A program made the position numbers and the translations under genes. From Acidobacteriaceae bacterium (lineage in GTDB: Bacteria; Acidobacteriota; Terriglobia; Terriglobales; Acidobacteriaceae), in contig JABFXN010000134.1 in assembly GCA_013361705.1 (NCBI GenBank), forward strand, positions 1-60,862: a stretch of DNA of 60,862 bases. Reading direction: 5' to 3'. Each line of letters starts with the position of its first letter. The first letter of the stretch is position 1. The notes under the pieces are model-generated. The model was not told the DNA's origin. It made no database searches and was given only the letters and a program-made list of their open reading frames with translations. Below, in pieces: positions 1 through 60,862 of this stretch.

Positions 1-198
1 CATGAAGTAGGGGCGCAGCATGCCGGGGAGCAGTAGCTACTGGCGGCTGCGCTCCATCTCCTGCTGCATGGCGATAAGCATGGGATCCGTCTGTTGTTGC
101 GTGACAGCAGCGACGGGAAGTTGTTGCGCTACGGCAGCGACAGGAACGAGTGCAATGCCGAGGACGGTGAGAGAGGAGAAGATACGGCGTGTCTTCAT
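1..198 (-). pseudogene. TldD/PmbA-like protein, 5' part, interrupted by in-frame TAG
   Basis: Reading leftwards from the ATG at 198, there is a signal peptide (MKTRRIFSSLTVLGIALV and an Ala-rich stretch ending AVAQQ), then DPMLIAMQQEMERSRQ, then an amber TAG at 39-37. The same frame stays open to the window edge as LLLPGMLRPYFM. The N-terminus of the neighbouring TldD-like protein (TMHTELNRAM, then PYFISYE) has the same pattern of helix followed by PYF. The stop therefore lies inside a conserved N-terminal domain, where CAG to TAG would be a one-base change. The ATG immediately follows the TAA of the upstream gene with no gap, as in an operon of paired TldD-like genes. Whether the gene is dead, read through, or restarted internally (ATG at 21) cannot be decided because the rest lies outside the window. 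Confidence 0.6.
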
Positions 199-1908
199 TT
201 AGTTAGCCTCCTCATCCATGCCTGGTGGTGGAAGAATGGGCGGCCGGGTGGTTCCCTGAGCCTGCCGTTGCGTTTCAATTTCGCTGACCAGCATGGCCGG
301 AGCGACGGCAGAGACGGGAACCGAGCCAGACTCAGCGCCGCACTCACCATTGAAGATCTCCTGGCGATCGCCGGTAGCGAGGATACGGTTCAGCGCTGCC
401 TGTGGTGTGCCGACGATAGAGACGCCGCGGACCAGCTCGTCCGGGCGGCCGTCGACATAGACGCGATAGACCACAAGCGGAATGACCTGGAAGGCCTGCG
501 GCGAGCGGCGTGTGGTGACAGCAAAGCCGGAGGAGATGTCCTCAAAAAACAGGCCGTAGGGCTTGCCCTGTTTCTTTGCTTCCTCAATCAGCATCTTGCG
601 CAGCTCAGCGTCGTTGACTGACCTGGTTGAGCTGACGATGAGGTTGCCCTGACGTCCGGCGGGCATGCGGCCCGTCTGTGCGCGGCCGTGACCATTAGAG
701 GTGGATACGGAAGCGATCGGCAGCCGCGACATCAGGAAGGTCTTCAGGACGCCGTCCTGGATAAGTTCAACGCGCTGAGCGGGCTGGCCCTCGTCGTCGT
801 AGCTATAGTGTCCGTTCAGCGGAGTGCCATGAAGCGCCGCAATCGTGGGGTCGTCGACGACGGAGAGGAAGTCGGGAAGGATTGGTTTGCCAAGCGATTT
901 AGTGAAAGTCTGTCCTTCCTCATCGCCGCGCTGCCGCTGGCCTTCGAGCCGGTGACCGAGCACCTCATGGAAGAAGACGGCAGAGGCGCGGCCGGAGAGG
1001 ATCGCCGGTCCGTTGAAGGGCTGAGTCACCGGAGCGGTGCGCAGAGCTTCGAGGTTCTTCGCCAGCGCGGTTAGCTTTTCAAGCACAGCCTTCTGGTCCG
1101 GCAGGTGATCCAGGCTATCGGCCTCGAAGGTCTCGACACGGAAGAGGTCCATGCCGTCGTCGGCGCGGGCACGAGCAACCACGACCAGGCGTGCCGTCGT
1201 GTAGGGATTGGCGATGCGTGTGCCTTCGCTTGAGGTGAAGTAATCGGTCTCGTTGGAGGCAGTCAGGGCGACGTAGTTGAAGAAGATGTTCTTATAGGGT
1301 TTGAAGCTGGCTGAGATCTCGCGGAGCCGCGTCTTCCATGCCTCCACGTCGGTGGCGAGCGGAGCCACCGCCTTTGTCTCGGAATCGGTTGATTTCTCCA
1401 CGGAGAAGTCCGGGGAAGCGTCTTCTTCCTTCGCGCGAACCTGTGTCTCTGTCTTCACCTTCAGGTAGCCGTCCAGGGCTTTGCCGTAGCCGCGATTGGT
1501 GGCAAACCACAGGGAGCGGGCGATGGCCTCTTTGTCGTCAGTCAAAGGAAGGTTGATCGTGGTGAGCGCCGAGGTGCGATGGTCGCCGTGCGTGTTGTCG
1601 AGAGCGGGCGAACCGATGCGGACCTGTACATCAGCGACACGGCGGTGACCCTGCGATGTGGTGACGATGGCGCCGTACTGTGCGACGAGATTTAGCGAAG
1701 AGGCATCCGCTACCTCATAGGAGATGAAGTAGGGATGGGGCTGCTGCTCGCCCTTTCCGAGCGAATCCATGGCGCGGTTGAGCTCGGTGTGCATGGTGTC
1801 GAGCAACGCAGACGGCTGCGGCGTAGAGGGGGCGCCGGAGGCAGAGACGACAGCAGGCGCAACCGCGGATGCGATTGCCAGAAGCGTGCAGATTGACTTC
1901 AAGGACAT
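199..1908 (-). CDS. TldD/PmbA-family metallopeptidase, exported
   Basis: This 569-residue protein belongs to the TldD/PmbA (peptidase U62) family. Known TldD/TldE act as a cytosolic heterodimer that trims peptides. Here a signal peptide (MSLKSICTLLAIASAVAP onwards) points to export, as is common in acidobacterial members. The zinc motif HEVLGH sits at about residues 314-319 and is followed by EG, as in catalytic TldD subunits, so this is probably the active partner. The start at 1908 is chosen because it opens the signal peptide; upstream codons of the same frame have no signal-like character. The stop directly abuts the start of the next, interrupted paralogue, which suggests that the two once formed a two-subunit enzyme. 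Confidence 0.85.
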   Translation of the reverse strand: MSLKSICTLLAIASAVAPAVVSASGAPSTPQPSALLDTMHTELNRAMDSLGKGEQQPHPYFISYEVADASSLNLVAQYGAIVTTSQGHRRVADVQVRIGSPALDNTHGDHRTSALTTINLPLTDDKEAIARSLWFATNRGYGKALDGYLKVKTETQVRAKEEDASPDFSVEKSTDSETKAVAPLATDVEAWKTRLREISASFKPYKNIFFNYVALTASNETDYFTSSEGTRIANPYTTARLVVVARARADDGMDLFRVETFEADSLDHLPDQKAVLEKLTALAKNLEALRTAPVTQPFNGPAILSGRASAVFFHEVLGHRLEGQRQRGDEEGQTFTKSLGKPILPDFLSVVDDPTIAALHGTPLNGHYSYDDEGQPAQRVELIQDGVLKTFLMSRLPIASVSTSNGHGRAQTGRMPAGRQGNLIVSSTRSVNDAELRKMLIEEAKKQGKPYGLFFEDISSGFAVTTRRSPQAFQVIPLVVYRVYVDGRPDELVRGVSIVGTPQAALNRILATGDRQEIFNGECGAESGSVPVSAVAPAMLVSEIETQRQAQGTTRPPILPPPGMDEEAN

Positions 1909-2017
1909 AAGAGGCCGTGTGAGATGCGAGTGTATCGGAATTTGGGCGGCTCCGCTTGCGCCTGAAACGCGGCGATGCAACAATCGCAGCACTTTGACGG
2001 AGACGCGCCAACGCCTG

Positions 2018-3349
2018 ATGACTTTTCGACGCCTGAGCTGGCTCTTTGTTGTCTTGTTTGCAACCGTTTTTCCCTGCGCCCGGGCGGAGACGCCGGCGGT
2101 CGTGGCCGCAGAACGGGCGGCGCGCTCCGGTCCGATGCTCTACAGCTTACCGCCACAGAAGATGCAGCAGGCTGTGGCGCTCCATCGCCAGCGGACGATG
2201 CTCTCCTGGCTTTCGCCCATAGCCGATATCGCGATCCTTCTGATGCTGCTGAGCGCGGGCTACTTTCGGCGGTTGCGCACGTGGATTGAACGACATGCCT
2301 TGCGGCGTTGGGTGCAGGGCATGCTCTTTCTCGGCGCCATGCTGGTGACAGTATCGGTACTGAAGCTACCGCTGTCGATGTATGGGCATCGATTGGCCGT
2401 GCGCTATGGACTTTCTGTGCAGCATTGGGGAAGCTGGTTTGCGGACTGGGGCAAAGGGCTTGCGCTGCGGACCGGCCTCGTTGTCCTTATCGGTCTCGGT
2501 GTCTATGCGCTGATCCGCCGGTTTCCACGTACCTGGTGGTGGTGGCTATGGGCAGCGATGCTGCCATGCATCGTGTTCATGGTTTTTATCGCGCCGGTCT
2601 TTATCGATCCGCTCTTCGACAAGTTCGAGCCGCTTGAGCGGTCGAACCCAGCCCTGGTGGCGCAGCTCGAGAAAGTCGTTGAGCGTAGTGGGGTTGCGAT
2701 TCCTGGGGAGCGTATGTTCCTGATGAAGGCCAGCGAGAAGGTGACGGGGCTGAATGCGTATGTCACCGGCGTCGGCGCATCGAAACGCGTGGTGGTGTGG
2801 GATACGACGATTGCCCGCGCAACCCCGGATGAGATCGCGTTTGTCTTCGGCCATGAAGCCGGGCACTACGTGATGCAGCATCTCTGGTTGGGCATGGGGG
2901 CTACCGCATTGCTGATTCTGGTGCTGCTGCCGATAGGCGTGTGGGCCGAACGCGCGGTAATTCGGTGCTTTGGAGCCCTATGGGGAATCTCTGCTGAGAC
3001 CGATTGGGCTTCAGCGCCGGTGCTGCTGCTGGTGAGCGTGGTGTTGATGCTACTGTCCGATCCGATCGGGAACACAATCAGCCGCACGCTGGAACACAAT
3101 GCCGACATCTATGGGCAGGAAGTCATTCACGGCATCGTCGCCGATCCGCAACGGGCAGCGCTGCACGGCTTCCAGGTGCTGGGCGAAGCATCTCTCGATG
3201 ATCCAAGGCCGCATCCGTTTGAGGAGTTCTGGTCAGACGGACATCCGCCGATCTGGTTCCGGACGAACTTCGCCGGGGCGTATGACCCTTGGAAGGAGGG
3301 GATGGAGCCCAAATATTTTCCAAAAGGAGAAGGCGGTGGGGCTCGTTAA
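2018..3349 (+). CDS. M48 (Ste24/CAAX-type) membrane zinc protease
   Basis: This 443-residue protein has an N-terminal signal or anchor segment, several hydrophobic helices (about residues 65-90, 100-125, 150-200) and the zinc motif HEAGH at residues 279-283. A third ligand lies in the LEHNADIYGQEV stretch. The preceding NAYVTGVG stretch is typical of Ste24/HtpX-like M48 enzymes, which cleave peptides at the membrane face. It is divergent from the TldD-like gene with about 109 bp between starts, so the two protease genes may share a regulatory region. The start at 2018 precedes a clear signal-like segment. The TAA stop lies in the left inverted repeat of a family A element. The substrate is unknown. 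Confidence 0.85.
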   Translation: MTFRRLSWLFVVLFATVFPCARAETPAVVAAERAARSGPMLYSLPPQKMQQAVALHRQRTMLSWLSPIADIAILLMLLSAGYFRRLRTWIERHALRRWVQGMLFLGAMLVTVSVLKLPLSMYGHRLAVRYGLSVQHWGSWFADWGKGLALRTGLVVLIGLGVYALIRRFPRTWWWWLWAAMLPCIVFMVFIAPVFIDPLFDKFEPLERSNPALVAQLEKVVERSGVAIPGERMFLMKASEKVTGLNAYVTGVGASKRVVVWDTTIARATPDEIAFVFGHEAGHYVMQHLWLGMGATALLILVLLPIGVWAERAVIRCFGALWGISAETDWASAPVLLLVSVVLMLLSDPIGNTISRTLEHNADIYGQEVIHGIVADPQRAALHGFQVLGEASLDDPRPHPFEEFWSDGHPPIWFRTNFAGAYDPWKEGMEPKYFPKGEGGGAR

Positions 3350-3521
3350 AAGTTGAAAGTTGAAGCGTTAATGCATGGGCAGCCTGAAGTCTGGGTACCC
3401 ATCCATCGCACCAGCGATGGGTGGGACGTTCGAGCGAAGCTCGAATCGTTATTCGGGTTAGACGTCATTGCCGATCCCACCCATGTCTTAACGCTTTAAC
3501 TTTCAACTTTTAACTTTTAAC
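3345..3521. repeat. Family A inverted-repeat element, copy 1
   Basis: The left end (3345-3379, GTTAAAAGTTGAAAGTT then GCGTTAATGCATGGG) is the reverse complement of the right end (3478-3521) with few mismatches, giving arms of about 35-40 bp around a 100-bp core. The core contains a second hairpin motif (TTCGAGCGAAGCTCGAA) and GGGTGGGAC, resembling family B elements. Both flanking convergent genes take their TAA stop codons from this element. It has no coding capacity, so it resembles a MITE or another non-autonomous element; no target duplication was established. Confidence 0.6.
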
Positions 3522-4005
3522 TCTCTTGCCGCGTCAGCTTTGTAACCAGATCTGAGTGCTGCGGGAACTGCCGCAACAGCGCCTCGCGGTTGCCCATTTC
3601 GAAGTCGGCGAAGTCGAAGCCGGGGGCGACGGTGCAGCCGACCAGGGCGTAGGTGCCGGGCCATTTCAGACGAGCGCCGAACCACGCGCCTGCAGGGACC
3701 CAGCCTTGCAGGGTTTCGCCTGCCGGAAGGCTTTGGCCAAGCAGAAGGTCCTCGTGGCGGCCGTCAGGATGAATCACGCTCACAATCAGCGTGTCACCGG
3801 CATAGAAGTGCCACACCTCGTCAGACTGGATGCGGTGCAGGGCAGAGAATTCGTTGCCGCTGAGCAGAAAGTAGATGGCGGTGGAAGCAGCCCTCTCGCC
3901 GCGAGCGGTATGTACCTTCTTCGCGGCGAGATAAGTTTGGCGGTACCATCCGCCTTCGGGATGACGTTCGAGCCCGAGATGTACGATGAGCTCTTCTGAG
4001 GTCAC
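3517..4005 (-). CDS. DUF985 cupin-fold protein
   Basis: This 162-residue protein has the signature of the cupin_5/DUF985 family: HPEGGWYRQTY near the N-terminus, AIYFLLSGNEFSALHRI, DEVWHFYAGD in the middle, and APGFDFADFEMG near the end. The biochemical role of the family is not settled; a sugar- or ligand-binding beta-barrel is expected. The GTG start at 4005 overlaps the TGA stop of the sulfurtransferase by 4 nt (GTGA), so the two are almost certainly translated together. The C-terminal residues and stop run into the inverted repeat of a family A element. Confidence 0.8.
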   Translation of the reverse strand: MTSEELIVHLGLERHPEGGWYRQTYLAAKKVHTARGERAASTAIYFLLSGNEFSALHRIQSDEVWHFYAGDTLIVSVIHPDGRHEDLLLGQSLPAGETLQGWVPAGAWFGARLKWPGTYALVGCTVAPGFDFADFEMGNREALLRQFPQHSDLVTKLTRQES

Positions 4006-4838
4006 TGTGCCTTCTCGATCTGTGCCTCCGGGTGCTGGGCGTATTCGCACCAGGAGCCGTCGTAGAGACTGACGTGTTTTGCGCCAATCATCTCCAGGCC
4101 AAAGGCGAGTACCGCAGCCGTCACGCCGGAGCCGCAACTGGTGATGATGGGCTTTTTCTTGTCCACACCCTTCGCCGCAAACAACGCCTTCAGGTCGTGC
4201 ACCGGCTTGAAGCGGCCGTTCTCGGTGAGCTCCAGAAAAGGAATATTGATGGAGCCCGGCATATGGCCGGAGGGGATGGGGCGTGGTTCGGGAGCAGTGC
4301 CGTCGAAGCGGCCCTTTGCGCGTGCGTCCAGGATGGTCTCTCCCGCGGCAATGGCCTGTTGGAGCTCGTCGAAGCTGATGACTGCTTCGGCATCGAAGCG
4401 CGGCGTGAATCTCGCCGGCTTGCAGGTCACGAAGCCGGAGTGTGTGGCATAGCCCGCTTCTTCCCAGGCTTTAAGGCCGCCATCGAGAATGACGACATCT
4501 TCCGCACCGAAAGTCTTCAGCATCCACCAGGCACGCGGAGCAGAGAAGACGCCCTCCTGTTCATAGAGAACGACAGTCATATCAGATCCCACGCCAAGGA
4601 AAGAGACTGCCTTCGCAAACTCACGCTCGTTAGGCAGCATGTGCGGCAGCGGCGTAGTGTGATCGGAGATCTCGTCGATGTCGAAGAAAGCCGCGCCAGG
4701 GATATGCTTCGCCAGGTAGCGGGCGCGAGTGTCTACAGGTGGAGTAACGCCGACGGGCGGAAGGGTAGCATCCAGCACAATAGTGCCGGGGTCTTTCAGG
4801 CGCGAGTTCAACTGCTGCGGCGTAATCAGAAGGTTCAT
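4002..4838 (-). CDS. sseA: 3-mercaptopyruvate/thiosulfate sulfurtransferase
   Basis: This 278-residue protein has two rhodanese domains: an N-terminal inactive copy and a C-terminal catalytic one. The active-site loop is CGSGVTA with the persulfide cysteine at about residue 235, which matches mercaptopyruvate sulfurtransferases (CG[ST]GVTA) better than thiosulfate rhodaneses. It transfers sulfur from 3-mercaptopyruvate to a thiol acceptor or cyanide. The start MNLLITPQQL at 4838 is chosen because a GGA lies about 8 nt upstream; ATG at 4850 (MEFAM) is an alternative. It is coupled by a 4-nt overlap to the cupin gene. Confidence 0.85.
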   Translation of the reverse strand: MNLLITPQQLNSRLKDPGTIVLDATLPPVGVTPPVDTRARYLAKHIPGAAFFDIDEISDHTTPLPHMLPNEREFAKAVSFLGVGSDMTVVLYEQEGVFSAPRAWWMLKTFGAEDVVILDGGLKAWEEAGYATHSGFVTCKPARFTPRFDAEAVISFDELQQAIAAGETILDARAKGRFDGTAPEPRPIPSGHMPGSINIPFLELTENGRFKPVHDLKALFAAKGVDKKKPIITSCGSGVTAAVLAFGLEMIGAKHVSLYDGSWCEYAQHPEAQIEKAQ

Positions 4839-4919
4839 AGCGAATTCCATCTTAGATGCTTGTAGGGTGCCGGGGGACTCGGGGGCTGCTGCTGTCTGAT
4901 TTGGCGTTGGTAGAAGGTC

Positions 4920-5053
4920 GTTAAAAGTTAAAAGTTGCAAGTTAAAGCGTTAAGGCATGGGCGGCATAAGTACGGCTGCCCACATGCGGTGAGAGTACAG
5001 AGCTTCGGACACCCAAACCTTAACGCTTTAACTTTTAACTTCCAACTTTTAAC
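4920..5053. repeat. Family A inverted-repeat element, copy 2
   Basis: The left arm (4920-4961, GTTAAAAGTTAAAAGTTGC then AAGTTAAAGCGTTAAGG) pairs with the right arm (about 5011-5053) over some 40 bp. The arms match copy 1 closely, but the 50-bp core is different. It sits between the sulfurtransferase promoter side and the 3' end of the GH57 gene. Together with copy 1 it brackets the sulfurtransferase-cupin pair. Confidence 0.6.
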
Positions 5054-5081
5054 GCAGCATCGGCGCGTAGCCCGATGCTGC
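5054..5081 (-). terminator. Hairpin at the 3' end of the GH57 gene
   Basis: GCAGCATCGG (5054-5063) pairs perfectly with CCGATGCTGC (5072-5081) across an 8-nt loop, directly at the stop codon of the GH57 gene. No strong U-tract follows on the minus strand, so intrinsic termination is likely but not certain. Confidence 0.5.
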
Positions 5082-7648
5082 TAGGGTTTCCCGACTCCCT
5101 CTTCCACAACCAGCTCATCGACGCCGATGCCAAGTGCCATGCCGAGCCGGCGATAGCCATCCTGCCATGCTCCGTTCAGGCGTGGATCGTTGCGCACCTG
5201 GTCAAGGAGATAGTTCCAGACATTCTGGCTGTCCCAGAAGCGCACCTCGAAGGGTAGTTGGCCGAAGCACTCGGCCATGGTGGTTGCAAGTTGCAGAATC
5301 TCCACCGAGGGTGACTCAGACGAGAGCGTGTCCCGCAACTGTTGCATCACGGCGTGCATGCGTTTGCCGGCGGAGTAGCCAATGATCTGGCCGTCGAGTT
5401 GAATCTCATCCGTCAGGGCCTGTTGCAGCAGGCTGGAGAGTGCCGGGGCATCGAAGGGATCGGCCTCAACAGCATTGCGGATCCCTGCGTTGAGCGCAAA
5501 GTTGGCAGTGAGGGCCAGAGCAGGTGGCGTGGGCATGTTGCTCTGGCGGATGAAGTGCAGCAGAGATGCGTGGTCCTGATAAATGCGGCGCAGGCTCTCT
5601 TCCACCTCGGAGAGCGTGCTGGTCAGGATGGTTTGCAGAATGCGGTGCTGCTCGTCGGAGAAGAGGGAGCGCAAGGAGTAGCTGGTCTGCGAGCGGTCGT
5701 GATGGAAGAAACCATCGATGCTGCGGATGATGTCGGGAAGATTGGCCTGCGCCATAGCTCCGGAGACAGCCGTAGCAAAGTTCTTGTAGGCTTCTTCTTC
5801 ATTTGGAGAGTAGGAACGCACTGCCGCGGAGAGATTCTGGTCACCTCCAAGATGCAGTACGGCGAAAGCAACCATCTCGCACTCGCCGGTAATTCGTGAG
5901 CGGACCGTGGCGGTGCCAAGCGCCACACGTCCACGGCCGGAGGAGAAGACTTTGTATTCGTGCCGGCGGATGTCGTAGCAGAAGATGTAGCCATCTTCCG
6001 GGTAGGTACGGAAGATGGAGGAGATGGCGTAGTGCGCACCCACCTGCTCCAGACCGACGCGCATGCCCAACACCCAGCGGCGATAGACCTGCGCGCCGTC
6101 GCCCATTTCGGCGATATTGGATTTTGCATTCTTGAGAATCTCAAGGAACCTTCCTTCGAGCTCTTTGCCGTTTTCGCCAAAGAGCTGATGGGCGAGCTGC
6201 AGCACGCGACCGGCGTAGGCAATGATCTGCACGGTCTCAATGCCGGAGATCTCATCGAAGAACCAGCCACAGGAGGTGTACATCAGTTGTGTATGCCGCT
6301 GCAGCTCCAACAGCTCGATCAGGCGGATTCGTTCTTCGGCGGTCAGCTCACGTGTGGCATGTTCGGTGAAGAAGGCTTGGACGTTCTCAGGATTGCGATT
6401 GAGAATGACATGGACATACGCATCCCGGGCTGCCCATAGGTCCTTGAGAAAGGGTTTAGCGAACTCCTCCGAAAGCGGATTGACGTTGTCGCGAACGTAG
6501 TCAAGAGCTTCGCGTAGCGGTGCGCGCCACTCCTGATTCCAGCCTGCGCGCCCGGTGTTGCAGCCGCAGTTGGAGCGCCAGCGCTCTACGCCATGCGCGC
6601 AGCTCCAGGAGGTGTTGTCGAAGATCTCGGCCTCCCAGGAAGCTGGGAATTTCTCCAGGAATTCGCCATAGTTGGTCAGCTTCGCCAGGCCCTGCTGCTC
6701 GATGAAGTGAAAGGCGTATGTCAGCGCCATCTCACCATGACGATGATGATGTCCGTAGCTTTCGCCATCGGTGGCGATATGCGCCAGTTGTGGGGGAACT
6801 CCATTGTTGTCGCGCGGAGGGAGAGAATTGATGATGCGGTTGGCGAAATATTCGCCGGAGTTCAGCAGGCCTTCGAAAGCGACAGCACGCGAAACCGGAC
6901 CATCGTAAAAGAACACGGTAATGGAGCGGCCCTCGTCGAGCTTCACGAGATAGGGCTGTGAGGGATCGACTTTGGCGTCATTGGTATCAATCCATCCGGC
7001 GGGAGCTCCTCCATCCCTGGGAAGGGGACGGACGCGAGCGCACTGTGCAGGGGCGAGGATGGTGAACTTGATGCCTTCTTGTGCCAGCAGATCGAGTACG
7101 TGGCGGCTGGCCGCGGTCTCGGCGAGCCACATCCCTTCCGGATCACGGCCGAACCGGAAACGGAAGTCTGCCTTGCCCCACCGGATCTGTGTCAGGCAAT
7201 CGCGATCATTAGCCAACGGCATGATGATGTGGTTGTAGACCTGCGCTATGGCGGAGCCATGACCGCTGAAGCGTTGCGCCGAGATACGGTCTGCATCAAG
7301 GATGGTTCGATAGGTGACTGGTGCAAATTCGGCCAGCCAGCTTAACAGTGTGGGGCCGAAGTTGAAGCTCATGCGCGAATAGTTGTTAGAAATGCGCACG
7401 ATCTGGTTGGCCGAGTTAACGATGCGCGAGGCTCCATTGGTGGAATAACACTCGGCGGTGATGCGCTCATTCCAGTCGTGATACGGATGCGCGGACTCCT
7501 GTACTTCCACGGTCTCAAGCCATGGGTTCTCGCGCGGCGGCTGATAGAAGTGCCCATGCACGCAGACATAACGCTGATGCTGCTCCGGTGAAGGGGAGAC
7601 GGGGACACCGGATTCAGACATGTCCGCGATTTTTTTGGTCTTGGCCAT
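5081..7648 (-). CDS. GH57-type, DUF3536 domain protein
   Basis: This 855-residue protein begins with the N-terminal glycoside hydrolase family 57 signature (VHGHFYQPPRENPWLETVE) and continues with GGASRIVN-like and HHHRHGEMAL segments, followed by a long DUF3536-type C-terminal region. GH57 enzymes act on alpha-glucans such as glycogen or maltodextrins, but the exact activity of DUF3536 members is unknown. No signal peptide is visible, which fits a cytoplasmic role in storage-glucan metabolism. The start at 7648 has GGAGAG just upstream. A perfect 10-bp hairpin marks the end of the gene. Confidence 0.8.
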   Translation of the reverse strand: MAKTKKIADMSESGVPVSPSPEQHQRYVCVHGHFYQPPRENPWLETVEVQESAHPYHDWNERITAECYSTNGASRIVNSANQIVRISNNYSRMSFNFGPTLLSWLAEFAPVTYRTILDADRISAQRFSGHGSAIAQVYNHIIMPLANDRDCLTQIRWGKADFRFRFGRDPEGMWLAETAASRHVLDLLAQEGIKFTILAPAQCARVRPLPRDGGAPAGWIDTNDAKVDPSQPYLVKLDEGRSITVFFYDGPVSRAVAFEGLLNSGEYFANRIINSLPPRDNNGVPPQLAHIATDGESYGHHHRHGEMALTYAFHFIEQQGLAKLTNYGEFLEKFPASWEAEIFDNTSWSCAHGVERWRSNCGCNTGRAGWNQEWRAPLREALDYVRDNVNPLSEEFAKPFLKDLWAARDAYVHVILNRNPENVQAFFTEHATRELTAEERIRLIELLELQRHTQLMYTSCGWFFDEISGIETVQIIAYAGRVLQLAHQLFGENGKELEGRFLEILKNAKSNIAEMGDGAQVYRRWVLGMRVGLEQVGAHYAISSIFRTYPEDGYIFCYDIRRHEYKVFSSGRGRVALGTATVRSRITGECEMVAFAVLHLGGDQNLSAAVRSYSPNEEEAYKNFATAVSGAMAQANLPDIIRSIDGFFHHDRSQTSYSLRSLFSDEQHRILQTILTSTLSEVEESLRRIYQDHASLLHFIRQSNMPTPPALALTANFALNAGIRNAVEADPFDAPALSSLLQQALTDEIQLDGQIIGYSAGKRMHAVMQQLRDTLSSESPSVEILQLATTMAECFGQLPFEVRFWDSQNVWNYLLDQVRNDPRLNGAWQDGYRRLGMALGIGVDELVVEEGVGKP

Positions 7649-7702
7649 TGCTCTCCATGTTTCTGCTGTGCCCGGTCATCCGGGCAGGTGAACGTCCCTT
7701 TT

Positions 7703-8101
7703 TTAGTGTGCCTCAGCATTGGATGCGCCGGGACGGAAGATCGTGTCAGCCCAGGCTGTAAAGGCAATGGCTAGAACATATGCGGCGATATTTTTAACCG
7801 AGAAGAAACGGCCAAGCAGAAGCCGGCCGGCGAGCGTAAGGCGAAAAGCGTCAATATGCGGCTCCGGAAAAAGCCGCGAGAGTTCTACCAGAGCCGCGGC
7901 AATGGCGGAGACGCAGAAAAGCGCGACCGGTTGCAACCGCGGTAACAGTGCCGCAATAAACCAGTAAAGCGCCACAGCCCAAAAGGCAGAGCCGAGATAT
8001 TTTTCCCAGAACCATGAGAGATGCAGTGGAGCAGAACGAGCAGCCAGGCCGACGGGGATGGTGGCCAGCAGTAAAAGAAGGCAGGCGATGGAGCGAGGCA
8101 T
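7703..8101 (-). CDS. DUF2809 family membrane protein
   Basis: This 132-residue integral membrane protein has about four hydrophobic segments. The pattern matches DUF2809 (YjgA-like): an N-terminal helix, KYLGSAFWAVALYWF, VELSRLFPEPHIDAFRLTLAG, then LLGRFFSVKNIAAYVLA. The function is unknown. It lies upstream of the GH57 gene on the same strand with about 54 bp between them, so they may be co-transcribed. The ATG at 8101 precedes a hydrophobic N-terminus. Confidence 0.75.
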   Translation of the reverse strand: MPRSIACLLLLLATIPVGLAARSAPLHLSWFWEKYLGSAFWAVALYWFIAALLPRLQPVALFCVSAIAAALVELSRLFPEPHIDAFRLTLAGRLLLGRFFSVKNIAAYVLAIAFTAWADTIFRPGASNAEAH

Positions 8102-8222
8102 GGTGCACCCACTCTATCTCACGCGGTTCACGGAATTTTGTTTCGCCCATGGGATCGCAGACGGCGGAACTATCCGGCATTCCCTCGCGTATGCAAGCAG
8201 CAACGTCTCAGGTGGAGGAATG

Positions 8223-8981
8223 ATGGCTGCGACTCTGGATGAGGCTCAATTGTCCGGCAGGGCAACACGAACCGGCGAAGAATTCTGGTTTCCGGGACGC
8301 TGGCTGGGCGGCCTTTCGTTGATTGCCGCTCCACTAATATTTCTCACAGGAATTCTTCTCCGGCTTCGATTTCGCTTCTTCTTTCCTTACCAGTTAGCAG
8401 CCTTCGATCAGCACCCGATGCTGATGACTGCGGCGTACAACTGCTTCTGGGCAGGAAATATCCTGCTCTGGCCGGCGGTGTTGACGATCACGCAGAAGAT
8501 CGGCAGGTCCAAACCGAAGTGGGCCACGTGGGGAGGCGCCTTCGTCCTCTTCGGTTTGTTCGCGCGTACATTTCTCGCGGGTGCTGACCATCTCGCTTTC
8601 CAGCTTGTTCGCATTGAAGGTGTGGATCGCGCCACCAAGACCATTGCGGCTTCTTATGGAGCCTTCCATGTTGTCAGCGCACTCTCGGCTACGATCATGA
8701 TCGGCTGGATTCTGTTGGCAATCGGCGGGTATCTCTCCGGTACCTTTGGTCTGTTGCGAGCTGTTGGATTGGGATTGATGTCAGCCCTGATGCTCGGGGT
8801 TTTGAAGGGAAGTTCGATCACCTCAGTCGCTGCTGCTACAGGATTGGGCTTCGCGATGGTGCCTCTCGGGATCGAGGTGCTTCTGGCGCCGCCAAGGCCG
8901 GGTCTTCGTTCTGTTTTCAAAACGATGGCAGTTGGAATCGTGCTTCTCGTTCTTCTCTTTGTTTCTGGACGGCTCGGCTGA
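8223..8981 (+). CDS. Uncharacterised multi-pass membrane protein
   Basis: This 252-residue protein has about seven hydrophobic helices and short loops, and I do not recognise the family. A charged segment (TQKIGRSKPKW) lies between helices 2 and 3. ATG codons stand in tandem at 8220 and 8223. GGAGG at 8214-8218 is too close to the first, so the second or both are used. It is divergent from the DUF2809 gene and convergent with the DUF4242 gene. A transporter or sensor role would be speculation. Confidence 0.7.
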   Translation: MAATLDEAQLSGRATRTGEEFWFPGRWLGGLSLIAAPLIFLTGILLRLRFRFFFPYQLAAFDQHPMLMTAAYNCFWAGNILLWPAVLTITQKIGRSKPKWATWGGAFVLFGLFARTFLAGADHLAFQLVRIEGVDRATKTIAASYGAFHVVSALSATIMIGWILLAIGGYLSGTFGLLRAVGLGLMSALMLGVLKGSSITSVAAATGLGFAMVPLGIEVLLAPPRPGLRSVFKTMAVGIVLLVLLFVSGRLG

Positions 8982-9099
8982 CTTGTGGTTCGTGGTCTTA
9001 GGATCGAATTGTGATCCCACCCGGCGAGCCTCGCTCGAAGTCCCCTACTTATCGCTTTTGCGATGGCCACCGAAAATCTTTTTTGCCGACCGAGAAGGG

Positions 9100-9378
9100 C
9101 TACTTCGGCGTCCCCGTCGAGGGATCGATGATTGTGGTGATCTCAGTGATCTTATTTGCAGGGAATCCACTGATCTCGGCGTGGCGGCGAATCACATCTT
9201 CGTCCTTGGCCAGATAGACGCAAAAGGTCTTGTCAGCAGTGACGTAGGAGTGCACCCATTGAACGTCCGGGCCGAGCTGTGCCAGCGCGGCGTTGGAGGC
9301 AGCAGCCGCGTCACAGAGCTGTCCGGGGTTCAAGGAACCAACCTTGGGAATGTCGCGTTCAATCAGATAGCGCTTCAT
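9100..9378 (-). CDS. DUF4242 family small protein
   Basis: This 92-residue protein starts MKRYLIERDIPKVG and carries the features of the DUF4242/nickel-binding-like ferredoxin-fold family: VQWVHSYVTADKTFCVYLA and the end segment GFPANKITEITTIIDP. The biochemical function is not firmly known. The ATG at 9378 is preferred over an in-frame ATG at 9426 because conservation begins at MKRYLIERD. It lies upstream of no other gene on its strand within 100 bp. Confidence 0.7.
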   Translation of the reverse strand: MKRYLIERDIPKVGSLNPGQLCDAAAASNAALAQLGPDVQWVHSYVTADKTFCVYLAKDEDVIRRHAEISGFPANKITEITTIIDPSTGTPK

Positions 9379-9525
9379 GTTTTTGTTGCTCCTGTCACTG
9401 TGTTTGCGGCTCTTGACCCAATCCAATCGTAGGCAAATGGGCCAAACTGCGGCTGTGAAACAGCCAATGATCGGCGCAACCCTCTACGTTCCGCAAGGCC
9501 TATGCACCCTGTGTATGGGTTTATT

Positions 9526-9960
9526 TCAAAGTGAGATCTGGATCAGTTTTTGCAGAGCGGGCATGGCGGCAACGTCGGCCAGCGTGTACTGGTCGAGTTC
9601 TCGGAAGAACGCCTCATAGGCCCGGTCGAGCGCTTCTTTCAGCGTGCACGCGGAGCGCAGCGGGCAGGCCTGGGTAAAGCAGTCGATGACTTCATGGGCG
9701 GGTTCGGTGGTGCGCAGAATCTCGCCAATGCGGACCTCTTCGGGGGGCCGTGAGAGGCGAAGTCCGCCTCCTTTGCCTTTGGTGGTGGTGAGCCAGCCCT
9801 TGCGACCAAGCTGATGCGTGACCTTCACCATGTGGGTGTACGGCACATTGAAGAGTTCGGAGACGGCACGGACGGTTGCTGTCGTCTCCATCGGTTTGTC
9901 ATGGCCGGCAAGGTAGAGCAGCAGACGTAGTGCGAGATCGGAAAATCGGGTCAGTTGCAT
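9526..9960 (-). CDS. nsrR: Rrf2-family transcriptional repressor, NsrR-like (nitric oxide sensor)
   Basis: This 144-residue protein is an Rrf2-type winged helix (MQLTRFSDLALRLLLYLAG) with the glycine-rich wing KGKGGGLRLSRP. Three cysteines, CFTQACPLRSAC, have the C-x4-C-x5-C spacing that ligates the iron-sulfur cluster of NsrR. NsrR senses NO and relieves repression of detoxification genes. It lies 47 bp downstream of a globin gene on the same strand, a classic NsrR target, which strengthens the call and suggests autoregulation as an operon. Confidence 0.85.
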   Translation of the reverse strand: MQLTRFSDLALRLLLYLAGHDKPMETTATVRAVSELFNVPYTHMVKVTHQLGRKGWLTTTKGKGGGLRLSRPPEEVRIGEILRTTEPAHEVIDCFTQACPLRSACTLKEALDRAYEAFFRELDQYTLADVAAMPALQKLIQISL

Positions 9961-10007
9961 CGAGTTCGACTCTCGTCATAGTACTGCCGCTCCCCGGGTT
10001 GCCTGCT

Positions 10008-10484
10008 CTAGACGGCAGCGACTTCTTCTTCCTGTTCCTGCTCTTTTTCCTGCTGTGCGTAAATGGCGGCTTCATGACCGATCATGATCTGCGCCAGTTC
10101 GTCATAGGCCACCCCCCAGGCTTCCAGGATTTCCGGAGTCGCGGCGTCGCCGAGAACTTCCTTGATGGCTATGAGCAGGTACTTTCCGACGATGGGATAG
10201 TGCTCGGGACGAACCTTGGTCGCGACGTGACGGTGCTCGATCTTGGAGACGGCGGGACCAAGCAGATCGAGCCGGTCAAGATTGCCGGCATAAGCAAGAA
10301 TCGCCGCCGCAAGGCGCTTCGGCTGCTCTCCATTTTTCTGATCGTCCTGGTTGAACATCGGGGCAATCTCGGGATGCGCGGCAAACATGCGCTGGTAGAA
10401 CACCCGGGTAATCTCTTCGCCGTGTTTGGTGAGGGCGGGAACAGTGGACTTAACAAGCAGCTTCTGGTGATCGAGCAATGTCAT
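10008..10484 (-). CDS. Single-domain globin (flavohaemoglobin-type haem domain)
   Basis: This 158-residue protein matches the haem domain of flavohaemoglobins: FYQRMFAAHPEIAPMFN (B helix to CD), then KIEHRHVATKVRPEHYPIVGKYLL containing the proximal histidine. The FAD/NAD reductase half is absent, so it must rely on a separate reductase to act as an NO dioxygenase. The C-terminus is an unusual glutamate/glutamine-rich tail (about 15 residues). The start at 10484 is preferred because GAGGAGAG lies just upstream; an in-frame ATG at 10562 exists. It is followed by nsrR. Confidence 0.85.
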   Translation of the reverse strand: MTLLDHQKLLVKSTVPALTKHGEEITRVFYQRMFAAHPEIAPMFNQDDQKNGEQPKRLAAAILAYAGNLDRLDLLGPAVSKIEHRHVATKVRPEHYPIVGKYLLIAIKEVLGDAATPEILEAWGVAYDELAQIMIGHEAAIYAQQEKEQEQEEEVAAV

Positions 10485-10498
10485 CTCTCCTCTGAAGT

Positions 10499-10510
10499 AA
10501 ATATATATTT
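10499..10510. promoter_or_regulatory. AT-rich perfect palindrome upstream of the globin gene
   Basis: AAATATATATTT is a 12-bp perfect palindrome 15-26 bp before the globin ATG. It is AT-rich, as NsrR operators tend to be, but it does not match the enterobacterial NsrR consensus in detail. It is a candidate operator only. Confidence 0.35.
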
Positions 10511-10580
10511 CAAATCTATCTTTATGGTGAGAAATCTCGTTCCTCGTAAATTCTGGTTCCAAATCGGAACGGAGGTAGCT

Positions 10581-11171
10581 TTATTGGATTGCCGAAAGCG
10601 TTGAAAAGATTGGTTTGACCAAGATTTCGATCATGGTGGCGATCTCCTCGGCCGACACACGATTCGGTGTCTGCATCCACTTCCGGGCGGCTCCGAAGAT
10701 GGCCCAGGAGATCGTCGTAGCCACCAATGTTGTGGATGTGTCGATGGGTACCTGATGTTCGCGAAAGCCATCAAGGATCATGTTCTCGACGACCGGAATG
10801 ATGGAGGTCTCCAGTGGCATGGATGCCAGTTGCTCGGGGCAGCCGCTGTTCTGGGAAAGAAAATCGCACACGCCGAGCGCCAGGGAGCGCAGAATTCCGT
10901 CGCAGGAAAAATCGACCTCGCGGCGGCCGAGCAGTTCGCGGAAGCGGGCTTCGGTCATCGCCTGAAGCAGAGCGTTCTTGTCTGGGTAATGGAGATAGAA
11001 CGTGGCCCGGTTCACACCTGCCTGCGCCGCGATATCGCTAATGGAAATGTCGGAGAAGTGCTTTCGATTCAGTAGATTGACGAGAGCGCCCTGCAGCATC
11101 TGCCGGGTGCGGCGGATGCGTGGATCAGTCGGTTCCGTACAAACGTGCTCGGCTTGAGGCGCCGGTTCCAT
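10581..11171 (-). CDS. TetR-family transcriptional regulator
   Basis: This 196-residue protein has a TetR helix-turn-helix at about residues 20-65 (ISDIAAQAGVNRATFYLHYPDKNALL) and a C-terminal ligand-binding domain resembling the TetR_C_8/33 types. It is transcribed divergently from the azoreductase gene across a 115-bp gap that holds an 8-bp-arm palindrome. It therefore most likely represses the azoR-doxX pair and itself in response to quinones, azo compounds or similar electrophiles. Confidence 0.85.
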   Translation of the reverse strand: MEPAPQAEHVCTEPTDPRIRRTRQMLQGALVNLLNRKHFSDISISDIAAQAGVNRATFYLHYPDKNALLQAMTEARFRELLGRREVDFSCDGILRSLALGVCDFLSQNSGCPEQLASMPLETSIIPVVENMILDGFREHQVPIDTSTTLVATTISWAIFGAARKWMQTPNRVSAEEIATMIEILVKPIFSTLSAIQ

Positions 11172-11220
11172 CTCGGATCAGGATAACCCTTTTTCGGCCT
11201 CTTGTTGCTTTTGCGACATC

Positions 11221-11243
11221 TGTCGATTATTTGTGAATCGACA
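11221..11243. promoter_or_regulatory. Candidate TetR operator between tetR and azoR
   Basis: TGTCGATT (11221-11228) is mirrored by AATCGACA (11236-11243) around a 7-bp centre. Further half-sites occur at 11213-11217 (CGACA) and 11264-11268 (TGTCG). It lies in the middle of the divergent intergenic region, the usual position for a TetR operator. Confidence 0.6.
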
Positions 11244-11286
11244 TGTGTTGTTTAACCATCATTTGTCGTAAAGGAGATTTCTGGCT

Positions 11287-11913
11287 ATGCCTACCCTCTT
11301 GCGTGTCGATTCCAGCCCACTGTACGGAGTATCCGTTTCACGCCAACTGACCGAGACCTTTGAAGCAACCTGGAAGGCGGCCCATCCGGACGGCCGCGTC
11401 GTCGTGCGCGATGTCACCTCCACGACCCTGTCGCCAATTACGGCCGAGTGGGTAGGCGCAGCGTTCACACCTGAAGATCAGCGCAACGCCCAACAGACGG
11501 AATTGCTGAGGCTCTCCGACTCGCTGATCGCGGAACTGGAGAAGGCTGACGAGTTTGTCTTTGGTGTGCCGATGCACAATTTTGGAGTGCCTTCCTCGTT
11601 GAAGCTCTGGATCGACCAGATCGTTCGCGTGGGCAAGACCTTTTCGTATGGAGAAGGCGGACCTAAAGGCCTGCTTACCGCTAAGAAAGCTACCTTCCTG
11701 ATTGCGACGGGCGGCGTTTACGACGCGGGAACGGTGATGGCTTCGCTAAACTTTGTTGAGCCGTATCTGCGTTCTGTCTTCGGCTTTATCGGCGTAACCG
11801 ATACCACCTTCCTCACCGCTGGCGGCACCGCTGCGCTGCGGTATGGCAAGGACCGGGACACTTTCCTGCAGCCTCATCTTGAAGCCGTACAACTGCACGC
11901 GCAGAGCGCATAA
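11287..11913 (+). CDS. azoR: FMN-dependent NADH-azoreductase
   Basis: This 208-residue flavodoxin-fold protein matches AzoR. It has the N-terminal LLRVDSSP with following SVSRQLTE (FMN phosphate loop), VFGVPMHNFGVPSSLKLWIDQIVRVGKTF (flavin and dimer contacts) and ATGGVY (isoalloxazine contact). It reduces azo bonds and quinones by two electrons using NADH. AAAGGAG lies about 13 nt before the ATG. It is followed by a DoxX-type gene 12 nt downstream, forming an operon that is probably controlled by the divergent TetR. Confidence 0.9.
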   Translation: MPTLLRVDSSPLYGVSVSRQLTETFEATWKAAHPDGRVVVRDVTSTTLSPITAEWVGAAFTPEDQRNAQQTELLRLSDSLIAELEKADEFVFGVPMHNFGVPSSLKLWIDQIVRVGKTFSYGEGGPKGLLTAKKATFLIATGGVYDAGTVMASLNFVEPYLRSVFGFIGVTDTTFLTAGGTAALRYGKDRDTFLQPHLEAVQLHAQSA

Positions 11914-11925
11914 GGAGAACGATTG

Positions 11926-12312
11926 ATGAAGATTGCATCCCTGATTGCCCGTTATCTTCTGGGCCTGATGTTCACAGTCTTTGGCTTGAACGGTTTCTTC
12001 CATTTCATTCCTCAGCCTCCACCGGCGAACCCGCTGGCTCTGCAATTCTTCGGCGCGGTGGCTATGTCTCACTTCGCCGACTTCTTCTTCGCGGTGCAGT
12101 TGATTGCGGGCCTGCTGTTGTTGTCAGGCTTCTTTGTTCCCCTGGCGCTCACCCTGCTGGCGGCAGAGCTGTATAACATCCTGGCGTTCCATCTGACGCT
12201 GTCGCCCGGCATCGGTCCGGCGATATTTGCGGCGATCCTGTGGGTGTTGGTGTTCCTGCAATACCGGGAAAGCTTCCGCGGCATTCTTGCAGCGAAGCCA
12301 GCGCAACGCTAA
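11926..12312 (+). CDS. DoxX-family small membrane protein
   Basis: This 128-residue protein has four hydrophobic helices and matches DoxX/DoxD-like proteins (LIARYLLGLMFTVFGLNGF, then AVQLIAGLLLLSGFFVPLALTLLA). Such proteins often sit with quinone or azo reductases in stress operons; the molecular role is not well defined. The ATG at 11926 is chosen, with AAGGAG 9-14 nt before it; a TTG one codon earlier is possible. The operon ends in a 12-bp perfect hairpin. Confidence 0.8.
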   Translation: MKIASLIARYLLGLMFTVFGLNGFFHFIPQPPPANPLALQFFGAVAMSHFADFFFAVQLIAGLLLLSGFFVPLALTLLAAELYNILAFHLTLSPGIGPAIFAAILWVLVFLQYRESFRGILAAKPAQR

Positions 12313-12337
12313 ATTCCAACGGGTAAAGAAATAGATT

Positions 12338-12366
12338 CGGGTGTCTCTGTGGAACAGAGACACCCG
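12338..12366. terminator. Perfect 12-bp stem-loop between convergent genes
   Basis: CGGGTGTCTCTG (12338-12349) pairs with CAGAGACACCCG (12355-12366) around TGGAA. It lies between the ends of doxX (+) and the glycosylase (-). No U-tract is present in either direction, so it may work as a processing or bidirectional stop signal. Confidence 0.6.
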
Positions 12367-12391
12367 GTGCATGAGTCCGCCCTATATCACT

Positions 12392-13129
12392 TCACTCTGC
12401 GGGCAGTTTGCCGGCAGCAAGATCGCAGGCGCGCCACATGTACCAGCTTGCAACCGAACACCATGGGCGCCACTTCTTTGCCCGCTTCAACATCTGCTCC
12501 TTGGTTGCGAGCAGATCCGGCGTGACCTTTTGCGTTGGCTTCAGACCGAGGAACGTAAGCGCGAAGCCTTTGCGTACGCCGTAGTCATCGAGCGGCAGAA
12601 CATCAGGGCGGCCGAGGCGGAAGATCAACAGCATCTCTGCGGTCCACCTGCCGATGCCACGCACCTGGACCAGATGTTCGATGACTTCTTCGTCGGACAT
12701 CTTCTTGATCTTCGCCAGCGTGGGTACGGTGCCATCGATGGTCTTTGCTGCAAGGTCTCGTAGCGCGAGCGTCTTGTTATGCGAGAGTCCCGCCTTACGA
12801 AGCTGCTCATTCGGGCAATCGAGGATGTGTTCGGGCGAGGGATGATTGCCGATGCCGCAGACGTGATGAAAGCTCTCGATCATGCGGCTGTGAATGGCGC
12901 GCGCGGCGTTGGCATGCACCTGCTGGTAGATGATGCTCTCCGCCAGTGCTTCAAAGGGCGACTGCGTTGCGGGCAGGCGCATAGTGAAAGGCCCCCAGCG
13001 CTCAATCAGACGGCCAAGCTTCGGGTCAGCGACAGAGAGTTCGGCAATAGCGCGTGCAGTGTCATATGGGGGCTTGTGCGTGCGGCCGGAGCGAGAGCTG
13101 GGCATGCAGGAGAGTGTATCGAAAAGCAT
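12392..13129 (-). CDS. DNA-3-methyladenine glycosylase (AlkA/HhH-GPD)
   Basis: This 245-residue protein has the helix-hairpin-helix (VRGIGRWTAEMLL) and the downstream catalytic aspartate in LPLDDYGVRKG, as in the AlkA/MAG superfamily. SIIYQQVHANAA is the usual substrate-side helix. It removes alkylated purines from DNA and leaves abasic sites for repair. No N-terminal AlkA_N domain is present, so it is of the shorter type. The start at 13129 has no clear ribosome-binding site; MPSSR at 13105 is an alternative. Confidence 0.85.
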   Translation of the reverse strand: MLFDTLSCMPSSRSGRTHKPPYDTARAIAELSVADPKLGRLIERWGPFTMRLPATQSPFEALAESIIYQQVHANAARAIHSRMIESFHHVCGIGNHPSPEHILDCPNEQLRKAGLSHNKTLALRDLAAKTIDGTVPTLAKIKKMSDEEVIEHLVQVRGIGRWTAEMLLIFRLGRPDVLPLDDYGVRKGFALTFLGLKPTQKVTPDLLATKEQMLKRAKKWRPWCSVASWYMWRACDLAAGKLPAE

Positions 13130-13239
13130 GCGCTTCTCAGCCGTCAGCGATTTGCGATGGGATCAAAAGAAAGAACTTCCCATCATTTACTCCGCCTGAT
13201 AAGGTTCTTCCGGACTGCCGGAAGTGCGGAGGAGCTGAG

Positions 13240-13779
13240 ATGGAATGCTTCCTGGGCGAGATTCGAGCCTTCACGTTTAACTATGCGCCGCAATACTGGG
13301 CTCTCTGTAATGGCGCATCGATTCCAGTGGCACAGAACCAGGCGCTGTACTCCCTGCTTGTGAACATGTACGGCGGGGATATACAGAACTTCAACTTACC
13401 TGACTTGCGCGGGCGGACGCCCGTTCACCGAGCGAACCCTCCTGTGAGTGGATATGCGATCGGGAACAATGCCGGCCAAGAACAGGTTGTACTGACTCTA
13501 GCGAACATGCCCGCGCATTCGCATATGGCGACAGCGACGACGCAGGGCGGAGGACCGAATCCAACCTCCAACTACTTTGCGTCTTCCGGTATCAATACAG
13601 CGCAAGGCGGACCCGCCGCCATCCAGCAAAACGTGTATGGGCCGCCCAATCCGCTGGTGTCGTTGAGTACAGATTCAGTCGGTCAGACCGGCGGAAACCA
13701 GGCGCACGACAATATGCAGCCGTTTACCGTGCTGAACTTCTGCATCTGCATGTCCGGCTACTATCCGCCCCACAGCTAA
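13240..13779 (+). CDS. MdpB-like phage tail-collar domain protein, copy 1
   Basis: This 179-residue protein is of the microcystin-dependent (MdpB) tail-collar family: LGEIRAFTFNYAPQYWALCNG, ALYSLLVNMYGG, FNLPDLRGRTPVH, and the C-terminal HDNMQPFTVLNFCI. The domain occurs in phage short tail fibres, but outside phages its function is unknown. GGAGGAG lies just before the ATG. It is the first of three tandem paralogues that share the two ends and differ in the middle, the expected pattern for a trimeric fibre or adhesin with a variable knob. Confidence 0.85.
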   Translation: MECFLGEIRAFTFNYAPQYWALCNGASIPVAQNQALYSLLVNMYGGDIQNFNLPDLRGRTPVHRANPPVSGYAIGNNAGQEQVVLTLANMPAHSHMATATTQGGGPNPTSNYFASSGINTAQGGPAAIQQNVYGPPNPLVSLSTDSVGQTGGNQAHDNMQPFTVLNFCICMSGYYPPHS

Positions 13780-13814
13780 CGCCTGAATTTTGCCCAATAA
13801 AAGGAGACGATGCG

Positions 13815-14375
13815 ATGGATGTCGAGGCATTTCTCGGAGAGATTCGCCTGTTTGCCGGTTATGGTTATCGATCAAGTGTCACGGTGCCGAACGGATGGTT
13901 GCCATGCGACGGACGATCCGTGAATATCAACGATTATCAGGCCCTCTATTCGCTGATCGGAACGATATACGGTGGAACGTCAACCACCTTCAATCTGCCT
14001 GACCTTCGCCAACGAGTACCGATCGGCACGGGACAGGGAACCGGCCTGACCAGCCGTGTACTTGGAACAACGGGCGGAGCCGCCCAGGTTACTGTTACCG
14101 AAGCAAATTTACCGGTACATCAGCATACGGCGAACGTGAGTACCTCTGCCGCGACGACACCGCAGCCCAGCAGCGCGGTGGTGCCGGCAGCGGTCGCAAG
14201 CGGTCAACTGCTGTATGCGAAGCCGGCATCGGCGGTGACGACGCCCGGCATAACACTCTCCGCCGCTGAGTTGCAGACAGAGGGCAGTGGTGCCGCCCAT
14301 GCGAACATGATGCCGACCTCAGCTTTGACATACATGATCGCTATGGTCGGCATCTATCCCGTGAATCCGAACTAA
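13815..14375 (+). CDS. MdpB-like phage tail-collar domain protein, copy 2
   Basis: This 186-residue protein is a paralogue of its neighbours (FLGEIRLFAGYGY, GWLPCDGRSV, YQALYSLIGTIYGG, FNLPDLRQRVPIGTG, ending AHANMMPTSALTYMIAM). It has an insertion after GEIRLF and an Ala/Thr/Ser-rich middle. It lacks the N-F-C motif found near the C-terminus of copies 1 and 3. AAGGAGA precedes the ATG. It is separated by 35 bp from copy 1 and 37 bp from copy 3, so the three are very probably one transcript. Confidence 0.85.
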   Translation: MDVEAFLGEIRLFAGYGYRSSVTVPNGWLPCDGRSVNINDYQALYSLIGTIYGGTSTTFNLPDLRQRVPIGTGQGTGLTSRVLGTTGGAAQVTVTEANLPVHQHTANVSTSAATTPQPSSAVVPAAVASGQLLYAKPASAVTTPGITLSAAELQTEGSGAAHANMMPTSALTYMIAMVGIYPVNPN

Positions 14376-14412
14376 AGCACAGGCGAGAGAAGACACCTTC
14401 AGGAGAGCAGCA

Positions 14413-14991
14413 ATGGCAGATTCTTATATCGGAGAAGTGCGGGTCTTCGGTTTCAACTACGCTCCACAGCAATGGGCATTCTGCGATGGCGCCCAGATGC
14501 TGGTCCAGCAGTTCCAAGCCCTGTACGTAGTGTTGGGCAATGTCTTCGGAGGTACGCAGAATATCAACTTCAATCTTCCGAATCTTGGTGGCTACGCCGT
14601 GCAGGGGATCGATCCGGCTGGCACGGTCGGAACGCCCGTCAAGATGGGCCAGACCATGGGTTCGCAGGCCGTTGCATTGAACTCGACGCAGATGGAGGCC
14701 CACACCCATCCCATGTATGCCTATATCCCTAAGGGAGGCGCCTCGCAATATCCCACGACGATGGAATCGACGCCCGAGAATGGCTCACGCCTCTTTGACC
14801 TGCTGGTGCCGAACTCCCAGGGAGCCCTCTCCAACGTTGGCCTGTGGGGCCCAAATAGCAATCTGACAACACTGGCCCCACAGACCATTGGTGCAAGCGG
14901 ATCAGGCACGGCGCACGAGAACCGGCAGCCGTTTCTCGTGATGAACTACTGTATCTCGCTCGAAGGAACATATCCCATACCGGCGGACTGA
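14413..14991 (+). CDS. MdpB-like phage tail-collar domain protein, copy 3
   Basis: This 192-residue third paralogue (YIGEVRVFGFNYAPQQWAFCDG, ALYVVLGNVFGG, FNLPNLGGYAVQG, ending HENRQPFLVMNYCISLEG) is closest to copy 1 at the ends. AGGAGAG lies before the ATG. The GNAT gene starts about 12 nt after the stop. No other phage structural gene is nearby, so this set is not part of a prophage. Confidence 0.85.
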   Translation: MADSYIGEVRVFGFNYAPQQWAFCDGAQMLVQQFQALYVVLGNVFGGTQNINFNLPNLGGYAVQGIDPAGTVGTPVKMGQTMGSQAVALNSTQMEAHTHPMYAYIPKGGASQYPTTMESTPENGSRLFDLLVPNSQGALSNVGLWGPNSNLTTLAPQTIGASGSGTAHENRQPFLVMNYCISLEGTYPIPAD

Positions 14992-15003
14992 GACGTGAGG
15001 ACT

Positions 15004-15483
15004 ATGCTCGACGGGATGGAGCTTCGTAGAGAAGAGCCTGACGACACGGACTTCCTGAGACAGTTGTTCTACGCTGTGCGATCGCCTGAGTTCGGTATAG
15101 CCGGATGGCCGGAAGATCTGCTTCGCGATTTTCTGGCGATGCAGGAACGGATGCAGTGGACGCACTACGACCGTATGTATGAGCAGTTGGAGCGGTGGAT
15201 CGTGGAACGAGAGGGCCAGCCAGTCGGCCGCCTGTATCTTGCGACGGAGCCGGATGCGCTACGGATCGTAGAGATCTCAGTGATGCCGGAGAGCCGTGGC
15301 TGCGGCGTTGGCAGTGCACTGCTGCAGGGCGTGTTGGCGCAGGCCTCTACCGCGGGTCTGGACGTAGTACTGAGCGTCGATCGCGGCAACCTGGCGGAAA
15401 ACCTATATCGGCGCATGGGGTTTGATGCCGTGCGGGATGAGGGCACAAAGACGGGGATGCGATGGCGCAGGCCGGTCTCTTAG
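15004..15483 (+). CDS. GNAT-family N-acetyltransferase next to the MdpB trio
   Basis: This 159-residue protein has the acetyl-CoA-binding motif A (ISVMPESRGCGVGSALLQ) and motif B (SVDRGNLAENLYRRMGF). The start is ambiguous: GTG 14995, ATG 15004 and ATG 15016 are in frame, and TGAGG at 14996-15000 favours 15004 or 15016. It follows the third MdpB gene closely and its 3' end overlaps the convergent DUF6916 gene by 4 nt. An acetyl acceptor within this locus (peptide or fibre protein) is possible but unproven. Confidence 0.75.
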   Translation: MLDGMELRREEPDDTDFLRQLFYAVRSPEFGIAGWPEDLLRDFLAMQERMQWTHYDRMYEQLERWIVEREGQPVGRLYLATEPDALRIVEISVMPESRGCGVGSALLQGVLAQASTAGLDVVLSVDRGNLAENLYRRMGFDAVRDEGTKTGMRWRRPVS

Positions 15484-15773
15484 TTGAATACAGCTTCGTA
15501 GAGCACACCCTGCACATCGCGGCCGATGGGTACAAGAAAGATTGACAGCTGGCCAGTTGTGGCGTTCGTCAGAGAGTAAGTGCGTTGGGGAAAGACAATC
15601 TGCAACGTGCTGCGAAAGAGAAGCCGGAAGGGCGCGCGGACAAGACCATCCCTGTTGCGAAACGGCATGGGACTGGCCTGCACCAGCGTCAGATCGTGGT
15701 TCGCCCCGCCCAGATCCAGCGCGAAGGTCTCATTAACATGGTTCGCGAAGTAGTCGAGTTGAAGAAATTGCAT
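15480..15773 (-). CDS. DUF6916-like small beta-rich protein
   Basis: This 97-residue protein starts MQFLQLDYFANHVNETFAL and ends in FLVPIGRDVQGVLYEAVFN. The block R-x-x-x-x-APFRLLFRST, then a PQRTYSL strand, then the IFLVPIG and YEAVFN end match the pattern I associate with DUF6916, proteins often found beside MdpB-like tail-collar genes. The function is unknown. It is antisense to its neighbours: its stop overlaps the GNAT stop by 4 nt and its start is about 95 bp from the divergent peptide gene. Confidence 0.65.
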   Translation of the reverse strand: MQFLQLDYFANHVNETFALDLGGANHDLTLVQASPMPFRNRDGLVRAPFRLLFRSTLQIVFPQRTYSLTNATTGQLSIFLVPIGRDVQGVLYEAVFN

Positions 15774-15867
15774 GCACGCTACGATGGCAGAACTCCGTTG
15801 CGAAGACAACAAGTTTCCATGTACTGTTTATGCGCACGAAATCCAACCTCATGGAGAGGCGTTGCAG

Positions 15868-16011
15868 ATGGAACAGATGAAGCAGACAGATGAGCAGGTA
15901 ACGGAAGTTCACACGATGCAATGGACGGCTCCGCAAATCATGATCGTCTCCGCAGAGACGGCAGAGAATGCTACAGGTCCTACTGCTGATGGAGGAATCG
16001 GAAATAGCTAG
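15868..16011 (+). CDS. 47-residue peptide, candidate lasso-type RiPP precursor
   Basis: A short reading frame with a strong ribosome-binding site (GGAGAGG at 15853-15859, 8 nt before the ATG at 15868) ends 12 nt before an asparagine-synthetase-like gene. The middle reads WTAPQIMIVSAET, which resembles the lasso leader motif YxxPxL followed by a threonine close to the cleavage site (W in place of Y, I in place of L). The following 15 residues end GPTADGGIGNS. If cleavage occurs after the TA pair, an aspartate falls at core position 9, the usual ring-closing position. The core would start with Glu, which is unusual, so the exact core is uncertain. Confidence 0.5.
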   Translation: MEQMKQTDEQVTEVHTMQWTAPQIMIVSAETAENATGPTADGGIGNS

Positions 16012-16023
16012 TACTTCCGTCAG

Positions 16024-17898
16024 ATGGGCTTCTGTGGCATAGCAGGACACTCTGATAACGAGGCCGGAGTTGCGAAAGCTCTCCGAGCTTTAGCCCATGG
16101 GGCCGAATCGAAAGATTCGGCCCTTTTGCATGCTGGCATCCATCTTGCGGCGATCGATCAGGCCACGTTATGGAAGAGCGATTCGACTCCACTTCCTGTG
16201 CTTGCGGTGCTGGACGGCCGTCTCTTCGATCGGGATGCACTGAGCCTTCAGCTCGGTCTGGATGGCAATGAGCGTACCGATGCGGAGCTGGTCGGGCGCG
16301 CGTATTTGCGTTGGGGAACTGAGTTCGCCGCGTATCTGGATGGCGAGTTTGCGTGTGTCGTCTGGGATGCTGCAGAACGAAAACTTCTTTTGTGTCGTGA
16401 TGCCTCCGGCAGGCGAGCCCTGTATTACAGCCGGAATAAGCCGTTTCGATTCGCAACGCAGCTGGCTGGACTGCTTGCGTGGCCTGATGTCTCTCGCGAG
16501 ATCGATGCGGGGCACCTGGTGTGCTGGCTGTCGCGTCAGCCGGCACAGTCCACAACGTTCTTCCGGGAGATCGCTGCCGTACCGCTTGGTGATGTCAGTG
16601 TTGTGCAGGATGAATCCATCACGATGCACCGATATTGGCGGCCCCTGGAAATGGAGCCGTTGTATCTCTCTGACGATGCAGCCTATGAAGAGCTGATTCG
16701 AGAGACTCTCACCGAAGCAGTGCGCCGGCGGATTCCGAGGGAGGGCTTGGTCAGCACTCATCTAAGCGGTGGTCTGGATAGCAGCAGCATTACCAGCTTG
16801 GCGGCGGAGGAATTAAGTCGCCAGGGCCGCAGCTTGCTGGCTATGACGGCGGTGCCCGAACGCGTGCTCCCGCCCCATACGACGTCGGGGCGATTCATGG
16901 ATGAGCGCGAGCATGCAGCCGCAGTGGTTGCGCGTCATTCCAATATTGAGCATGTGCTTGTTGCAAATGATGGAGCTCCGTTGTGGGAGTCTGTCGATTA
17001 TTTCGGCCGCATGGGCATACCCCTTCTCAACCTGAAGAATGTGCGGTGGCTCTATGCCCAGGACCTCATGGCGGCGCAACGAGGATCCAGGCAGTGCTTG
17101 AACGGGTTTGCGGGCAATCTGACGTTGAGTCACTCGTTGTGGTGGGGCCTGCGGGAGCTATGGGGCGACTGGCCGGAGCTGTATGGCGCGATCAACCGGC
17201 GCAGAGTTGCAGGTCAGACGTGGAAGAGCATTCTCTGGCAGATTCTCGCAGCAGACGCGAAGAGGATGTACTTGCTTCGGAAGATACGCGGTGCGAGTGT
17301 CGAGACTATCTACGATCAGACATCGCTGAAGCCGAGCTTTGTTGAGCAGGCAGGTTATGGCGGCGCATTTGAACGTTGGGGACGTCTGTCGCATAGCTTT
17401 CCCGGTAAGGACGTCCGATCGTCACGTCTGCGGTTCACTCAACTACAAGACATGGGCGCATACACACCCGAGACGGAACGCCTCTTCGGTATGACTTTCA
17501 GCGATCCAATGCAGGACCGGCGTGTGGTGCAGCTAGTGCTGCGAATTCCGACGGAACGTTTCTGGGTTGGCGGGATTCCTCGGCAGCTCTTCCGCAACGC
17601 GATGCGGGGCGTGCTTCCCGAGAAGATTCTTACCGAACGTCGGCGGGGACTGCAGGGGAGCGACTGGCACGCGGTCATGAGTCGTGATTTGCCACTCTAC
17701 CGTGAAGAGGTCGACTCAATGAAGCGATCGGCGTTCACTCGGAATGCCATCGACATTGCTGCTGTGGAACAGACGCTGAAGGAGTGGCCGGCAAAAGCGC
17801 CCACGGACATGAAATGGGAGCTGAAGCTGGGAAGCATGGGGTCGGCATTAACCGCCGGACGCTTTATTCGCCAGATCGAGGAGCGAGAGATCTTCTGA
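16024..17898 (+). CDS. Asparagine-synthetase-like amidotransferase (possible lasso cyclase)
   Basis: This 624-residue protein has an N-terminal class II glutaminase-like domain (MGFCGIAG) and a C-terminal ATP-pyrophosphatase domain with the PPi loop SGGLDSS at residues 248-254. In true asparagine synthetases Cys follows Met directly. Here Cys is residue 4, so the N-terminal nucleophile is displaced and glutaminase activity is doubtful. That fits a peptide macrolactam synthetase that adenylates a carboxylate. It follows the short peptide gene by 12 nt without a clear ribosome-binding site, suggesting coupling. No PqqD-like or transglutaminase-like protease gene lies in the visible region. Asparagine biosynthesis remains possible. 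Confidence 0.8.
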   Translation: MGFCGIAGHSDNEAGVAKALRALAHGAESKDSALLHAGIHLAAIDQATLWKSDSTPLPVLAVLDGRLFDRDALSLQLGLDGNERTDAELVGRAYLRWGTEFAAYLDGEFACVVWDAAERKLLLCRDASGRRALYYSRNKPFRFATQLAGLLAWPDVSREIDAGHLVCWLSRQPAQSTTFFREIAAVPLGDVSVVQDESITMHRYWRPLEMEPLYLSDDAAYEELIRETLTEAVRRRIPREGLVSTHLSGGLDSSSITSLAAEELSRQGRSLLAMTAVPERVLPPHTTSGRFMDEREHAAAVVARHSNIEHVLVANDGAPLWESVDYFGRMGIPLLNLKNVRWLYAQDLMAAQRGSRQCLNGFAGNLTLSHSLWWGLRELWGDWPELYGAINRRRVAGQTWKSILWQILAADAKRMYLLRKIRGASVETIYDQTSLKPSFVEQAGYGGAFERWGRLSHSFPGKDVRSSRLRFTQLQDMGAYTPETERLFGMTFSDPMQDRRVVQLVLRIPTERFWVGGIPRQLFRNAMRGVLPEKILTERRRGLQGSDWHAVMSRDLPLYREEVDSMKRSAFTRNAIDIAAVEQTLKEWPAKAPTDMKWELKLGSMGSALTAGRFIRQIEEREIF

Positions 17899-18270
17899 GT
17901 GGCTTGACCGGCTGTTCGGATATCGACAAGTCGCGGGCGAATATCAATCTAAGACTGTTTAGGTGCGAATTTTAGAGGTTAATCGGTGACCGGCGAGTCA
18001 GATGTTGTGTCTTTTCTGCCGCTTTACCCACAGATTGCACGAGATGTTGTGCAAGGCACCTTGATGGAATGGTGTCGATTATCGAAGTTGTAGAAAGAAA
18101 TGATGGTTGCAGTGATGGGGGTCACTTGAAGGGGTCCTGACCCGCTGCTTATACTCAAACTTTCCGAGGCAGGTTTTCCTGGACAGCTCTCAACCCCACG
18201 TCCTGGATGGTCCTTCTTCAAAACATCAGCAACGACTTCTCTTTGACGCAGAGGAAACAGGAACGCACTC
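17899..18270. other. Intergenic region upstream of the act operon
   Basis: These 372 bases carry no convincing reading frame. They hold the candidate sigma70-type promoter described separately at 18126-18155 and a 5' leader of about 110 nt before actA, in which I see no recognisable riboswitch. Confidence 0.5.
18126..18155 (+). promoter_or_regulatory. Candidate sigma70 promoter of the act-cox operon
   Basis: TTGAAG (18126-18131) and TATACT (18150-18155) are separated by 18 bp. The spacer begins with GGGTCCTGACCC, a small inverted repeat that could be an operator. The start of transcription would lie about 110 nt before actA. Confidence 0.45.
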
Positions 18271-19112
18271 ATGGCGCAAGTTTTTGACCGCAGTTCGAAC
18301 GCGCTGGCCCGGGCAAGTCTCGTTATCACGGGCCTGATCGTGATCGCACTGGGCGTTGCGCTGAACCAGTTGCAGCGCTCTCCGTGGGTAACACGGCAGG
18401 GCCAGCGACCGGATCAGCCCGTCCCGTTCAGTCACAGGCATCACGTTGAGGGTCTTGGCGTGCAGTGCCAGTACTGCCACACCAGTGTGGAGAAGTCGAT
18501 GTATGCCGGCATTCCGCCGACCAAGACGTGTATGAACTGCCATGCGCAGATCTGGACGAACGCCGAGATGCTCGAGCCGGTTCGTCAGAGCTGGGCAACG
18601 GGCGAGTCCATCAAGTGGACCCGCGTACACGATCTTCCGGACTATGTGTACTTCAACCACGAGATCCACGTGAACAAGGGCATCGGCTGCGCGAGCTGCC
18701 ACGGCCGTGTGGACGAGATGCCGTTGATGTACCAGGAGAACACCCTCCAGATGGAGTGGTGCTTGAACTGCCACCGCAATCCTGGCAAGAACCTCCGTCC
18801 GACCAGCGAGATTTACAACATGGCCTGGACTGGCCCCACGTCTGACAAGCCGGTCTACTGCGCCGACACGGGCGTAAGCGGTCCGACCTCGCAGGGCGTG
18901 GTTTGCTCTACCGAGAAGCCGGAAGGTCCGAAGGTTGCTCTGCTGCAGGAGTCGGCGCCCGGCGCCAGGTCTGAAGGCGCTGTAGCTCCCGTGATCAAGC
19001 TTCCGCTCAACTACGTAAAGTTCACTAGCCAGGAAGACCTGGGTAAGTTCCTGACGGACAAGTACCACATCCGCACCCCGAACGAGCTCTCGAGCTGCGA
19101 GGTGTGCCACAG

Positions 19113-19116
<4 letters not shown>
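18271..19116 (+). CDS. actA: Alternative complex III subunit ActA, pentahaem cytochrome c
   Basis: This 281-residue protein has one N-terminal membrane anchor (about residues 15-35) and five CXXCH haem motifs: CQYCH, CMNCH, CASCH, CLNCH and CEVCH. This is the number expected of ActA, the periplasmic cytochrome that collects electrons from the ActB iron-sulfur chain. The last motif lies at the extreme C-terminus. Its stop overlaps the start of actB (ATGA). It is the first gene of a 12-gene respiratory operon. Confidence 0.95.
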
Positions 19117-22229
<3,113 letters not shown>

Positions 22230-23654
22230 ATGGCGACCAAGGGACAAATCAGCGATCCGATGATCGACCCGAAGACTGGCGAATTCGCCGTCATCGCGCC
22301 GGGCCATAATTTCAAATCGGTAACCGAGAAGATTGCCGGCGTCGTACTGACGTCGAGCACACCGCTGGGCTGGTTCTTCGGCCTGATCGTAGCCTCCGGT
22401 GTGGCGACTTTCCTGGTGATTGCCGTTACCTGGCTCTTCCTGAAGGGCGTTGGTATCTGGGGCGTAACGATCCCGGGCGCCTGGGGTTTCGCTATCATCA
22501 ACTTCGTCTGGTGGATCGGTATCGGTCACGCCGGAACGTTGATCTCGGCGATTCTTCTGCTCTTCAAGCAGACCTGGCGTAACTCGATTAACCGCTTCGC
22601 AGAAGCGATGACGATCTTCGCCGTATGCTGCGCCGGCCTGTTCCCGGTTCTGCACGTTGGCCGTCCGTGGCTGGGTTACTGGCTGTTCCCGTACCCCAAC
22701 ACGATGAACATCTGGCCGCAGTTCCGCTCGCCGCTGTGCTGGGACGTGTTCGCCGTATCGACCTACGCGACCATCTCGGTGGTGTTCTGGTATATCGGCA
22801 TGATTCCTGACTTCGGAACTCTGCGCGATAAGGCGCAGTTTCCGCTGGCCAAGTACATCTACGGTCTGCTCTCGCTGGGCTGGCGCGGTTCGACCCGCCA
22901 CTGGATGCGGTATGAGACGGCTTCGCTGCTTCTGGCCGGTCTTTCAACGCCCCTGGTGCTTTCAGTACACACGGTCATCAGCTTCGACTTCGCGGTCGCG
23001 GCTCTGCCCGGCTGGCACACGACGATCTTCCCGCCTTACTTCGTTGCCGGCGCTATCTACTCCGGCTTCGCCATGGTGCTCACGCTGGCGATTCCGATCC
23101 GCAAGTTCTACCACATGGAAGACCTGGTCACGCTGCGCCACCTGGACAACATGGCCAAGGTCATGCTCGGTACCGGTCTGATCGTGGCTTACGGCTATGG
23201 CATGGAAGTCTTCATGGCCTGGTACTCGGCCAGCCACTGGGAATTCTTCATGATGTGGAACCGTATGTTTGGGCCGATGGGCTGGGGCTACTGGATCCTA
23301 ATCGCAACGAACATCGCCATTCCGCTGACGACCCTGTGGTCGCGTAAGCTGCGGGTGAACGTGACGTATCTGTTCATCCTGTCGCTGGTCGTGAACACCG
23401 GTATGTGGTTCGAGCGTTTCGTGATCGTTGTTACCTCGCTGTACCGTGACTTCCTTCCCTCGAGCTGGGGCACCTACAAGGCGACCAAGTGGGATTACAT
23501 GCTCTATGTTGGAACGCTCGGCATGTTCTCCTTCTTGTTCCTGCTCTTCGTCCGTCTGGCTCCGATGATTCCGATGAACGAAATCAAGATGATGCTGCCG
23601 CAGACCAAGATCAAGGGTCTGGACGCTGAAACTACCGTAGAGGAGACCGCCTGA
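22230..23654 (+). CDS. actC: Alternative complex III subunit ActC (NrfD-like)
   Basis: This 474-residue membrane protein has about ten helices and belongs to the NrfD/PsrC family (FVWWIGIGHAGTLISAILLL, LWGSLPVLH-like, FHMEDLVT). ActC provides a quinol-binding site of the complex. Its ATG follows the actB stop directly with no gap, and its stop overlaps the start of actD by 1 nt (TGATG). Confidence 0.95.
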   Translation: MATKGQISDPMIDPKTGEFAVIAPGHNFKSVTEKIAGVVLTSSTPLGWFFGLIVASGVATFLVIAVTWLFLKGVGIWGVTIPGAWGFAIINFVWWIGIGHAGTLISAILLLFKQTWRNSINRFAEAMTIFAVCCAGLFPVLHVGRPWLGYWLFPYPNTMNIWPQFRSPLCWDVFAVSTYATISVVFWYIGMIPDFGTLRDKAQFPLAKYIYGLLSLGWRGSTRHWMRYETASLLLAGLSTPLVLSVHTVISFDFAVAALPGWHTTIFPPYFVAGAIYSGFAMVLTLAIPIRKFYHMEDLVTLRHLDNMAKVMLGTGLIVAYGYGMEVFMAWYSASHWEFFMMWNRMFGPMGWGYWILIATNIAIPLTTLWSRKLRVNVTYLFILSLVVNTGMWFERFVIVVTSLYRDFLPSSWGTYKATKWDYMLYVGTLGMFSFLFLLFVRLAPMIPMNEIKMMLPQTKIKGLDAETTVEETA

Positions 23655-24196
23655 TGCCGGTAAAAGAAGGAACCTACGGACTGTTGGCGGAGTTCGATAC
23701 TCCGGGAGCTCTGGTGCATGCCACTGAAGCTGCACGGGATGCCGGATACCGCCGCATGGAATGCTATACGCCGTACCCGGTGGAAGAGGCTGCTGAGGCC
23801 CTGGGCGTGGTGCGCAACCGCGTACCGCTGCTGACCCTGATGGGCGGCATCATGGGCCTGACGACGGCATTTCTGATGCAGACCTGGATCTCGCGCTGGG
23901 GTTACCCGATGAACTTTGCCGGACGTCCGCTGTTCTCGTGGCCGGCGTTCATCATCCCGACCTACGAGTGGACGATTCTGTTCAGCGGTCTGTCGGCTGC
24001 CTTCGGCATGCTGGCGCTGAACGGTCTGCCGCAGCCGTACCATCCGTTGTTCAACGCTCCCAACTTCCGTCAGGGAGCGACCGACCACAAGTTCTTCCTG
24101 TGCCTGGAGGCGACCGATCCCCGGTTCGATGTGAACGAGACGCGCGCCTTCCTCGAGCAGTTCCATGCCGTAAGCGTGGTGGAGGTAGATCTCTAA
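23654..24196 (+). CDS. actD: Alternative complex III subunit ActD (DUF3341)
   Basis: This 180-residue protein matches DUF3341/ActD. It has an N-terminal cytoplasmic alpha/beta part (YGLLAEFDTPGALVHAT, CYTPYPVEE), two membrane helices at about residues 60-110, and the C-terminal FFLCLEATDPRFD block. It is a structural subunit without cofactors. It overlaps actC by one base and actE by one base (TAATG). Confidence 0.95.
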   Translation: MPVKEGTYGLLAEFDTPGALVHATEAARDAGYRRMECYTPYPVEEAAEALGVVRNRVPLLTLMGGIMGLTTAFLMQTWISRWGYPMNFAGRPLFSWPAFIIPTYEWTILFSGLSAAFGMLALNGLPQPYHPLFNAPNFRQGATDHKFFLCLEATDPRFDVNETRAFLEQFHAVSVVEVDL

Positions 24197-25272
24197 TGCA
24201 GGGCGCAAGCTTCAAGGTTCAAGGCGCACGCCTCATCCTGTCAGCCACTCTGGCCAGCGTTGCTGTCCTAACCGGTTGCCGTCAGGATATGCACGACCAG
24301 CCGAAGATGTTTCCGCAGCGTTCGACGACGATCTTCGCCGACGGCCGCTCCGCACGTCCGCAGGTGACCAACACCGTCGCTCGTGGCCAGTTGCACGAGG
24401 ACAGCTACTTCTACACCGGTCTGGTGGACGGCAAGGAAGCCGACGGTATGCCTTTCCCGGCGACGCTCGATGTACTGAAGCGCGGCCAGGAGCGGTTCAA
24501 TGTGTACTGCACGCCGTGCCACTCGCGTGTGGGCAACGGCGCCGGCGAGATTGTTGAGCGCGGCTACCGTCTGGCGGGCAACTTCCATACGGAGCGCCTG
24601 CGCAACGCGCCGCTCGGACACTTCTTCAGCGTGATGACCAACGGTTATGGCGCGATGCCTGATTACTCGGCACAGATTGCGCCGGCTGACCGCTGGGCGA
24701 TCGCCTCGTATATCCGCGCGCTGCAGTTGAGCCAGAACGCCAAGTCGAGCGATGTGCCGGCGGGTGTTGAGGTGAAGCCGCTGTCGAAGCTGGCGGAAGA
24801 GCAGGGCATGCCGGTCGGTTTCGCAGGTGACTGGTCGGTGCCGAATACCACGGGTCCCGCAGCTCCTGAGGTAGCGAAGCCGGTCGAGTCTGCCACGCCG
24901 ACGCCAACCACGACGCCAGGCGTAGCTCCGGCGACCAGCGAGAACCAGAAGGCGACGACTCCCGCGGTGACCAAGGAAGCAGCTCCGGCGACGGCTAAGA
25001 CTGCTGCCCTGACCAAGCCCAAGTCTGAGGACATCGCTGCAGGAAAGGCCACCTATATGGCGAACTGCAGCGTCTGCCATCAGGCAGCGCGCACCGGACT
25101 TCCGCCGAACATTCCCTCTCTGGTGGGCATCGTAGGACGGGTTGGTCCGGATCGTATCCGGCAGGTCGTCACGCAGGGTATTCCGACGGGCAAGATTCAG
25201 ATGCCGTCATTTTCCGCGAAGCTCTCTTCCACGGATATCGATCACCTGATCGCATATCTGGGTACCGAATAA
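24196..25272 (+). CDS. actE: Alternative complex III subunit ActE, dihaem lipoprotein
   Basis: This 358-residue protein has a lipoprotein signal (VAVLTGC) and two c-type haem sites: CTPCH near residue 100 and CSVCH near residue 295. They are joined by a Pro/Ala/Thr/Lys-rich linker of about 80 residues. The first domain is the usual ActE. The second is an additional cytochrome c domain and may hand electrons to the oxidase. The linker would let the second domain move between complex III and the caa3 oxidase. The start overlaps the actD stop. Confidence 0.9.
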   Translation: MQGASFKVQGARLILSATLASVAVLTGCRQDMHDQPKMFPQRSTTIFADGRSARPQVTNTVARGQLHEDSYFYTGLVDGKEADGMPFPATLDVLKRGQERFNVYCTPCHSRVGNGAGEIVERGYRLAGNFHTERLRNAPLGHFFSVMTNGYGAMPDYSAQIAPADRWAIASYIRALQLSQNAKSSDVPAGVEVKPLSKLAEEQGMPVGFAGDWSVPNTTGPAAPEVAKPVESATPTPTTTPGVAPATSENQKATTPAVTKEAAPATAKTAALTKPKSEDIAAGKATYMANCSVCHQAARTGLPPNIPSLVGIVGRVGPDRIRQVVTQGIPTGKIQMPSFSAKLSSTDIDHLIAYLGTE

Positions 25273-25308
25273 TTTTCGAGATCTGAAGAAGGATTAAGGC
25301 CGTAACGA

Positions 25309-26631
25309 ATGGCACACGGAAACGAACAACACGGACACGGAGCTCTCACCGAGCCAAAGACGCTGCCGGCGTCGCTGCAGGCGCCTGAGGCTGTCGCCGC
25401 ATGGCGCACGCGGGCTCTGATTGTGGCGGCGGTCGCGGCGATCGCCTCGCTCCTCTTCCTTTTCGGCGGCGGCGCGGACCATGTCATGCGCGCCTACCTG
25501 CTGGGCTGGATGATGACCTTCTCTCTCTGCGGCGGCGGCCTCTGCCTGCTGATGCTGCAGTATGTTTCGGGCGGTAAGTGGGGTCTTCTGCTGCGCCGTC
25601 CGCTGGAGGCGATGACTCGTACGCTTCCGCTGGTCGTCATTCTGTTGATTCCAATCCTGATCTTCGCCAAGAAGCTGTATCTCTGGGCTGCTTTCCCGAC
25701 CTTTGAGGCGGTAGAAGAGGGCCTGAAGTCCAAGCTGCTCACTGAGGCCCAGGCACACGCCCTTAACTTCAAGCGGCCCATGCTCTCTCCGATGAGCGTC
25801 ATCGTGCAGATGGTTGTGGTTTTCGCGATCATGGGCGCCTTCACCTACTTCCTGAACAAGTGGTCGCTCGAGCGCGAGGCCGATCCTGAGCGGGGATCGC
25901 AGGGCAGCTACGATCGCTGGCGTATCAAGTTCGAGAATCTGTCCGGTATCGGCGTTCTGATCTACGTTGGTCTGCTGACGATTGTAGCCATCGACTTCAT
26001 CATGGCACTCGACGTGACCTGGTACTCGTCGGTGTGGGGCCTGCTGTTCCTGGTCGGCCAGGGTTATGTTGTGCTGGCGGCTGCCGTTCACTCGGCGATC
26101 CGGCTCTCGAAGTATGAGCCGATGGCAACGATCCTGCGTAAGACTGAGCAGTACGACCTCGGTAAGTTCATGCTTGGCTTTGTCATGCTGAACATCTATC
26201 TGGCATTTGCCCAGTTCCTGATCATCTGGTCGGGTAACCTGCCGGAAGAGCTTCCCTGGTACCTGAACCGCATCCGTGGCGGATGGTGGGTGATCTGCAC
26301 CTGCGACTTTATCTTCCACTGGGTGATCCCATTCGTCCTGCTGCTGTCGAAGGACCTGAAGCGTTCTAAGTCGAAGATGCTGGCCCTTACCGGCTGGATG
26401 ATCTTCGCTCGCGGCTTCGACCTGTTCTGGCTGATTGAGCCGAACTTCCCGGATGCTGCCCGCAACCTGCATCTGAGCGGCAACCTCAGCATCCTGGCCT
26501 ACATCACGGTACCGGTAGCGATCCTTGGCATCTGGATGGCGTTCTACCTCACGACGCTGATGTCGCGTCCGCTGGTTGTTGTGAACGACCCGCACACCGA
26601 AGAGATTCTGGAGCCCGAGCATGCACATTAA
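25309..26631 (+). CDS. actF: Alternative complex III subunit ActF
   Basis: This 440-residue integral membrane protein has about ten helices. It resembles ActF/ActC-type NrfD relatives: long loops with MLSPMSVIVQM, FENLSGIGVLIYVG, and WYLNRIRGGWWVICTCDFIFHW. The N-terminus is His-rich (GNEQHGHG). ActF completes the quinol-oxidising membrane core. Its 3' end overlaps the next gene by 11 nt. Confidence 0.9.
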   Translation: MAHGNEQHGHGALTEPKTLPASLQAPEAVAAWRTRALIVAAVAAIASLLFLFGGGADHVMRAYLLGWMMTFSLCGGGLCLLMLQYVSGGKWGLLLRRPLEAMTRTLPLVVILLIPILIFAKKLYLWAAFPTFEAVEEGLKSKLLTEAQAHALNFKRPMLSPMSVIVQMVVVFAIMGAFTYFLNKWSLEREADPERGSQGSYDRWRIKFENLSGIGVLIYVGLLTIVAIDFIMALDVTWYSSVWGLLFLVGQGYVVLAAAVHSAIRLSKYEPMATILRKTEQYDLGKFMLGFVMLNIYLAFAQFLIIWSGNLPEELPWYLNRIRGGWWVICTCDFIFHWVIPFVLLLSKDLKRSKSKMLALTGWMIFARGFDLFWLIEPNFPDAARNLHLSGNLSILAYITVPVAILGIWMAFYLTTLMSRPLVVVNDPHTEEILEPEHAH

Positions 26632-27292
26632 GCCCAATCAGAACGACGGGGATACCCTGAATCCGAATCCGCATCCTCAGGTGAACGATCCTGAGCATCC
26701 GGGCTATGAAGTCACCGATGTCAATGTCAGTGGCATTCTGGTCTTCGTCGGCGGCCTGGCCGGTTTCGTAGCGGTCTTCTTTGTGGTTTGTTTCTTCATC
26801 GGCCGCCTGGTGAACAGCCAGATTGCCAAGGATGACGGTCCGCTGGACAAGTGGCACCAGCAGTACGCACCGGCGAAGACAAGCGATGGCCTGACCTCGA
26901 ACCCGGTCTTTGAGCAGCGCTCTGCCTCGCAGATCGTGAAGACTTTCCCTGGACCGCGTCTCGATCCCGATGACGGCAACCAGAGCTCAAGCGATCTGCA
27001 CGCCAGGGAAGACCTGCTGTTGGAGAACTACTCGCAGGTGCAGGGCATGCCGAACTCGGTCCGCATTCCGATCGATCGTGCGATTGAACTGACCGCCGAA
27101 CGCGGACTTCCGCTGGCTGCCGATGCCAAGGCCGCAACGACCGTGGCGAAGATGGTGGGCGCGGATACTCCGGTGGTGACGGCTCCGCTGACCAACGGAT
27201 TTGCCCGTAGCGGTTTTGAGCAGGAGCGCATTGCGGAGCGCGAGCAGAAGCTTGAGTTCGCAAAAGAAGCAAGTAAGGAAGAGAAGAAGTAA
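26621..27292 (+). CDS. Uncharacterised one-TM protein within the act-cox operon
   Basis: This 223-residue protein has one strong membrane helix (about residues 38-62: ILVFVGGLAGFVAVFFVV). A large polar C-terminal domain is rich in charged residues and ends in a lysine/glutamate-rich tail. I recognise no cofactor motif. It overlaps actF by 11 nt and lies just before the SCO gene, so it is translated with the complex. A role as an accessory subunit or assembly factor of the ActABCDEF-caa3 supercomplex is the natural inference. Confidence 0.75.
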   Translation: MHIKPNQNDGDTLNPNPHPQVNDPEHPGYEVTDVNVSGILVFVGGLAGFVAVFFVVCFFIGRLVNSQIAKDDGPLDKWHQQYAPAKTSDGLTSNPVFEQRSASQIVKTFPGPRLDPDDGNQSSSDLHAREDLLLENYSQVQGMPNSVRIPIDRAIELTAERGLPLAADAKAATTVAKMVGADTPVVTAPLTNGFARSGFEQERIAEREQKLEFAKEASKEEKK

Positions 27293-27294
27293 CC

Positions 27295-28197
27295 ATGACG
27301 ACGACGCACCCAATTCGGAAGACCCGCCTCGCCGCCCTGTTGGGATGCGCGCTGGCGTGCGCCTCCGCGATGGGGCAGGTTAGCGGGTATGGTGACAAAC
27401 AGACTGGCGAAGTCAGCGGCGGGCAACTGCCGACCGTGCTGCAGCGTGTAGGCGTGGAGCAGCACCTGAATACGCCTTTGCCGTTGCATGTTCCGTTCAC
27501 GGACGAGACTGGAAAGTCTGTCACGCTGAACGACTACTTCGACGGCAAGAAGCCTGGGCTCTTTGCTCTGGTGTACTACCGCTGCCCGATGCTTTGCTCC
27601 GAGGAGATGGACGGCATGGCCTCCGCTCTCCAGATGGTGAAGCTGAAGCCGGGTAGTGACTTCAACATCGTGATGGTTTCGATCGATCCGCGGGAGACTC
27701 CTCAGGACGCGGCCGAAAAGAAAGCGATGTATGTGAAGCGGTATGGACATCCGGAGACAGCGAACGGCTGGCATTTCCTGGTTGGACCGAAGACCTCGAT
27801 CGATGCGGTCTCTCAGGCTACCGGGTATGGCTATGTCGAGGTGAAGAGCCCGGATGGGAAGACTTCGCAGTTCGCGCATGCCTCGGCGCTGGAAGTAGTG
27901 ACACCTGAGGGACGGCTGGCACAGTACTACATGGGCGTGGAGTACTCGCCCAAGGACCTGCTGCTCGGCCTGATCGAAGCTTCCGGCAACAAGATCGGTT
28001 CGCCGGTCGCCAACATTTTGACGTACTGCTATCACTACGACCCGCAGCAGAACAAGCACAGCCTGATCGTGTCGCGTGTGGTGCAACTGGGCGGCATGGT
28101 TACCGTGGCCGGCCTGGGTGGGTTCATGTTCTTGATGTTCCGGCGGGATGCAAAGCTGGGACGTGATCATTCTTTGACGAAGCGACAGAACGGATAA
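27295..28197 (+). CDS. SCO1/SenC-type copper chaperone for cytochrome oxidase
   Basis: This 300-residue protein has a signal peptide, a thioredoxin-like domain with CPMLC (CxxxC) and a histidine in the FAHASALEV strand. These are the three copper ligands of SCO proteins. A C-terminal membrane helix (GGMVTVAGLGGFMFLMF) anchors it, an arrangement seen in several acidobacterial and Bacteroidota operons. It delivers copper to the CuA site of CoxB. It lies immediately upstream of coxB. Confidence 0.9.
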   Translation: MTTTHPIRKTRLAALLGCALACASAMGQVSGYGDKQTGEVSGGQLPTVLQRVGVEQHLNTPLPLHVPFTDETGKSVTLNDYFDGKKPGLFALVYYRCPMLCSEEMDGMASALQMVKLKPGSDFNIVMVSIDPRETPQDAAEKKAMYVKRYGHPETANGWHFLVGPKTSIDAVSQATGYGYVEVKSPDGKTSQFAHASALEVVTPEGRLAQYYMGVEYSPKDLLLGLIEASGNKIGSPVANILTYCYHYDPQQNKHSLIVSRVVQLGGMVTVAGLGGFMFLMFRRDAKLGRDHSLTKRQNG

Positions 28198-28206
28198 AGG
28201 GAAACG

Positions 28207-29250
28207 ATGGGAATCAGTCCGGTACTTTGGCAATTTCTAAACAAGTGGCTCACCTCTTCGGCGTTGTTTCCGAAGGAGGCGTCGACCATTGCTCCCTATG
28301 CCGACGCGCTTTACTTCTTCCTGCTGGCGATGACGCTTGTCGGCGTGCTGATCGTCGGCGCGCTGGTCTTCGGTTTCTCGCTCCGCTACCGTAAGGAGCG
28401 CAGCCCGGAGGCGACGCAGATCGAAGGCTCCACGCTGCTGGAAGCGACCTGGACCATCATTCCGCTGGTCATCTTCCTCGTGACCTTCGTCTGGGGCGCG
28501 CTGCTGTACTTCCGCATCTACAACCCACCTGCCAACTCGATGAACATTTACATCGTCGGCAAGCAGTGGATGTGGAAGGCCGAGCATCCAGGCGGCCAGC
28601 ACGAGATCAACACGCTGCACGTGCCCACGGGCCGTCCGGTGCAGTTGACCATGATCTCGCAGGACGTGTTCCACTCCTACTCGATCCCCGAGTTCCGGGT
28701 GAAGCGTGAGGTGATTCCCGGCCGTTACTCGACGGTGTGGTTCAATGCCACCGAGCCGGGCGTCTATCACCTGTTCTGCACCCAGTACTGCGGTACGCTG
28801 CACTCGGGCATGATCGGCACGGTGACGGCTCTGTCGCCAGACGATTACCAGAAGTGGACTGACGCCTCGACCAGCGGCATGAGCCTGGCACAGAACGGTG
28901 AACGTCTGTTTGCGAGCCTGGGCTGCAACCAGTGCCACACCGGCGATGCCGGGGCCCGCGGACCGAACCTCGCCGGCCTGTACGGCAAGAAGGTTCAGAT
29001 GGAAGACGGATCGACGCAGCTTGCCAACGAGGCATTTTTGCGTGACACGATCCTGAATCCGTCATCGCACGTTCCGGCCGGCTATAAGCCGATTATGCCG
29101 ACCTACCAGGGCCAGATCAGCGAAGAAGGCCTGATCGACCTGGTGGAGTACCTCAAGTCTCTTAAGACCAACTATCGTGTGCAGCAAACGCTGACCACAG
29201 CAACGTCCACAGAAGCGGCGCCGACCACGCCGGGGATGGTGAAGCCATGA
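28207..29250 (+). CDS. coxB: Cytochrome caa3 oxidase subunit II with fused cytochrome c
   Basis: This 347-residue protein has two membrane helices and then a cupredoxin domain. The CuA ligands are seen as the HSYSIPEF histidine, [12 protein letters not shown] (two Cys, His, Met) and the intervening Glu. A C-terminal cytochrome c domain holds CNQCH and the distal Met in PIMPTYQG. The fusion makes this a caa3-type oxidase that receives electrons directly. The Pro/Thr tail ends in an ATGA overlap with coxA. Confidence 0.95.
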
Positions 29251-30900
29251 GCACTATCGTTAGCCTTCCGGATCAGAGCACTGCAGCTCTGCCGAAGCGG
29301 AATTACCTGAATGCTGAGCACGGCCTGCTGAGCTGGCTCCTTACCGGAGACCATAAGCGCATCGCCATGCTGTACCTGATCTCGATCACCGGCTTCTTCT
29401 TCCTGGGGGGAGCATTTGCCGGCTTGGTGCGTCTGGAGTTGTTGACTCCCGCAGGTGATCTGCTGGCTGCCGACACCTACAACAAGATGTTCACGATGCA
29501 CGGCATCGTGATGATCTTCCTGTTCCTGGTGCCCTCGGTTCCGGCAACACTCGGCAACTTCCTGATCCCAATCATGATCGGAGCAAGGGATCTTGCCTTC
29601 CCGAAGATCAACCTGCTGAGCTGGTACCTGTACCTGATCGGTGGCACCTTCACGCTGACCGCGCTGGTTCTGGGTGGTGTGGATACGGGCTGGACCTTCA
29701 CGACGCCGCTGTCGACGCACTATCTGAACACGCACGTGATTACCACTGGTCTGGCGATCTTCGTCGCCGGCTTCAGCTCGATCTTTACGGGTCTGAACTT
29801 CATCGTGACGATTCACCGTATGCGCGCACCGGGCATGACCTGGTTCCGTATGCCGCTGTTCGTGTGGTCAAACTATGCTGCCTCCATCCTGATGGTGCTG
29901 GGCACGCCGGTTCTGGCGATCGCGATTGTCCTGGTGGTTCTGGAGCGTACGATCGGCCTGGGAGTCTTCGACCCGGCCAAGGGCGGCGATCCGCTGCTCT
30001 TCCAACACCTGTTCTGGTTCTACTCGCACCCCGCGGTGTACATCATGATTCTGCCGGGCATGGGTGTGATCTCCGAAGTGATGGCGAACTTCAGCCGCAA
30101 GCGCGTCTTCGGTTATACGGCCGTCGCCTTCTCTTCGGTGGCCATCGCGGTCTTCGGCTTCTTCGTATGGGCGCACCACATGTTCATCATGGGTGTCTCC
30201 AACTACTCGGCTCTGGTCTTCTCACTGCTGACCATGCTGGTTGCCGTGCCTTCGGCCATCAAGATCTTCAACTGGTCGGCGACTCTGTATAAGGGCTCGA
30301 TCACCTTCGAGACCCCGATGTTGTACGCCTTCGGCTTCATCGGTCTGTTCACCATCGGCGGTCTGACGGGCGTCTTCCTCGGTTCGCTGGGTATGGACAT
30401 TCACCTGACCGAGACCTACTTCATCGTGGCGCACTTCCACTTCGTGATGGTGGGCGGCATGCTGATGGCCTTCCTTGCGGGTATCCACTTCTGGTGGCCG
30501 AAGATGACGGGCCGTATGTACCCCGAGTCACTCTCGAAACTGGCTGCGGTGACGACCTTTATCGGCTTCATCCTGACCTTCTTCCCGCAGTTCATCCTCG
30601 GTTACCTGGGCATGCCGCGCCGCTACCATGCGTACCCGGCTGACTATCAGGTACTGAATGTTCTGTCGACAGCGGGCGCAACGGTTCTGGGCGTCGGCTA
30701 TCTGCTGCCGATCCTGTACCTGGCGTGGTCGCTGAAGTATGGCGAGATTGCCGGTCCTAATCCCTGGCAGGCTACCGGTCTCGAGTGGCAGTTACAGTCG
30801 CCGCCGTTGACCGAGAACTTTACGGAGATTCCGTATGTCGATTACGAGGCATACGATTTTGAGTGGCTGGCGCACAAGCAGAAACAAGAGGTGACGACCG

Positions 30901-30908
<8 letters not shown>
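29247..30908 (+). CDS. coxA: Cytochrome caa3 oxidase subunit I
   Basis: This 553-residue protein has twelve predicted helices and the haem a, a3 and CuB histidines: MHGIVM (H85), SHPAVY (H261 with Tyr265), HH in AHHMFIMG, and HFHFVMVGG. The D-channel glutamate of A1-type oxidases (the E in HPEVY) is absent and YSHP precedes the CuB histidine, so this is an A2-type (YS motif) enzyme like that of Rhodothermus. It reduces oxygen and pumps protons. It overlaps coxB by 4 nt. Confidence 0.95.
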
Positions 30909-31626
<718 letters not shown>

Positions 31627-31965
31627 ATGTCGGATCTTCATCACGACCCCGCAAACATCACGAATCCTGAGCATCACGATCACCACATCGTCGGCCCCTC
31701 GACCTACCTGGTCATCTACGGTACGCTGCTGGCGCTCACCGCGATCACGGTAGCGGCCGCTTATGTGGAGATGGGCGCCCTGAATCCGATCGTGGCCGTT
31801 CTCATTGCCGTCATCAAGGCGACGGTGGTAATCCTATGGTTCATGCACATGAAGTATCAGTCGAAGCTGCTGAAGCTGACCATCGGCGCCGGCGTCTTCA
31901 CCTTCCTCGTCCTGATTGCGATGACTCTGAGCGACTACATGAGCCGGGCCTGGGGACTCTGGTAA
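31627..31965 (+). CDS. coxD: Cytochrome c oxidase subunit IV
   Basis: This 112-residue protein has a His-rich start and three hydrophobic helices, with the family pattern VIYGTLLALTAITVAAAYVEMG and ATVVILWFMHMKYQ (COX4_pro/CtaF-like). The ATG follows the coxC stop with no gap. It is the last gene of the operon and is followed 26 nt later by a terminator hairpin. Confidence 0.9.
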   Translation: MSDLHHDPANITNPEHHDHHIVGPSTYLVIYGTLLALTAITVAAAYVEMGALNPIVAVLIAVIKATVVILWFMHMKYQSKLLKLTIGAGVFTFLVLIAMTLSDYMSRAWGLW

Positions 31966-31990
31966 AGAGCAACTGAAATTGCAGTACACG

Positions 31991-32012
31991 AATGCGGCCC
32001 TCGGGCCGCATT
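31991..32012 (+). terminator. Terminator hairpin of the act-cox operon
   Basis: AATGCGGCCC (31991-32000) pairs perfectly with GGGCCGCATT (32003-32012), followed by CTTATT. The hairpin lies 9 nt upstream of the photolyase ATG, so termination must be partial or the photolyase has its own short or leaderless mRNA. Confidence 0.7.
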
Positions 32013-32021
32013 CTTATTGAT

Positions 32022-33428
32022 ATGGCTGATTTGCAGGATCTTCCCGGTGCCCTCAGGTCCATTGCTGAAGACCCGCGTGTGACCGTGCGTTGTGGCGGAA
32101 CGCCGGACAGGGCTGTGAAATGCGTCGTCTACTGGATGCAGCGCGCTCAACGCGGCGTCGATAATCACGCACTCGACACGGCAATCGATCTGGGCAACGA
32201 ACTCGGCCTGCCGGTCGTAGTGTACTTCGCCGCCATCTCGAACTTTCCGCATGCGAATCTGCGCCACTACTTCTTCCTGAATCAGGGTTTGCGCGATGTT
32301 GAGCATGACCTGGCGGAGCGCAATGTCAGCTTTGTTGTTCGCAGGTCCCCGCATGACGATCACCTGAAGTTCTTCGCTCAGGTAAAGGCTGCCATCGTCA
32401 TCGGCGATGAGAACCCGATGCGTGCACCAGAGAGCTGGCGCAGGCATATTGCACGGCAAATCGATATCCCGTTCTGGACGGTGGATGCCGATGTGGTTGT
32501 GCCTTCGCGATTGCTGGAAAAAGCTCAATATGGGGCCTACACCCTGAGGCCGCGCGTACAAAAGTTATGGCCGCACTTCCTGAAGCCATGCCGAAATCCC
32601 ACTGCGCAGCACGCCTGGAGGCATCCACGCGGACTGCAAGCGGAGAATCTGAGTCTCGACATCACGCGGGGATGGAAAGACCTGGACCGCAGCGTCCTTC
32701 CCGTCGAGGAGTGGACAGGAGGAACACACGCGGCGATGAAACGGCTGCGGCACTTCGTGCAGAAGATGCTTGCAGGGTATGAGCAAGACCGCAATCATCC
32801 GGAGCTGGATGGCAGCTCACGGCTTTCGCCATACCTGCACTTTGGCCACATCGGGCCGCTGACAATCGCGCTTGCCGTGCAGGATGCGGTGAAGAAAGAG
32901 CCCAGGCTGAACTCCGCCCGCGACAGCTACTTTAATGAGCTTCTGGTGTGGCGGGAGCTGGCGATCAATTACTGCTGGTTTCAGCATGACGTTTACGACT
33001 CGGACGCCGCAGCGGAAAACTGGGCTAAGCAAACGATTGTGGAGCATGCCAGGGACGAACGGCCGCACCTGTATTCCCTGGCGCAACTGGAGGCCGCCCG
33101 GACCCACGACGACCTGTGGAATGCAGCACAACGCCAGATGCTTGACTTTGGCTGGATGCACAATGTCATGCGCATGTACTGGGCGAAAAAGATCCTGGAA
33201 TGGTCGCCAAACGTGAAGGTAGCGGTACGGAGAGGTATCCATCTCAACGACAAGTACTTCATCGACGGACGCGATCCGAACGGATATGCCGGTATCGCCT
33301 GGGCGATGCTGGGAAAGTTCGACCGGCCATGGAATGAGCGGCCTATCTTTGGCAAGATCCGGTATATGTCGCGCGAATCTACCGGGCGGAAGTTCGACTC
33401 GAAACGATATATCCGACAGATAGGGTAG
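32022..33428 (+). CDS. Class II CPD photolyase
   Basis: This 468-residue protein has an N-terminal alpha/beta domain (VKCVVYWMQRAQRGVDNHAL) and the FAD-binding half with WRELAINYCWFQHDVYD and HNVMRMYWAKKILEWS. It also has the class II end signature NDKYFIDGRDPNGYAGIAWAM followed by WNERPIFGKIRYM. It repairs UV-induced cyclobutane pyrimidine dimers with blue light. No ribosome-binding site is seen before ATG 32022; an upstream in-frame ATG at 31992 would lie inside the terminator stem. It is not part of the respiratory operon by function. Confidence 0.9.
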   Translation: MADLQDLPGALRSIAEDPRVTVRCGGTPDRAVKCVVYWMQRAQRGVDNHALDTAIDLGNELGLPVVVYFAAISNFPHANLRHYFFLNQGLRDVEHDLAERNVSFVVRRSPHDDHLKFFAQVKAAIVIGDENPMRAPESWRRHIARQIDIPFWTVDADVVVPSRLLEKAQYGAYTLRPRVQKLWPHFLKPCRNPTAQHAWRHPRGLQAENLSLDITRGWKDLDRSVLPVEEWTGGTHAAMKRLRHFVQKMLAGYEQDRNHPELDGSSRLSPYLHFGHIGPLTIALAVQDAVKKEPRLNSARDSYFNELLVWRELAINYCWFQHDVYDSDAAAENWAKQTIVEHARDERPHLYSLAQLEAARTHDDLWNAAQRQMLDFGWMHNVMRMYWAKKILEWSPNVKVAVRRGIHLNDKYFIDGRDPNGYAGIAWAMLGKFDRPWNERPIFGKIRYMSRESTGRKFDSKRYIRQIG

Positions 33429-33501
33429 AAAATTCGGACCGGATGCTACTCATTACCGAGTCGAAGAAGCAATAATTACGTCTAAGGGTTTATCGGTCAC
33501 T

Positions 33502-34476
33502 ATGGCGAAGTATTTGATTACAGGAGCAGCCGGCTTTATCGGATCGCATCTGACGGAAGCGTTAGTTGCCCGCGGAGAGCAGGTCCGGGCGCTCGACAAT
33601 TTTGCTACGGGACGGCGTGAGAATCTCGCGGCAGTGATGGATGGGATCGACTTCGTCGAAGCCGACCTTTGTGACGCCGATGCCGTGATGAAGGCGTGCG
33701 AGGGCGTGGACTACATCTTCCACGAGGGGGCGTTACCCTCGGTACCGCGATCAGTCAAGAAGCCGCGGCCAAGTCACGAAACCAATATCAACGGCACCTT
33801 CAACGTGTTAGAAGGCGCGCGTGCGAACAACGTGAAGCGCGTGGTCTATGCCGCGTCGTCATCCGCCTATGGCAATCAGCCCGGGTTCCCTCGGGTTGAG
33901 AGCATGAAGCCGCAGCCAATTGCACCGTATCCAGTGCAAAAATTGGCAGGCGAGCTCTACATGCAGAGCTACTGGCAGGTCTATGGCCTGGAGACGGTGT
34001 GCCTGCGTTACTTCAATATCTTCGGTCCGCGTCAGGTGCCGGACTCGCCGTACTCCGGTGTGATGGCGAAGTTTACGCTGCAGATGATGCAGGGCGAGCG
34101 GCCGGTGATCTTTGGTGATGGCGAGCAGGGCCGTGACTTTACCTACATTGATAACGCCGTCCATGCCAATCTGCTGGCCATGTCAACGCCGGCGGAGAAG
34201 GTAGCGGGCCGGGTTTTCAACGTGGCATGTGGAGAACGGCACACCCTCAATGAGACTTATGCCGTGATCGCGCATCTATTGAACTATGCTGAGTCCCCTC
34301 AGTATGGGCCGGAGCGCACCGGTGACGTCCGGGATTCGCTGGCAGATATTACCGCCGCGAACAATGCATTTGGTTATAGCCCCATTGTCGGGTTTGAAGA
34401 AGGCCTGCGACGCACGATCGCCTGGTATTTGAGCAGTGCGTATTCGGAAAAAACAGAGGCACTCGTAAGAGGTTAA
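33502..34476 (+). CDS. NAD-dependent UDP-sugar 4-epimerase (WbpP-like)
   Basis: This 324-residue extended SDR protein has the Rossmann motif GAAGFIGS, a catalytic YPVQK in the Y-x3-K pattern, and GDGEQGRDFTYIDN. These are typical of UDP-GlcNAc/UDP-Glc 4-epimerases of the WbpP/GalE group. It is followed 16 nt later by a UDP-sugar dehydrogenase. The pair would make a 4-epimerised UDP-hexuronic acid (for example UDP-GalNAcA) for surface polysaccharide. A terminator closes the two-gene unit. Confidence 0.85.
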   Translation: MAKYLITGAAGFIGSHLTEALVARGEQVRALDNFATGRRENLAAVMDGIDFVEADLCDADAVMKACEGVDYIFHEGALPSVPRSVKKPRPSHETNINGTFNVLEGARANNVKRVVYAASSSAYGNQPGFPRVESMKPQPIAPYPVQKLAGELYMQSYWQVYGLETVCLRYFNIFGPRQVPDSPYSGVMAKFTLQMMQGERPVIFGDGEQGRDFTYIDNAVHANLLAMSTPAEKVAGRVFNVACGERHTLNETYAVIAHLLNYAESPQYGPERTGDVRDSLADITAANNAFGYSPIVGFEEGLRRTIAWYLSSAYSEKTEALVRG

Positions 34477-34492
34477 AGGGAGATTCTGGTAA

Positions 34493-35896
34493 GTGACCCC
34501 ACTTCATATCATTCGTAAGGCGGTCGCACCCGAAGCTGCGACACTTGATGCCTGGAAAGATCGTATTGCCAGCCGCGAAGCAAAGGTTGGAATTGTAGGT
34601 CTTGGTTATGTCGGTCTGCCGCTGGCGCTGCTGTTCAGTGACGAACGTTTTGCGGTTACCGGGTTTGATGTCGATCCGCTGAAGGTCGATTTTCTCAACA
34701 CGGGCAAATCGTACATTCACCGCATTGAAGCTGAGAGCATTCAGGCAGCGCAGAAGAACGGCTTTGTCGCGACGGCGGATTTCTCTGAGGCACGTTACCT
34801 CGACGCAATTCTGATCTGTGTTCCAACGCCGATTGACGACCACAGCGCTCCGGATATGAGCTACGTCGTCAACACCATTGAAGCGCTGGCGCCGCATCTT
34901 CATGCTGGTCAGCTCGTGGTGCTGGAGAGCACGACTTATCCGGGAACGACAGAAGAGATCATTGCTTCCACCATCGACCGTATCGGCGAAGAAACCGATG
35001 TCCAGGTACTGCGCGACCGGCCCTCGCAAGAGGCGGAGACGCCGCAAGAGCTGGACGGCGTGATGGTTGCCTTCTCGCCGGAGCGCGAAGATCCGGGCAA
35101 TACCGATGTGGAGCGGCACGATATCCCCAAGGTGCTCGGCGGTATCGACCGCCGTGCCTCTGAGGCTGCAGAAGTCCTCTACGCCAGCATCTTCCGCCGT
35201 ACGGTGCGCGTTTCTACACCCGCCACGGCCGAGATGACCAAGCTGCTCGAAAACATCTACCGTTGCGTGAACATCGCCATGGTGAACGAGCTCAAGCAGC
35301 TTTGCATGCGCATGGGCATCGACATCTGGGAGGTGATTGATGCGGCGGCAACGAAGCCCTTCGGCTTCCAGGCCTTCTATCCTGGGCCAGGTATTGGCGG
35401 CCATTGCATCCCTGTCGATCCGTTCTACCTCTCATGGAAGGCGAAGGAGTATCACTTCTCCACACGCTTTATCGAGCTTGCCGGCGAAGTGAACCGCAGC
35501 ATGCCGGAGCATGTGATTCGCAGCGTGGTGAATGCGCTGAACGATCAGGGCAAGTCCATCAAGGGCGCAAAGGTGCTGATGCTCGGCTTGGCGTACAAGA
35601 AGGACATCGACGACCTGCGCGAGTCACCGTCGCTCCCTATCTACGAGATGCTGGAGAAGAAGGGCGCCGAGGTACGTTACAACGATCCCTACTTTCCGCG
35701 CGTGGGGTCAGGGCGCAAGTACTGGCTGCACACCGAGAGTGCTCCTTTGGAGAATCTGGACCAGTACGATTGCGTGGTGATCGTGACGGACCACTCCGCC
35801 TACGACTTTGAGAAGATCGTTGCCGAGTCCAGGCTGGTGGTCGATACACGCAATGCAACGCGCGGCATCCGTTCCCCGAAGATCTATCACTGCTAG
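34493..35896 (+). CDS. UDP-N-acetylglucosamine 6-dehydrogenase-like (WbpA type)
   Basis: This 467-residue UDP-sugar dehydrogenase has the NAD motif GIVGLGYVGLPLA, the catalytic cysteine in GPGIGGHCIPVDP (C305), LLENIYRCVNIAMVNEL, and the C-terminal domain YKKDIDDLRESP. It oxidises the C6 hydroxyl of a UDP-HexNAc to the acid in two NAD+ steps. An unusual acidic insertion (about residues 166-190, DRPSQEAETPQELDG) lies before the ...SPERxDPG motif. The GTG start has AAGGGAG about 12 nt upstream. Its TAG stop overlaps the end of a family D repeat. Confidence 0.85.
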   Translation: MTPLHIIRKAVAPEAATLDAWKDRIASREAKVGIVGLGYVGLPLALLFSDERFAVTGFDVDPLKVDFLNTGKSYIHRIEAESIQAAQKNGFVATADFSEARYLDAILICVPTPIDDHSAPDMSYVVNTIEALAPHLHAGQLVVLESTTYPGTTEEIIASTIDRIGEETDVQVLRDRPSQEAETPQELDGVMVAFSPEREDPGNTDVERHDIPKVLGGIDRRASEAAEVLYASIFRRTVRVSTPATAEMTKLLENIYRCVNIAMVNELKQLCMRMGIDIWEVIDAAATKPFGFQAFYPGPGIGGHCIPVDPFYLSWKAKEYHFSTRFIELAGEVNRSMPEHVIRSVVNALNDQGKSIKGAKVLMLGLAYKKDIDDLRESPSLPIYEMLEKKGAEVRYNDPYFPRVGSGRKYWLHTESAPLENLDQYDCVVIVTDHSAYDFEKIVAESRLVVDTRNATRGIRSPKIYHC

Positions 35897-36005
35897 AGCA
35901 TTTTCCCTGATGCTGGGTATCCCGAAAAGGGTGCAGCGGCGTTTTCATCGCGGAAAACGCCCATGGATGCAGAAGCTCTATATTGCACCTACAGGGAAAA
36001 TGCTC
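35895..36005. repeat. Family D element (about 110 bp), copy 1
   Basis: Terminal inverted repeats AGAGCATTTTCCCTG (35895-35909) and CAGGGAAAATGCTC (35992-36005) flank an internal hairpin, GGCGTTTTC (35938-35946) with GAAAACGCC (35953-35961). A second copy, in opposite orientation, occurs at 50045-50155. The left end overlaps the stop codon of the dehydrogenase gene. The structure is MITE- or REP-like and non-coding. Confidence 0.65.
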
Positions 36006-36032
36006 CAAGACTGCAGCAGGTTGAAATAGGAG

Positions 36033-36063
36033 ATGCGACGGCGAAGGCCGTCGCATTTTCTTT
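36033..36063 (+). terminator. Intrinsic terminator after the UDP-sugar operon
   Basis: ATGCGACGGC (36033-36042) pairs with GCCGTCGCAT (36047-36056) around GAAG and is followed by TTTCTTT. This is a strong rho-independent terminator for the epimerase-dehydrogenase unit; in the reverse sense it lies just past the vanX-like stop. Confidence 0.8.
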
Positions 36064-36068
36064 GCCCT

Positions 36069-36782
36069 CTAGTTCCCGAGTGCTTCGAAGGGACGATTCA
36101 GAATTGGATATTGCTTCCAGTCTTTGTAGTCGAAGTGCCACCATTCCGTTGGATTGACCTGGAAGCCCTGCTTCTCCATCGCATGACGCAAAATGCTTCG
36201 CCGGCTGCGTTCCTCCTCGGTGCCTCCGGTGTAGTTGGCATAGGCACGTTCGGTCATCTCGTCATAACCGCTGGGCATGGCGACCTCGTTCCCGGTTTTC
36301 AGATCGTAGAGCGAGAGATCGACGGCACAGCCTCGGTTATGCTTTGAGCCGGCTTTGGGATCGGCGACAAAGATCTTCAAGTTATCCGGCGTGGCGTCCC
36401 AGAAGATGCGGGTGATGTACCAGGGGCGGTAGCCGTCGTGGATGATGAGGCCGTAACCGAGCGGCCGCAGCTCCTGGCTTGCCCGCACTAGAGCCTCTGC
36501 TGCAGGACGTTGCAGGAATGCTCGCGTCTGCGTGTAAACAGGTGTGCCCAGGAAATTGTTTGCGGTGGCATAGCGAATGTCGAGCTTGATGGTGGAGTCG
36601 AGTCGCACCAGCTCGGCGAGATCCGGCTGCAGGAAGGCGCCTTCCTCATGAGGAGGTTGGGCAGCAAGTGCTTCCTTGCGGAGTTCTTCTACCGAGCGCA
36701 GAGGCACGATCTTGAAGACCGGCGATTGAGCCAGCGCTGATGCCAGTGCACAACAAGCAGAAAGCCAGAGAAAGCGTCTCAT
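36069..36782 (-). CDS. D-alanyl-D-alanine dipeptidase (VanX/DdpX family, M15)
   Basis: This 237-residue protein has a signal peptide (MRRFLWLSACCALASALAQ). The M15 zinc motifs are complete: SKHNRGCAVDLSLYD (SxHxxGxAxD) and EWWHFDYKDW (ExxH). VanX-like enzymes hydrolyse D-Ala-D-Ala. With export, a role in peptidoglycan turnover or D-Ala-D-Ala recycling is more likely than vancomycin resistance, and no vanHA or vanRS genes are nearby. It is followed on the same strand by no close gene. Confidence 0.9.
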   Translation of the reverse strand: MRRFLWLSACCALASALAQSPVFKIVPLRSVEELRKEALAAQPPHEEGAFLQPDLAELVRLDSTIKLDIRYATANNFLGTPVYTQTRAFLQRPAAEALVRASQELRPLGYGLIIHDGYRPWYITRIFWDATPDNLKIFVADPKAGSKHNRGCAVDLSLYDLKTGNEVAMPSGYDEMTERAYANYTGGTEEERSRRSILRHAMEKQGFQVNPTEWWHFDYKDWKQYPILNRPFEALGN

Positions 36783-36825
36783 GATTCAGATGGTGTCACG
36801 GCGTAAGCGTGAGAGCAATGCCGGT

Positions 36826-37974
36826 TCAGGAAGCCTTTGCGAGGAAGCGACGGCTGAGCCAGCGGCGGGCCGGTTCGTCATAGAGTTTCAAACTGGCATA
36901 TGCGATCGACACGGCTGCAATCAGAAGGACTACTCCCCAGACCGCTCCGCGAGCAGGCGGAACTTTCTCCTGCACTACCCATGCGGTGTAGATGTAGATC
37001 AGCGGATAGTGCGTGATGTAAAGCGGATAAGAGAGGTCTCCAAAGAAACGGGCGATGCGGATCGATGGACCGTCGACACGTTTTTCTCCAGCCCCAATCG
37101 CAACGATGATGGGGAACAGAACGAGGACACACAGAAGGTCATAGATCCCGTTGACCCAGAGGTGTTGTGCTCCACCGAATCGCGGTAAGGCAAGCCCTGC
37201 TACTAGAAGCAGCGTGCAAATGCCGAAGGGAGCCCGAGTATGAATTCGCTTTCCCACGCGCATCAACAGCATGCCTGCAAGGAACGGAAACAATAGACGA
37301 GCGAAGCCGATGTGAAGCTGTGCGGCATTCAGCGACCAGCCGCCGATCAGATCGCCGCGTGGCCCGAAGATCGCGACCTGTCCAAGAAAGATTGCCGCGA
37401 GCAACACCAGTATTCCGAGCACGCGATTCGAAAGCTTGCGAAGACCGATCGCATACATAATATTCGCGACGTACTCGAAGAAGAGCGACCATGCCGGGCC
37501 ATCGAGTGGATGCATCTCGCTCCAGCCGCGAATATCCAGGGAGACCGGCAATGGGAGCAGCGTGCAACCCAGCAGCATAACCAGCAGCATCTTCGAGACC
37601 GGGGTAGCGTTCACCAGAGGAAACATGCTGCCGCCCTGAAAGTAGAAGAGTGCTGCACCGATCAGGCTGCCCATAACGACCATGGGCTGCAGCCGGATCA
37701 GACGCCGCTTATAGAATTCCCACTGGCCCATGCGGCCCCAGCGGTCGTCGTAGGCATAGGCGATGACGAAGCCAGAGAGCAGGAAGAAAAAATCGACTGC
37801 CAGATAGCCATGGTTGATGATCTGCTTGATCGGATTCCCGTCTGCATATGCCTCGAAGGTATGGAAGATCACGACCATCAAAGACGCGACGCCGCGCAAG
37901 CCGTCCAGGACCACGTAGTGGCTTTTCGCGGGTGCAATAGTGGCTGTGGAAGCTGCGGTTAATGTGGTGTTCAT
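36826..37974 (-). CDS. Acyltransferase-3 family membrane protein
   Basis: This 382-residue protein has about ten membrane helices and the family signature near the N-terminus (LDGLRGVASLMVVIFHTFEAY, DFFFLLSGFVIAYAY). Such proteins O-acylate sugars of surface polysaccharides or lipids at the membrane. The start at 37974 (MNTTLT) is preferred to an in-frame ATG at 37998. It lies upstream of the vanX-like gene by 43 bp on the same strand, so the two may be an envelope-modification unit. Confidence 0.85.
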   Translation of the reverse strand: MNTTLTAASTATIAPAKSHYVVLDGLRGVASLMVVIFHTFEAYADGNPIKQIINHGYLAVDFFFLLSGFVIAYAYDDRWGRMGQWEFYKRRLIRLQPMVVMGSLIGAALFYFQGGSMFPLVNATPVSKMLLVMLLGCTLLPLPVSLDIRGWSEMHPLDGPAWSLFFEYVANIMYAIGLRKLSNRVLGILVLLAAIFLGQVAIFGPRGDLIGGWSLNAAQLHIGFARLLFPFLAGMLLMRVGKRIHTRAPFGICTLLLVAGLALPRFGGAQHLWVNGIYDLLCVLVLFPIIVAIGAGEKRVDGPSIRIARFFGDLSYPLYITHYPLIYIYTAWVVQEKVPPARGAVWGVVLLIAAVSIAYASLKLYDEPARRWLSRRFLAKAS

Positions 37975-38168
37975 TTCGGCGCGTCCATGTTTACACACAC
38001 AACCCAGGCTCGGCTAGAACAAGCACGAGCCCCCTCTTGCGAGCAAGGCAATTATTTTGCGATGAATTCGAGAGCCCTGTGACAGGACTTCATCATTATT
38101 TAACGGCAAATCGTAGCGGACTTCGTGGATTGAGATTGGAGATGTGAAATAGACTGATCGAGATCGAA

Positions 38169-38186
38169 CGAGTTCCCCCGAACTCG
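38169..38186. promoter_or_regulatory. Short inverted repeat upstream of vgrG
   Basis: CGAGTTC (38169-38175) and GAACTCG (38180-38186) flank CCCC, about 40 bp before the vgrG start. This could be an operator or a 5'-leader hairpin. The rest of the 37975-38226 gap shows nothing else I can identify. Confidence 0.35.
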
Positions 38187-38226
38187 GCATCTAACTGGCT
38201 AACGAACACAACCGAGGATCTCCCCC

Positions 38227-39786
38227 ATGGCTTTACCCTCCGTTGAGATTAGTGACGGCCTGCTGCAGGACTCTATCCTCACGTCAGTCGATGTGGTGCA
38301 GGAGTTGAACCAGCACTGGTGGTGCACCATTGCCTGCCGTCAGACCGAAGACAACCGTCTACCCGTGGAAGATCTGCTCGGGAAGACGGTAAAAATCACA
38401 ACCACCGATGAGGACGGCACGAAACACGTCCACTTCTCGGGCTTTTTCTATGATGTTCGCCTGGTGTACGAGATCTGGGGAAGCTATACGGCTTACCTGA
38501 TGGCCGTAAGCACCAGCTACAAGCTCGATGTGACGGAGCGCAAGCAATACTTTCCGGCGCAGACGCTTTCATCGATTGCAGGCACGATCGGCGGCCGCGA
38601 TGGAGTTGCGGTAAGCGTCAATGCGGGCGAGGGTTCGCCGCTGAACTATGTGCAGTATGGCGAGACCGACTTCTCATTCCTGAACCGCATCGTCGATGAC
38701 TATGGAGCATGGCTTCGCCCGAACGAGAGTGGCATCGAGATCTTCAACAGCTTCCGGAGCGGCAGCTCAGTCAACTGGAGAGAAGAAGGCGGACTGACCG
38801 GCTTCAGCCTGCAGGGCACACTCTCGCCGGCAAGCTTTTGCGGCTCGCACTATGACCACCATGTCATGCAATCGAACACCTTCAACAATGTATCGAAGGC
38901 GCCGCAGTTCTATGACGGAGCTCAGCGGCTTACCAGTGCGGTGCAGTCAGCATCGCAGAAGCTGCCTCCGGGTTTTGAGCCGCAGCGAGCTCGCGCCGTC
39001 ACGCTGGATCATTACAACGAGCAACTGCAGGCGGAGAGCGAGCGCTCGATCGGCAGCGCCATTACCGGACGCGGGCAGTCGCGCAATCAGACGTTGTTAG
39101 CCGGCAACACCGTAACGATCAGCGGCAGTCTGGATGCAAAGGGCACTTACGGCCTGGTGCGTGTGGAGCATAACTGGACTCCCCAGGGCTATACCAACAG
39201 CTTCGTGTGCACGCCGTGGAAGGAGTATCGCAATCAGCATGCTCCGGCCGCCCGCACCTGGAACGGAATCGTTCCGGCTCGTGTGGTCGATCACAACGAT
39301 CCGAAGAAGATGGGCAGAGTCAAGGTCCAGTTCTTCTGGCAGGAAGACGGCTCGACGCACTGGGCACGAACAACCAGTCCTCACGCCGGCCCTGGCCGCG
39401 GGTTCATGTTCATGCCCGAAGTCGGAGATGAAGTTGCCGTGGCGTTTGAAGATGGCGACCCTGAGCGTCCGGTCGTCATTGGAGCTCTATGGAACGGTGT
39501 ACATGAGCAACCGCGCGATGCGTTCTTCGGTGGTGAGATTCCGAACAACGACATCAAGCGCCTGATGACCAAGAGCGGAAACCGCATCCAGTTCATCGAT
39601 AAGCAGGGCAAGGAATCTCTGGTCATGGCTACGCCGAATAAGCTGCGCATTGCCATGCTGGAGAACACCGATGAGCACGGCCGGTCCACGATCCTGGTGC
39701 ACTCCGAAGATGGAGATATCTGCCTGAGCGCACCGAATGGCCAGGTCCACATTCGCAGCAAGTTCTTCACCAAGGAGACCAACTAA
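38227..39786 (+). CDS. vgrG: VgrG spike protein (type VI secretion)
   Basis: This 519-residue protein has a gp27-like N-terminal part (DYGAWLRPNESGIEIF) and a gp5-like OB-fold with ARVVDHNDPKKMGRVKVQFFW. The end signature GDEVAVAFEDGDPERPVVIGALWNG is followed by ISEKNN-like ENTDEHGRSTIL and DICLSAPNGQ strands. It forms the puncturing tip of a type VI (or related contractile) apparatus. No hcp, PAAR or sheath gene is in the window, so it is an orphan VgrG with its own cargo genes downstream. The next gene starts 2 nt after the stop. Confidence 0.9.
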   Translation: MALPSVEISDGLLQDSILTSVDVVQELNQHWWCTIACRQTEDNRLPVEDLLGKTVKITTTDEDGTKHVHFSGFFYDVRLVYEIWGSYTAYLMAVSTSYKLDVTERKQYFPAQTLSSIAGTIGGRDGVAVSVNAGEGSPLNYVQYGETDFSFLNRIVDDYGAWLRPNESGIEIFNSFRSGSSVNWREEGGLTGFSLQGTLSPASFCGSHYDHHVMQSNTFNNVSKAPQFYDGAQRLTSAVQSASQKLPPGFEPQRARAVTLDHYNEQLQAESERSIGSAITGRGQSRNQTLLAGNTVTISGSLDAKGTYGLVRVEHNWTPQGYTNSFVCTPWKEYRNQHAPAARTWNGIVPARVVDHNDPKKMGRVKVQFFWQEDGSTHWARTTSPHAGPGRGFMFMPEVGDEVAVAFEDGDPERPVVIGALWNGVHEQPRDAFFGGEIPNNDIKRLMTKSGNRIQFIDKQGKESLVMATPNKLRIAMLENTDEHGRSTILVHSEDGDICLSAPNGQVHIRSKFFTKETN

Positions 39787-39788
39787 TC

Positions 39789-40514
39789 ATGGCGCCTGTC
39801 ATGGATACATCGATCAAGGTTGGCACGAGAACCTATGGAGCGAACGATGCGAAGCTGCCGACCATGGGAGCAAGAATCCCCTTCAGCGGTTCTCCGGCTT
39901 TTCAGGAATGGGATGAGGTTACTGGAAATGTCCTGCGTGAGATCAGGGGCAATCTGAACTATTACCAGACCGGAGATATGACGAGTGTTCTCACCGGCAC
40001 TCTGAATGAGACCATCACTGTCGATCACATCTACACGCTGAACGGAAATCTTACATCGACGGTGGTCCAAAGCACGAATGTGAGCCACTTCGGTCCTCAC
40101 ATGCAGTTGAACGGCAACACACGAACGGAGCACTTTACCGGAGTAACGACGCGCAACTACCAGGGAGATCTGGTCGAGACGCATCCCGAGTCGTGGCTTC
40201 AGTCGTTCAAAGACTGCTTCCATCGCTATGACCTTCGGGTCACGCTGTATGACATTGCCAAGCTGGATGTCTGCACGACAGCGACTACGATCAACGGCGC
40301 CAAGTTCGATCTCAGCATGTGGAAGGGCGACATCTCCGTCTTCCGGATGGACACGAAGGCAATCGATGTGAAGATTGCAGCCATCAAGACCGCGATCCGT
40401 TTGACCTCGGCAAAGCTGATGGTAACGGGCGCTTTGATCGCGATGCTTCGCTTCGGCACTCCATTCAAACCGAACGCGCTGCCGGCCCCCACGCCAATCA
40501 CCCCCTTCGATTGA
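39789..40514 (+). CDS. Uncharacterised VgrG-linked protein with beta-helix-like start
   Basis: This 241-residue protein is of unknown family. Residues 45-110 consist of short Thr/Asn-rich strands (LNETITVDHIYTLNGNLTST, then NGNTRTEHFTGVTTRN), similar in rhythm to the triple-stranded beta-helix that extends VgrG spikes. A C-terminal hydrophobic stretch (LTSAKLMVTGALIAML) is followed by a Pro-rich tail. It follows vgrG by 2 nt. It could be a spike extension, an adaptor or an effector; no catalytic motif is seen. Confidence 0.65.
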   Translation: MAPVMDTSIKVGTRTYGANDAKLPTMGARIPFSGSPAFQEWDEVTGNVLREIRGNLNYYQTGDMTSVLTGTLNETITVDHIYTLNGNLTSTVVQSTNVSHFGPHMQLNGNTRTEHFTGVTTRNYQGDLVETHPESWLQSFKDCFHRYDLRVTLYDIAKLDVCTTATTINGAKFDLSMWKGDISVFRMDTKAIDVKIAAIKTAIRLTSAKLMVTGALIAMLRFGTPFKPNALPAPTPITPFD

Positions 40515-40521
40515 GGAGTAC

Positions 40522-41100
40522 ATGGGTTTTTCCTGGTCATCAGCAATCCAGATTCTGCACGCGAGAAATGGCGATCTTATCCTGCACTTTCCGCCGGAGT
40601 ATCTCGTCGCAATCCCTCTGGCGGTTATCGGATTTCCTCTGGCGATTATCTTTGCGATCTTGATCAAGCAGACCGGCTTCAAACCGGTCTCGATCTTGTT
40701 CCTTGCCGGGTTCATTCCGTTCGTGCTGTGTATCTATACGGTGACGCAGACCTCCACGCTGATGTTCTCCAGGGCAGACCATAACCTGGTCATCGAGGAT
40801 CACGCATTCTTCCGGACGACGAAGACTGTCTATCCACTCACAGCCGTCGATCATGCTGAGGTTGCACAGGACGATGGCCGAAGCCACATGCTGTATATCG
40901 CGTTGACCTCTGGGGATCGTATTCCTACGGGCAGCGGATGGACATCACGCAATGGCCACTTCCAGGCGGCTAATGCGGCGAATCAATTCCTTTTGCAGGT
41001 CAAAGGAAGTGCGCAGCCAACCGGCATGCAGGCGCCCCGGCCGAACCGCGGTGTAAGTGCGGACGAGGCCGGGAAAGCCTTCATCGAGCAAACCATCTAG
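40522..41100 (+). CDS. Uncharacterised two-TM protein in the vgrG island
   Basis: This 192-residue protein has two membrane helices (about residues 28-50 and 58-80) and a C-terminal soluble domain with a beta-rich, PH-like pattern (LVIEDHAFFRTTKTVYPL, then MLYIALTSGDRIPTG). I do not recognise the family. It starts 7 nt after the preceding stop. A membrane-bound immunity protein or delivery accessory is conceivable from position only. Confidence 0.6.
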   Translation: MGFSWSSAIQILHARNGDLILHFPPEYLVAIPLAVIGFPLAIIFAILIKQTGFKPVSILFLAGFIPFVLCIYTVTQTSTLMFSRADHNLVIEDHAFFRTTKTVYPLTAVDHAEVAQDDGRSHMLYIALTSGDRIPTGSGWTSRNGHFQAANAANQFLLQVKGSAQPTGMQAPRPNRGVSADEAGKAFIEQTI

Positions 41101-41156
41101 GCACAGAAGCAGGCTAAACAACAGTAGGTTCAGTTTTGGGGAATCAGTGATCTTCG

Positions 41157-42083
41157 ATGAATCCAGAGACGACGAAGAAAGAGCCTCGTAACCGCCTCAA
41201 CCCCATTCCCGAGCAGGGAATGCTTCCCATCAGAAAGTCGCACGAAGTTACCGTCTGTTCTCTCTACTGGCTTCCAGTCAGCAACACGCCGGTATACGGC
41301 AGAGAGCTCCAGTGGCTGCACCGCTTTTTCGATGAGCTCCATGCAGTCCTGGCAAAAGATGGCAAGCTGAGGCAGGAGAGCTTCCTGCAGATGAAGCTCA
41401 CGGCGCCCCAGGGCCACCTGAAGGAGACGCTGCATCGGCACCAGATCAAGCTCATACCGTTGATGGGACTTGGGCGAAAGCCGAATGGCAAGCTGCCACC
41501 GATTCCTACCGAAGAAGACCTTGATGCGGTTATCAAGGGCAAGGCGAAGTTCGATTTCAATGAACACGTCGCCGATTACATGTTCTGGTTTCTGCACCGG
41601 GATGAGCAATGGAAGCGCGAACTATTCCTGGGGAATGGCGGATATACCATGATCTATCTTCCTCCCGATCCCGCGACTACACCTCCGCCGATTCCGGATT
41701 ATCCGGCTGTTCGGGAGATGCCCGCCTTCAAGCATTTCGACACCGACACGTTGTGGCAGGCGACCTTCCTGCTGGGCGACGCCTTTCGGGAGAAGAGCAA
41801 ACAGGTATTCGGCAAAGGTCTCGAAGACGAAGCCTCCTTCGATGGCCTGACCTTCATCATTCCGTACTGGAAGGCGAGCGACTTCCTGGCGGCCACGCCC
41901 GATGACCTTGCCCAATGGTTTGAGGTCTTCGATGTCTTTATTGCAGAAAGCCCGGATGACCGTGGGATTCTGTTCGCCAGCAAAGAGAGCCTCGATGAGG
42001 TGCTGACTGAGATTCTGGAGAAGATGCGCCGGGACGGCGAACCTCATCCGGTGTTTGATCTGGAAAGGAAACAGCCGCAATGA
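41157..42083 (+). CDS. Uncharacterised protein in the vgrG island (308 aa)
   Basis: This soluble protein of 308 residues has a proline-rich middle (PPPIPDYP) and no motif I recognise. Its last part (DVFIAESPDDRGILFAS, then LDEVLTEILEKM) aligns with the end of the next protein (DLYLREDPDDESIFLVV). The start at 41157 has no strong ribosome-binding site. It overlaps the following gene by 4 nt (ATGA). Confidence 0.6.
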   Translation: MNPETTKKEPRNRLNPIPEQGMLPIRKSHEVTVCSLYWLPVSNTPVYGRELQWLHRFFDELHAVLAKDGKLRQESFLQMKLTAPQGHLKETLHRHQIKLIPLMGLGRKPNGKLPPIPTEEDLDAVIKGKAKFDFNEHVADYMFWFLHRDEQWKRELFLGNGGYTMIYLPPDPATTPPPIPDYPAVREMPAFKHFDTDTLWQATFLLGDAFREKSKQVFGKGLEDEASFDGLTFIIPYWKASDFLAATPDDLAQWFEVFDVFIAESPDDRGILFASKESLDEVLTEILEKMRRDGEPHPVFDLERKQPQ

Positions 42084-42817
42084 AACCACAGTGGGAGATC
42101 GAACAGCTTCCTATCGTTGATCGCGGCGCGGAGGAGCTATCAGCTCTTCGCATCGAATGCAGGTTTCCTCTTTCAGAAGAGGAACGGGCAGACCTGATCG
42201 AGGTTCTCTCTGGCTGTCAGCGGTGGATGGAACGGCAGCAGAACAAGCTGATGCGGCGGGAGATCCTGATCCAGATGACACAGTTGCCTCGGCCGGGAGG
42301 CGCAACTCTATTGAGCCGCAATAGTTCGAAGTGGATACCCAGCCTCGCTATGGGTGTGTGGCCCGACCGCGAGCCGCCACGCTCGATGACGAAGCGGGAT
42401 TTCACGCACCGTCTGCCGGGCCAGAAGTTTCCAACGCTCTCCCATGAGGTGCGGCGGATTCTTGCCAAAGACGAAGAGACTCGTTTGGACGTGGAAGAGC
42501 AGATGGCCGGCTCGGGAGCTCTGCTGGAGATTGTTGCTTCGGAAGGCTGGGCAGAGCGAGATGGGCGGCAGATTTCGATGTGGCTGAAAGGCAAGATCGA
42601 TGACGACGTCTATCGCAGCTATCCGCTCTATGTCCCTCTACTGGATGCGGAGACACTGATCCGGCTGTCGAAGAACGAGCGCGATGCCTGTCTTGCGGGG
42701 ATCGATCTCTATCTGCGGGAAGATCCTGACGATGAATCTATCTTTCTCGTCGTGCGGGCCTCGTTTGAGAAAGCGCGGGAGATGATTGATAGCTCTATGA
42801 AGGTTGCAACGCGCTGA
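42080..42817 (+). CDS. Uncharacterised protein in the vgrG island (245 aa)
   Basis: This soluble protein of 245 residues is coupled to the preceding gene by a 4-nt overlap. It has a charged helical middle (HEVRRILAKDEETRLDVEEQ) and a C-terminal block related to that of the upstream gene. No family is recognised. The pair could be a toxin-immunity or tandem immunity arrangement of the VgrG cargo; nothing in the sequence proves it. Confidence 0.6.
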   Translation: MKPQWEIEQLPIVDRGAEELSALRIECRFPLSEEERADLIEVLSGCQRWMERQQNKLMRREILIQMTQLPRPGGATLLSRNSSKWIPSLAMGVWPDREPPRSMTKRDFTHRLPGQKFPTLSHEVRRILAKDEETRLDVEEQMAGSGALLEIVASEGWAERDGRQISMWLKGKIDDDVYRSYPLYVPLLDAETLIRLSKNERDACLAGIDLYLREDPDDESIFLVVRASFEKAREMIDSSMKVATR

Positions 42818-42857
42818 GGGCGATTGACGTCGCCGGTGATACCTAAACCGTCTTTTT

Positions 42858-42895
42858 GTTTGTCATTTCGCAGCGCAGCGGAGAAATCTGCTTCT
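42858..42895 (+). repeat. Family C short repeat, copy 1
   Basis: TTGTCATTTCG, a GC-rich loop and GAGAAATCTGCTTCT resemble two other copies at 50995-51030 (+) and 52888-52913 (-). The common frame is TTGTCAT(T/C)(T/C)(C/T) then (G)A(G/A)..TCTGCTT. This is a common dispersed signal in acidobacterial intergenic DNA, of unknown function. Confidence 0.45.
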
Positions 42896-42911
42896 GAGCC
42901 CAAGTAGATGA

Positions 42912-42970
42912 AAACGGTTCGAGCTCCGCTCGAATACCCAGGTCCCTTTAGGGACCTGGGCACCCAGGGT
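42912..42970. repeat. Family B fragment with two hairpins
   Basis: It contains TTCGAG-CTCCG-CTCGAA (42918-42934) and the 10-bp stem CCCAGGTCCC (42937-42946) with GGGACCTGGG (42951-42960) around TTTA. The GGTCCCTTTAGGGACC core recurs at 47245-47260. It sits in the convergent space between the vgrG island and the flavoprotein gene, where it could also stop transcription from both sides. Confidence 0.55.
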
Positions 42971-42991
42971 ATGGGTCCGAACGATTGCGTC

Positions 42992-44155
42992 CTACAACGC
43001 ACGCCCCGCGGCAGCGCCCGAGGCCCAGGCCCACTGGAAGTTGTAGCCGCCGAGCCAGCCTGTAACATCGACGACCTCGCCGATGAAGAAGAGGCCGGGC
43101 ACGTTGCGTGCCTGCATGGTCTTTGCGTCGAGGTCATCGGTATCGACGCCCCCTGCGGTGACTTCTGCTTTCTCGTAGCCTTCAGTTCCGGCGGGTGTAA
43201 TCTCCCACTGATGCAATGTCTGTTCACTTGCTTCCAGTGCGGCGTTGCTCCACTTCTGCTGCGGATGCGTCGTTATCCACCGGTCAGCCAGGCGCTGTGG
43301 AAGAGCTGCATAGAGTGCCTGGCGCAATGCGGTTGTATCGCGTCCACTTGGGGAGGCCTGCAGCGCTTCGAATACCTTCTTCGCTGGAGCCATGTCGAAG
43401 CGCAATGTGCTGCCAGGTTGCCAGTACGAACTGATCTGCAGCACTGCCGGCCCGCTGATGCCACGGTGCGTGATTAACAGCTTCTCCCGGAAGCTGCGCT
43501 TGCCGGCATAGGCGATCACCTCTGTGGAGAGCCCAGTGAGATCGCACCATTGCTTCGTATCGTTTGGGTTGAAGACCAGTGGCACCAGGCCTGGGCGGAG
43601 GTCGCGTACACGCAGACCGAACTGACGGGCGATGTCATATCCGAAGCCGGTTGCGCCGATCTTGGGAATGGAGAGCCCGCCGCTGGCGATGACTAACGAT
43701 GGCGCGTGGAACTCTCCGCGGTTGGTGCGCAGCGTAAAAGAATCACTGTGCTGTACCTCTTGCACGGTGGTATCGGCCTGTATGGTGACTCCCGCCTCTG
43801 CGGCTTCCCGCTCAAGCAACGTGACGATCTGCTGTGCGGAGCCATCGCAGAAGAGCTGACCCAGCGTCTTCTCGTGATAGGCAATGCGGTGCTTCTCCAC
43901 GAGAGCGATGAAGTCACGCGGTGTGTAACGCGCAAGAACAGACTTGGCGAAGTGCGGATTCGCAGAGAGATAGTTCTCCGCGCGCGCGCCGATGTTGGTA
44001 AAGTTGCAGCGTCCGCCGCCGGAGATCAGAATCTTGCGTCCGATGCGCTGCGAGTGGTCGAGCACAAGCACACGTCGGCCCCGTTTGCCGGCTTCGATTG
44101 CTGCCATCATGCCGGCGGCTCCGGCACCGACCACGATGGCATCCCACGCGGTTAT
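42992..44155 (-). CDS. NAD(P)/FAD-dependent oxidoreductase (BaiN/HI0933 family)
   Basis: This protein is predicted at 387 residues, with the dinucleotide-binding start WDAIVVGAGAAGMMAAIEAG, then GRKILISGGGRCNFTN, GGLSIPKIGATGFGYDIA, and the end FIGEVVDVTGWLGGYNFQWA. These are all HI0933-like signatures. No ATG, GTG or TTG stands where the family begins. GGAGG at 44161-44165 (CGGAGG on the minus strand) lies 5 nt before an ATA codon at 44155-44153 that overlaps the malic enzyme TAA. Reading ATA as the start gives M-T-A-W-D-A-I. The physiological substrate of these flavoproteins is poorly known. Confidence 0.8.
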   Translation of the reverse strand: MTAWDAIVVGAGAAGMMAAIEAGKRGRRVLVLDHSQRIGRKILISGGGRCNFTNIGARAENYLSANPHFAKSVLARYTPRDFIALVEKHRIAYHEKTLGQLFCDGSAQQIVTLLEREAAEAGVTIQADTTVQEVQHSDSFTLRTNRGEFHAPSLVIASGGLSIPKIGATGFGYDIARQFGLRVRDLRPGLVPLVFNPNDTKQWCDLTGLSTEVIAYAGKRSFREKLLITHRGISGPAVLQISSYWQPGSTLRFDMAPAKKVFEALQASPSGRDTTALRQALYAALPQRLADRWITTHPQQKWSNAALEASEQTLHQWEITPAGTEGYEKAEVTAGGVDTDDLDAKTMQARNVPGLFFIGEVVDVTGWLGGYNFQWAWASGAAAGRAL

Positions 44156-45834
44156 TTGCGCCTCCGGTAAGGCACATAAACCGGTTCCCAGACATGCTCG
44201 CGCAGAGCCTTTTCGAAGATATCGCCTTTCACGGCTGCGAGGCCTTCCTGTTGAGCCTGCATACCGACAGCGCGCGCGATAGTCGTCGAGACTTCGCGGA
44301 TGCGGCTCATCTCCGGAAGCAGGCATGCACTCTGATCGCTGCAGGAGGGCGTCACCGCAGCCAGGGCTTTTGCGGAGGCCATGATCATGCCGTCGCTTAC
44401 CTGCTCGACGCGCGACATAATAATGCCGAGAGCGAGACCGGGGAAGATGTAGGAGTTGTTGGTCTGTGCGACGCGATAAGGAGCTCCGTTGTACTCCACC
44501 GTGCCCCACGGACTGCCGGTACCGATGATGGCGCGTCCATCCGTCCAGTGCAGCAGGTCGAGCGGCGTGGCTTCAGCGCGTGAGGTCGGGTTCGAGAGCG
44601 GGAAGATCGCGGGTCGTGCGACGTGCCGCGCCATCTCACGCACGATGGCCTCATTGAAGGCGCCAAACTGACCAGAGACACCGATCAACACCGTTGGCTT
44701 TGCGTTGCGGACGACATCCTCAAGACTGATAAAGCCAGAATCGTTGAGTTGCCAGTTAGCAAGAGCAGAGCGTGATTGTGCGAAGGCCTTCTGATCGTCG
44801 CGCAGATTGGGTGTGTCTTGCAGCACGAGGCCGCCGATATCGACAGGGAAGAAGCGGCTGCGTGCCTCGGCTTGCGAGAGGCCCTGGTCCTGCATGGCCT
44901 TTGCCAACAGTTGAGCGATGCCGGTGCCGGCAGAGCCAAAGCCAAAGATGGCGACACGCTGATCGCGTAGCGGAATGCCGGTGAGCGAGGAGCTGGCGAG
45001 GATGGTGGCGGTGGAGACGGCCGCGGTGCCCTGGATATCGTCATTGAAGCTGCAGACCTTCGTACGGTAGCGTTCAAGCAAGCGGCTTGCGTTGTTCCCG
45101 GCAAAGTCCTCCCACTGCAGCAGAACGTGAGGCCAGCGGCGACGCACGGCGCGGACGAACTCTTCGACAAACTCGTCGTACTCTTTCCCGCGAATGCGGC
45201 GGTTCTTCCAGCCGATGTAGAGCGGGTTGTCGAGGCGGTCCTGGTTGTCGGTGCCGACGTCGAGAAAGACAGGCAGACACCACATGGGATGAATACCGGC
45301 GAGCGCTGTGTAGAGAGCCAGCTTTCCGATGGGAATGCCCATGCCGCCGGCTCCCTGGTCCCCCAGGCCGAGGATGCGTTCACCATCGGAGACGACGATG
45401 CAGCGGATGTGGTCGTAGCGAGGGTGAGAGAGGATCTGCGCGATGCGGTGCTTGTTGGGATAGCTGAGATAGACGCCGCGCGGGGTGTGATAGTGCTCCG
45501 AGAAGCGCTGGCAACCCTCGCCGACGGTCGGAGTGTAGACGATGGGAAGCATCTCCTCGATGTGGCGGGAGACCAGGGCGTAGAAGATGGTCTCGCTATG
45601 GTCCTGCAGGTCGCGCATGAAGACGTACTTCTCGAGATTGCTGTTCAAAGCACGAAAAGCCTTGATGCGGCGCTCTACCTGTTGGTCGAGGGTCCCGATT
45701 TGAGGCGGCAGAAGGCCATGAAGAAAGAACTCGTCGCGCTCGGCCTCGGTAAAGGCGGTTCCCTTGTTCAATGCCGGGCTGTTCAGCAGACCAAAGCCGG
45801 TGAGGGAGGTGTAGATCGTTTTGTCCTGCGCCAT
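44152..45834 (-). CDS. maeA: NAD-dependent malic enzyme
   Basis: This 560-residue protein matches the large bacterial and eukaryotic malic enzymes: the YTPTVGEGCQRFS block, CIVVSDGERILGLGDQGAGGMGIPIGKLALY (malate and metal site), FNDDIQGTAAVS, and the Rossmann GFGSAGTGIA. It oxidatively decarboxylates L-malate to pyruvate. The length (~560) fits the NAD-preferring SfcA type. The 3' end carries the Shine-Dalgarno sequence of the downstream flavoprotein gene. Confidence 0.9.
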   Translation of the reverse strand: MAQDKTIYTSLTGFGLLNSPALNKGTAFTEAERDEFFLHGLLPPQIGTLDQQVERRIKAFRALNSNLEKYVFMRDLQDHSETIFYALVSRHIEEMLPIVYTPTVGEGCQRFSEHYHTPRGVYLSYPNKHRIAQILSHPRYDHIRCIVVSDGERILGLGDQGAGGMGIPIGKLALYTALAGIHPMWCLPVFLDVGTDNQDRLDNPLYIGWKNRRIRGKEYDEFVEEFVRAVRRRWPHVLLQWEDFAGNNASRLLERYRTKVCSFNDDIQGTAAVSTATILASSSLTGIPLRDQRVAIFGFGSAGTGIAQLLAKAMQDQGLSQAEARSRFFPVDIGGLVLQDTPNLRDDQKAFAQSRSALANWQLNDSGFISLEDVVRNAKPTVLIGVSGQFGAFNEAIVREMARHVARPAIFPLSNPTSRAEATPLDLLHWTDGRAIIGTGSPWGTVEYNGAPYRVAQTNNSYIFPGLALGIIMSRVEQVSDGMIMASAKALAAVTPSCSDQSACLLPEMSRIREVSTTIARAVGMQAQQEGLAAVKGDIFEKALREHVWEPVYVPYRRRK

Positions 45835-45875
45835 AGGTGCTTCGGTTGATTTTATTCCTGTGCGACGATTAAGGG

Positions 45876-47069
45876 GTGAAGCAGCAGTCGTTTATCGCCA
45901 TCTCCCGCCGTGCCGCCGATCGCATTCGCGACGGCCATGTATGGGTCTACAGCTCCGATGTGCAGTCTCTTCCTGAGGGCATCGTGCCCGGCGCGGTGGT
46001 CCCCGTGGCCGATAATCGCGGCATTCCGCTCGGCTCGGCCATCTACAGTGCAGCGTCGCAGATTGCGCTACGCATGGTCTCTACCGATCCGGCACTGGAT
46101 CGCGCCGGGTACCTGACGTTGGTGCGTGAGCGTGTGCATACATCGGTCTCGCGTCGTGAGAACCAGGCCGCGTGCCGGTTGATCTTCAGTGAGGCGGATG
46201 AGCTTCCCGGCATTGTGCTTGATCGTTACAACGATCTCGCCGTGCTGCAACTGCTCACACAGGGAACAGCGCAAGCCGACGTGCGTGATGCGGTGGTGGA
46301 AGTGCTGCGTGAGATTGAGAGTATTGGAACGATTGTCGAGCGGCCTGATCCACGTGTACGTGAGCTGGAGCAGCTCGCGCCGGCTCCGGCTGAGGCAATC
46401 TTCAATCGCGGAGAGGCAAAGCTGGCGACCATTTTTGATCTGAATGGATTGAAGTTTCATTACGACGCCAATGCAGGGCAGAAGACGGGAGCGTTTCTCG
46501 ATCAGCGTCTGAATTATGCTGCGGCGGCGAGCTACGCACGCGGACGTGCACTGGATGTCTGTACCTATCAGGGAGGCTTTGCCCTGCATTTGGCGCGGGT
46601 GTGCGATGAAGTGACGGCGGTAGACCAAAGCCGTGCAGCGTTGGAGGTTGCCGACCGCAATCTGGAGTTGAATGCGTCGCAGGTAAAGAAACCCGTCGAG
46701 TGGATCGAGGGCGATGCCTTTGCGCTGCTGCGTGAGTACGATGCTGCGAATGAACGTTTCGATACCATCGTGCTCGATCCGCCGGCCTTTGCGAAGACGC
46801 GCCGTGCGGTCGAAGGTGCGATGCGTGGTTACAAGGAGCTGAACCTGCGTGCACTGAGGATGTTGAAGCCCGGTGGTGTGCTGGTGACGTGTTCGTGCTC
46901 GCACCATGTGCATTTGGAGGATTTTGTTGCCACGGTCGCGGCGGCTTCTGCGGATGCGAAGCGCAGGGTACGGCTGCTGGAGACGCGGGCTGCGGCTCCG
47001 GATCATCCGGAGGTGTTGACGCTGCCGGAGACGCGGTATTTGAAGTGCTTGATTACAAAGGTGGACTGA
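45876..47069 (+). CDS. Class I SAM-dependent rRNA methyltransferase (RlmI-like)
   Basis: This 397-residue protein has an N-terminal PUA-like domain (IRDGHVWVYSSDVQ), an EEHB-type middle with ADELPGIVLDRYND, the SAM motif LDVCTYQGGFALHLA and the catalytic-type motifs DPPAFAKTR and VTCSCSHHV. RlmI/RlmK-type enzymes make m5C in 23S rRNA. The GTG start at 45876 directly follows AAGGG, an atypically short spacing. It is divergent from the malic enzyme gene across 41 bp. Confidence 0.85.
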   Translation: MKQQSFIAISRRAADRIRDGHVWVYSSDVQSLPEGIVPGAVVPVADNRGIPLGSAIYSAASQIALRMVSTDPALDRAGYLTLVRERVHTSVSRRENQAACRLIFSEADELPGIVLDRYNDLAVLQLLTQGTAQADVRDAVVEVLREIESIGTIVERPDPRVRELEQLAPAPAEAIFNRGEAKLATIFDLNGLKFHYDANAGQKTGAFLDQRLNYAAAASYARGRALDVCTYQGGFALHLARVCDEVTAVDQSRAALEVADRNLELNASQVKKPVEWIEGDAFALLREYDAANERFDTIVLDPPAFAKTRRAVEGAMRGYKELNLRALRMLKPGGVLVTCSCSHHVHLEDFVATVAAASADAKRRVRLLETRAAAPDHPEVLTLPETRYLKCLITKVD

Positions 47070-47081
47070 GAGCCACGCATT

Positions 47082-47270
47082 GGGTGCCCCATGTCCCTCG
47101 GGGACATAGGCATCGCGCTACGCGCGACCTGTCTTTCCGACAGAGTCACCTTGAATTTGTCCGCTCCTGTGGGTCGATCCACCCCAATCCGGTCGCGACC
47201 GAAATAACAAACAAAAAAACGGTTCGCGCGTAGCGCAATGCCCAGGTCCCTTTAGGGACCCGGGGCACCC
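47082..47270. repeat. Family B element (189 bp) with GGGTGCCCC ends
   Basis: GGGTGCCCC (47082-47090) and GGGGCACCC (47262-47270) are inverted ends of a 189-bp element. Inside are ATGTCCC-TC-GGGGACAT-like and GGTCCCTTTAGGGACC (47245-47260) hairpins. The copy at 60603-60795 has the same ends and almost the same length (193 bp). It occupies most of the 309-bp space between the methyltransferase and blaI-like genes. Confidence 0.55.
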
Positions 47271-47323
47271 GATGCATCGCTCCGGCATAGCCTCGCACTT
47301 GCACCATTTCTTGTGCTGGAATG

Positions 47324-47369
47324 TTCGTACGAAGTTTTTCGTTGACACATACGAACGAGTTCGTATAAC
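47324..47369 (+). promoter_or_regulatory. Promoter and double operator of the blaI-like gene
   Basis: TTGACA (47342-47347) and TATAAC (47364-47369) are 16 bp apart. The spacer is almost filled by the inverted repeat TACGAAC-GA-GTTCGTA (47350-47365). A second perfect palindrome, TTCGTACGAA (47324-47333), lies just upstream. Both contain the half-site TTCGTA. Placement inside the promoter is exactly what is expected of a BlaI-type operator. Transcription should start within a few bases of the ATG. Confidence 0.75.
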
Positions 47370-47378
47370 GTTCCTCCC

Positions 47379-47762
47379 ATGATGAAGAACAGGGAGACAC
47401 CCAAACCGACCGAAGGCGAGCTTGAATTGCTGACGATTCTCTGGAATCGTGGTCAGGCCACAGTTCGCGAGATCTTCGAGGACGTGAATGCGCAGCGTCC
47501 TGTGGTCTACACTGGCGTGCTGAAGCTGATGCAGATCATGACCGAGAAGGGTCTGGTCACGCGCGACGAGAGCGAGCGTGCTCACGTCTACCGCGCAGCG
47601 ATCAAGCGTGAGGATGCGCAGCGCCGTTTTATGCGGGAGCTGAGCCAGCGCTTCTTCGCCGGAAGCGCGGCACAGCTCGCACTGCACGCACTGGAGATGG
47701 AACAGGCCAGTGAAGAAGAGCTCGACGAAATTCGCAAACTTCTAAAGCGCCGTAAGAAATAG
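47379..47762 (+). CDS. BlaI/MecI/CopY-family transcriptional repressor
   Basis: This 127-residue protein is a winged-helix repressor with the BlaI pattern: EGELELLTILWNRGQATVREIFEDV, TGVLKLMQIMTEKGLVTRDE and a Lys/Arg-rich end. BlaI proteins dimerise on short palindromes and are cleaved after signalling by an M56 partner. It is followed 28 nt later by that partner gene. Two palindromes lie in its promoter. ATG codons at 47379 and 47382 both fit. There is no ribosome-binding site because the mRNA is probably leaderless. Confidence 0.9.
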   Translation: MMKNRETPKPTEGELELLTILWNRGQATVREIFEDVNAQRPVVYTGVLKLMQIMTEKGLVTRDESERAHVYRAAIKREDAQRRFMRELSQRFFAGSAAQLALHALEMEQASEEELDEIRKLLKRRKK

Positions 47763-47790
47763 CACAGAGCAACGGCGAAAGGGGCGACCG

Positions 47791-50043
47791 ATGAGATTTT
47801 TCGACAACGGAACCATGGTGGCGCTGGGCTGGACCCTGCTGCACTTCTGCTGGCAGGGAACGGCGATTGCGATGTTTTACAGCATTGCCGACCGCCTGAC
47901 GCATAAGGCCGGAGCAAACACGCGTTATCTGATTGCACTTGTTGCTACGCTGCTGATGCCGCTGGCCGCCATCGCAACCTATGTCGACCAGTCAAGGCTG
48001 GTGGTCCACATCTCGCACGACGGGCAGACCGTGGCCGCATCGCAGCTTGGAGCGTTTCACGAAGCAATTGTGAAGGAGATTCCAGTTGCTGCGCCGGTCG
48101 TCCAGGAGAGCGAGCTATGGATCGCCTGGAACGCCGACCGCATTCTGCCGTGGATCGACGGTATCTGGATCGGCGGTGTACTGTTGCTCGCCCTGCGCGC
48201 CGCCGGTGGATGGTGGCAGTTGGAGCTGGTGCGGCGGCGTGCCACCGGGCTGGTTCCGGCTGAACTACAGCGTACCTTCCAGCGCATCAACCGGCAGCTT
48301 CGCACAGGCCGGAACGTCGCCCTGCGCTTCTCCGATGAGGTGCTGTCTCCGCTGGCAATGGGAGTGTGGCGTACCGCTGTGATTCTGCCGGCAAGCATTT
48401 TGACTCAGCTTGAGCCGGAGGAGCTTGAGTCGGTGCTGGCGCATGAGTTGGCCCACATCCGCCGGTGGGACTACGCTGCAAACCTGCTGCAGACTGCCAT
48501 TGAGAGCCTCCTCTTCTTCCATCCGGCGGTGTGGTGGATCAGCCGCCGCGCGCGTGATCTGCGCGAGGTGTGCTGCGACGCCGTAGCGGCGCAGACCTGT
48601 GCGGATCCGGTGGTCTATGCCCAGGCACTGCTGCGCCTGGAAGAACAACGTACCGAGCGGTTGCGGCTTGCCGTAGCGCTCAACAACGGACACACGCCGC
48701 TACTCGGCAGGGTGAAACAGATTTTGGGAGAGGGTCGACAGATGGAGTCAGGAATGAAGAGTGGAGTACAGGCCGCAGTGGCTGGAGCCGTGGTGGTGGG
48801 ACTGATGTTGGCTCCTAAGATGGCGCAGGGACTGAAGCAACAGGCGAAGATCGTGCCGATTCCGGCGCCTCTGATGGCTGAGAATATCGCCGCGCCGCAG
48901 GCGCAGCCTGCGCCAGCTCTGGCCCCCGCCGCTGCTGAACAACAGCGTCCAGCACCGCTTGCCCAGCCGAATTCTGATTCGGTCGCGTCACCGATGGCAA
49001 ATCCGGAACCCGAGCCGTTGGCAAACGTTACCCCGGAAGTTAACCCTTCGATTCAGGTTGCAGTGGCTCCGGCCGTCAATGTCGTGGTTGCCGCGAATGT
49101 CGCTCCGGTCATCTCTGCGTCTCGTAGAGCCATGTACCAGGACGCCGCTAAGGGCGGTGCCGCCTATCTGCAGCAGATGAAGGACGCGGGCTATCCGCTG
49201 GACCTGGATAAGGACCTCGACCAGATCATCTCGATGCGTTCGGTCGGCGTGACGCCGGAATACGCCAAGAAGATGGCGGAAGCCGGCTACGGCACTCCTT
49301 CACTGCATGATCTGGTAAGCCTGAAGTCGGTTGGCGTTACGCCGGAGTATGCCAAGCTAGTCGCGGAGTCGGGTTACGGCAAGCCAACGCTGCACGATCT
49401 GGTCGGCATGAAGTCTGTGGGTGTGACACCGGAGTATGCAAAGTCCATCTCGCAACTTGGAATCGGCACCCCGAACCTGCATGATCTCGTGGCGCTGAAG
49501 TCGATGGGGGTTTCACCGGAGTATGTCGCCGAGCTGAAGAACTCCGGCATCGCACCTGCTTCGCTGCACGACGTCATCTCAGAGAAGAGTCTCGGCATCA
49601 CCGGCGACTATGCCAAGCAGATTGCTGGTATGGGCTATGGTTCGCCCACCGTGCATGATCTGGTTGCATTGAAGTCCATGGGTATTACGCCGGAGTACGC
49701 CGCAGGATTGAAGAGCTCGGGGATCCCGGTTCAGAACCTGCATGATCTGGTTTCCATCAAGTCCGTTGGCGTGACTCCGGAGTACGCCAAGAGCATGGCG
49801 GCGGCCGGCTTCACCGACTTGGATGCCCACCAACTGGTCTCACTCAAGGCTCAGGGTGTGACGCCGGAGTACACGCGCTGGGTGAAGCAGACCTTCCCCA
49901 ATGCGGATATGAAGACGATCCGGGAGGCTGCCAACTTCCATATCGATGAGGCCTTTATCGCCAAGGCCAAGTCGCACGGCTTCAACAACACCTCGCTGGA
50001 CAAGCTGGTGAAGCTGAAGATCAGCGGTCTGCTCGAAGACTAA
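47791..50043 (+). CDS. M56 (BlaR1-like) zinc protease with periplasmic repeat array
   Basis: This 750-residue protein has an N-terminal four-helix membrane part with the zinc motif HELAH at residues 218-222 (HELAHIRRWDY), as in BlaR1/MecR1, then a Pro/Ala-rich linker (about residues 355-440). Instead of a penicillin-binding sensor domain, it has eight tandem 29-residue repeats from about residue 479, of the form L-V-x-x-K-S-x-G-(V/I)-T-P-E-Y, and a C-terminal cap (FHIDEAFIAKAKSHGF). The repeats are on the periplasmic side if topology follows BlaR1. It is paired with the upstream BlaI-type repressor. The ligand sensed is unknown. Confidence 0.85.
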   Translation: MRFFDNGTMVALGWTLLHFCWQGTAIAMFYSIADRLTHKAGANTRYLIALVATLLMPLAAIATYVDQSRLVVHISHDGQTVAASQLGAFHEAIVKEIPVAAPVVQESELWIAWNADRILPWIDGIWIGGVLLLALRAAGGWWQLELVRRRATGLVPAELQRTFQRINRQLRTGRNVALRFSDEVLSPLAMGVWRTAVILPASILTQLEPEELESVLAHELAHIRRWDYAANLLQTAIESLLFFHPAVWWISRRARDLREVCCDAVAAQTCADPVVYAQALLRLEEQRTERLRLAVALNNGHTPLLGRVKQILGEGRQMESGMKSGVQAAVAGAVVVGLMLAPKMAQGLKQQAKIVPIPAPLMAENIAAPQAQPAPALAPAAAEQQRPAPLAQPNSDSVASPMANPEPEPLANVTPEVNPSIQVAVAPAVNVVVAANVAPVISASRRAMYQDAAKGGAAYLQQMKDAGYPLDLDKDLDQIISMRSVGVTPEYAKKMAEAGYGTPSLHDLVSLKSVGVTPEYAKLVAESGYGKPTLHDLVGMKSVGVTPEYAKSISQLGIGTPNLHDLVALKSMGVSPEYVAELKNSGIAPASLHDVISEKSLGITGDYAKQIAGMGYGSPTVHDLVALKSMGITPEYAAGLKSSGIPVQNLHDLVSIKSVGVTPEYAKSMAAAGFTDLDAHQLVSLKAQGVTPEYTRWVKQTFPNADMKTIREAANFHIDEAFIAKAKSHGFNNTSLDKLVKLKISGLLED
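49210..49905 (+). repeat. 87-bp tandem repeats coding the sensor array
   Basis: Eight in-frame 87-bp units encode the 29-residue repeats of the M56 protein. The phase is exact: the GGC of the repeated GV(T)PEY unit falls at 49246 and then 49333. Units are diverged at the DNA level, so the array is old rather than freshly expanded. Confidence 0.75.
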
Positions 50044-50044
50044 A

Positions 50045-50155
50045 GGAGATTTTCCTTGAGGGCGTAGTCAAGAGCTTCCATATCTATGGACGTTTTCCTC
50101 AATGAAAACGCCGCAGCACGCCCTTTCTGGGATGCCCAGTAACAGGGAAAACTCT
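50045..50155. repeat. Family D element (about 110 bp), copy 2
   Basis: The ends GGAGATTTTCC (50045-50055) and CAGGGAAAACTCT (50143-50155) and the internal hairpin CGTTTTC (50091-50097)/GAAAACG (50104-50110) match copy 1 at 35895-36005 in reverse orientation, with moderate divergence. It lies between the M56 gene and the secreted repeat protein, starting 2 bases after the stop codon. Confidence 0.65.
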
Positions 50156-50166
50156 AAGGAGACAAC

Positions 50167-50934
50167 ATGAAGACGCTTACACTCACGCTCCTCATCCTGG
50201 GGCTGGCGGCGGCGCACGCCCAAACACGGACCGGTGTGTGCATGCTTTCAGCTTCGGAGAAGCATCCTGAACAGGTCTCGCTTTTGATCAACCGAACAGA
50301 CTGTGAGGGCGACGGCAGTTGCGGCACCTCGAACTCCAGCATGGGCTGGGAGCGCTGGGGCATCACACGTGATCTCCTGACCCAGGAAGGCACACAGGTA
50401 GATGCTCGTCTGCATGCAGATGCAGGAGAGATGCGGTGCAATGGTGTCGTGCATGACGGCATGCTCGCGGGCCGCTATACGTTTACCCCTAACGTGGACT
50501 ACGCGCGTCAGGTGCGTTCCCTTGGTCTGGAGGGAGAGATTCCCGACAAGCGCCTGGAAGGTTTTGCGATGCTGGACGTTTCCATAGCGTGGATTAAACA
50601 GATACAGGCCACCGGCGTCACCAACCTTACTGCGAACCACCTGATGGGGCTGCGGGCTCTGCACGTCGACCCTGAGTACATTCGTGCCATCGCCGCTGAA
50701 GGCTATCCGGAGTTACGCGCGAACAAGTTGACGGAGATGAAGGCCGTCGGCGTCACGCCGGAGCGCATTCGCGAGATCAAATCGATGGGGCTTAATCCCA
50801 ACGACAGGGAGTTGATTGAGATGTGTGTCTTCCATATCGATAAGCCGTTCATCGAGAAGATGAAAGCAAGGGGATTGAAAGACCTTACGGTTGCCAAGCT
50901 CGTGAAGATCAAGACCTTCAAGCTGGATGAGTAA
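50167..50934 (+). CDS. Secreted protein sharing the M56 sensor repeats
   Basis: This 255-residue protein has a signal peptide (MKTLTLTLLILGLAAAHAQ) and a Cys-containing N-terminal domain (residues 20-130, unknown). Diverged repeats of the same type as in the M56 protein follow (LHVDPEYIRAIAAEGY, VGVTPERIREIKSMGL). Its end (FHIDKPFIEKMKARGLKDLTVAKLVKIK) matches the M56 protein end (FHIDEAFIAKAKSHGFNNTSLDKLVKLK). Although a family D element lies between, the spacing fits one operon. It may bind the M56 sensor or act as its antagonist or co-sensor; this is inference. Confidence 0.75.
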   Translation: MKTLTLTLLILGLAAAHAQTRTGVCMLSASEKHPEQVSLLINRTDCEGDGSCGTSNSSMGWERWGITRDLLTQEGTQVDARLHADAGEMRCNGVVHDGMLAGRYTFTPNVDYARQVRSLGLEGEIPDKRLEGFAMLDVSIAWIKQIQATGVTNLTANHLMGLRALHVDPEYIRAIAAEGYPELRANKLTEMKAVGVTPERIREIKSMGLNPNDRELIEMCVFHIDKPFIEKMKARGLKDLTVAKLVKIKTFKLDE

Positions 50935-50942
50935 GGTGGGAG

Positions 50943-50961
50943 CCGTGGCTTCAGGCCACGG
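50943..50961 (+). terminator. Hairpin after the M56-system operon
   Basis: CCGTGGC (50943-50949) pairs with GCCACGG (50955-50961) around TTCAG, 9 nt after the stop codon, followed by TTAATCC. This is a likely terminator, though the U-tract is weak. Confidence 0.55.
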
Positions 50962-51181
50962 TTAATCCAAAGAGATTGGTTCTTGTCATAAATGTTGTCA
51001 TCCTGAACGGAGTGAAGGACCTGCTTCTTCAACGCTTCGGATGGCAAAGCTCTTCATGATCCATGTCATGAACATTAGATTCAGACACCAGGTGTATCCT
51101 TCGCGTTCAGAGCGGAATTATAGAGCGGGCCTTCAGCGCTTACACTGTTCGGTCGCCATACGCGGCGCGAAGGAAAAAATT

Positions 51182-51206
51182 GGGCTTCAGCTTTTGGCTG
51201 AAGCCC
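51182..51206. terminator. Strong hairpin in the gene-free region
   Basis: GGGCTTCAGC (51182-51191) pairs perfectly with GCTGAAGCCC (51197-51206) around TTTTG. It is 110 nt before the end of the minus-strand GNAT gene and could stop transcription from either side. GGGCTTCAGC-type hairpins are dispersed elements in related genomes. Confidence 0.5.
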
Positions 51207-51315
51207 CCTCAGGAAGGTTCGGGTAAAGGAGCAGTCATTCTCCTCTGCCCTTAACCCCGGCGAACAAGTTCACCGGGATGCCGGTCACCTTGGTGTAACT
51301 CCTGCAAAATTTGAT

Positions 51316-51831
51316 TTAGAAGACCAGCTCCATGTGCACGTCTGCGCGTGCATAGGGTGATGTCTTCACTCGCTCGGGTGGAAGATGACGGAAGCCGACA
51401 GTCTCGTAGAGATGCACCGCGTTCTCCAGCTTCGCGTTGCTCTCGAGAAAGAGCTTCTTCGCCTTCAGTACATCGCGCGCATAACCCACGGTCGCGGTCA
51501 GCAGTCTGCGGCCCATGCCGCGTCCCTGCCAGGAGTCATCGATGGCCATCTTCGCCAGCTCGAAGCTACGCGCTTCCTGCATGGGTACAAGAGCTACGCA
51601 CCCAAAGACAGCTCCATCCTCTTCCACGCATAGAATCTGTCCGCCTGGTTTCAGGATGTGCGTGTGTGGATCGTCCAGCGTCTCGTAGTCGTGTTCTTCC
51701 ATCGTGAAGTGTTTGCTGATCCAGTTCTCGTTCAGAGAGCGGAAGGCATCTTCGTCTCCAGGTTGGAAGGTACGGATGGTTACTCGCCCGCTTTCGACGG
51801 GGAGATCGGCCAGCAGCAAAGCGCCCTGCAT
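51316..51831 (-). CDS. GNAT-family N-acetyltransferase
   Basis: This 171-residue protein has an acetyltransferase fold with the acetyl-CoA loop DDSWQGRGMGRRLL and motif B (LFLESNAKLENAVHLYETVGF). The start opens MQGALLLADLPVESGRVTIRTFQPGDEDAFR. The substrate is unknown. It is divergent from the LysR gene over 85 bp, the arrangement in which a LysR regulator usually controls the divergent neighbour. Confidence 0.85.
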   Translation of the reverse strand: MQGALLLADLPVESGRVTIRTFQPGDEDAFRSLNENWISKHFTMEEHDYETLDDPHTHILKPGGQILCVEEDGAVFGCVALVPMQEARSFELAKMAIDDSWQGRGMGRRLLTATVGYARDVLKAKKLFLESNAKLENAVHLYETVGFRHLPPERVKTSPYARADVHMELVF

Positions 51832-51884
51832 GGGGTCACCTCCAGTACGTCTGAGTCTTTCGCCCCACGTGCGATATGTCCAAT

Positions 51885-51907
51885 ATCCTGTTTATCCACA
51901 TTAGGAT
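51885..51907. promoter_or_regulatory. Candidate LysR box between gnat and lysR
   Basis: ATCCT (51885-51889) and AGGAT (51903-51907) are inverted with a 13-bp spacer in the 85-bp divergent gap. This is similar in size to T-N11-A LysR boxes. The repeat is short, so it could be chance. Confidence 0.35.
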
Positions 51908-51916
51908 GTTAAAGAT

Positions 51917-52816
51917 ATGGATATCGAGCTGCGTCATCTGCGTTACTTCGTTGCCGTCGCGGACGAACTCCACTTCGGACGCGCCGCACGTCGCCTGCAT
52001 CTCGCCCAGCCTCCGCTCTCACAGCAGATTCGCAAGCTTGAGGAGATCCTTGGCTGCCAGCTCTTTCTACGGACATCACGGGCAGTTCGCCTGACTGCCG
52101 CCGGCGAGGCTTTTCTGGAACGCGCACGCCGGACGCTAAGCAATGTGCAGGATGACATGCAGGAGGCTCGCAGTATCGGCCGCGGCGAGCAGGGTTTACT
52201 GCGCGTGGGTTTCATCAGCTCAGCCATGCTTACCGTCGTGCCTCGTACCTTCGGTACATATCGCCGCCGCTTTCCCAAGGTGCAGCTTCAGCTCTTCGAG
52301 AGCTACACGGCATCGGTGATGCGGTCTCTTACGAGCGGAGAGATCGACGTGGGTATTCTGCGCGATGGCGGCCCTGCCAACGGCCTGCATGTGGAGCCGT
52401 TGCTCAGCGAGCCCTATGTTGCGGTGCTTCCAAAGCGGCATCCACTCGCCGCCAGCAATAGCATCTCGGCCGCTGCGCTGCGCGATGAGCCGTTTGTCTT
52501 TCACGCTCCGTCAGCGGGAACGCGGGCGTTTGAAAAGCCGATGTCCATCTTCGAGGAGCACGGCTTCCGGCCACAGATTGTGCAGGAGGCGCCGCAGTGG
52601 CTGACACTGCTGCGTCTGGTGGGTGCAGGGCTTGGGGTTACAGTCGCGCCCGCGTGCGTCGAGAAGATTGTGCTGAACGATGTGGTATGTGTGCGCCTGC
52701 GGGGAGTCAAGGCGCGCAGCGATCTCGAACTGGCGTATCGCGAAGGCGAACATCGAGCGATTGTTAAGGGATTTGCGGAGATTCTGAGAAGCGGAGTTGG
52801 GAGAGTTAAAAGTTGA
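51917..52816 (+). CDS. LysR-family transcriptional regulator
   Basis: This 299-residue protein has an N-terminal winged helix (DELHFGRAARRLHLAQPPLSQQIRKLEE) and a periplasmic-binding-like effector domain (LRVGFISSAMLTVVPRTF, EIDVGILRDGG). It is closest in style to CatR/BenM regulators. It is likely to act on the divergent acetyltransferase gene. Its last residues (RVKS) and its TGA stop are encoded by a family A repeat, so the original C-terminus has been replaced or extended. Confidence 0.85.
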   Translation: MDIELRHLRYFVAVADELHFGRAARRLHLAQPPLSQQIRKLEEILGCQLFLRTSRAVRLTAAGEAFLERARRTLSNVQDDMQEARSIGRGEQGLLRVGFISSAMLTVVPRTFGTYRRRFPKVQLQLFESYTASVMRSLTSGEIDVGILRDGGPANGLHVEPLLSEPYVAVLPKRHPLAASNSISAAALRDEPFVFHAPSAGTRAFEKPMSIFEEHGFRPQIVQEAPQWLTLLRLVGAGLGVTVAPACVEKIVLNDVVCVRLRGVKARSDLELAYREGEHRAIVKGFAEILRSGVGRVKS

Positions 52817-52839
52817 AGGTTAAAAGTTGAAAGTTGAAG
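52805..52839. repeat. Family A end, solo copy at the LysR stop
   Basis: GTTAAAAGTTGAAGGTT followed by a second GTTGAAAGTTGAAG (to 52839) has the same sequence as the arms of copies 1 and 2, without a matching right arm. A family C repeat in reverse orientation follows at 52888-52913, and YceH ends at 52921. Confidence 0.55.
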
Positions 52840-52920
52840 ACGTACGGTATGGGGAGGGGTGGATGCCGTGCCCCATCGCCACGTTTGAAAAGCAGATCCC
52901 TACGGGATGACAAATAAAAG

Positions 52921-53526
52921 TCAGTTCTGTTTTGTCTCCAGTTCGGCGACGCGGGCTTCGAGGGCGGCGATACGGGCTTCCAGCTCTTCCAGGCGGCTGG
53001 GTGAAGATGCTTTGACAGGAGCAGCCACTTCACTGGTCTCCGGCATCCCACACAACAGATGTGCGTACCGGGCTTCCCTGGCTCCCGGTTGGCGGGGCAG
53101 CAGGACAGCGAGAGGTGTCTCTCGTTCTACCATGCGGGTCAGCGTGCTTTGCACGGCCGCCAGATCATCGAAGGTGTACATGCGATCGGCGCGTGTACGC
53201 AGTTCTCCCGGAGTCTGGGGTCCGCGCAGCAGCAGTAGACACAAAACAGCGGTCTCGTCGCGTCGCAGGTTCAGCACTGTGCGTACGCGGTGTTCAAACT
53301 TAAGCACGCGGCTGTCGTGCACCGTGGAGGTGTAACCGATGTCTTCCAGATGGCGAAGTGAGGAACGCACCTCTTCTTCACTGAGCTCCATGACCGGTTC
53401 GCGCGACGACTTCTGGTTACACGCGGCGATCAATGCATTCAGAGACAGGGGATAGTACTCCGGGGTGTTGATCTCTTTCTCGATCAACGCACCGAGCACG
53501 CGCGCTTCCATGGCAGAGAGTTCCAT
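52921..53526 (-). CDS. yceH: YceH-family (DUF480) protein
   Basis: This 201-residue protein has the YceH pattern: MELSAMEARVLGALIEKEINTPEYYPLSLNALIAACNQKSSREPVM, two winged-helix domains, and a coiled-coil end (LEELEARIAALEARVAELE). Its function is unsettled. The start at 53526 is chosen because the family begins there; in-frame ATGs at 53532 and further upstream are possible. The divergent cyclase gene starts only about 80 bp away. Confidence 0.85.
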   Translation of the reverse strand: MELSAMEARVLGALIEKEINTPEYYPLSLNALIAACNQKSSREPVMELSEEEVRSSLRHLEDIGYTSTVHDSRVLKFEHRVRTVLNLRRDETAVLCLLLLRGPQTPGELRTRADRMYTFDDLAAVQSTLTRMVERETPLAVLLPRQPGAREARYAHLLCGMPETSEVAAPVKASSPSRLEELEARIAALEARVAELETKQN

Positions 53527-53608
53527 ATGCATCAGCATAGTCCGCCGTGACAAAAAGCCTGGGGCAGATACCTCGGGGCATGATATTTTTCCCTTTGGAC
53601 GAGGAGTC

Positions 53609-56600
53609 GTGACGCGGCGGTCGTTAGTGAAAGCGGAGTGGTGGGTTCTCCGTCCGGCGCTATGGTTTCTTGCGCTGGCCGGGATTTTTTATTGTGGAGC
53701 GAGAGCCGACGCACAGACTGGTCCGGCTGCCGGATTGGATGGGGATAAGCTTCAGGCTATCTCCGAGATGAACTTTAATGTGATGACCATGAAGCAGGGT
53801 CTGCCTCATGACTCTGTCTATGGCTTCGCGCAGGACACCACGGGCTATGTCTGGATCGCCAGCTTTGGCGGGCTCTCCCGGTTCGACGGTTATCAGATCT
53901 ATAACTACACGCACGACGCCCATGATCCGGGATCTCTGCCGGATAACAATGTGCGGGTGCTGCTGCCGCGGCCTGATGGCGGCCTGTACGTCGGTACGGG
54001 AAGCGCGGGTCTAAGCATCTATCAGCCGGCGACGGATAGCTTTGTCATTCCGGCGAAGACCCCTTCCGTGCTGCGGAAGGCGCGTGTCTTCTGTATGGCT
54101 GATGATGGAGAGGGCGGCGTCTGGATTGGTACACAGAACGGATTCGCCCATTATCACGACAATACGGGCCAATTCGATCTCTACGGTGGACTTACGGGCA
54201 AGCCAGTCACCGGGAGAATGCCATCCGGCGGTATCTTCGCGCTGCTGCAGGATAAGGATCGCAATCTCTGGGTGGGGTCCGGTACCGGACTCTACATGCT
54301 GGGGAAAGGGGTTGGGGAATTTCAGTTCTTCGCCGGCGACGACAAGCTGGGACAGAGGCCCTCTGTCTGGTCAATCTTCCAGGACCATGTCGGCGGAATC
54401 TGGGTAGGAACAGACACCACGGGGATCGGGACGGTCGATCGAAAATCAGGGACGCTGCATGGATATCCCGGGCTTGCCGGAGAGGGATCGTCGGTCGGTC
54501 CTCACACGGTGCGTGCCTTTCTGGAGATGCAGCCAGGCCTGTTGTGGTTTGCGACCTATGGTGGCGGTCTGTTCTCGCTTGATACAGCCACAGGGCAAAC
54601 GTTGCATTGGGCTAAGGACCCGACCGCATCGGCGCCTCTGAGCAATGACTTCATTCGCGGCATGATTCGTGACCGCTCCGGGGTGGTGTGGCTGGGGACC
54701 GACAGCGGTCTATCTTCCATCACCGTGAATGGGCGAGGTATCTTCAACATCCGCAGCTCGCCGTTGAGGCCGGACCGTCTGTTTGGTTCGGAGGTGCGCA
54801 GTGTCGGCGCCGGGTATGGACGTGTTTGGGTTGGCTTCGACCAGGGCGGATTTGCAGAGATTGACCGGGATGGAAGCATCCATCGTATTCAGCCTGCGCC
54901 GGGAGTGAGCGGGGACCAGATCTCTCACCGCGAGGTGCTGGCGATCAAGGCAGTGGATGAGAAGACAGTAGTCGCCGGAGGCATTGGCCTGTACCTGATC
55001 GATGTGGCGACGCGGACCTATCGTCCCGTCGACGATGTCTTCCTTCGCAAGCAGATCGTGAATGCGTTGCTGGTCGATGGCGATGACGTGTGGGCGGGAA
55101 GCTATAACGGTCTGGCGCGCTACAACCGCCGGACCAGACAACTGAAGGTCTTCGCCCACGATCAGAGCAATGCCGCCAGCATCTCGGACGATTATGTCCG
55201 CGATATGTTGAAGGACTCTCATGGGCGGTTGTGGGTGACAACCCGGCTGGGCCTGGATCTCTTCGATCCCGCGACCGAGAGCTTTCGTCATGTACGTCAT
55301 GACAAAAACGATCCGGCTTCGATCGCGACCGATAATATCCAGCCGATTGCGGAAGACCCTCAGGGCCGTCTCTGGATCGGTTCCATCGGCGCCGGCGTTC
55401 AGGTGATGGATGAGTTCAAACCAGATGGGAAGGCGCGCTTCCGCGCCATCGACCACGACCACAGCAACCTGCCGGACGACATCATCCTCGTCATCCGGCG
55501 CGGTCTCGATGGAACGATGTGGATCAATACGCCGCGTGGGCTTGCCGCCGTGGATCCAAAGAGCTTTGCCGTACGGCGGTACGGGACGCCGGATGGCTTG
55601 CAGGCGACGGCGCAGAACCTGTTCAGCTCCGCCATGCTGGATGATGGAACCATTCTCTTTCCGGGGAACTCCTCGGTGGTCATCGTCCGGCCGCAGAAGC
55701 TCCACCCGTGGACCTTTGCGGCACCGCTGGTAGCAACCGAGGTGACGGTGCAGGGGGTGGCGCAGTCGCCGGTGCTACTGGCACGCCAGGCAAGTGCAGG
55801 GCAGCTGAGCTTTCCGTCCCATCGCGGTTTTGAGGTGAACTTTGCCCTGCTGGATTACACCTCCCCCGACGACACGCTTTACTCTTATCAACTGGAAGGC
55901 TTCGACGATAGCTGGAGCGTGCCAAGCATCAGCCGCCGTTCCGCCACGTACACTAACCTCCCAGGCGGCCAGTATGTCTTCCACATCCGTGCCGTCAGCC
56001 GCAATGGCGCGGGGCCCTCGCAGGAGATCAGCTTTCCCATTCACATCCGCAATGGTGTGACAGAGACGCTGTGGTTCCAGATCCTGCTGATCCTGCTGAC
56101 GATTGGTGTCGTGTTGTTGCTGGTCCGCATCCGGCTTGCTTATATGGCTCGCCGCCAGCGGGAATTGGAGGCCGTGATCGCGACGCGAACCAGTGAGCTG
56201 GAGTCGAGCCGCCAGGAACTGATCCGCGTCAATGAGCGACTGGCGCGGATTGCACTACATGATGAGCTGACCGGAACACTGAACCGCCGCGGCTTCTTTG
56301 AGCGTGCTTCTTTGGAGGTTTCGCGTTCCCACCGGTCGGGCCGCGGCTACAGTCTGCTGTTGGCCGATCTTGATAATTTCAAGCAGACCAACGACACCAT
56401 GGGTCACAGCGCCGGCGATGCTACATTGCGAGCCATCGCCACCATGTTTGCGTCTTCCATTCGCACCTCGGATATCCTCAGCCGTTACGGGGGAGAGGAG
56501 TTCATTCTCCTGCTGCCGGAGACCGAGGAAAGCCAGGCGCTCCAAATGGCAGAGCGGCTTCGCCAGATGGTAGAGGCGGCCCCGATCGAATACGCTGGGA

Positions 56601-56755
56601 TCGTCTTTCACACGACGACCAGCATCGGCCTGGCGACCTCCACGGGAGAAGATGAGTCGCTGGAGGCTCTTATCTCACGCGCGGATCAGGGGCTTTACCG
56701 GGCTAAGCGCTCTGGAAAAAACTGTGTCCAGACCGCCTCCGGACTGACGGCGTAG
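53609..56755 (+). CDS. Diguanylate cyclase with periplasmic propeller sensor
   Basis: This 1048-residue protein has a signal segment (residues 15-33) and about fourteen propeller blades with the Reg_prop pattern (GYVWIASFGGLSRFDGY, GGVWIGTQNGFAHY). A Y_Y_Y-type domain (YSYQLEGFDDSW), a membrane helix near residues 830-850 and a coiled coil follow. The GGDEF domain has an intact active site GGEEF (961-965) and an I-site RTSD five residues before it, so it should make c-di-GMP and be product-inhibited. The GTG start at 53609 has GAGGAG only 2 nt upstream; a later GTG (53627) is possible. Confidence 0.9.
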   Translation: MTRRSLVKAEWWVLRPALWFLALAGIFYCGARADAQTGPAAGLDGDKLQAISEMNFNVMTMKQGLPHDSVYGFAQDTTGYVWIASFGGLSRFDGYQIYNYTHDAHDPGSLPDNNVRVLLPRPDGGLYVGTGSAGLSIYQPATDSFVIPAKTPSVLRKARVFCMADDGEGGVWIGTQNGFAHYHDNTGQFDLYGGLTGKPVTGRMPSGGIFALLQDKDRNLWVGSGTGLYMLGKGVGEFQFFAGDDKLGQRPSVWSIFQDHVGGIWVGTDTTGIGTVDRKSGTLHGYPGLAGEGSSVGPHTVRAFLEMQPGLLWFATYGGGLFSLDTATGQTLHWAKDPTASAPLSNDFIRGMIRDRSGVVWLGTDSGLSSITVNGRGIFNIRSSPLRPDRLFGSEVRSVGAGYGRVWVGFDQGGFAEIDRDGSIHRIQPAPGVSGDQISHREVLAIKAVDEKTVVAGGIGLYLIDVATRTYRPVDDVFLRKQIVNALLVDGDDVWAGSYNGLARYNRRTRQLKVFAHDQSNAASISDDYVRDMLKDSHGRLWVTTRLGLDLFDPATESFRHVRHDKNDPASIATDNIQPIAEDPQGRLWIGSIGAGVQVMDEFKPDGKARFRAIDHDHSNLPDDIILVIRRGLDGTMWINTPRGLAAVDPKSFAVRRYGTPDGLQATAQNLFSSAMLDDGTILFPGNSSVVIVRPQKLHPWTFAAPLVATEVTVQGVAQSPVLLARQASAGQLSFPSHRGFEVNFALLDYTSPDDTLYSYQLEGFDDSWSVPSISRRSATYTNLPGGQYVFHIRAVSRNGAGPSQEISFPIHIRNGVTETLWFQILLILLTIGVVLLLVRIRLAYMARRQRELEAVIATRTSELESSRQELIRVNERLARIALHDELTGTLNRRGFFERASLEVSRSHRSGRGYSLLLADLDNFKQTNDTMGHSAGDATLRAIATMFASSIRTSDILSRYGGEEFILLLPETEESQALQMAERLRQMVEAAPIEYAGIVFHTTTSIGLATSTGEDESLEALISRADQGLYRAKRSGKNCVQTASGLTA

Positions 56756-56814
56756 TCTTCTATCCAAAAAGACAGATAGAGCGCATATCTCGACGTCAGT
56801 TTCCGCTGAATCTA

Positions 56815-56828
56815 TTTCGATATCGAAA
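56815..56828. promoter_or_regulatory. Perfect palindromic operator upstream of marR
   Basis: TTTCGATATCGAAA is a 14-bp perfect palindrome ending 31 bp before the marR ATG. It closely resembles the operators of MarR-type quinone and redox sensors such as MhqR (ATCTCGA..TCGAGAT). Autoregulation of the marR-pirin operon is the natural reading. Confidence 0.7.
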
Positions 56829-56859
56829 CATCTGATGTAGTAGAAAGGAGCAGACAGGC

Positions 56860-57342
56860 ATGAGTGAGCAGAAAGCACTTTCGGCAACCCGCCTCTGGCT
56901 GGTGATGATGAAGGCCTACGACGCCGTCCGGACCTTTGCCGAAGATTCTATTGTCGGCACGGGCCTGGGGCTGAGTGACTTCATCGTGCTGGAGATGCTG
57001 CTGCACAAAGGTCCTCTCTCGATGACGCAGATCGCTGAAAAGGCAAGGCTTGCGAACGCCTCGACAACGGCCGCAATTGACCGGCTGGAGCGCCGCAATC
57101 TGGTTCGCCGCGGGTTTCACGCGACGGATCGCCGGGTTCGGGTCGTCGAGCTGACGGACGAAGGAGAGAAGCTCATCCGCTGCACTTTCTCGGCGCACAG
57201 CCGCGACCTGGAGGAGATGATGCGGCCGCTTTCGGCCGCTGACCGCCAGGCGCTGCATGACGGCCTGAAAAAGCTGGGCCAGACCGCCGCCGTCGCCAAT
57301 AACAAGGCAAAGTCCCAGCGGCAGGAAGGGGAAAAGGCATGA
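56860..57342 (+). CDS. MarR-family transcriptional regulator
   Basis: This 160-residue winged-helix MarR protein has GLGLSDFIVLEMLLHKGPLSMTQIAEKARLANASTTAAIDRLE and the wing (HATDRRVRVVELTDEG). It overlaps the pirin gene by 4 nt (ATGA), so the two are co-regulated. A perfect palindrome in its promoter is its likely operator. It probably derepresses pirin and yceI in response to quinones or other electrophiles. Confidence 0.9.
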   Translation: MSEQKALSATRLWLVMMKAYDAVRTFAEDSIVGTGLGLSDFIVLEMLLHKGPLSMTQIAEKARLANASTTAAIDRLERRNLVRRGFHATDRRVRVVELTDEGEKLIRCTFSAHSRDLEEMMRPLSAADRQALHDGLKKLGQTAAVANNKAKSQRQEGEKA

Positions 57343-58046
57343 TTACCGTACGCAAGAGTAAAGAGCGTGGCCACGCCAACCATGGCTGGCTGGATACGTA
57401 TCACACGTTTTCGTTCGCCAACTACTATGACGCTCGTCACATGGGCTTCGGTCCGCTGCGGGTGATCAATGAGGATGTGGTCGCTCCCGGCCGTGGCTTC
57501 GGCTCACACCCGCACCGCGATATGGAGATTCTGACCTATGTCATCTCCGGCAAGCTGGCGCACAAGGACAGCATGGGCCATACGGAAGAGCTAGGGCCGA
57601 ATGAGATCCAGCGTATGTCCGCAGGGTCGGGTGTCGTACACAGCGAGTTCAATGGATCGAATGCAGAGCCGGTACATCTGTTCCAGGTCTGGATCGAGCC
57701 GCGTACGCGTGGTGAGAAGCCCAGCTATGAGCAACTGGCCTTCGATCCGGCGGAGAAGAAGAACCGCTTCCGCGTGCTTGCCTCCTCGACGCCCGTAGCT
57801 GGCGCGGCGACCATCAACCAGGACGCCGCTGTGGCTGTGGCAGAGCTTGAACCGGGTAAGGAGCTGGACTATGAGCTCACGGAAGGACGTTCAGCATGGG
57901 TGCATGTGGTTAAGGGTGACGTTCAGGTGAACGGAACGTCCCTTCAAGCAGGCGATGCCGCTGCTCTGCGGCAAGAATCAAAGATTCATTTGCAGTCGGG
58001 AAGCACAGGCAACAGCGAGGTGTTGGTTTTTGAACTCGTAGCCTGA
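57339..58046 (+). CDS. Pirin-family (YhhW-like) quercetinase-type protein
   Basis: This 235-residue bicupin has the metal ligands in HPHRDMEI (two His) and HSEFN (His and Glu), as in YhhW/pirin with quercetin 2,3-dioxygenase activity. The N-terminal HANHGWLDTYHTFSFANY is the family start. It is overlapped by marR and followed by a secreted YceI about 106 nt later, so it may be a redox or quinone-stress protein rather than a plant-flavonoid enzyme. Confidence 0.9.
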   Translation: MITVRKSKERGHANHGWLDTYHTFSFANYYDARHMGFGPLRVINEDVVAPGRGFGSHPHRDMEILTYVISGKLAHKDSMGHTEELGPNEIQRMSAGSGVVHSEFNGSNAEPVHLFQVWIEPRTRGEKPSYEQLAFDPAEKKNRFRVLASSTPVAGAATINQDAAVAVAELEPGKELDYELTEGRSAWVHVVKGDVQVNGTSLQAGDAAALRQESKIHLQSGSTGNSEVLVFELVA

Positions 58047-58152
58047 GCCGGATATGGTCGCGCGGGCCAGTCATAGCCCGCGCGCTTCCTGCCACCATCA
58101 ACATCAACCCGGGCGCCTGGGGCGCTCCCCAACCAGGATTTTGGAGACATAC

Positions 58153-58740
58153 ATGAAAGTGAATCGTACGTTCGTTGCATCCCTTCTTGGAGGCCTGCTT
58201 CTGGTTGGATCGCAGGCATTTGCTCAGACCTCGACATGGAAGATCGACCCGAACCACTCGGAGGCCGGCTTCCAGGTGAAGCACCTCTCCGTGTCCAACG
58301 TGCGCGGCTCGCTCGGCGCTGTGAACGGTACCGTGAACTGGGATGAGAAAGATCCCACCAAGTCGACCGTGACCGCAGTGGTTGAGACCAAGGGGCTGGA
58401 TACCCGCGTTCAGAAGCGCAACGATCACCTGAAGTCAGCTGACTTCTTTGACGTGGAGAAGTATCCGACACTGACCTTCAAATCGACGGAAGTGAAGCGC
58501 TCCGGCGACAGCTTCCTGGTAACCGGCGACCTGACGCTGAACGGCGTCACCAAGCAGGTGACGTTGACGGTGGATGGACCGACGCCCCCGCAGAAGAATC
58601 AGCAGGGCAAGCTGGTGACCGGCTTCTCGGCGACCGGCAGCATCAAGCGCTCTGACTTCAACTTCGGCGGTAAGTTCCCGGATGCTGTCGTCAGCGACCT
58701 GGTGAAGATCACCATCGATGTTGAGGCCGACAAGGAGTAA
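58153..58740 (+). CDS. YceI-family secreted lipid-binding protein
   Basis: This 195-residue protein has a signal peptide (VNRTFVASLLGGLLLVGSQAFAQ) and the YceI lipocalin-like core: TWKIDPNHSEAGFQVKHL, SADFFDVEKYPTLTFKST, GDLTLNGVTKQVTLTV. It is expected to bind a polyisoprenoid-like molecule, such as a quinone, in the periplasm. TTGGAGA precedes the ATG at 58153. It lies downstream of the pirin gene and ends in a strong terminator. Confidence 0.9.
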   Translation: MKVNRTFVASLLGGLLLVGSQAFAQTSTWKIDPNHSEAGFQVKHLSVSNVRGSLGAVNGTVNWDEKDPTKSTVTAVVETKGLDTRVQKRNDHLKSADFFDVEKYPTLTFKSTEVKRSGDSFLVTGDLTLNGVTKQVTLTVDGPTPPQKNQQGKLVTGFSATGSIKRSDFNFGGKFPDAVVSDLVKITIDVEADKE

Positions 58741-58770
58741 CAAGAAAGCGCATCGATAACGAAACAGAAG

Positions 58771-58798
58771 GGCCTCCCGCCAGGGAGGCCTTTTCTGT
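58771..58798 (+). terminator. Rho-independent terminator of the marR-pirin-yceI unit
   Basis: GGCCTCCC (58771-58778) pairs with GGGAGGCC (58783-58790) around GCCA and is followed by TTTTCTGTT. Confidence 0.9.
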
Positions 58799-58814
58799 TG
58801 AAGTGACGTTCGAT

Positions 58815-59084
58815 CTATTCGTCTGACGAACCCTCCCGTTTGCCCTGCATGCGCCACACACGCGCCGCCAGAAAGAGCAGAGTGACTACGGTAGAGATGA
58901 TAAGGGCTGAGACTAAGTTGATCTCCACGACTTCGCCAAGGGGATTGCCTCCCTTGTGAAAGCCGCCAAACTTCAGGGCAAGAAAACACAGCGCGGCGAC
59001 GACGCCGCACTCAACTGCAAGCCGCTGGGGCGTAGGCCCAGTGCTGAGCTCTTCTTCGGTTGCATATTGCAGGTTTGGAGCCAT
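58815..59084 (-). CDS. Small two-TM membrane protein, unknown
   Basis: This 89-residue protein starts MAPNLQYATEEELSTGPTPQRLAVECG and has two hydrophobic segments (about 27-45 and 57-75). I do not recognise the family. The ATG at 59084 is supported by GGAGAA upstream; an in-frame ATG at 59150 is less likely. It lies between the yceI terminator and the ilvA region. Confidence 0.6.
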   Translation of the reverse strand: MAPNLQYATEEELSTGPTPQRLAVECGVVAALCFLALKFGGFHKGGNPLGEVVEINLVSALIISTVVTLLFLAARVWRMQGKREGSSDE

Positions 59085-59319
59085 CGTGCATTTCTCCACA
59101 AATAAAGATGCCTGGTACCGCAAATAGCGCGGCAAATAAAAAGTACGCACGTTTTCAAAACGCGCATACGCTGGGACTCCTTCTGGAGCCCCACAGTATC
59201 AACGAATGTTCGAAATGTTAAAGATAAGTTTATGGCCGACGATTAGGACGAGCAATAGTCACAATGGTGTCGGCCAATGTTACCTCCGGCATTTCATCAA
59301 ACCCATGCTAATCAGCGCG

Positions 59320-60555
59320 TTACTGGACGCGCTGATGCCGGAAGCCACGCTCAGTCAAAGCTGCCAGTAATTCCGCCACATGCTCCGGACCGCGGGCTTC
59401 CATCGTGATATCGATGGCGGTGTCGCCGAGGTTCACATCGTAGTAGGCCCGGTTGTAAAGGGTATCCACGATGTTGATGCGGTGGGTGGCGATCAACTCG
59501 GTGAGCTCGGCGAGGGCGCCTGGCTTGTCCAGCAGATGGATGCGCAGGCGGATCAGACGGCCATCCTTGACCAGACCACGTTCGATGATGCGCGAGAGCA
59601 GGGTGACGTCGATATTGCCGCCGCTGACCAGAACCGCGGTCCGTGTACCCGGCGGAAGACCGGTCTTATGTTGCATGACGGCGGCGAGGGCAGTCGCGCC
59701 GGCGCCTTCGGCCAGCGTCTTCTCCCGTTCGAGCAGGACAAGGATGGCGGACGCAATCTCATCCTCTTCGACGGTGACGATGCGGTCGACGTATTGTTCC
59801 GCGAGCGGCAGGGTGACGTCACCCGCACGTCGTACAGCAATGCCGTCGGCGATGGTGGTGGCAGGGTCAAGGGTGACGTGGTGACCTGCTTCTACAGCGG
59901 CCTTCATGCTGGCCAGACGTTCTGTCTGCACGCCCACTACCTGAATCTTAGGATTGGTCTCTTTCATCGCAACGGCGATGCCGCTGGTCAGTCCGCCACC
60001 CCCGATCGGAATGACGACTGCTTCCAGGCCAGGGACCTGTTCCAGCATCTCCAGGCCGATGACGCCCTGGCCGGCGATGACAACGGGATCGTCGAAGGGG
60101 TGCACGAAGGTCATGCCCTTCAAGTCACAGAGCCGCCGAGCTTCAGCATAGGCTTCATCGTAGTTGGCTCCGTGAAGTACTACCTCGGCGCCAAAGTTGC
60201 GAGTGGCGGTGACCTTGACCAGAGGTGTCTGCACCGGCATGACGATGGTGGCGGGAATGCCGCGCTTGGTGGCGTGGTAGGCGACGCCCTGGGCGTGATT
60301 GCCTGCGCTGGCGGCGATAACGCCGCGGCTGGCCTGCTCCGGAGTGAGGGTGGCGATCTTATTCAGGGCGCCACGCTCTTTGAAGCTGCCGGTCATCTGC
60401 AGGTTTTCGAGCTTGAGATAGATCTCAAGGCCGGTGGTTTTGGACAGCCTCTCCGATCGGGAACACGGAGATTCGTAGACACTGCCGCGCATCCGCTCGC
60501 GGGCGGCTTGCACATCCGCAAGGGAAACGCTCGGGGTCGCTGTCTCGGTCGCCAT
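59320..60555 (-). CDS. ilvA: Threonine ammonia-lyase with C-terminal ACT domain
   Basis: This 411-residue PLP enzyme has the cofactor lysine in TGSFKERGA, the substrate-loop ASAGNHAQG and the phosphate-binding GGGGLTSG. An ACT-like domain (residues about 330-411, RLIRLRIHLLDKPGALAELTELI) is present at the end. It deaminates threonine to 2-oxobutanoate for isoleucine synthesis or threonine catabolism. The ACT layout is the ~400-residue type, shorter than the two-ACT IlvA of E. coli. Confidence 0.9.
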   Translation of the reverse strand: MATETATPSVSLADVQAARERMRGSVYESPCSRSERLSKTTGLEIYLKLENLQMTGSFKERGALNKIATLTPEQASRGVIAASAGNHAQGVAYHATKRGIPATIVMPVQTPLVKVTATRNFGAEVVLHGANYDEAYAEARRLCDLKGMTFVHPFDDPVVIAGQGVIGLEMLEQVPGLEAVVIPIGGGGLTSGIAVAMKETNPKIQVVGVQTERLASMKAAVEAGHHVTLDPATTIADGIAVRRAGDVTLPLAEQYVDRIVTVEEDEIASAILVLLEREKTLAEGAGATALAAVMQHKTGLPPGTRTAVLVSGGNIDVTLLSRIIERGLVKDGRLIRLRIHLLDKPGALAELTELIATHRINIVDTLYNRAYYDVNLGDTAIDITMEARGPEHVAELLAALTERGFRHQRVQ

Positions 60556-60602
60556 ATGACACTAGGGTAAATGAGGGCGGGGACTGTGGTGATGCAAGGA
60601 CC

Positions 60603-60795
60603 GGGTGCCCCACATACGCGTAGCTTATGTGGGACATTCGAGCGAAAGCTCGAACCGTTTTTCAATCTTCATGAGGCACTTCGATTTCATGAAGGTAAAG
60701 AAGGATCGAGCTTCCGCTCGATACACCCACATAAGCTTGCACCCCAGCGAACGGAGTTCGCGTGGGACCCCGCGTAGCATATATATGGGGCACCC
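60603..60795. repeat. Family B element (193 bp) with GGGTGCCCCA ends
   Basis: GGGTGCCCCA (60603-60612) is inverted as TGGGGCACCC (60786-60795). Inside are nested hairpins: TTCGAGCG-AAAG-CTCGAA, ATCGAGC-TTCC-GCTCGAT and GCGAAC-GGA-GTTCGC. The size and ends match the copy at 47082-47270. It fills most of the space between ilvA and the last gene. Confidence 0.6.
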
Positions 60796-60816
60796 AGGTT
60801 ATCGGGAGTATCGACC

Positions 60817-60862
60817 TTACAGCCGGTCTGCGGCCATCTCCAGCAGGTCGTTCATGGCTTTC
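60817..60862 (-). CDS. C-terminal end of an unidentified gene
   Basis: Reading leftwards from the window edge, the frame KAMNDLLEMAADRL is followed by TAA at 60819-60817. The 14 residues are too few to identify the protein, but the codons look coding-like and the frame is uninterrupted to the edge. Confidence 0.4.
   Translation of the reverse strand, partial: KAMNDLLEMAADRL

Follow-up and report, generated by a model that had tools for sequence, protein, structure and literature searches.

The window, a 60,862-nucleotide stretch of DNA from an Acidobacteriaceae bacterium, contains three co-directional genes at positions 47379-50934 that encode a repressor, an M56 membrane metalloprotease, and a secreted repeat protein (Table 1). 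The repressor is a winged-helix protein of the Penicillinase_R family. An earlier sequence-only reading of this DNA had delimited the protease and secreted-protein ORFs exactly; it had named a repressor without giving a position, and a BlaI-type gene was found where Table 1 places it.

The candidate promoter of the repressor gene was recognized by eye and was not listed by the automatic promoter scan, the rule of which requires a T at the end of the second hexamer. The single match that the scan returned in the promoter region is no more than shuffles yield. The palindrome within this promoter is absent from the sequence-only reading.

Table 1. Coordinates of genes and sequence features at the locus, numbered from the first letter of the window
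Feature	Position	Strand	Evidence
Second palindrome copy, one mismatch, just upstream: TACGAAGTTTTTCGTT	47328..47343	.	Motif match
Candidate repressor promoter: TTGACA (47342-47347), 16-nt spacer, TATAAC (47364-47369)	47342..47369	+	By eye
Predicted BlaI operator: palindrome TACGAA-CGAG-TTCGTA that overlaps the promoter	47350..47365	.	Motif conservation
BlaI/MecI-type repressor gene, 127 aa	47379..47762	+	Pfam Penicillinase_R 3.9e-27
M56 (BlaR1-type) membrane metalloprotease gene, 750 aa	47791..50043	+	Pfam Peptidase_M56 E 1.2e-31
Array of 29-residue two-helix units, protease residues 457-735	49159..49995	+	Unit HMM, motif spacing, AlphaFold2
Secreted partner gene (candidate), 255 aa	50167..50934	+	ORF; signal-peptide-like start; predicted structure; unit HMM

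The M56 protease and its sensor array

To our knowledge, repressor cleavage by M56 proteases is understood mainly from beta-lactam sensing. Like BlaR1 and MecR1, the window protease is an M56 gluzincin with an HExxH motif (residue 218) and a downstream ExxxD motif (ExxCD, residue 259), and its sensor is predicted from hydropathy to lie C-terminal to the last membrane helix. HExxH is present in all 100 members of a wider collection of distinct repeat-bearing M56 proteins, in which identical M56 C-termini were counted once, and HExxH...ExxCD is kept in 71 of 74 paired homologues. As in the bla and mec operons of staphylococci, a BlaI-type repressor gene adjoins the protease gene, the promoter of the repressor gene contains a palindrome, and one secreted product is a relative of the sensor. 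Unlike that of BlaR1 and MecR1, the window sensor is a helical repeat solenoid with no penicillin-binding domain, and the third gene, unlike its bla and mec counterparts, encodes neither a beta-lactamase nor a PBP. The shared direction of all three window genes is a further difference.

BlaR1 has a sensor similar to class D beta-lactamases (PMC7593790, PMC9834060). In the window protease, the position of this penicillin-binding sensor is occupied by the repeat array, as the sequence-only reading had proposed, and Pfam gave no penicillin-binding match up to E 1. The NCBIfam model blaR1_generic matches residues 122-314 alone, scoring 94.1 bits where the cut-off is 400. A beta-lactam sensor hidden within the repeats was ruled out, since neither Pfam nor NCBIfam gave a penicillin-binding match. 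PF14520 (HHH_5) falls just short of its cut-off in this protease, at 26.4 vs 27 bits.

Eight strict units, marked by G(V/I)(T/S)(P/G)(E/D)Y motifs, run through the sensor from G486 to G689 at a spacing of exactly 29 residues, which bears out the eight tandem units first described from the letters. A unit HMM recognizes 10 units in the protease (residues 457-735) and five in the secreted protein (residues 111-241). At the DNA level, a pattern for two consecutive units matches four times in the window, compared with a mean of 0.00 over 100 shuffles. The AlphaFold2 model of protease residues 441-750 consists of two-helix repeats with a mean pLDDT of 89.6. The C-terminal cap, which had been called near-identical in the two proteins, is identical at 15 of 35 residues, making that description an overstatement; it is read here as further degenerate units and not as a separate cap.

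Hydropathy flags helices at residues ~47-65 and ~324-342, with weaker candidates at ~9-31 and ~117-139; a periplasmic array and a cytoplasmic zinc site are tentatively predicted. By the same crude measure, a stretch at ~423-441 in the window protease is more hydrophobic than the fourth membrane helix, and it would turn the array inward if it spanned the membrane. Among the 91 relatives that lack the fused beta domain described below, a fourth helix is flagged in 83 and a linker stretch in 10; the window's stretch is read as a linker because the remaining 81 are without one.

For the repeats, no convincing match emerged when solved structures were searched by sequence. The fold search found no confident relative for either model, which is evidence neither for a new fold nor against the existence of a relative, and Foldseek reached E<=0.001 for a designed protein only. 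The best structural rows for the sensor array were TALE, at a Z of about 8-9 (VIA-align), and mTERF, at about 4-6; Z values of this size can mean a mere common arrangement. Like the TAL effector and mTERF solenoids, the array has two-helix repeats of ~30 residues in superhelical stacking, but it differs in its identity of about 10% and its predicted periplasmic location, and its rmsd to TALE over the array is 15-20 Å.

The secreted protein and its relation to the sensor

The secreted protein begins with a stretch that resembles a signal peptide and contains a six-strand beta domain (residues ~21-108), about five repeat units (residues 111-241), and then C-terminal units. Its predicted structure has a mean pLDDT of 90.0. 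An N-terminal hydrophobic core is present in 73 of 74 paired secreted homologues by a crude hydropathy rule. The protease and the secreted protein align over their repeats with a BLASTP E of 3e-22 (single comparison), which, together with the five units counted by the HMM, upholds the earlier claim that the protein encoded by the next gene carries related units.

Searches of the third gene product gave no match to a beta-lactamase or PBP family and no convincing match to an enzyme family. Of 41 secreted homologues, 10 have a LytB match, with a best E of 3.7e-6; this identity was taken as chance, as the three members checked fall just below the cut-off and the match amounts to one or two repeat units. 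The best LytB-matching member may pass the cut-off. NCBIfam returned scattered matches alone for eight secreted members, far below the cut-off where a cut-off was shown, and one consensus-like secreted protein, used as a query against plasmids, gave no match.

The sensor arrays form one old family and the secreted arrays another, distinct from it. Array statistics were drawn from the 74 pairs in which the ORFs are complete and a beta domain was detected, and position statistics from 69 of them. The cognate array is the best match in just 5 of the 74 pairs, so cognates are not specially alike and concerted evolution of both arrays within one genome is unsupported. Register pairing by equal repeat number is likewise unsupported, since the repeat numbers of partners are uncorrelated (Spearman 0.10, p 0.38, 78 pairs). 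Net charges of paired arrays co-vary positively (Spearman 0.66); they rise and fall together, which leaves overall charge complementarity unsupported. A residue code, with Asp/Glu versus Lys at position 3 and Gln versus His at position 10, holds in part: the position 3 contrast is equal or reversed in loci L238, L255, L291, and L306, among others, and the sensor Gln at position 10 does not hold up in the phylum sample, in which most sensors carry His as well.

In 9 of the 100 distinct proteins, the M56 sensor contains a fused version of the secreted protein's beta domain. A separate secreted gene is kept beside one of these nine (L325), compared with 81 of the 91 unfused proteins (Fisher p 1.9e-6, with no correction for shared ancestry). 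Fused and separate beta domains are nearly mutually exclusive, and the eight fused forms that lack a separate gene support a joint function. Our preferred explanation, which is held tentatively, is that the secreted protein is a soluble partner of the sensor. In a bolder reading, possible rather than probable, the pair would be a split periplasmic receptor found in five phyla, in which the M56 protease reads a soluble co-receptor through solenoid-solenoid contact and the ligand-binding beta domain has shifted in evolution between the soluble partner and the protease.

Almost as likely as the soluble-partner explanation, and itself possible rather than probable, is a bla-like homeostasis. Here the secreted protein would be an output, as beta-lactamase is in bla operons, and a paralogue of the sensor because both bind one external ligand; by sequestering or neutralising that ligand it would dampen the signal, and contact between the two proteins would be unneeded. 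The combination of repressor, protease, and secreted sensor relative recalls bla, with its sensor of class D type (PMC7593790, PMC9834060). However, the scarcity of separate secreted genes beside fused M56 proteins (absent in 8/9) would be odd for a diffusible effector. The want of a convincing enzyme family also tells against an output role, as does the count of exact palindromes belonging to the secreted gene itself, which is 0 in 74 pairs.

Distribution of the trio

An order-level search found a match of any kind in 49 of 298 genomes, 41 of which hold an adjacent pair, and in the wider collection a secreted-type gene lies directly downstream of 82 of the 100 distinct proteins; pair counts required both genes to run in one direction. 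The gap between the protease and secreted genes has a median of 36.5 nt, and in 12 of 74 pairs the genes abut or overlap (gap of zero or below). A BlaI gene is located upstream of 92 of the 100 repeat-bearing M56 proteins, or 86 with a stricter overlap filter that lost some BlaI genes, including that of L293. The full set of three genes is present in Acidobacteriota, Myxococcota, Alphaproteobacteria, Rhodothermia, and Eremiobacterota, with examples in Myxococcus eversor (L228), Myxococcus dinghuensis (L306), Corallococcus sicarius (L293), Aquisalinus (L238), a Rhodothermia MAG (L242), and an Eremiobacterota MAG (L255). The trio is widespread in bacteria, chiefly soil bacteria.

The sequence-only reading had suggested a search of the neighbours of such M56 proteins, and these counts show strong co-occurrence of the repeats in neighbouring genes, the lack of which that reading would have taken as refuting its idea. 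Its wider interpretation, in which the two proteins would bind each other outside the membrane and the secreted one would report an envelope signal through the protease, is partly supported. It had also known of no described example; a literature search on the trio, which covered BlaR1 structure and the known operator as well, turned up no account of it. In the matching text of PMC12578637, considered as an M56/BlaI account and discarded, M56 is part of a reagent number and BlaI occurs in a reference.

A chance placement of a generic periplasmic module in two neighbouring genes is a very improbable account of the repeats. Lone secreted-type genes are common, with no M56 gene in the stretches examined, and they would suit such a module as well as a bla-like effector. 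The chance explanation is disfavoured because of the adjacency, 82/100 across five phyla, and the fused forms also speak against it.

No conserved fourth operon gene appears among the 25 largest neighbour clusters listed; these comprise MacB/FtsX permeases (20 loci) and, for the most part, lineage-specific neighbours. A separate secreted gene was not found for 10 of the 91 unfused proteins, one of which (L180) stops at a contig end. In three of the 80 pattern-scan loci listed (L275, L298, and L305), the models recognize no unit and no beta domain, nor any M56 or BlaI protein.

The only true sensor swap among the loci examined is L131, in which the secreted protein is present and the M56 protease has, as its sensor, a repeat-free DUF3738 domain (Pfam 2.2e-48). 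L320 was rejected as a sensor swap, as its C-terminus holds diverged units. The window locus is like the M56-DUF3738 proteins in pairing BlaI with an M56 protease that has a non-penicillin-binding sensor, and unlike L131 in that Pfam finds no DUF3738 match in its protease. The retention of the secreted protein in L131 despite a different sensor domain suits an output role and so favours bla-like homeostasis.

A predicted operator and the proposed switch

The palindrome TACGAA-N4-TTCGTA is found near blaI, with zero or one mismatch, in 66 of 85 repeat-M56 loci that have a BlaI call and sufficient upstream DNA, compared with 1 of 85 letter-shuffled control regions. The repressor is predicted to bind this sequence, which is unlike the older BlaI/MecI operator TACA-NN-TGTA given in PMC7253601. 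In L131, the palindrome upstream of BlaI is TACTACATATGTAGTA.

Exactly one exact copy is present in each of 3/3 Myxococcota genomes, and it precedes the operon. Because this is the only exact palindrome in these genomes, the operon's own products are its main predicted output, which is in keeping with bla-like homeostasis. A second exact palindrome is lacking in 6/6 genomes with the site in one set and in 10/19 in another; the latter genomes were picked for an exact trio site, so the presence of the site in 19/19 is no rate. If the secreted protein is only a co-receptor, these genomes offer no obvious output, which counts against the soluble-partner explanation.

In some genomes, extra palindromes precede outer-membrane barrels, MacB/FtsX permeases, and secreted FmdA-type proteins, and one relative (G112) has a double palindrome before a beta-lactamase-fold hydrolase. 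Two further extra palindromes were treated as chance: that of L395 adjoins a short ORF of doubtful status, and that of L397 lies inside a gene.

The secreted protein can be likened to RseB. By this analogy it would cap the array in the unstressed cell, and misfolded or damaged envelope material would titrate it away and free the protease. Such an off-switch, which we consider unlikely, would fit the proximity of the genes, the domain fusions, and the extra palindromes before envelope or export genes, although MacB/FtsX permeases lie near 20 clustered loci, so the adjacency of sites to them may be a base rate. It shares docking with the soluble-partner explanation but fixes the sign of the signal.

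Gene content and order, repeat architecture, the zinc motif, and the palindrome are conserved. The trio is quite possibly a self-contained proteolysis switch of the BlaI-BlaR1 type with a new type of receptor, in which the sensor has a dedicated partner in the secreted protein. Under the soluble-partner explanation, the repressor would silence its own operon by binding the palindrome within the promoter. The M56 protease would be embedded in the membrane, its zinc site facing the cytoplasm and its solenoid of 29-residue two-helix units in the periplasm, and the third gene would supply a soluble protein that carries a beta domain on a solenoid of the same unit type. We infer that this protein docks on the sensor solenoid, where it would present or withhold its beta domain. 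An extracytoplasmic ligand, either bound or lost, could then alter the sensor, upon which the protease would cleave the repressor and the operon would be turned on, along with a few envelope genes in some genomes.

The BlaI-M56 chassis carries here a different sensor class, a dedicated secreted relative, naturally fused variants, and a candidate operator. Its conserved palindrome is a handle for finding the genes under each switch, and culturable hosts such as Myxococcus offer a route to what else M56 proteases sense and to how a solenoid outside the membrane could drive a zinc site inside it. If the split receptor is true, it would represent an entire class of BlaI-M56 switches for signals other than beta-lactams, with an operator code of their own and with members in culturable Myxococcus.

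The protease, its repeat sensor and the secreted protein

Both genes proposed by the sequence-only reading are present at their proposed positions (table). The first encodes a 750-aa protein whose M56 peptidase domain is of the BlaR1 type (Pfam, 1.2e-31); its motifs HExxH (residue 218) and ExxCD (residue 259) resemble the HEXXH and EXXXD gluzincin signature of BlaR1 as given in an excerpt of PMC9834060. The repressor encoded directly upstream has 127 aa and matches Penicillinase_R at 3.9e-27. A linker rich in Ala, Pro and Val lies between the presumed fourth membrane helix of the protease and its C-terminal sensor array of two-helix units. The eight tandem units first counted there are borne out, with a period of exactly 29 residues, and an HMM counts ten. 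The 255-aa secreted protein begins with a signal-peptide-like segment and continues with a beta domain and roughly five units of the sensor-array type. The proposed kinship of its units holds, as the two proteins align across the repeats with E 3e-22. They also have a C-terminal cap in common, but its description as near-identical was overstated because only 15 of 35 residues are identical.

Features of the trio and its surroundings in the window
Feature	Position	Strand	Remarks
GC-rich inverted repeats, 5' of the operon	47080-47290		such as GGTCCCTTTAGGGACC; look like REP-type elements
Palindrome, predicted BlaI operator	47350-47365		TACGAA-N4-TTCGTA
Predicted blaI promoter			TTGACA-16 nt-TATAAC; read by eye, absent from the automatic scan's list
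BlaI/MecI-type repressor gene	47379-47762	+	
M56 protease gene	47791-50043	+	
Ala/Val-rich linker stretch	49057-49113		residues 423-441 of the protease
Secreted protein gene	50167-50934	+	
1096-aa ORF, downstream of the trio	53465-56755		by eye, resembles a beta-propeller sensor of the periplasm whose C-terminus is GGDEF-type

The topology of the protease was read from hydropathy alone, which flags membrane helices at about 47-65 and 324-342 (the presumed fourth), with 9-31 and 117-139 as weaker candidates. The linker stretch is more hydrophobic than the fourth helix (2.04 vs 1.71), and were it to cross the membrane, the array would lie on the cytoplasmic side. Because such a stretch occurs in only 10 of 91 unfused repeat-M56 relatives (those without the beta domain in the sensor) and the partner looks secreted, we keep the reading of a putatively periplasmic array, and the weights given below to the roles of the secreted protein stay as they were.

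The structure prediction proposed for the two repeat regions together was made for each chain alone and yields confident models. Single-chain AlphaFold2 models, with 34 and 41 natural sequences in their alignments, give a two-helix solenoid for sensor residues 441-750 (mean pLDDT 89.6) and a six-strand domain followed by a solenoid of the sensor kind for the secreted protein (mean pLDDT 90.0). Foldseek comparison of both models with solved structures yields, at E<=0.001, only a designed protein, which matches the array (E 8.6e-5). In a second-look structural alignment, the top rank for the array goes to TAL-effector solenoids (Z about 8-9, rmsd 15-20 A), with mTERF proteins below them, and for the secreted protein Z is never above 4.1; scores of this size are easily reached by repeat proteins. 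The secreted family has no consistent match among Pfam and NCBIfam models.

Distribution, gene pairing and fusion

Of 60 genomes from the family, 6 encode a relative of the secreted protein, in 5 cases next to an M56 gene with repeats. At the level of the order, 49 of 298 genomes have a match and 41 of these hold an adjacent pair, which upholds the expectation that the repeats co-occur in neighboring genes elsewhere. The remainder comprises three genomes with a repeat M56 and no secreted gene found nearby, one (L131) in which a DUF3738-type M56 precedes a secreted gene, and four with only secreted-type proteins. A broader profile matches 66 of 396 genomes of the phylum.

A pattern scan for the units, with one genome per species, gave at least 80 loci; our own models detect a unit, beta domain, M56 or BlaI in 77 of the 80 listed. 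Units occur well beyond Acidobacteriota among the matches listed, which include Acidobacteria, Myxococcus, Phenylobacterium, Mucilaginibacter, Gemmatimonadetes, Caldilineaceae and Eremiobacterota. All three genes of the trio are present in Myxococcus eversor (L228), Myxococcus dinghuensis (L306), Corallococcus sicarius (L293, BlaI recovered once the overlap filter was dropped), Aquisalinus (L238), a Rhodothermia MAG (L242) and an Eremiobacterota MAG (L255). By NCBI taxonomy, trios outside Acidobacteriota fall in Myxococcota, Pseudomonadota (Alphaproteobacteria), Rhodothermota and Vulcanimicrobiota; Corallococcus and M. dinghuensis are taken by us to be Myxococcota. A Lewinella MAG (L254) has BlaI and a fused M56.

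Merging of identical C-termini leaves 107 M56 proteins, 100 of them with at least two units. The pairing extends to this wider collection, with a secreted-type gene directly downstream on the same strand in 82 of the 100, BlaI upstream in 92 and HExxH kept in all, rates that apply to repeat-bearing systems and not to all M56 genes because the repeats were the means of finding the loci. In 9 of the 100, the beta domain of the secreted protein is fused between M56 and repeats in one chain (L110, L178, L186, L217, L225, L254, L265, L312, L325). A separate downstream secreted gene accompanies one of the nine fused proteins (L325) vs 81 of the 91 unfused (Fisher p 1.9e-6, indicative only because the loci share ancestry and are phylogenetically non-independent). 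Ten unfused proteins lack the separate gene; one (L180) reaches a contig end, and several of the others carry long inserts of another kind. The gap between protease and secreted genes has a median of 36.5 nt in 74 complete pairs and is zero or less in 12 of them.

Seven M56 proteins were initially classed as repeat-less, two of them (L131, L320) with a downstream secreted-type gene; L320 is ruled out as repeat-less, as its sensor holds diverged units. Two secreted-type genes follow a single repeat M56 at L208 (G539) and L212 (G563). Tandem pairs of secreted-type proteins with no M56 gene detected within 8 kb occur in Mucilaginibacter (L239) and a Bacteroidetes MAG (L257). Lone secreted-type proteins, with no M56 gene in the stretch examined, are found at L177, L181, L184, L188 and other loci, mostly of one Acidobacteriota family (f23). 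There they have a conserved neighborhood (16 loci), in which one gene looks by eye like a phosphoserine aminotransferase, and they possibly represent a second use of the module.

A candidate operator

The palindrome TACGAACGAGTTCGTA lies inside the predicted blaI promoter, with a one-mismatch copy just upstream. Near the BlaI start of repeat-M56 loci it is exact in 49 of 85 and has at most one mismatch in 66, vs 0 and 1 of 85 letter-shuffled control regions; near BlaI genes of repeat-less M56 proteins it occurs in 0 of 5. It differs from TACA-NN-TGTA, the classical operator of the BlaI-type repressor family as an excerpt of PMC7253601 gives it. No exact copy lies between protease and secreted genes in the 74 complete pairs. 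Inverted repeats similar to those 5' of the operon stand upstream of blaI in the close relatives L093 and L094.

Across 19 genomes of the genus, 16 exact sites fall in 7 genomes and the other 12 have none; a reversed control pattern has no match in the same 19. Among eight genomes reached via named loci, six have exactly one site each, three Myxococcota among them, those of L242 and L238 have no exact site, and the control pattern has two matches in one genome. Nineteen further genomes, selected for a site already present at the trio, hold 31 sites vs 3 for the control pattern. Of their 12 sites away from blaI, 10 sit 12-219 nt 5' of a gene start and the other 2 look like chance.

These sites away from blaI, taken with the genus sites, precede outer-membrane barrel proteins, one of them encoded in the window's own genome. 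Five sites stand before MacB/FtsX permeases (two Pfam-checked, three judged from sequence) and two before a secreted protein of about 310 aa (no Pfam match for the one checked). In three genomes a secreted FmdA-type protein follows, and a TPR protein and one beta-lactamase-fold hydrolase complete the set. The second exact palindrome of the window's genome (G000:C161:7696; L355, L398) lies about 50 nt 5' of its barrel gene, whose orthologue L346 matches OMP_b-brl_4 at 4.5e-23 and from which a CarboxypepD_reg domain is judged. The adjoining gene looks by eye like an M2-type peptidase.

Possible roles of the secreted protein

By sequence comparison, the arrays of sensor and secreted protein belong to families that separated long ago, and a sensor array finds its best match in its cognate secreted array in only 5 of 74 pairs. 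Among pooled units (404 sensor, 239 secreted), position 3 is preferentially Asp/Glu in the sensor and Lys in the secreted protein, and position 10 is preferentially Gln and His, respectively. In three sampling groups, the position-3 contrast is present in 32 of 38, 7 of 9 and 15 of 22 pairs; the remaining pairs show no difference or the opposite one. The Gln-His contrast does not hold in the phylum sample, whose sensors likewise carry mostly His. Repeat numbers of partner arrays do not correlate (rho 0.10), and their net charges correlate positively (rho 0.66). Together, these comparisons speak against simple register pairing and overall charge complementarity.

In a tentative reading, given almost even prospects, the secreted protein acts on the sensor itself; this draws support from the fusions, the closeness of the two genes and the rarity with which fused and separate forms occur together. 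It could instead be an output that has the sensor's ligand in common, as beta-lactamase does, a somewhat less likely role favored by the single exact palindrome in Myxococcota genomes and by L131:3660-5495 (G152), where a secreted repeat protein follows an M56 with a DUF3738 sensor (2.2e-48). Action on the sensor and a role as output both fit the data. An explicit off-switch version of the protein's role is improbable. At L131, a classical-looking TACTACATATGTAGTA palindrome lies upstream of BlaI.

Among the open-access papers listed by full-text searches, none has a title or abstract opening that describes M56 proteins with such arrays, their secreted partners or the palindrome. The BlaI-M56 chassis is known, and the sensor class, secreted partner and palindrome are, as far as could be found, undescribed. 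Repressor cleavage on a change in the outside sensor is described for BlaR1 in excerpts of PMC7593790 and PMC9834060. By homology, a change of state in the outside sensor would lead the M56 protease to cut the repressor.
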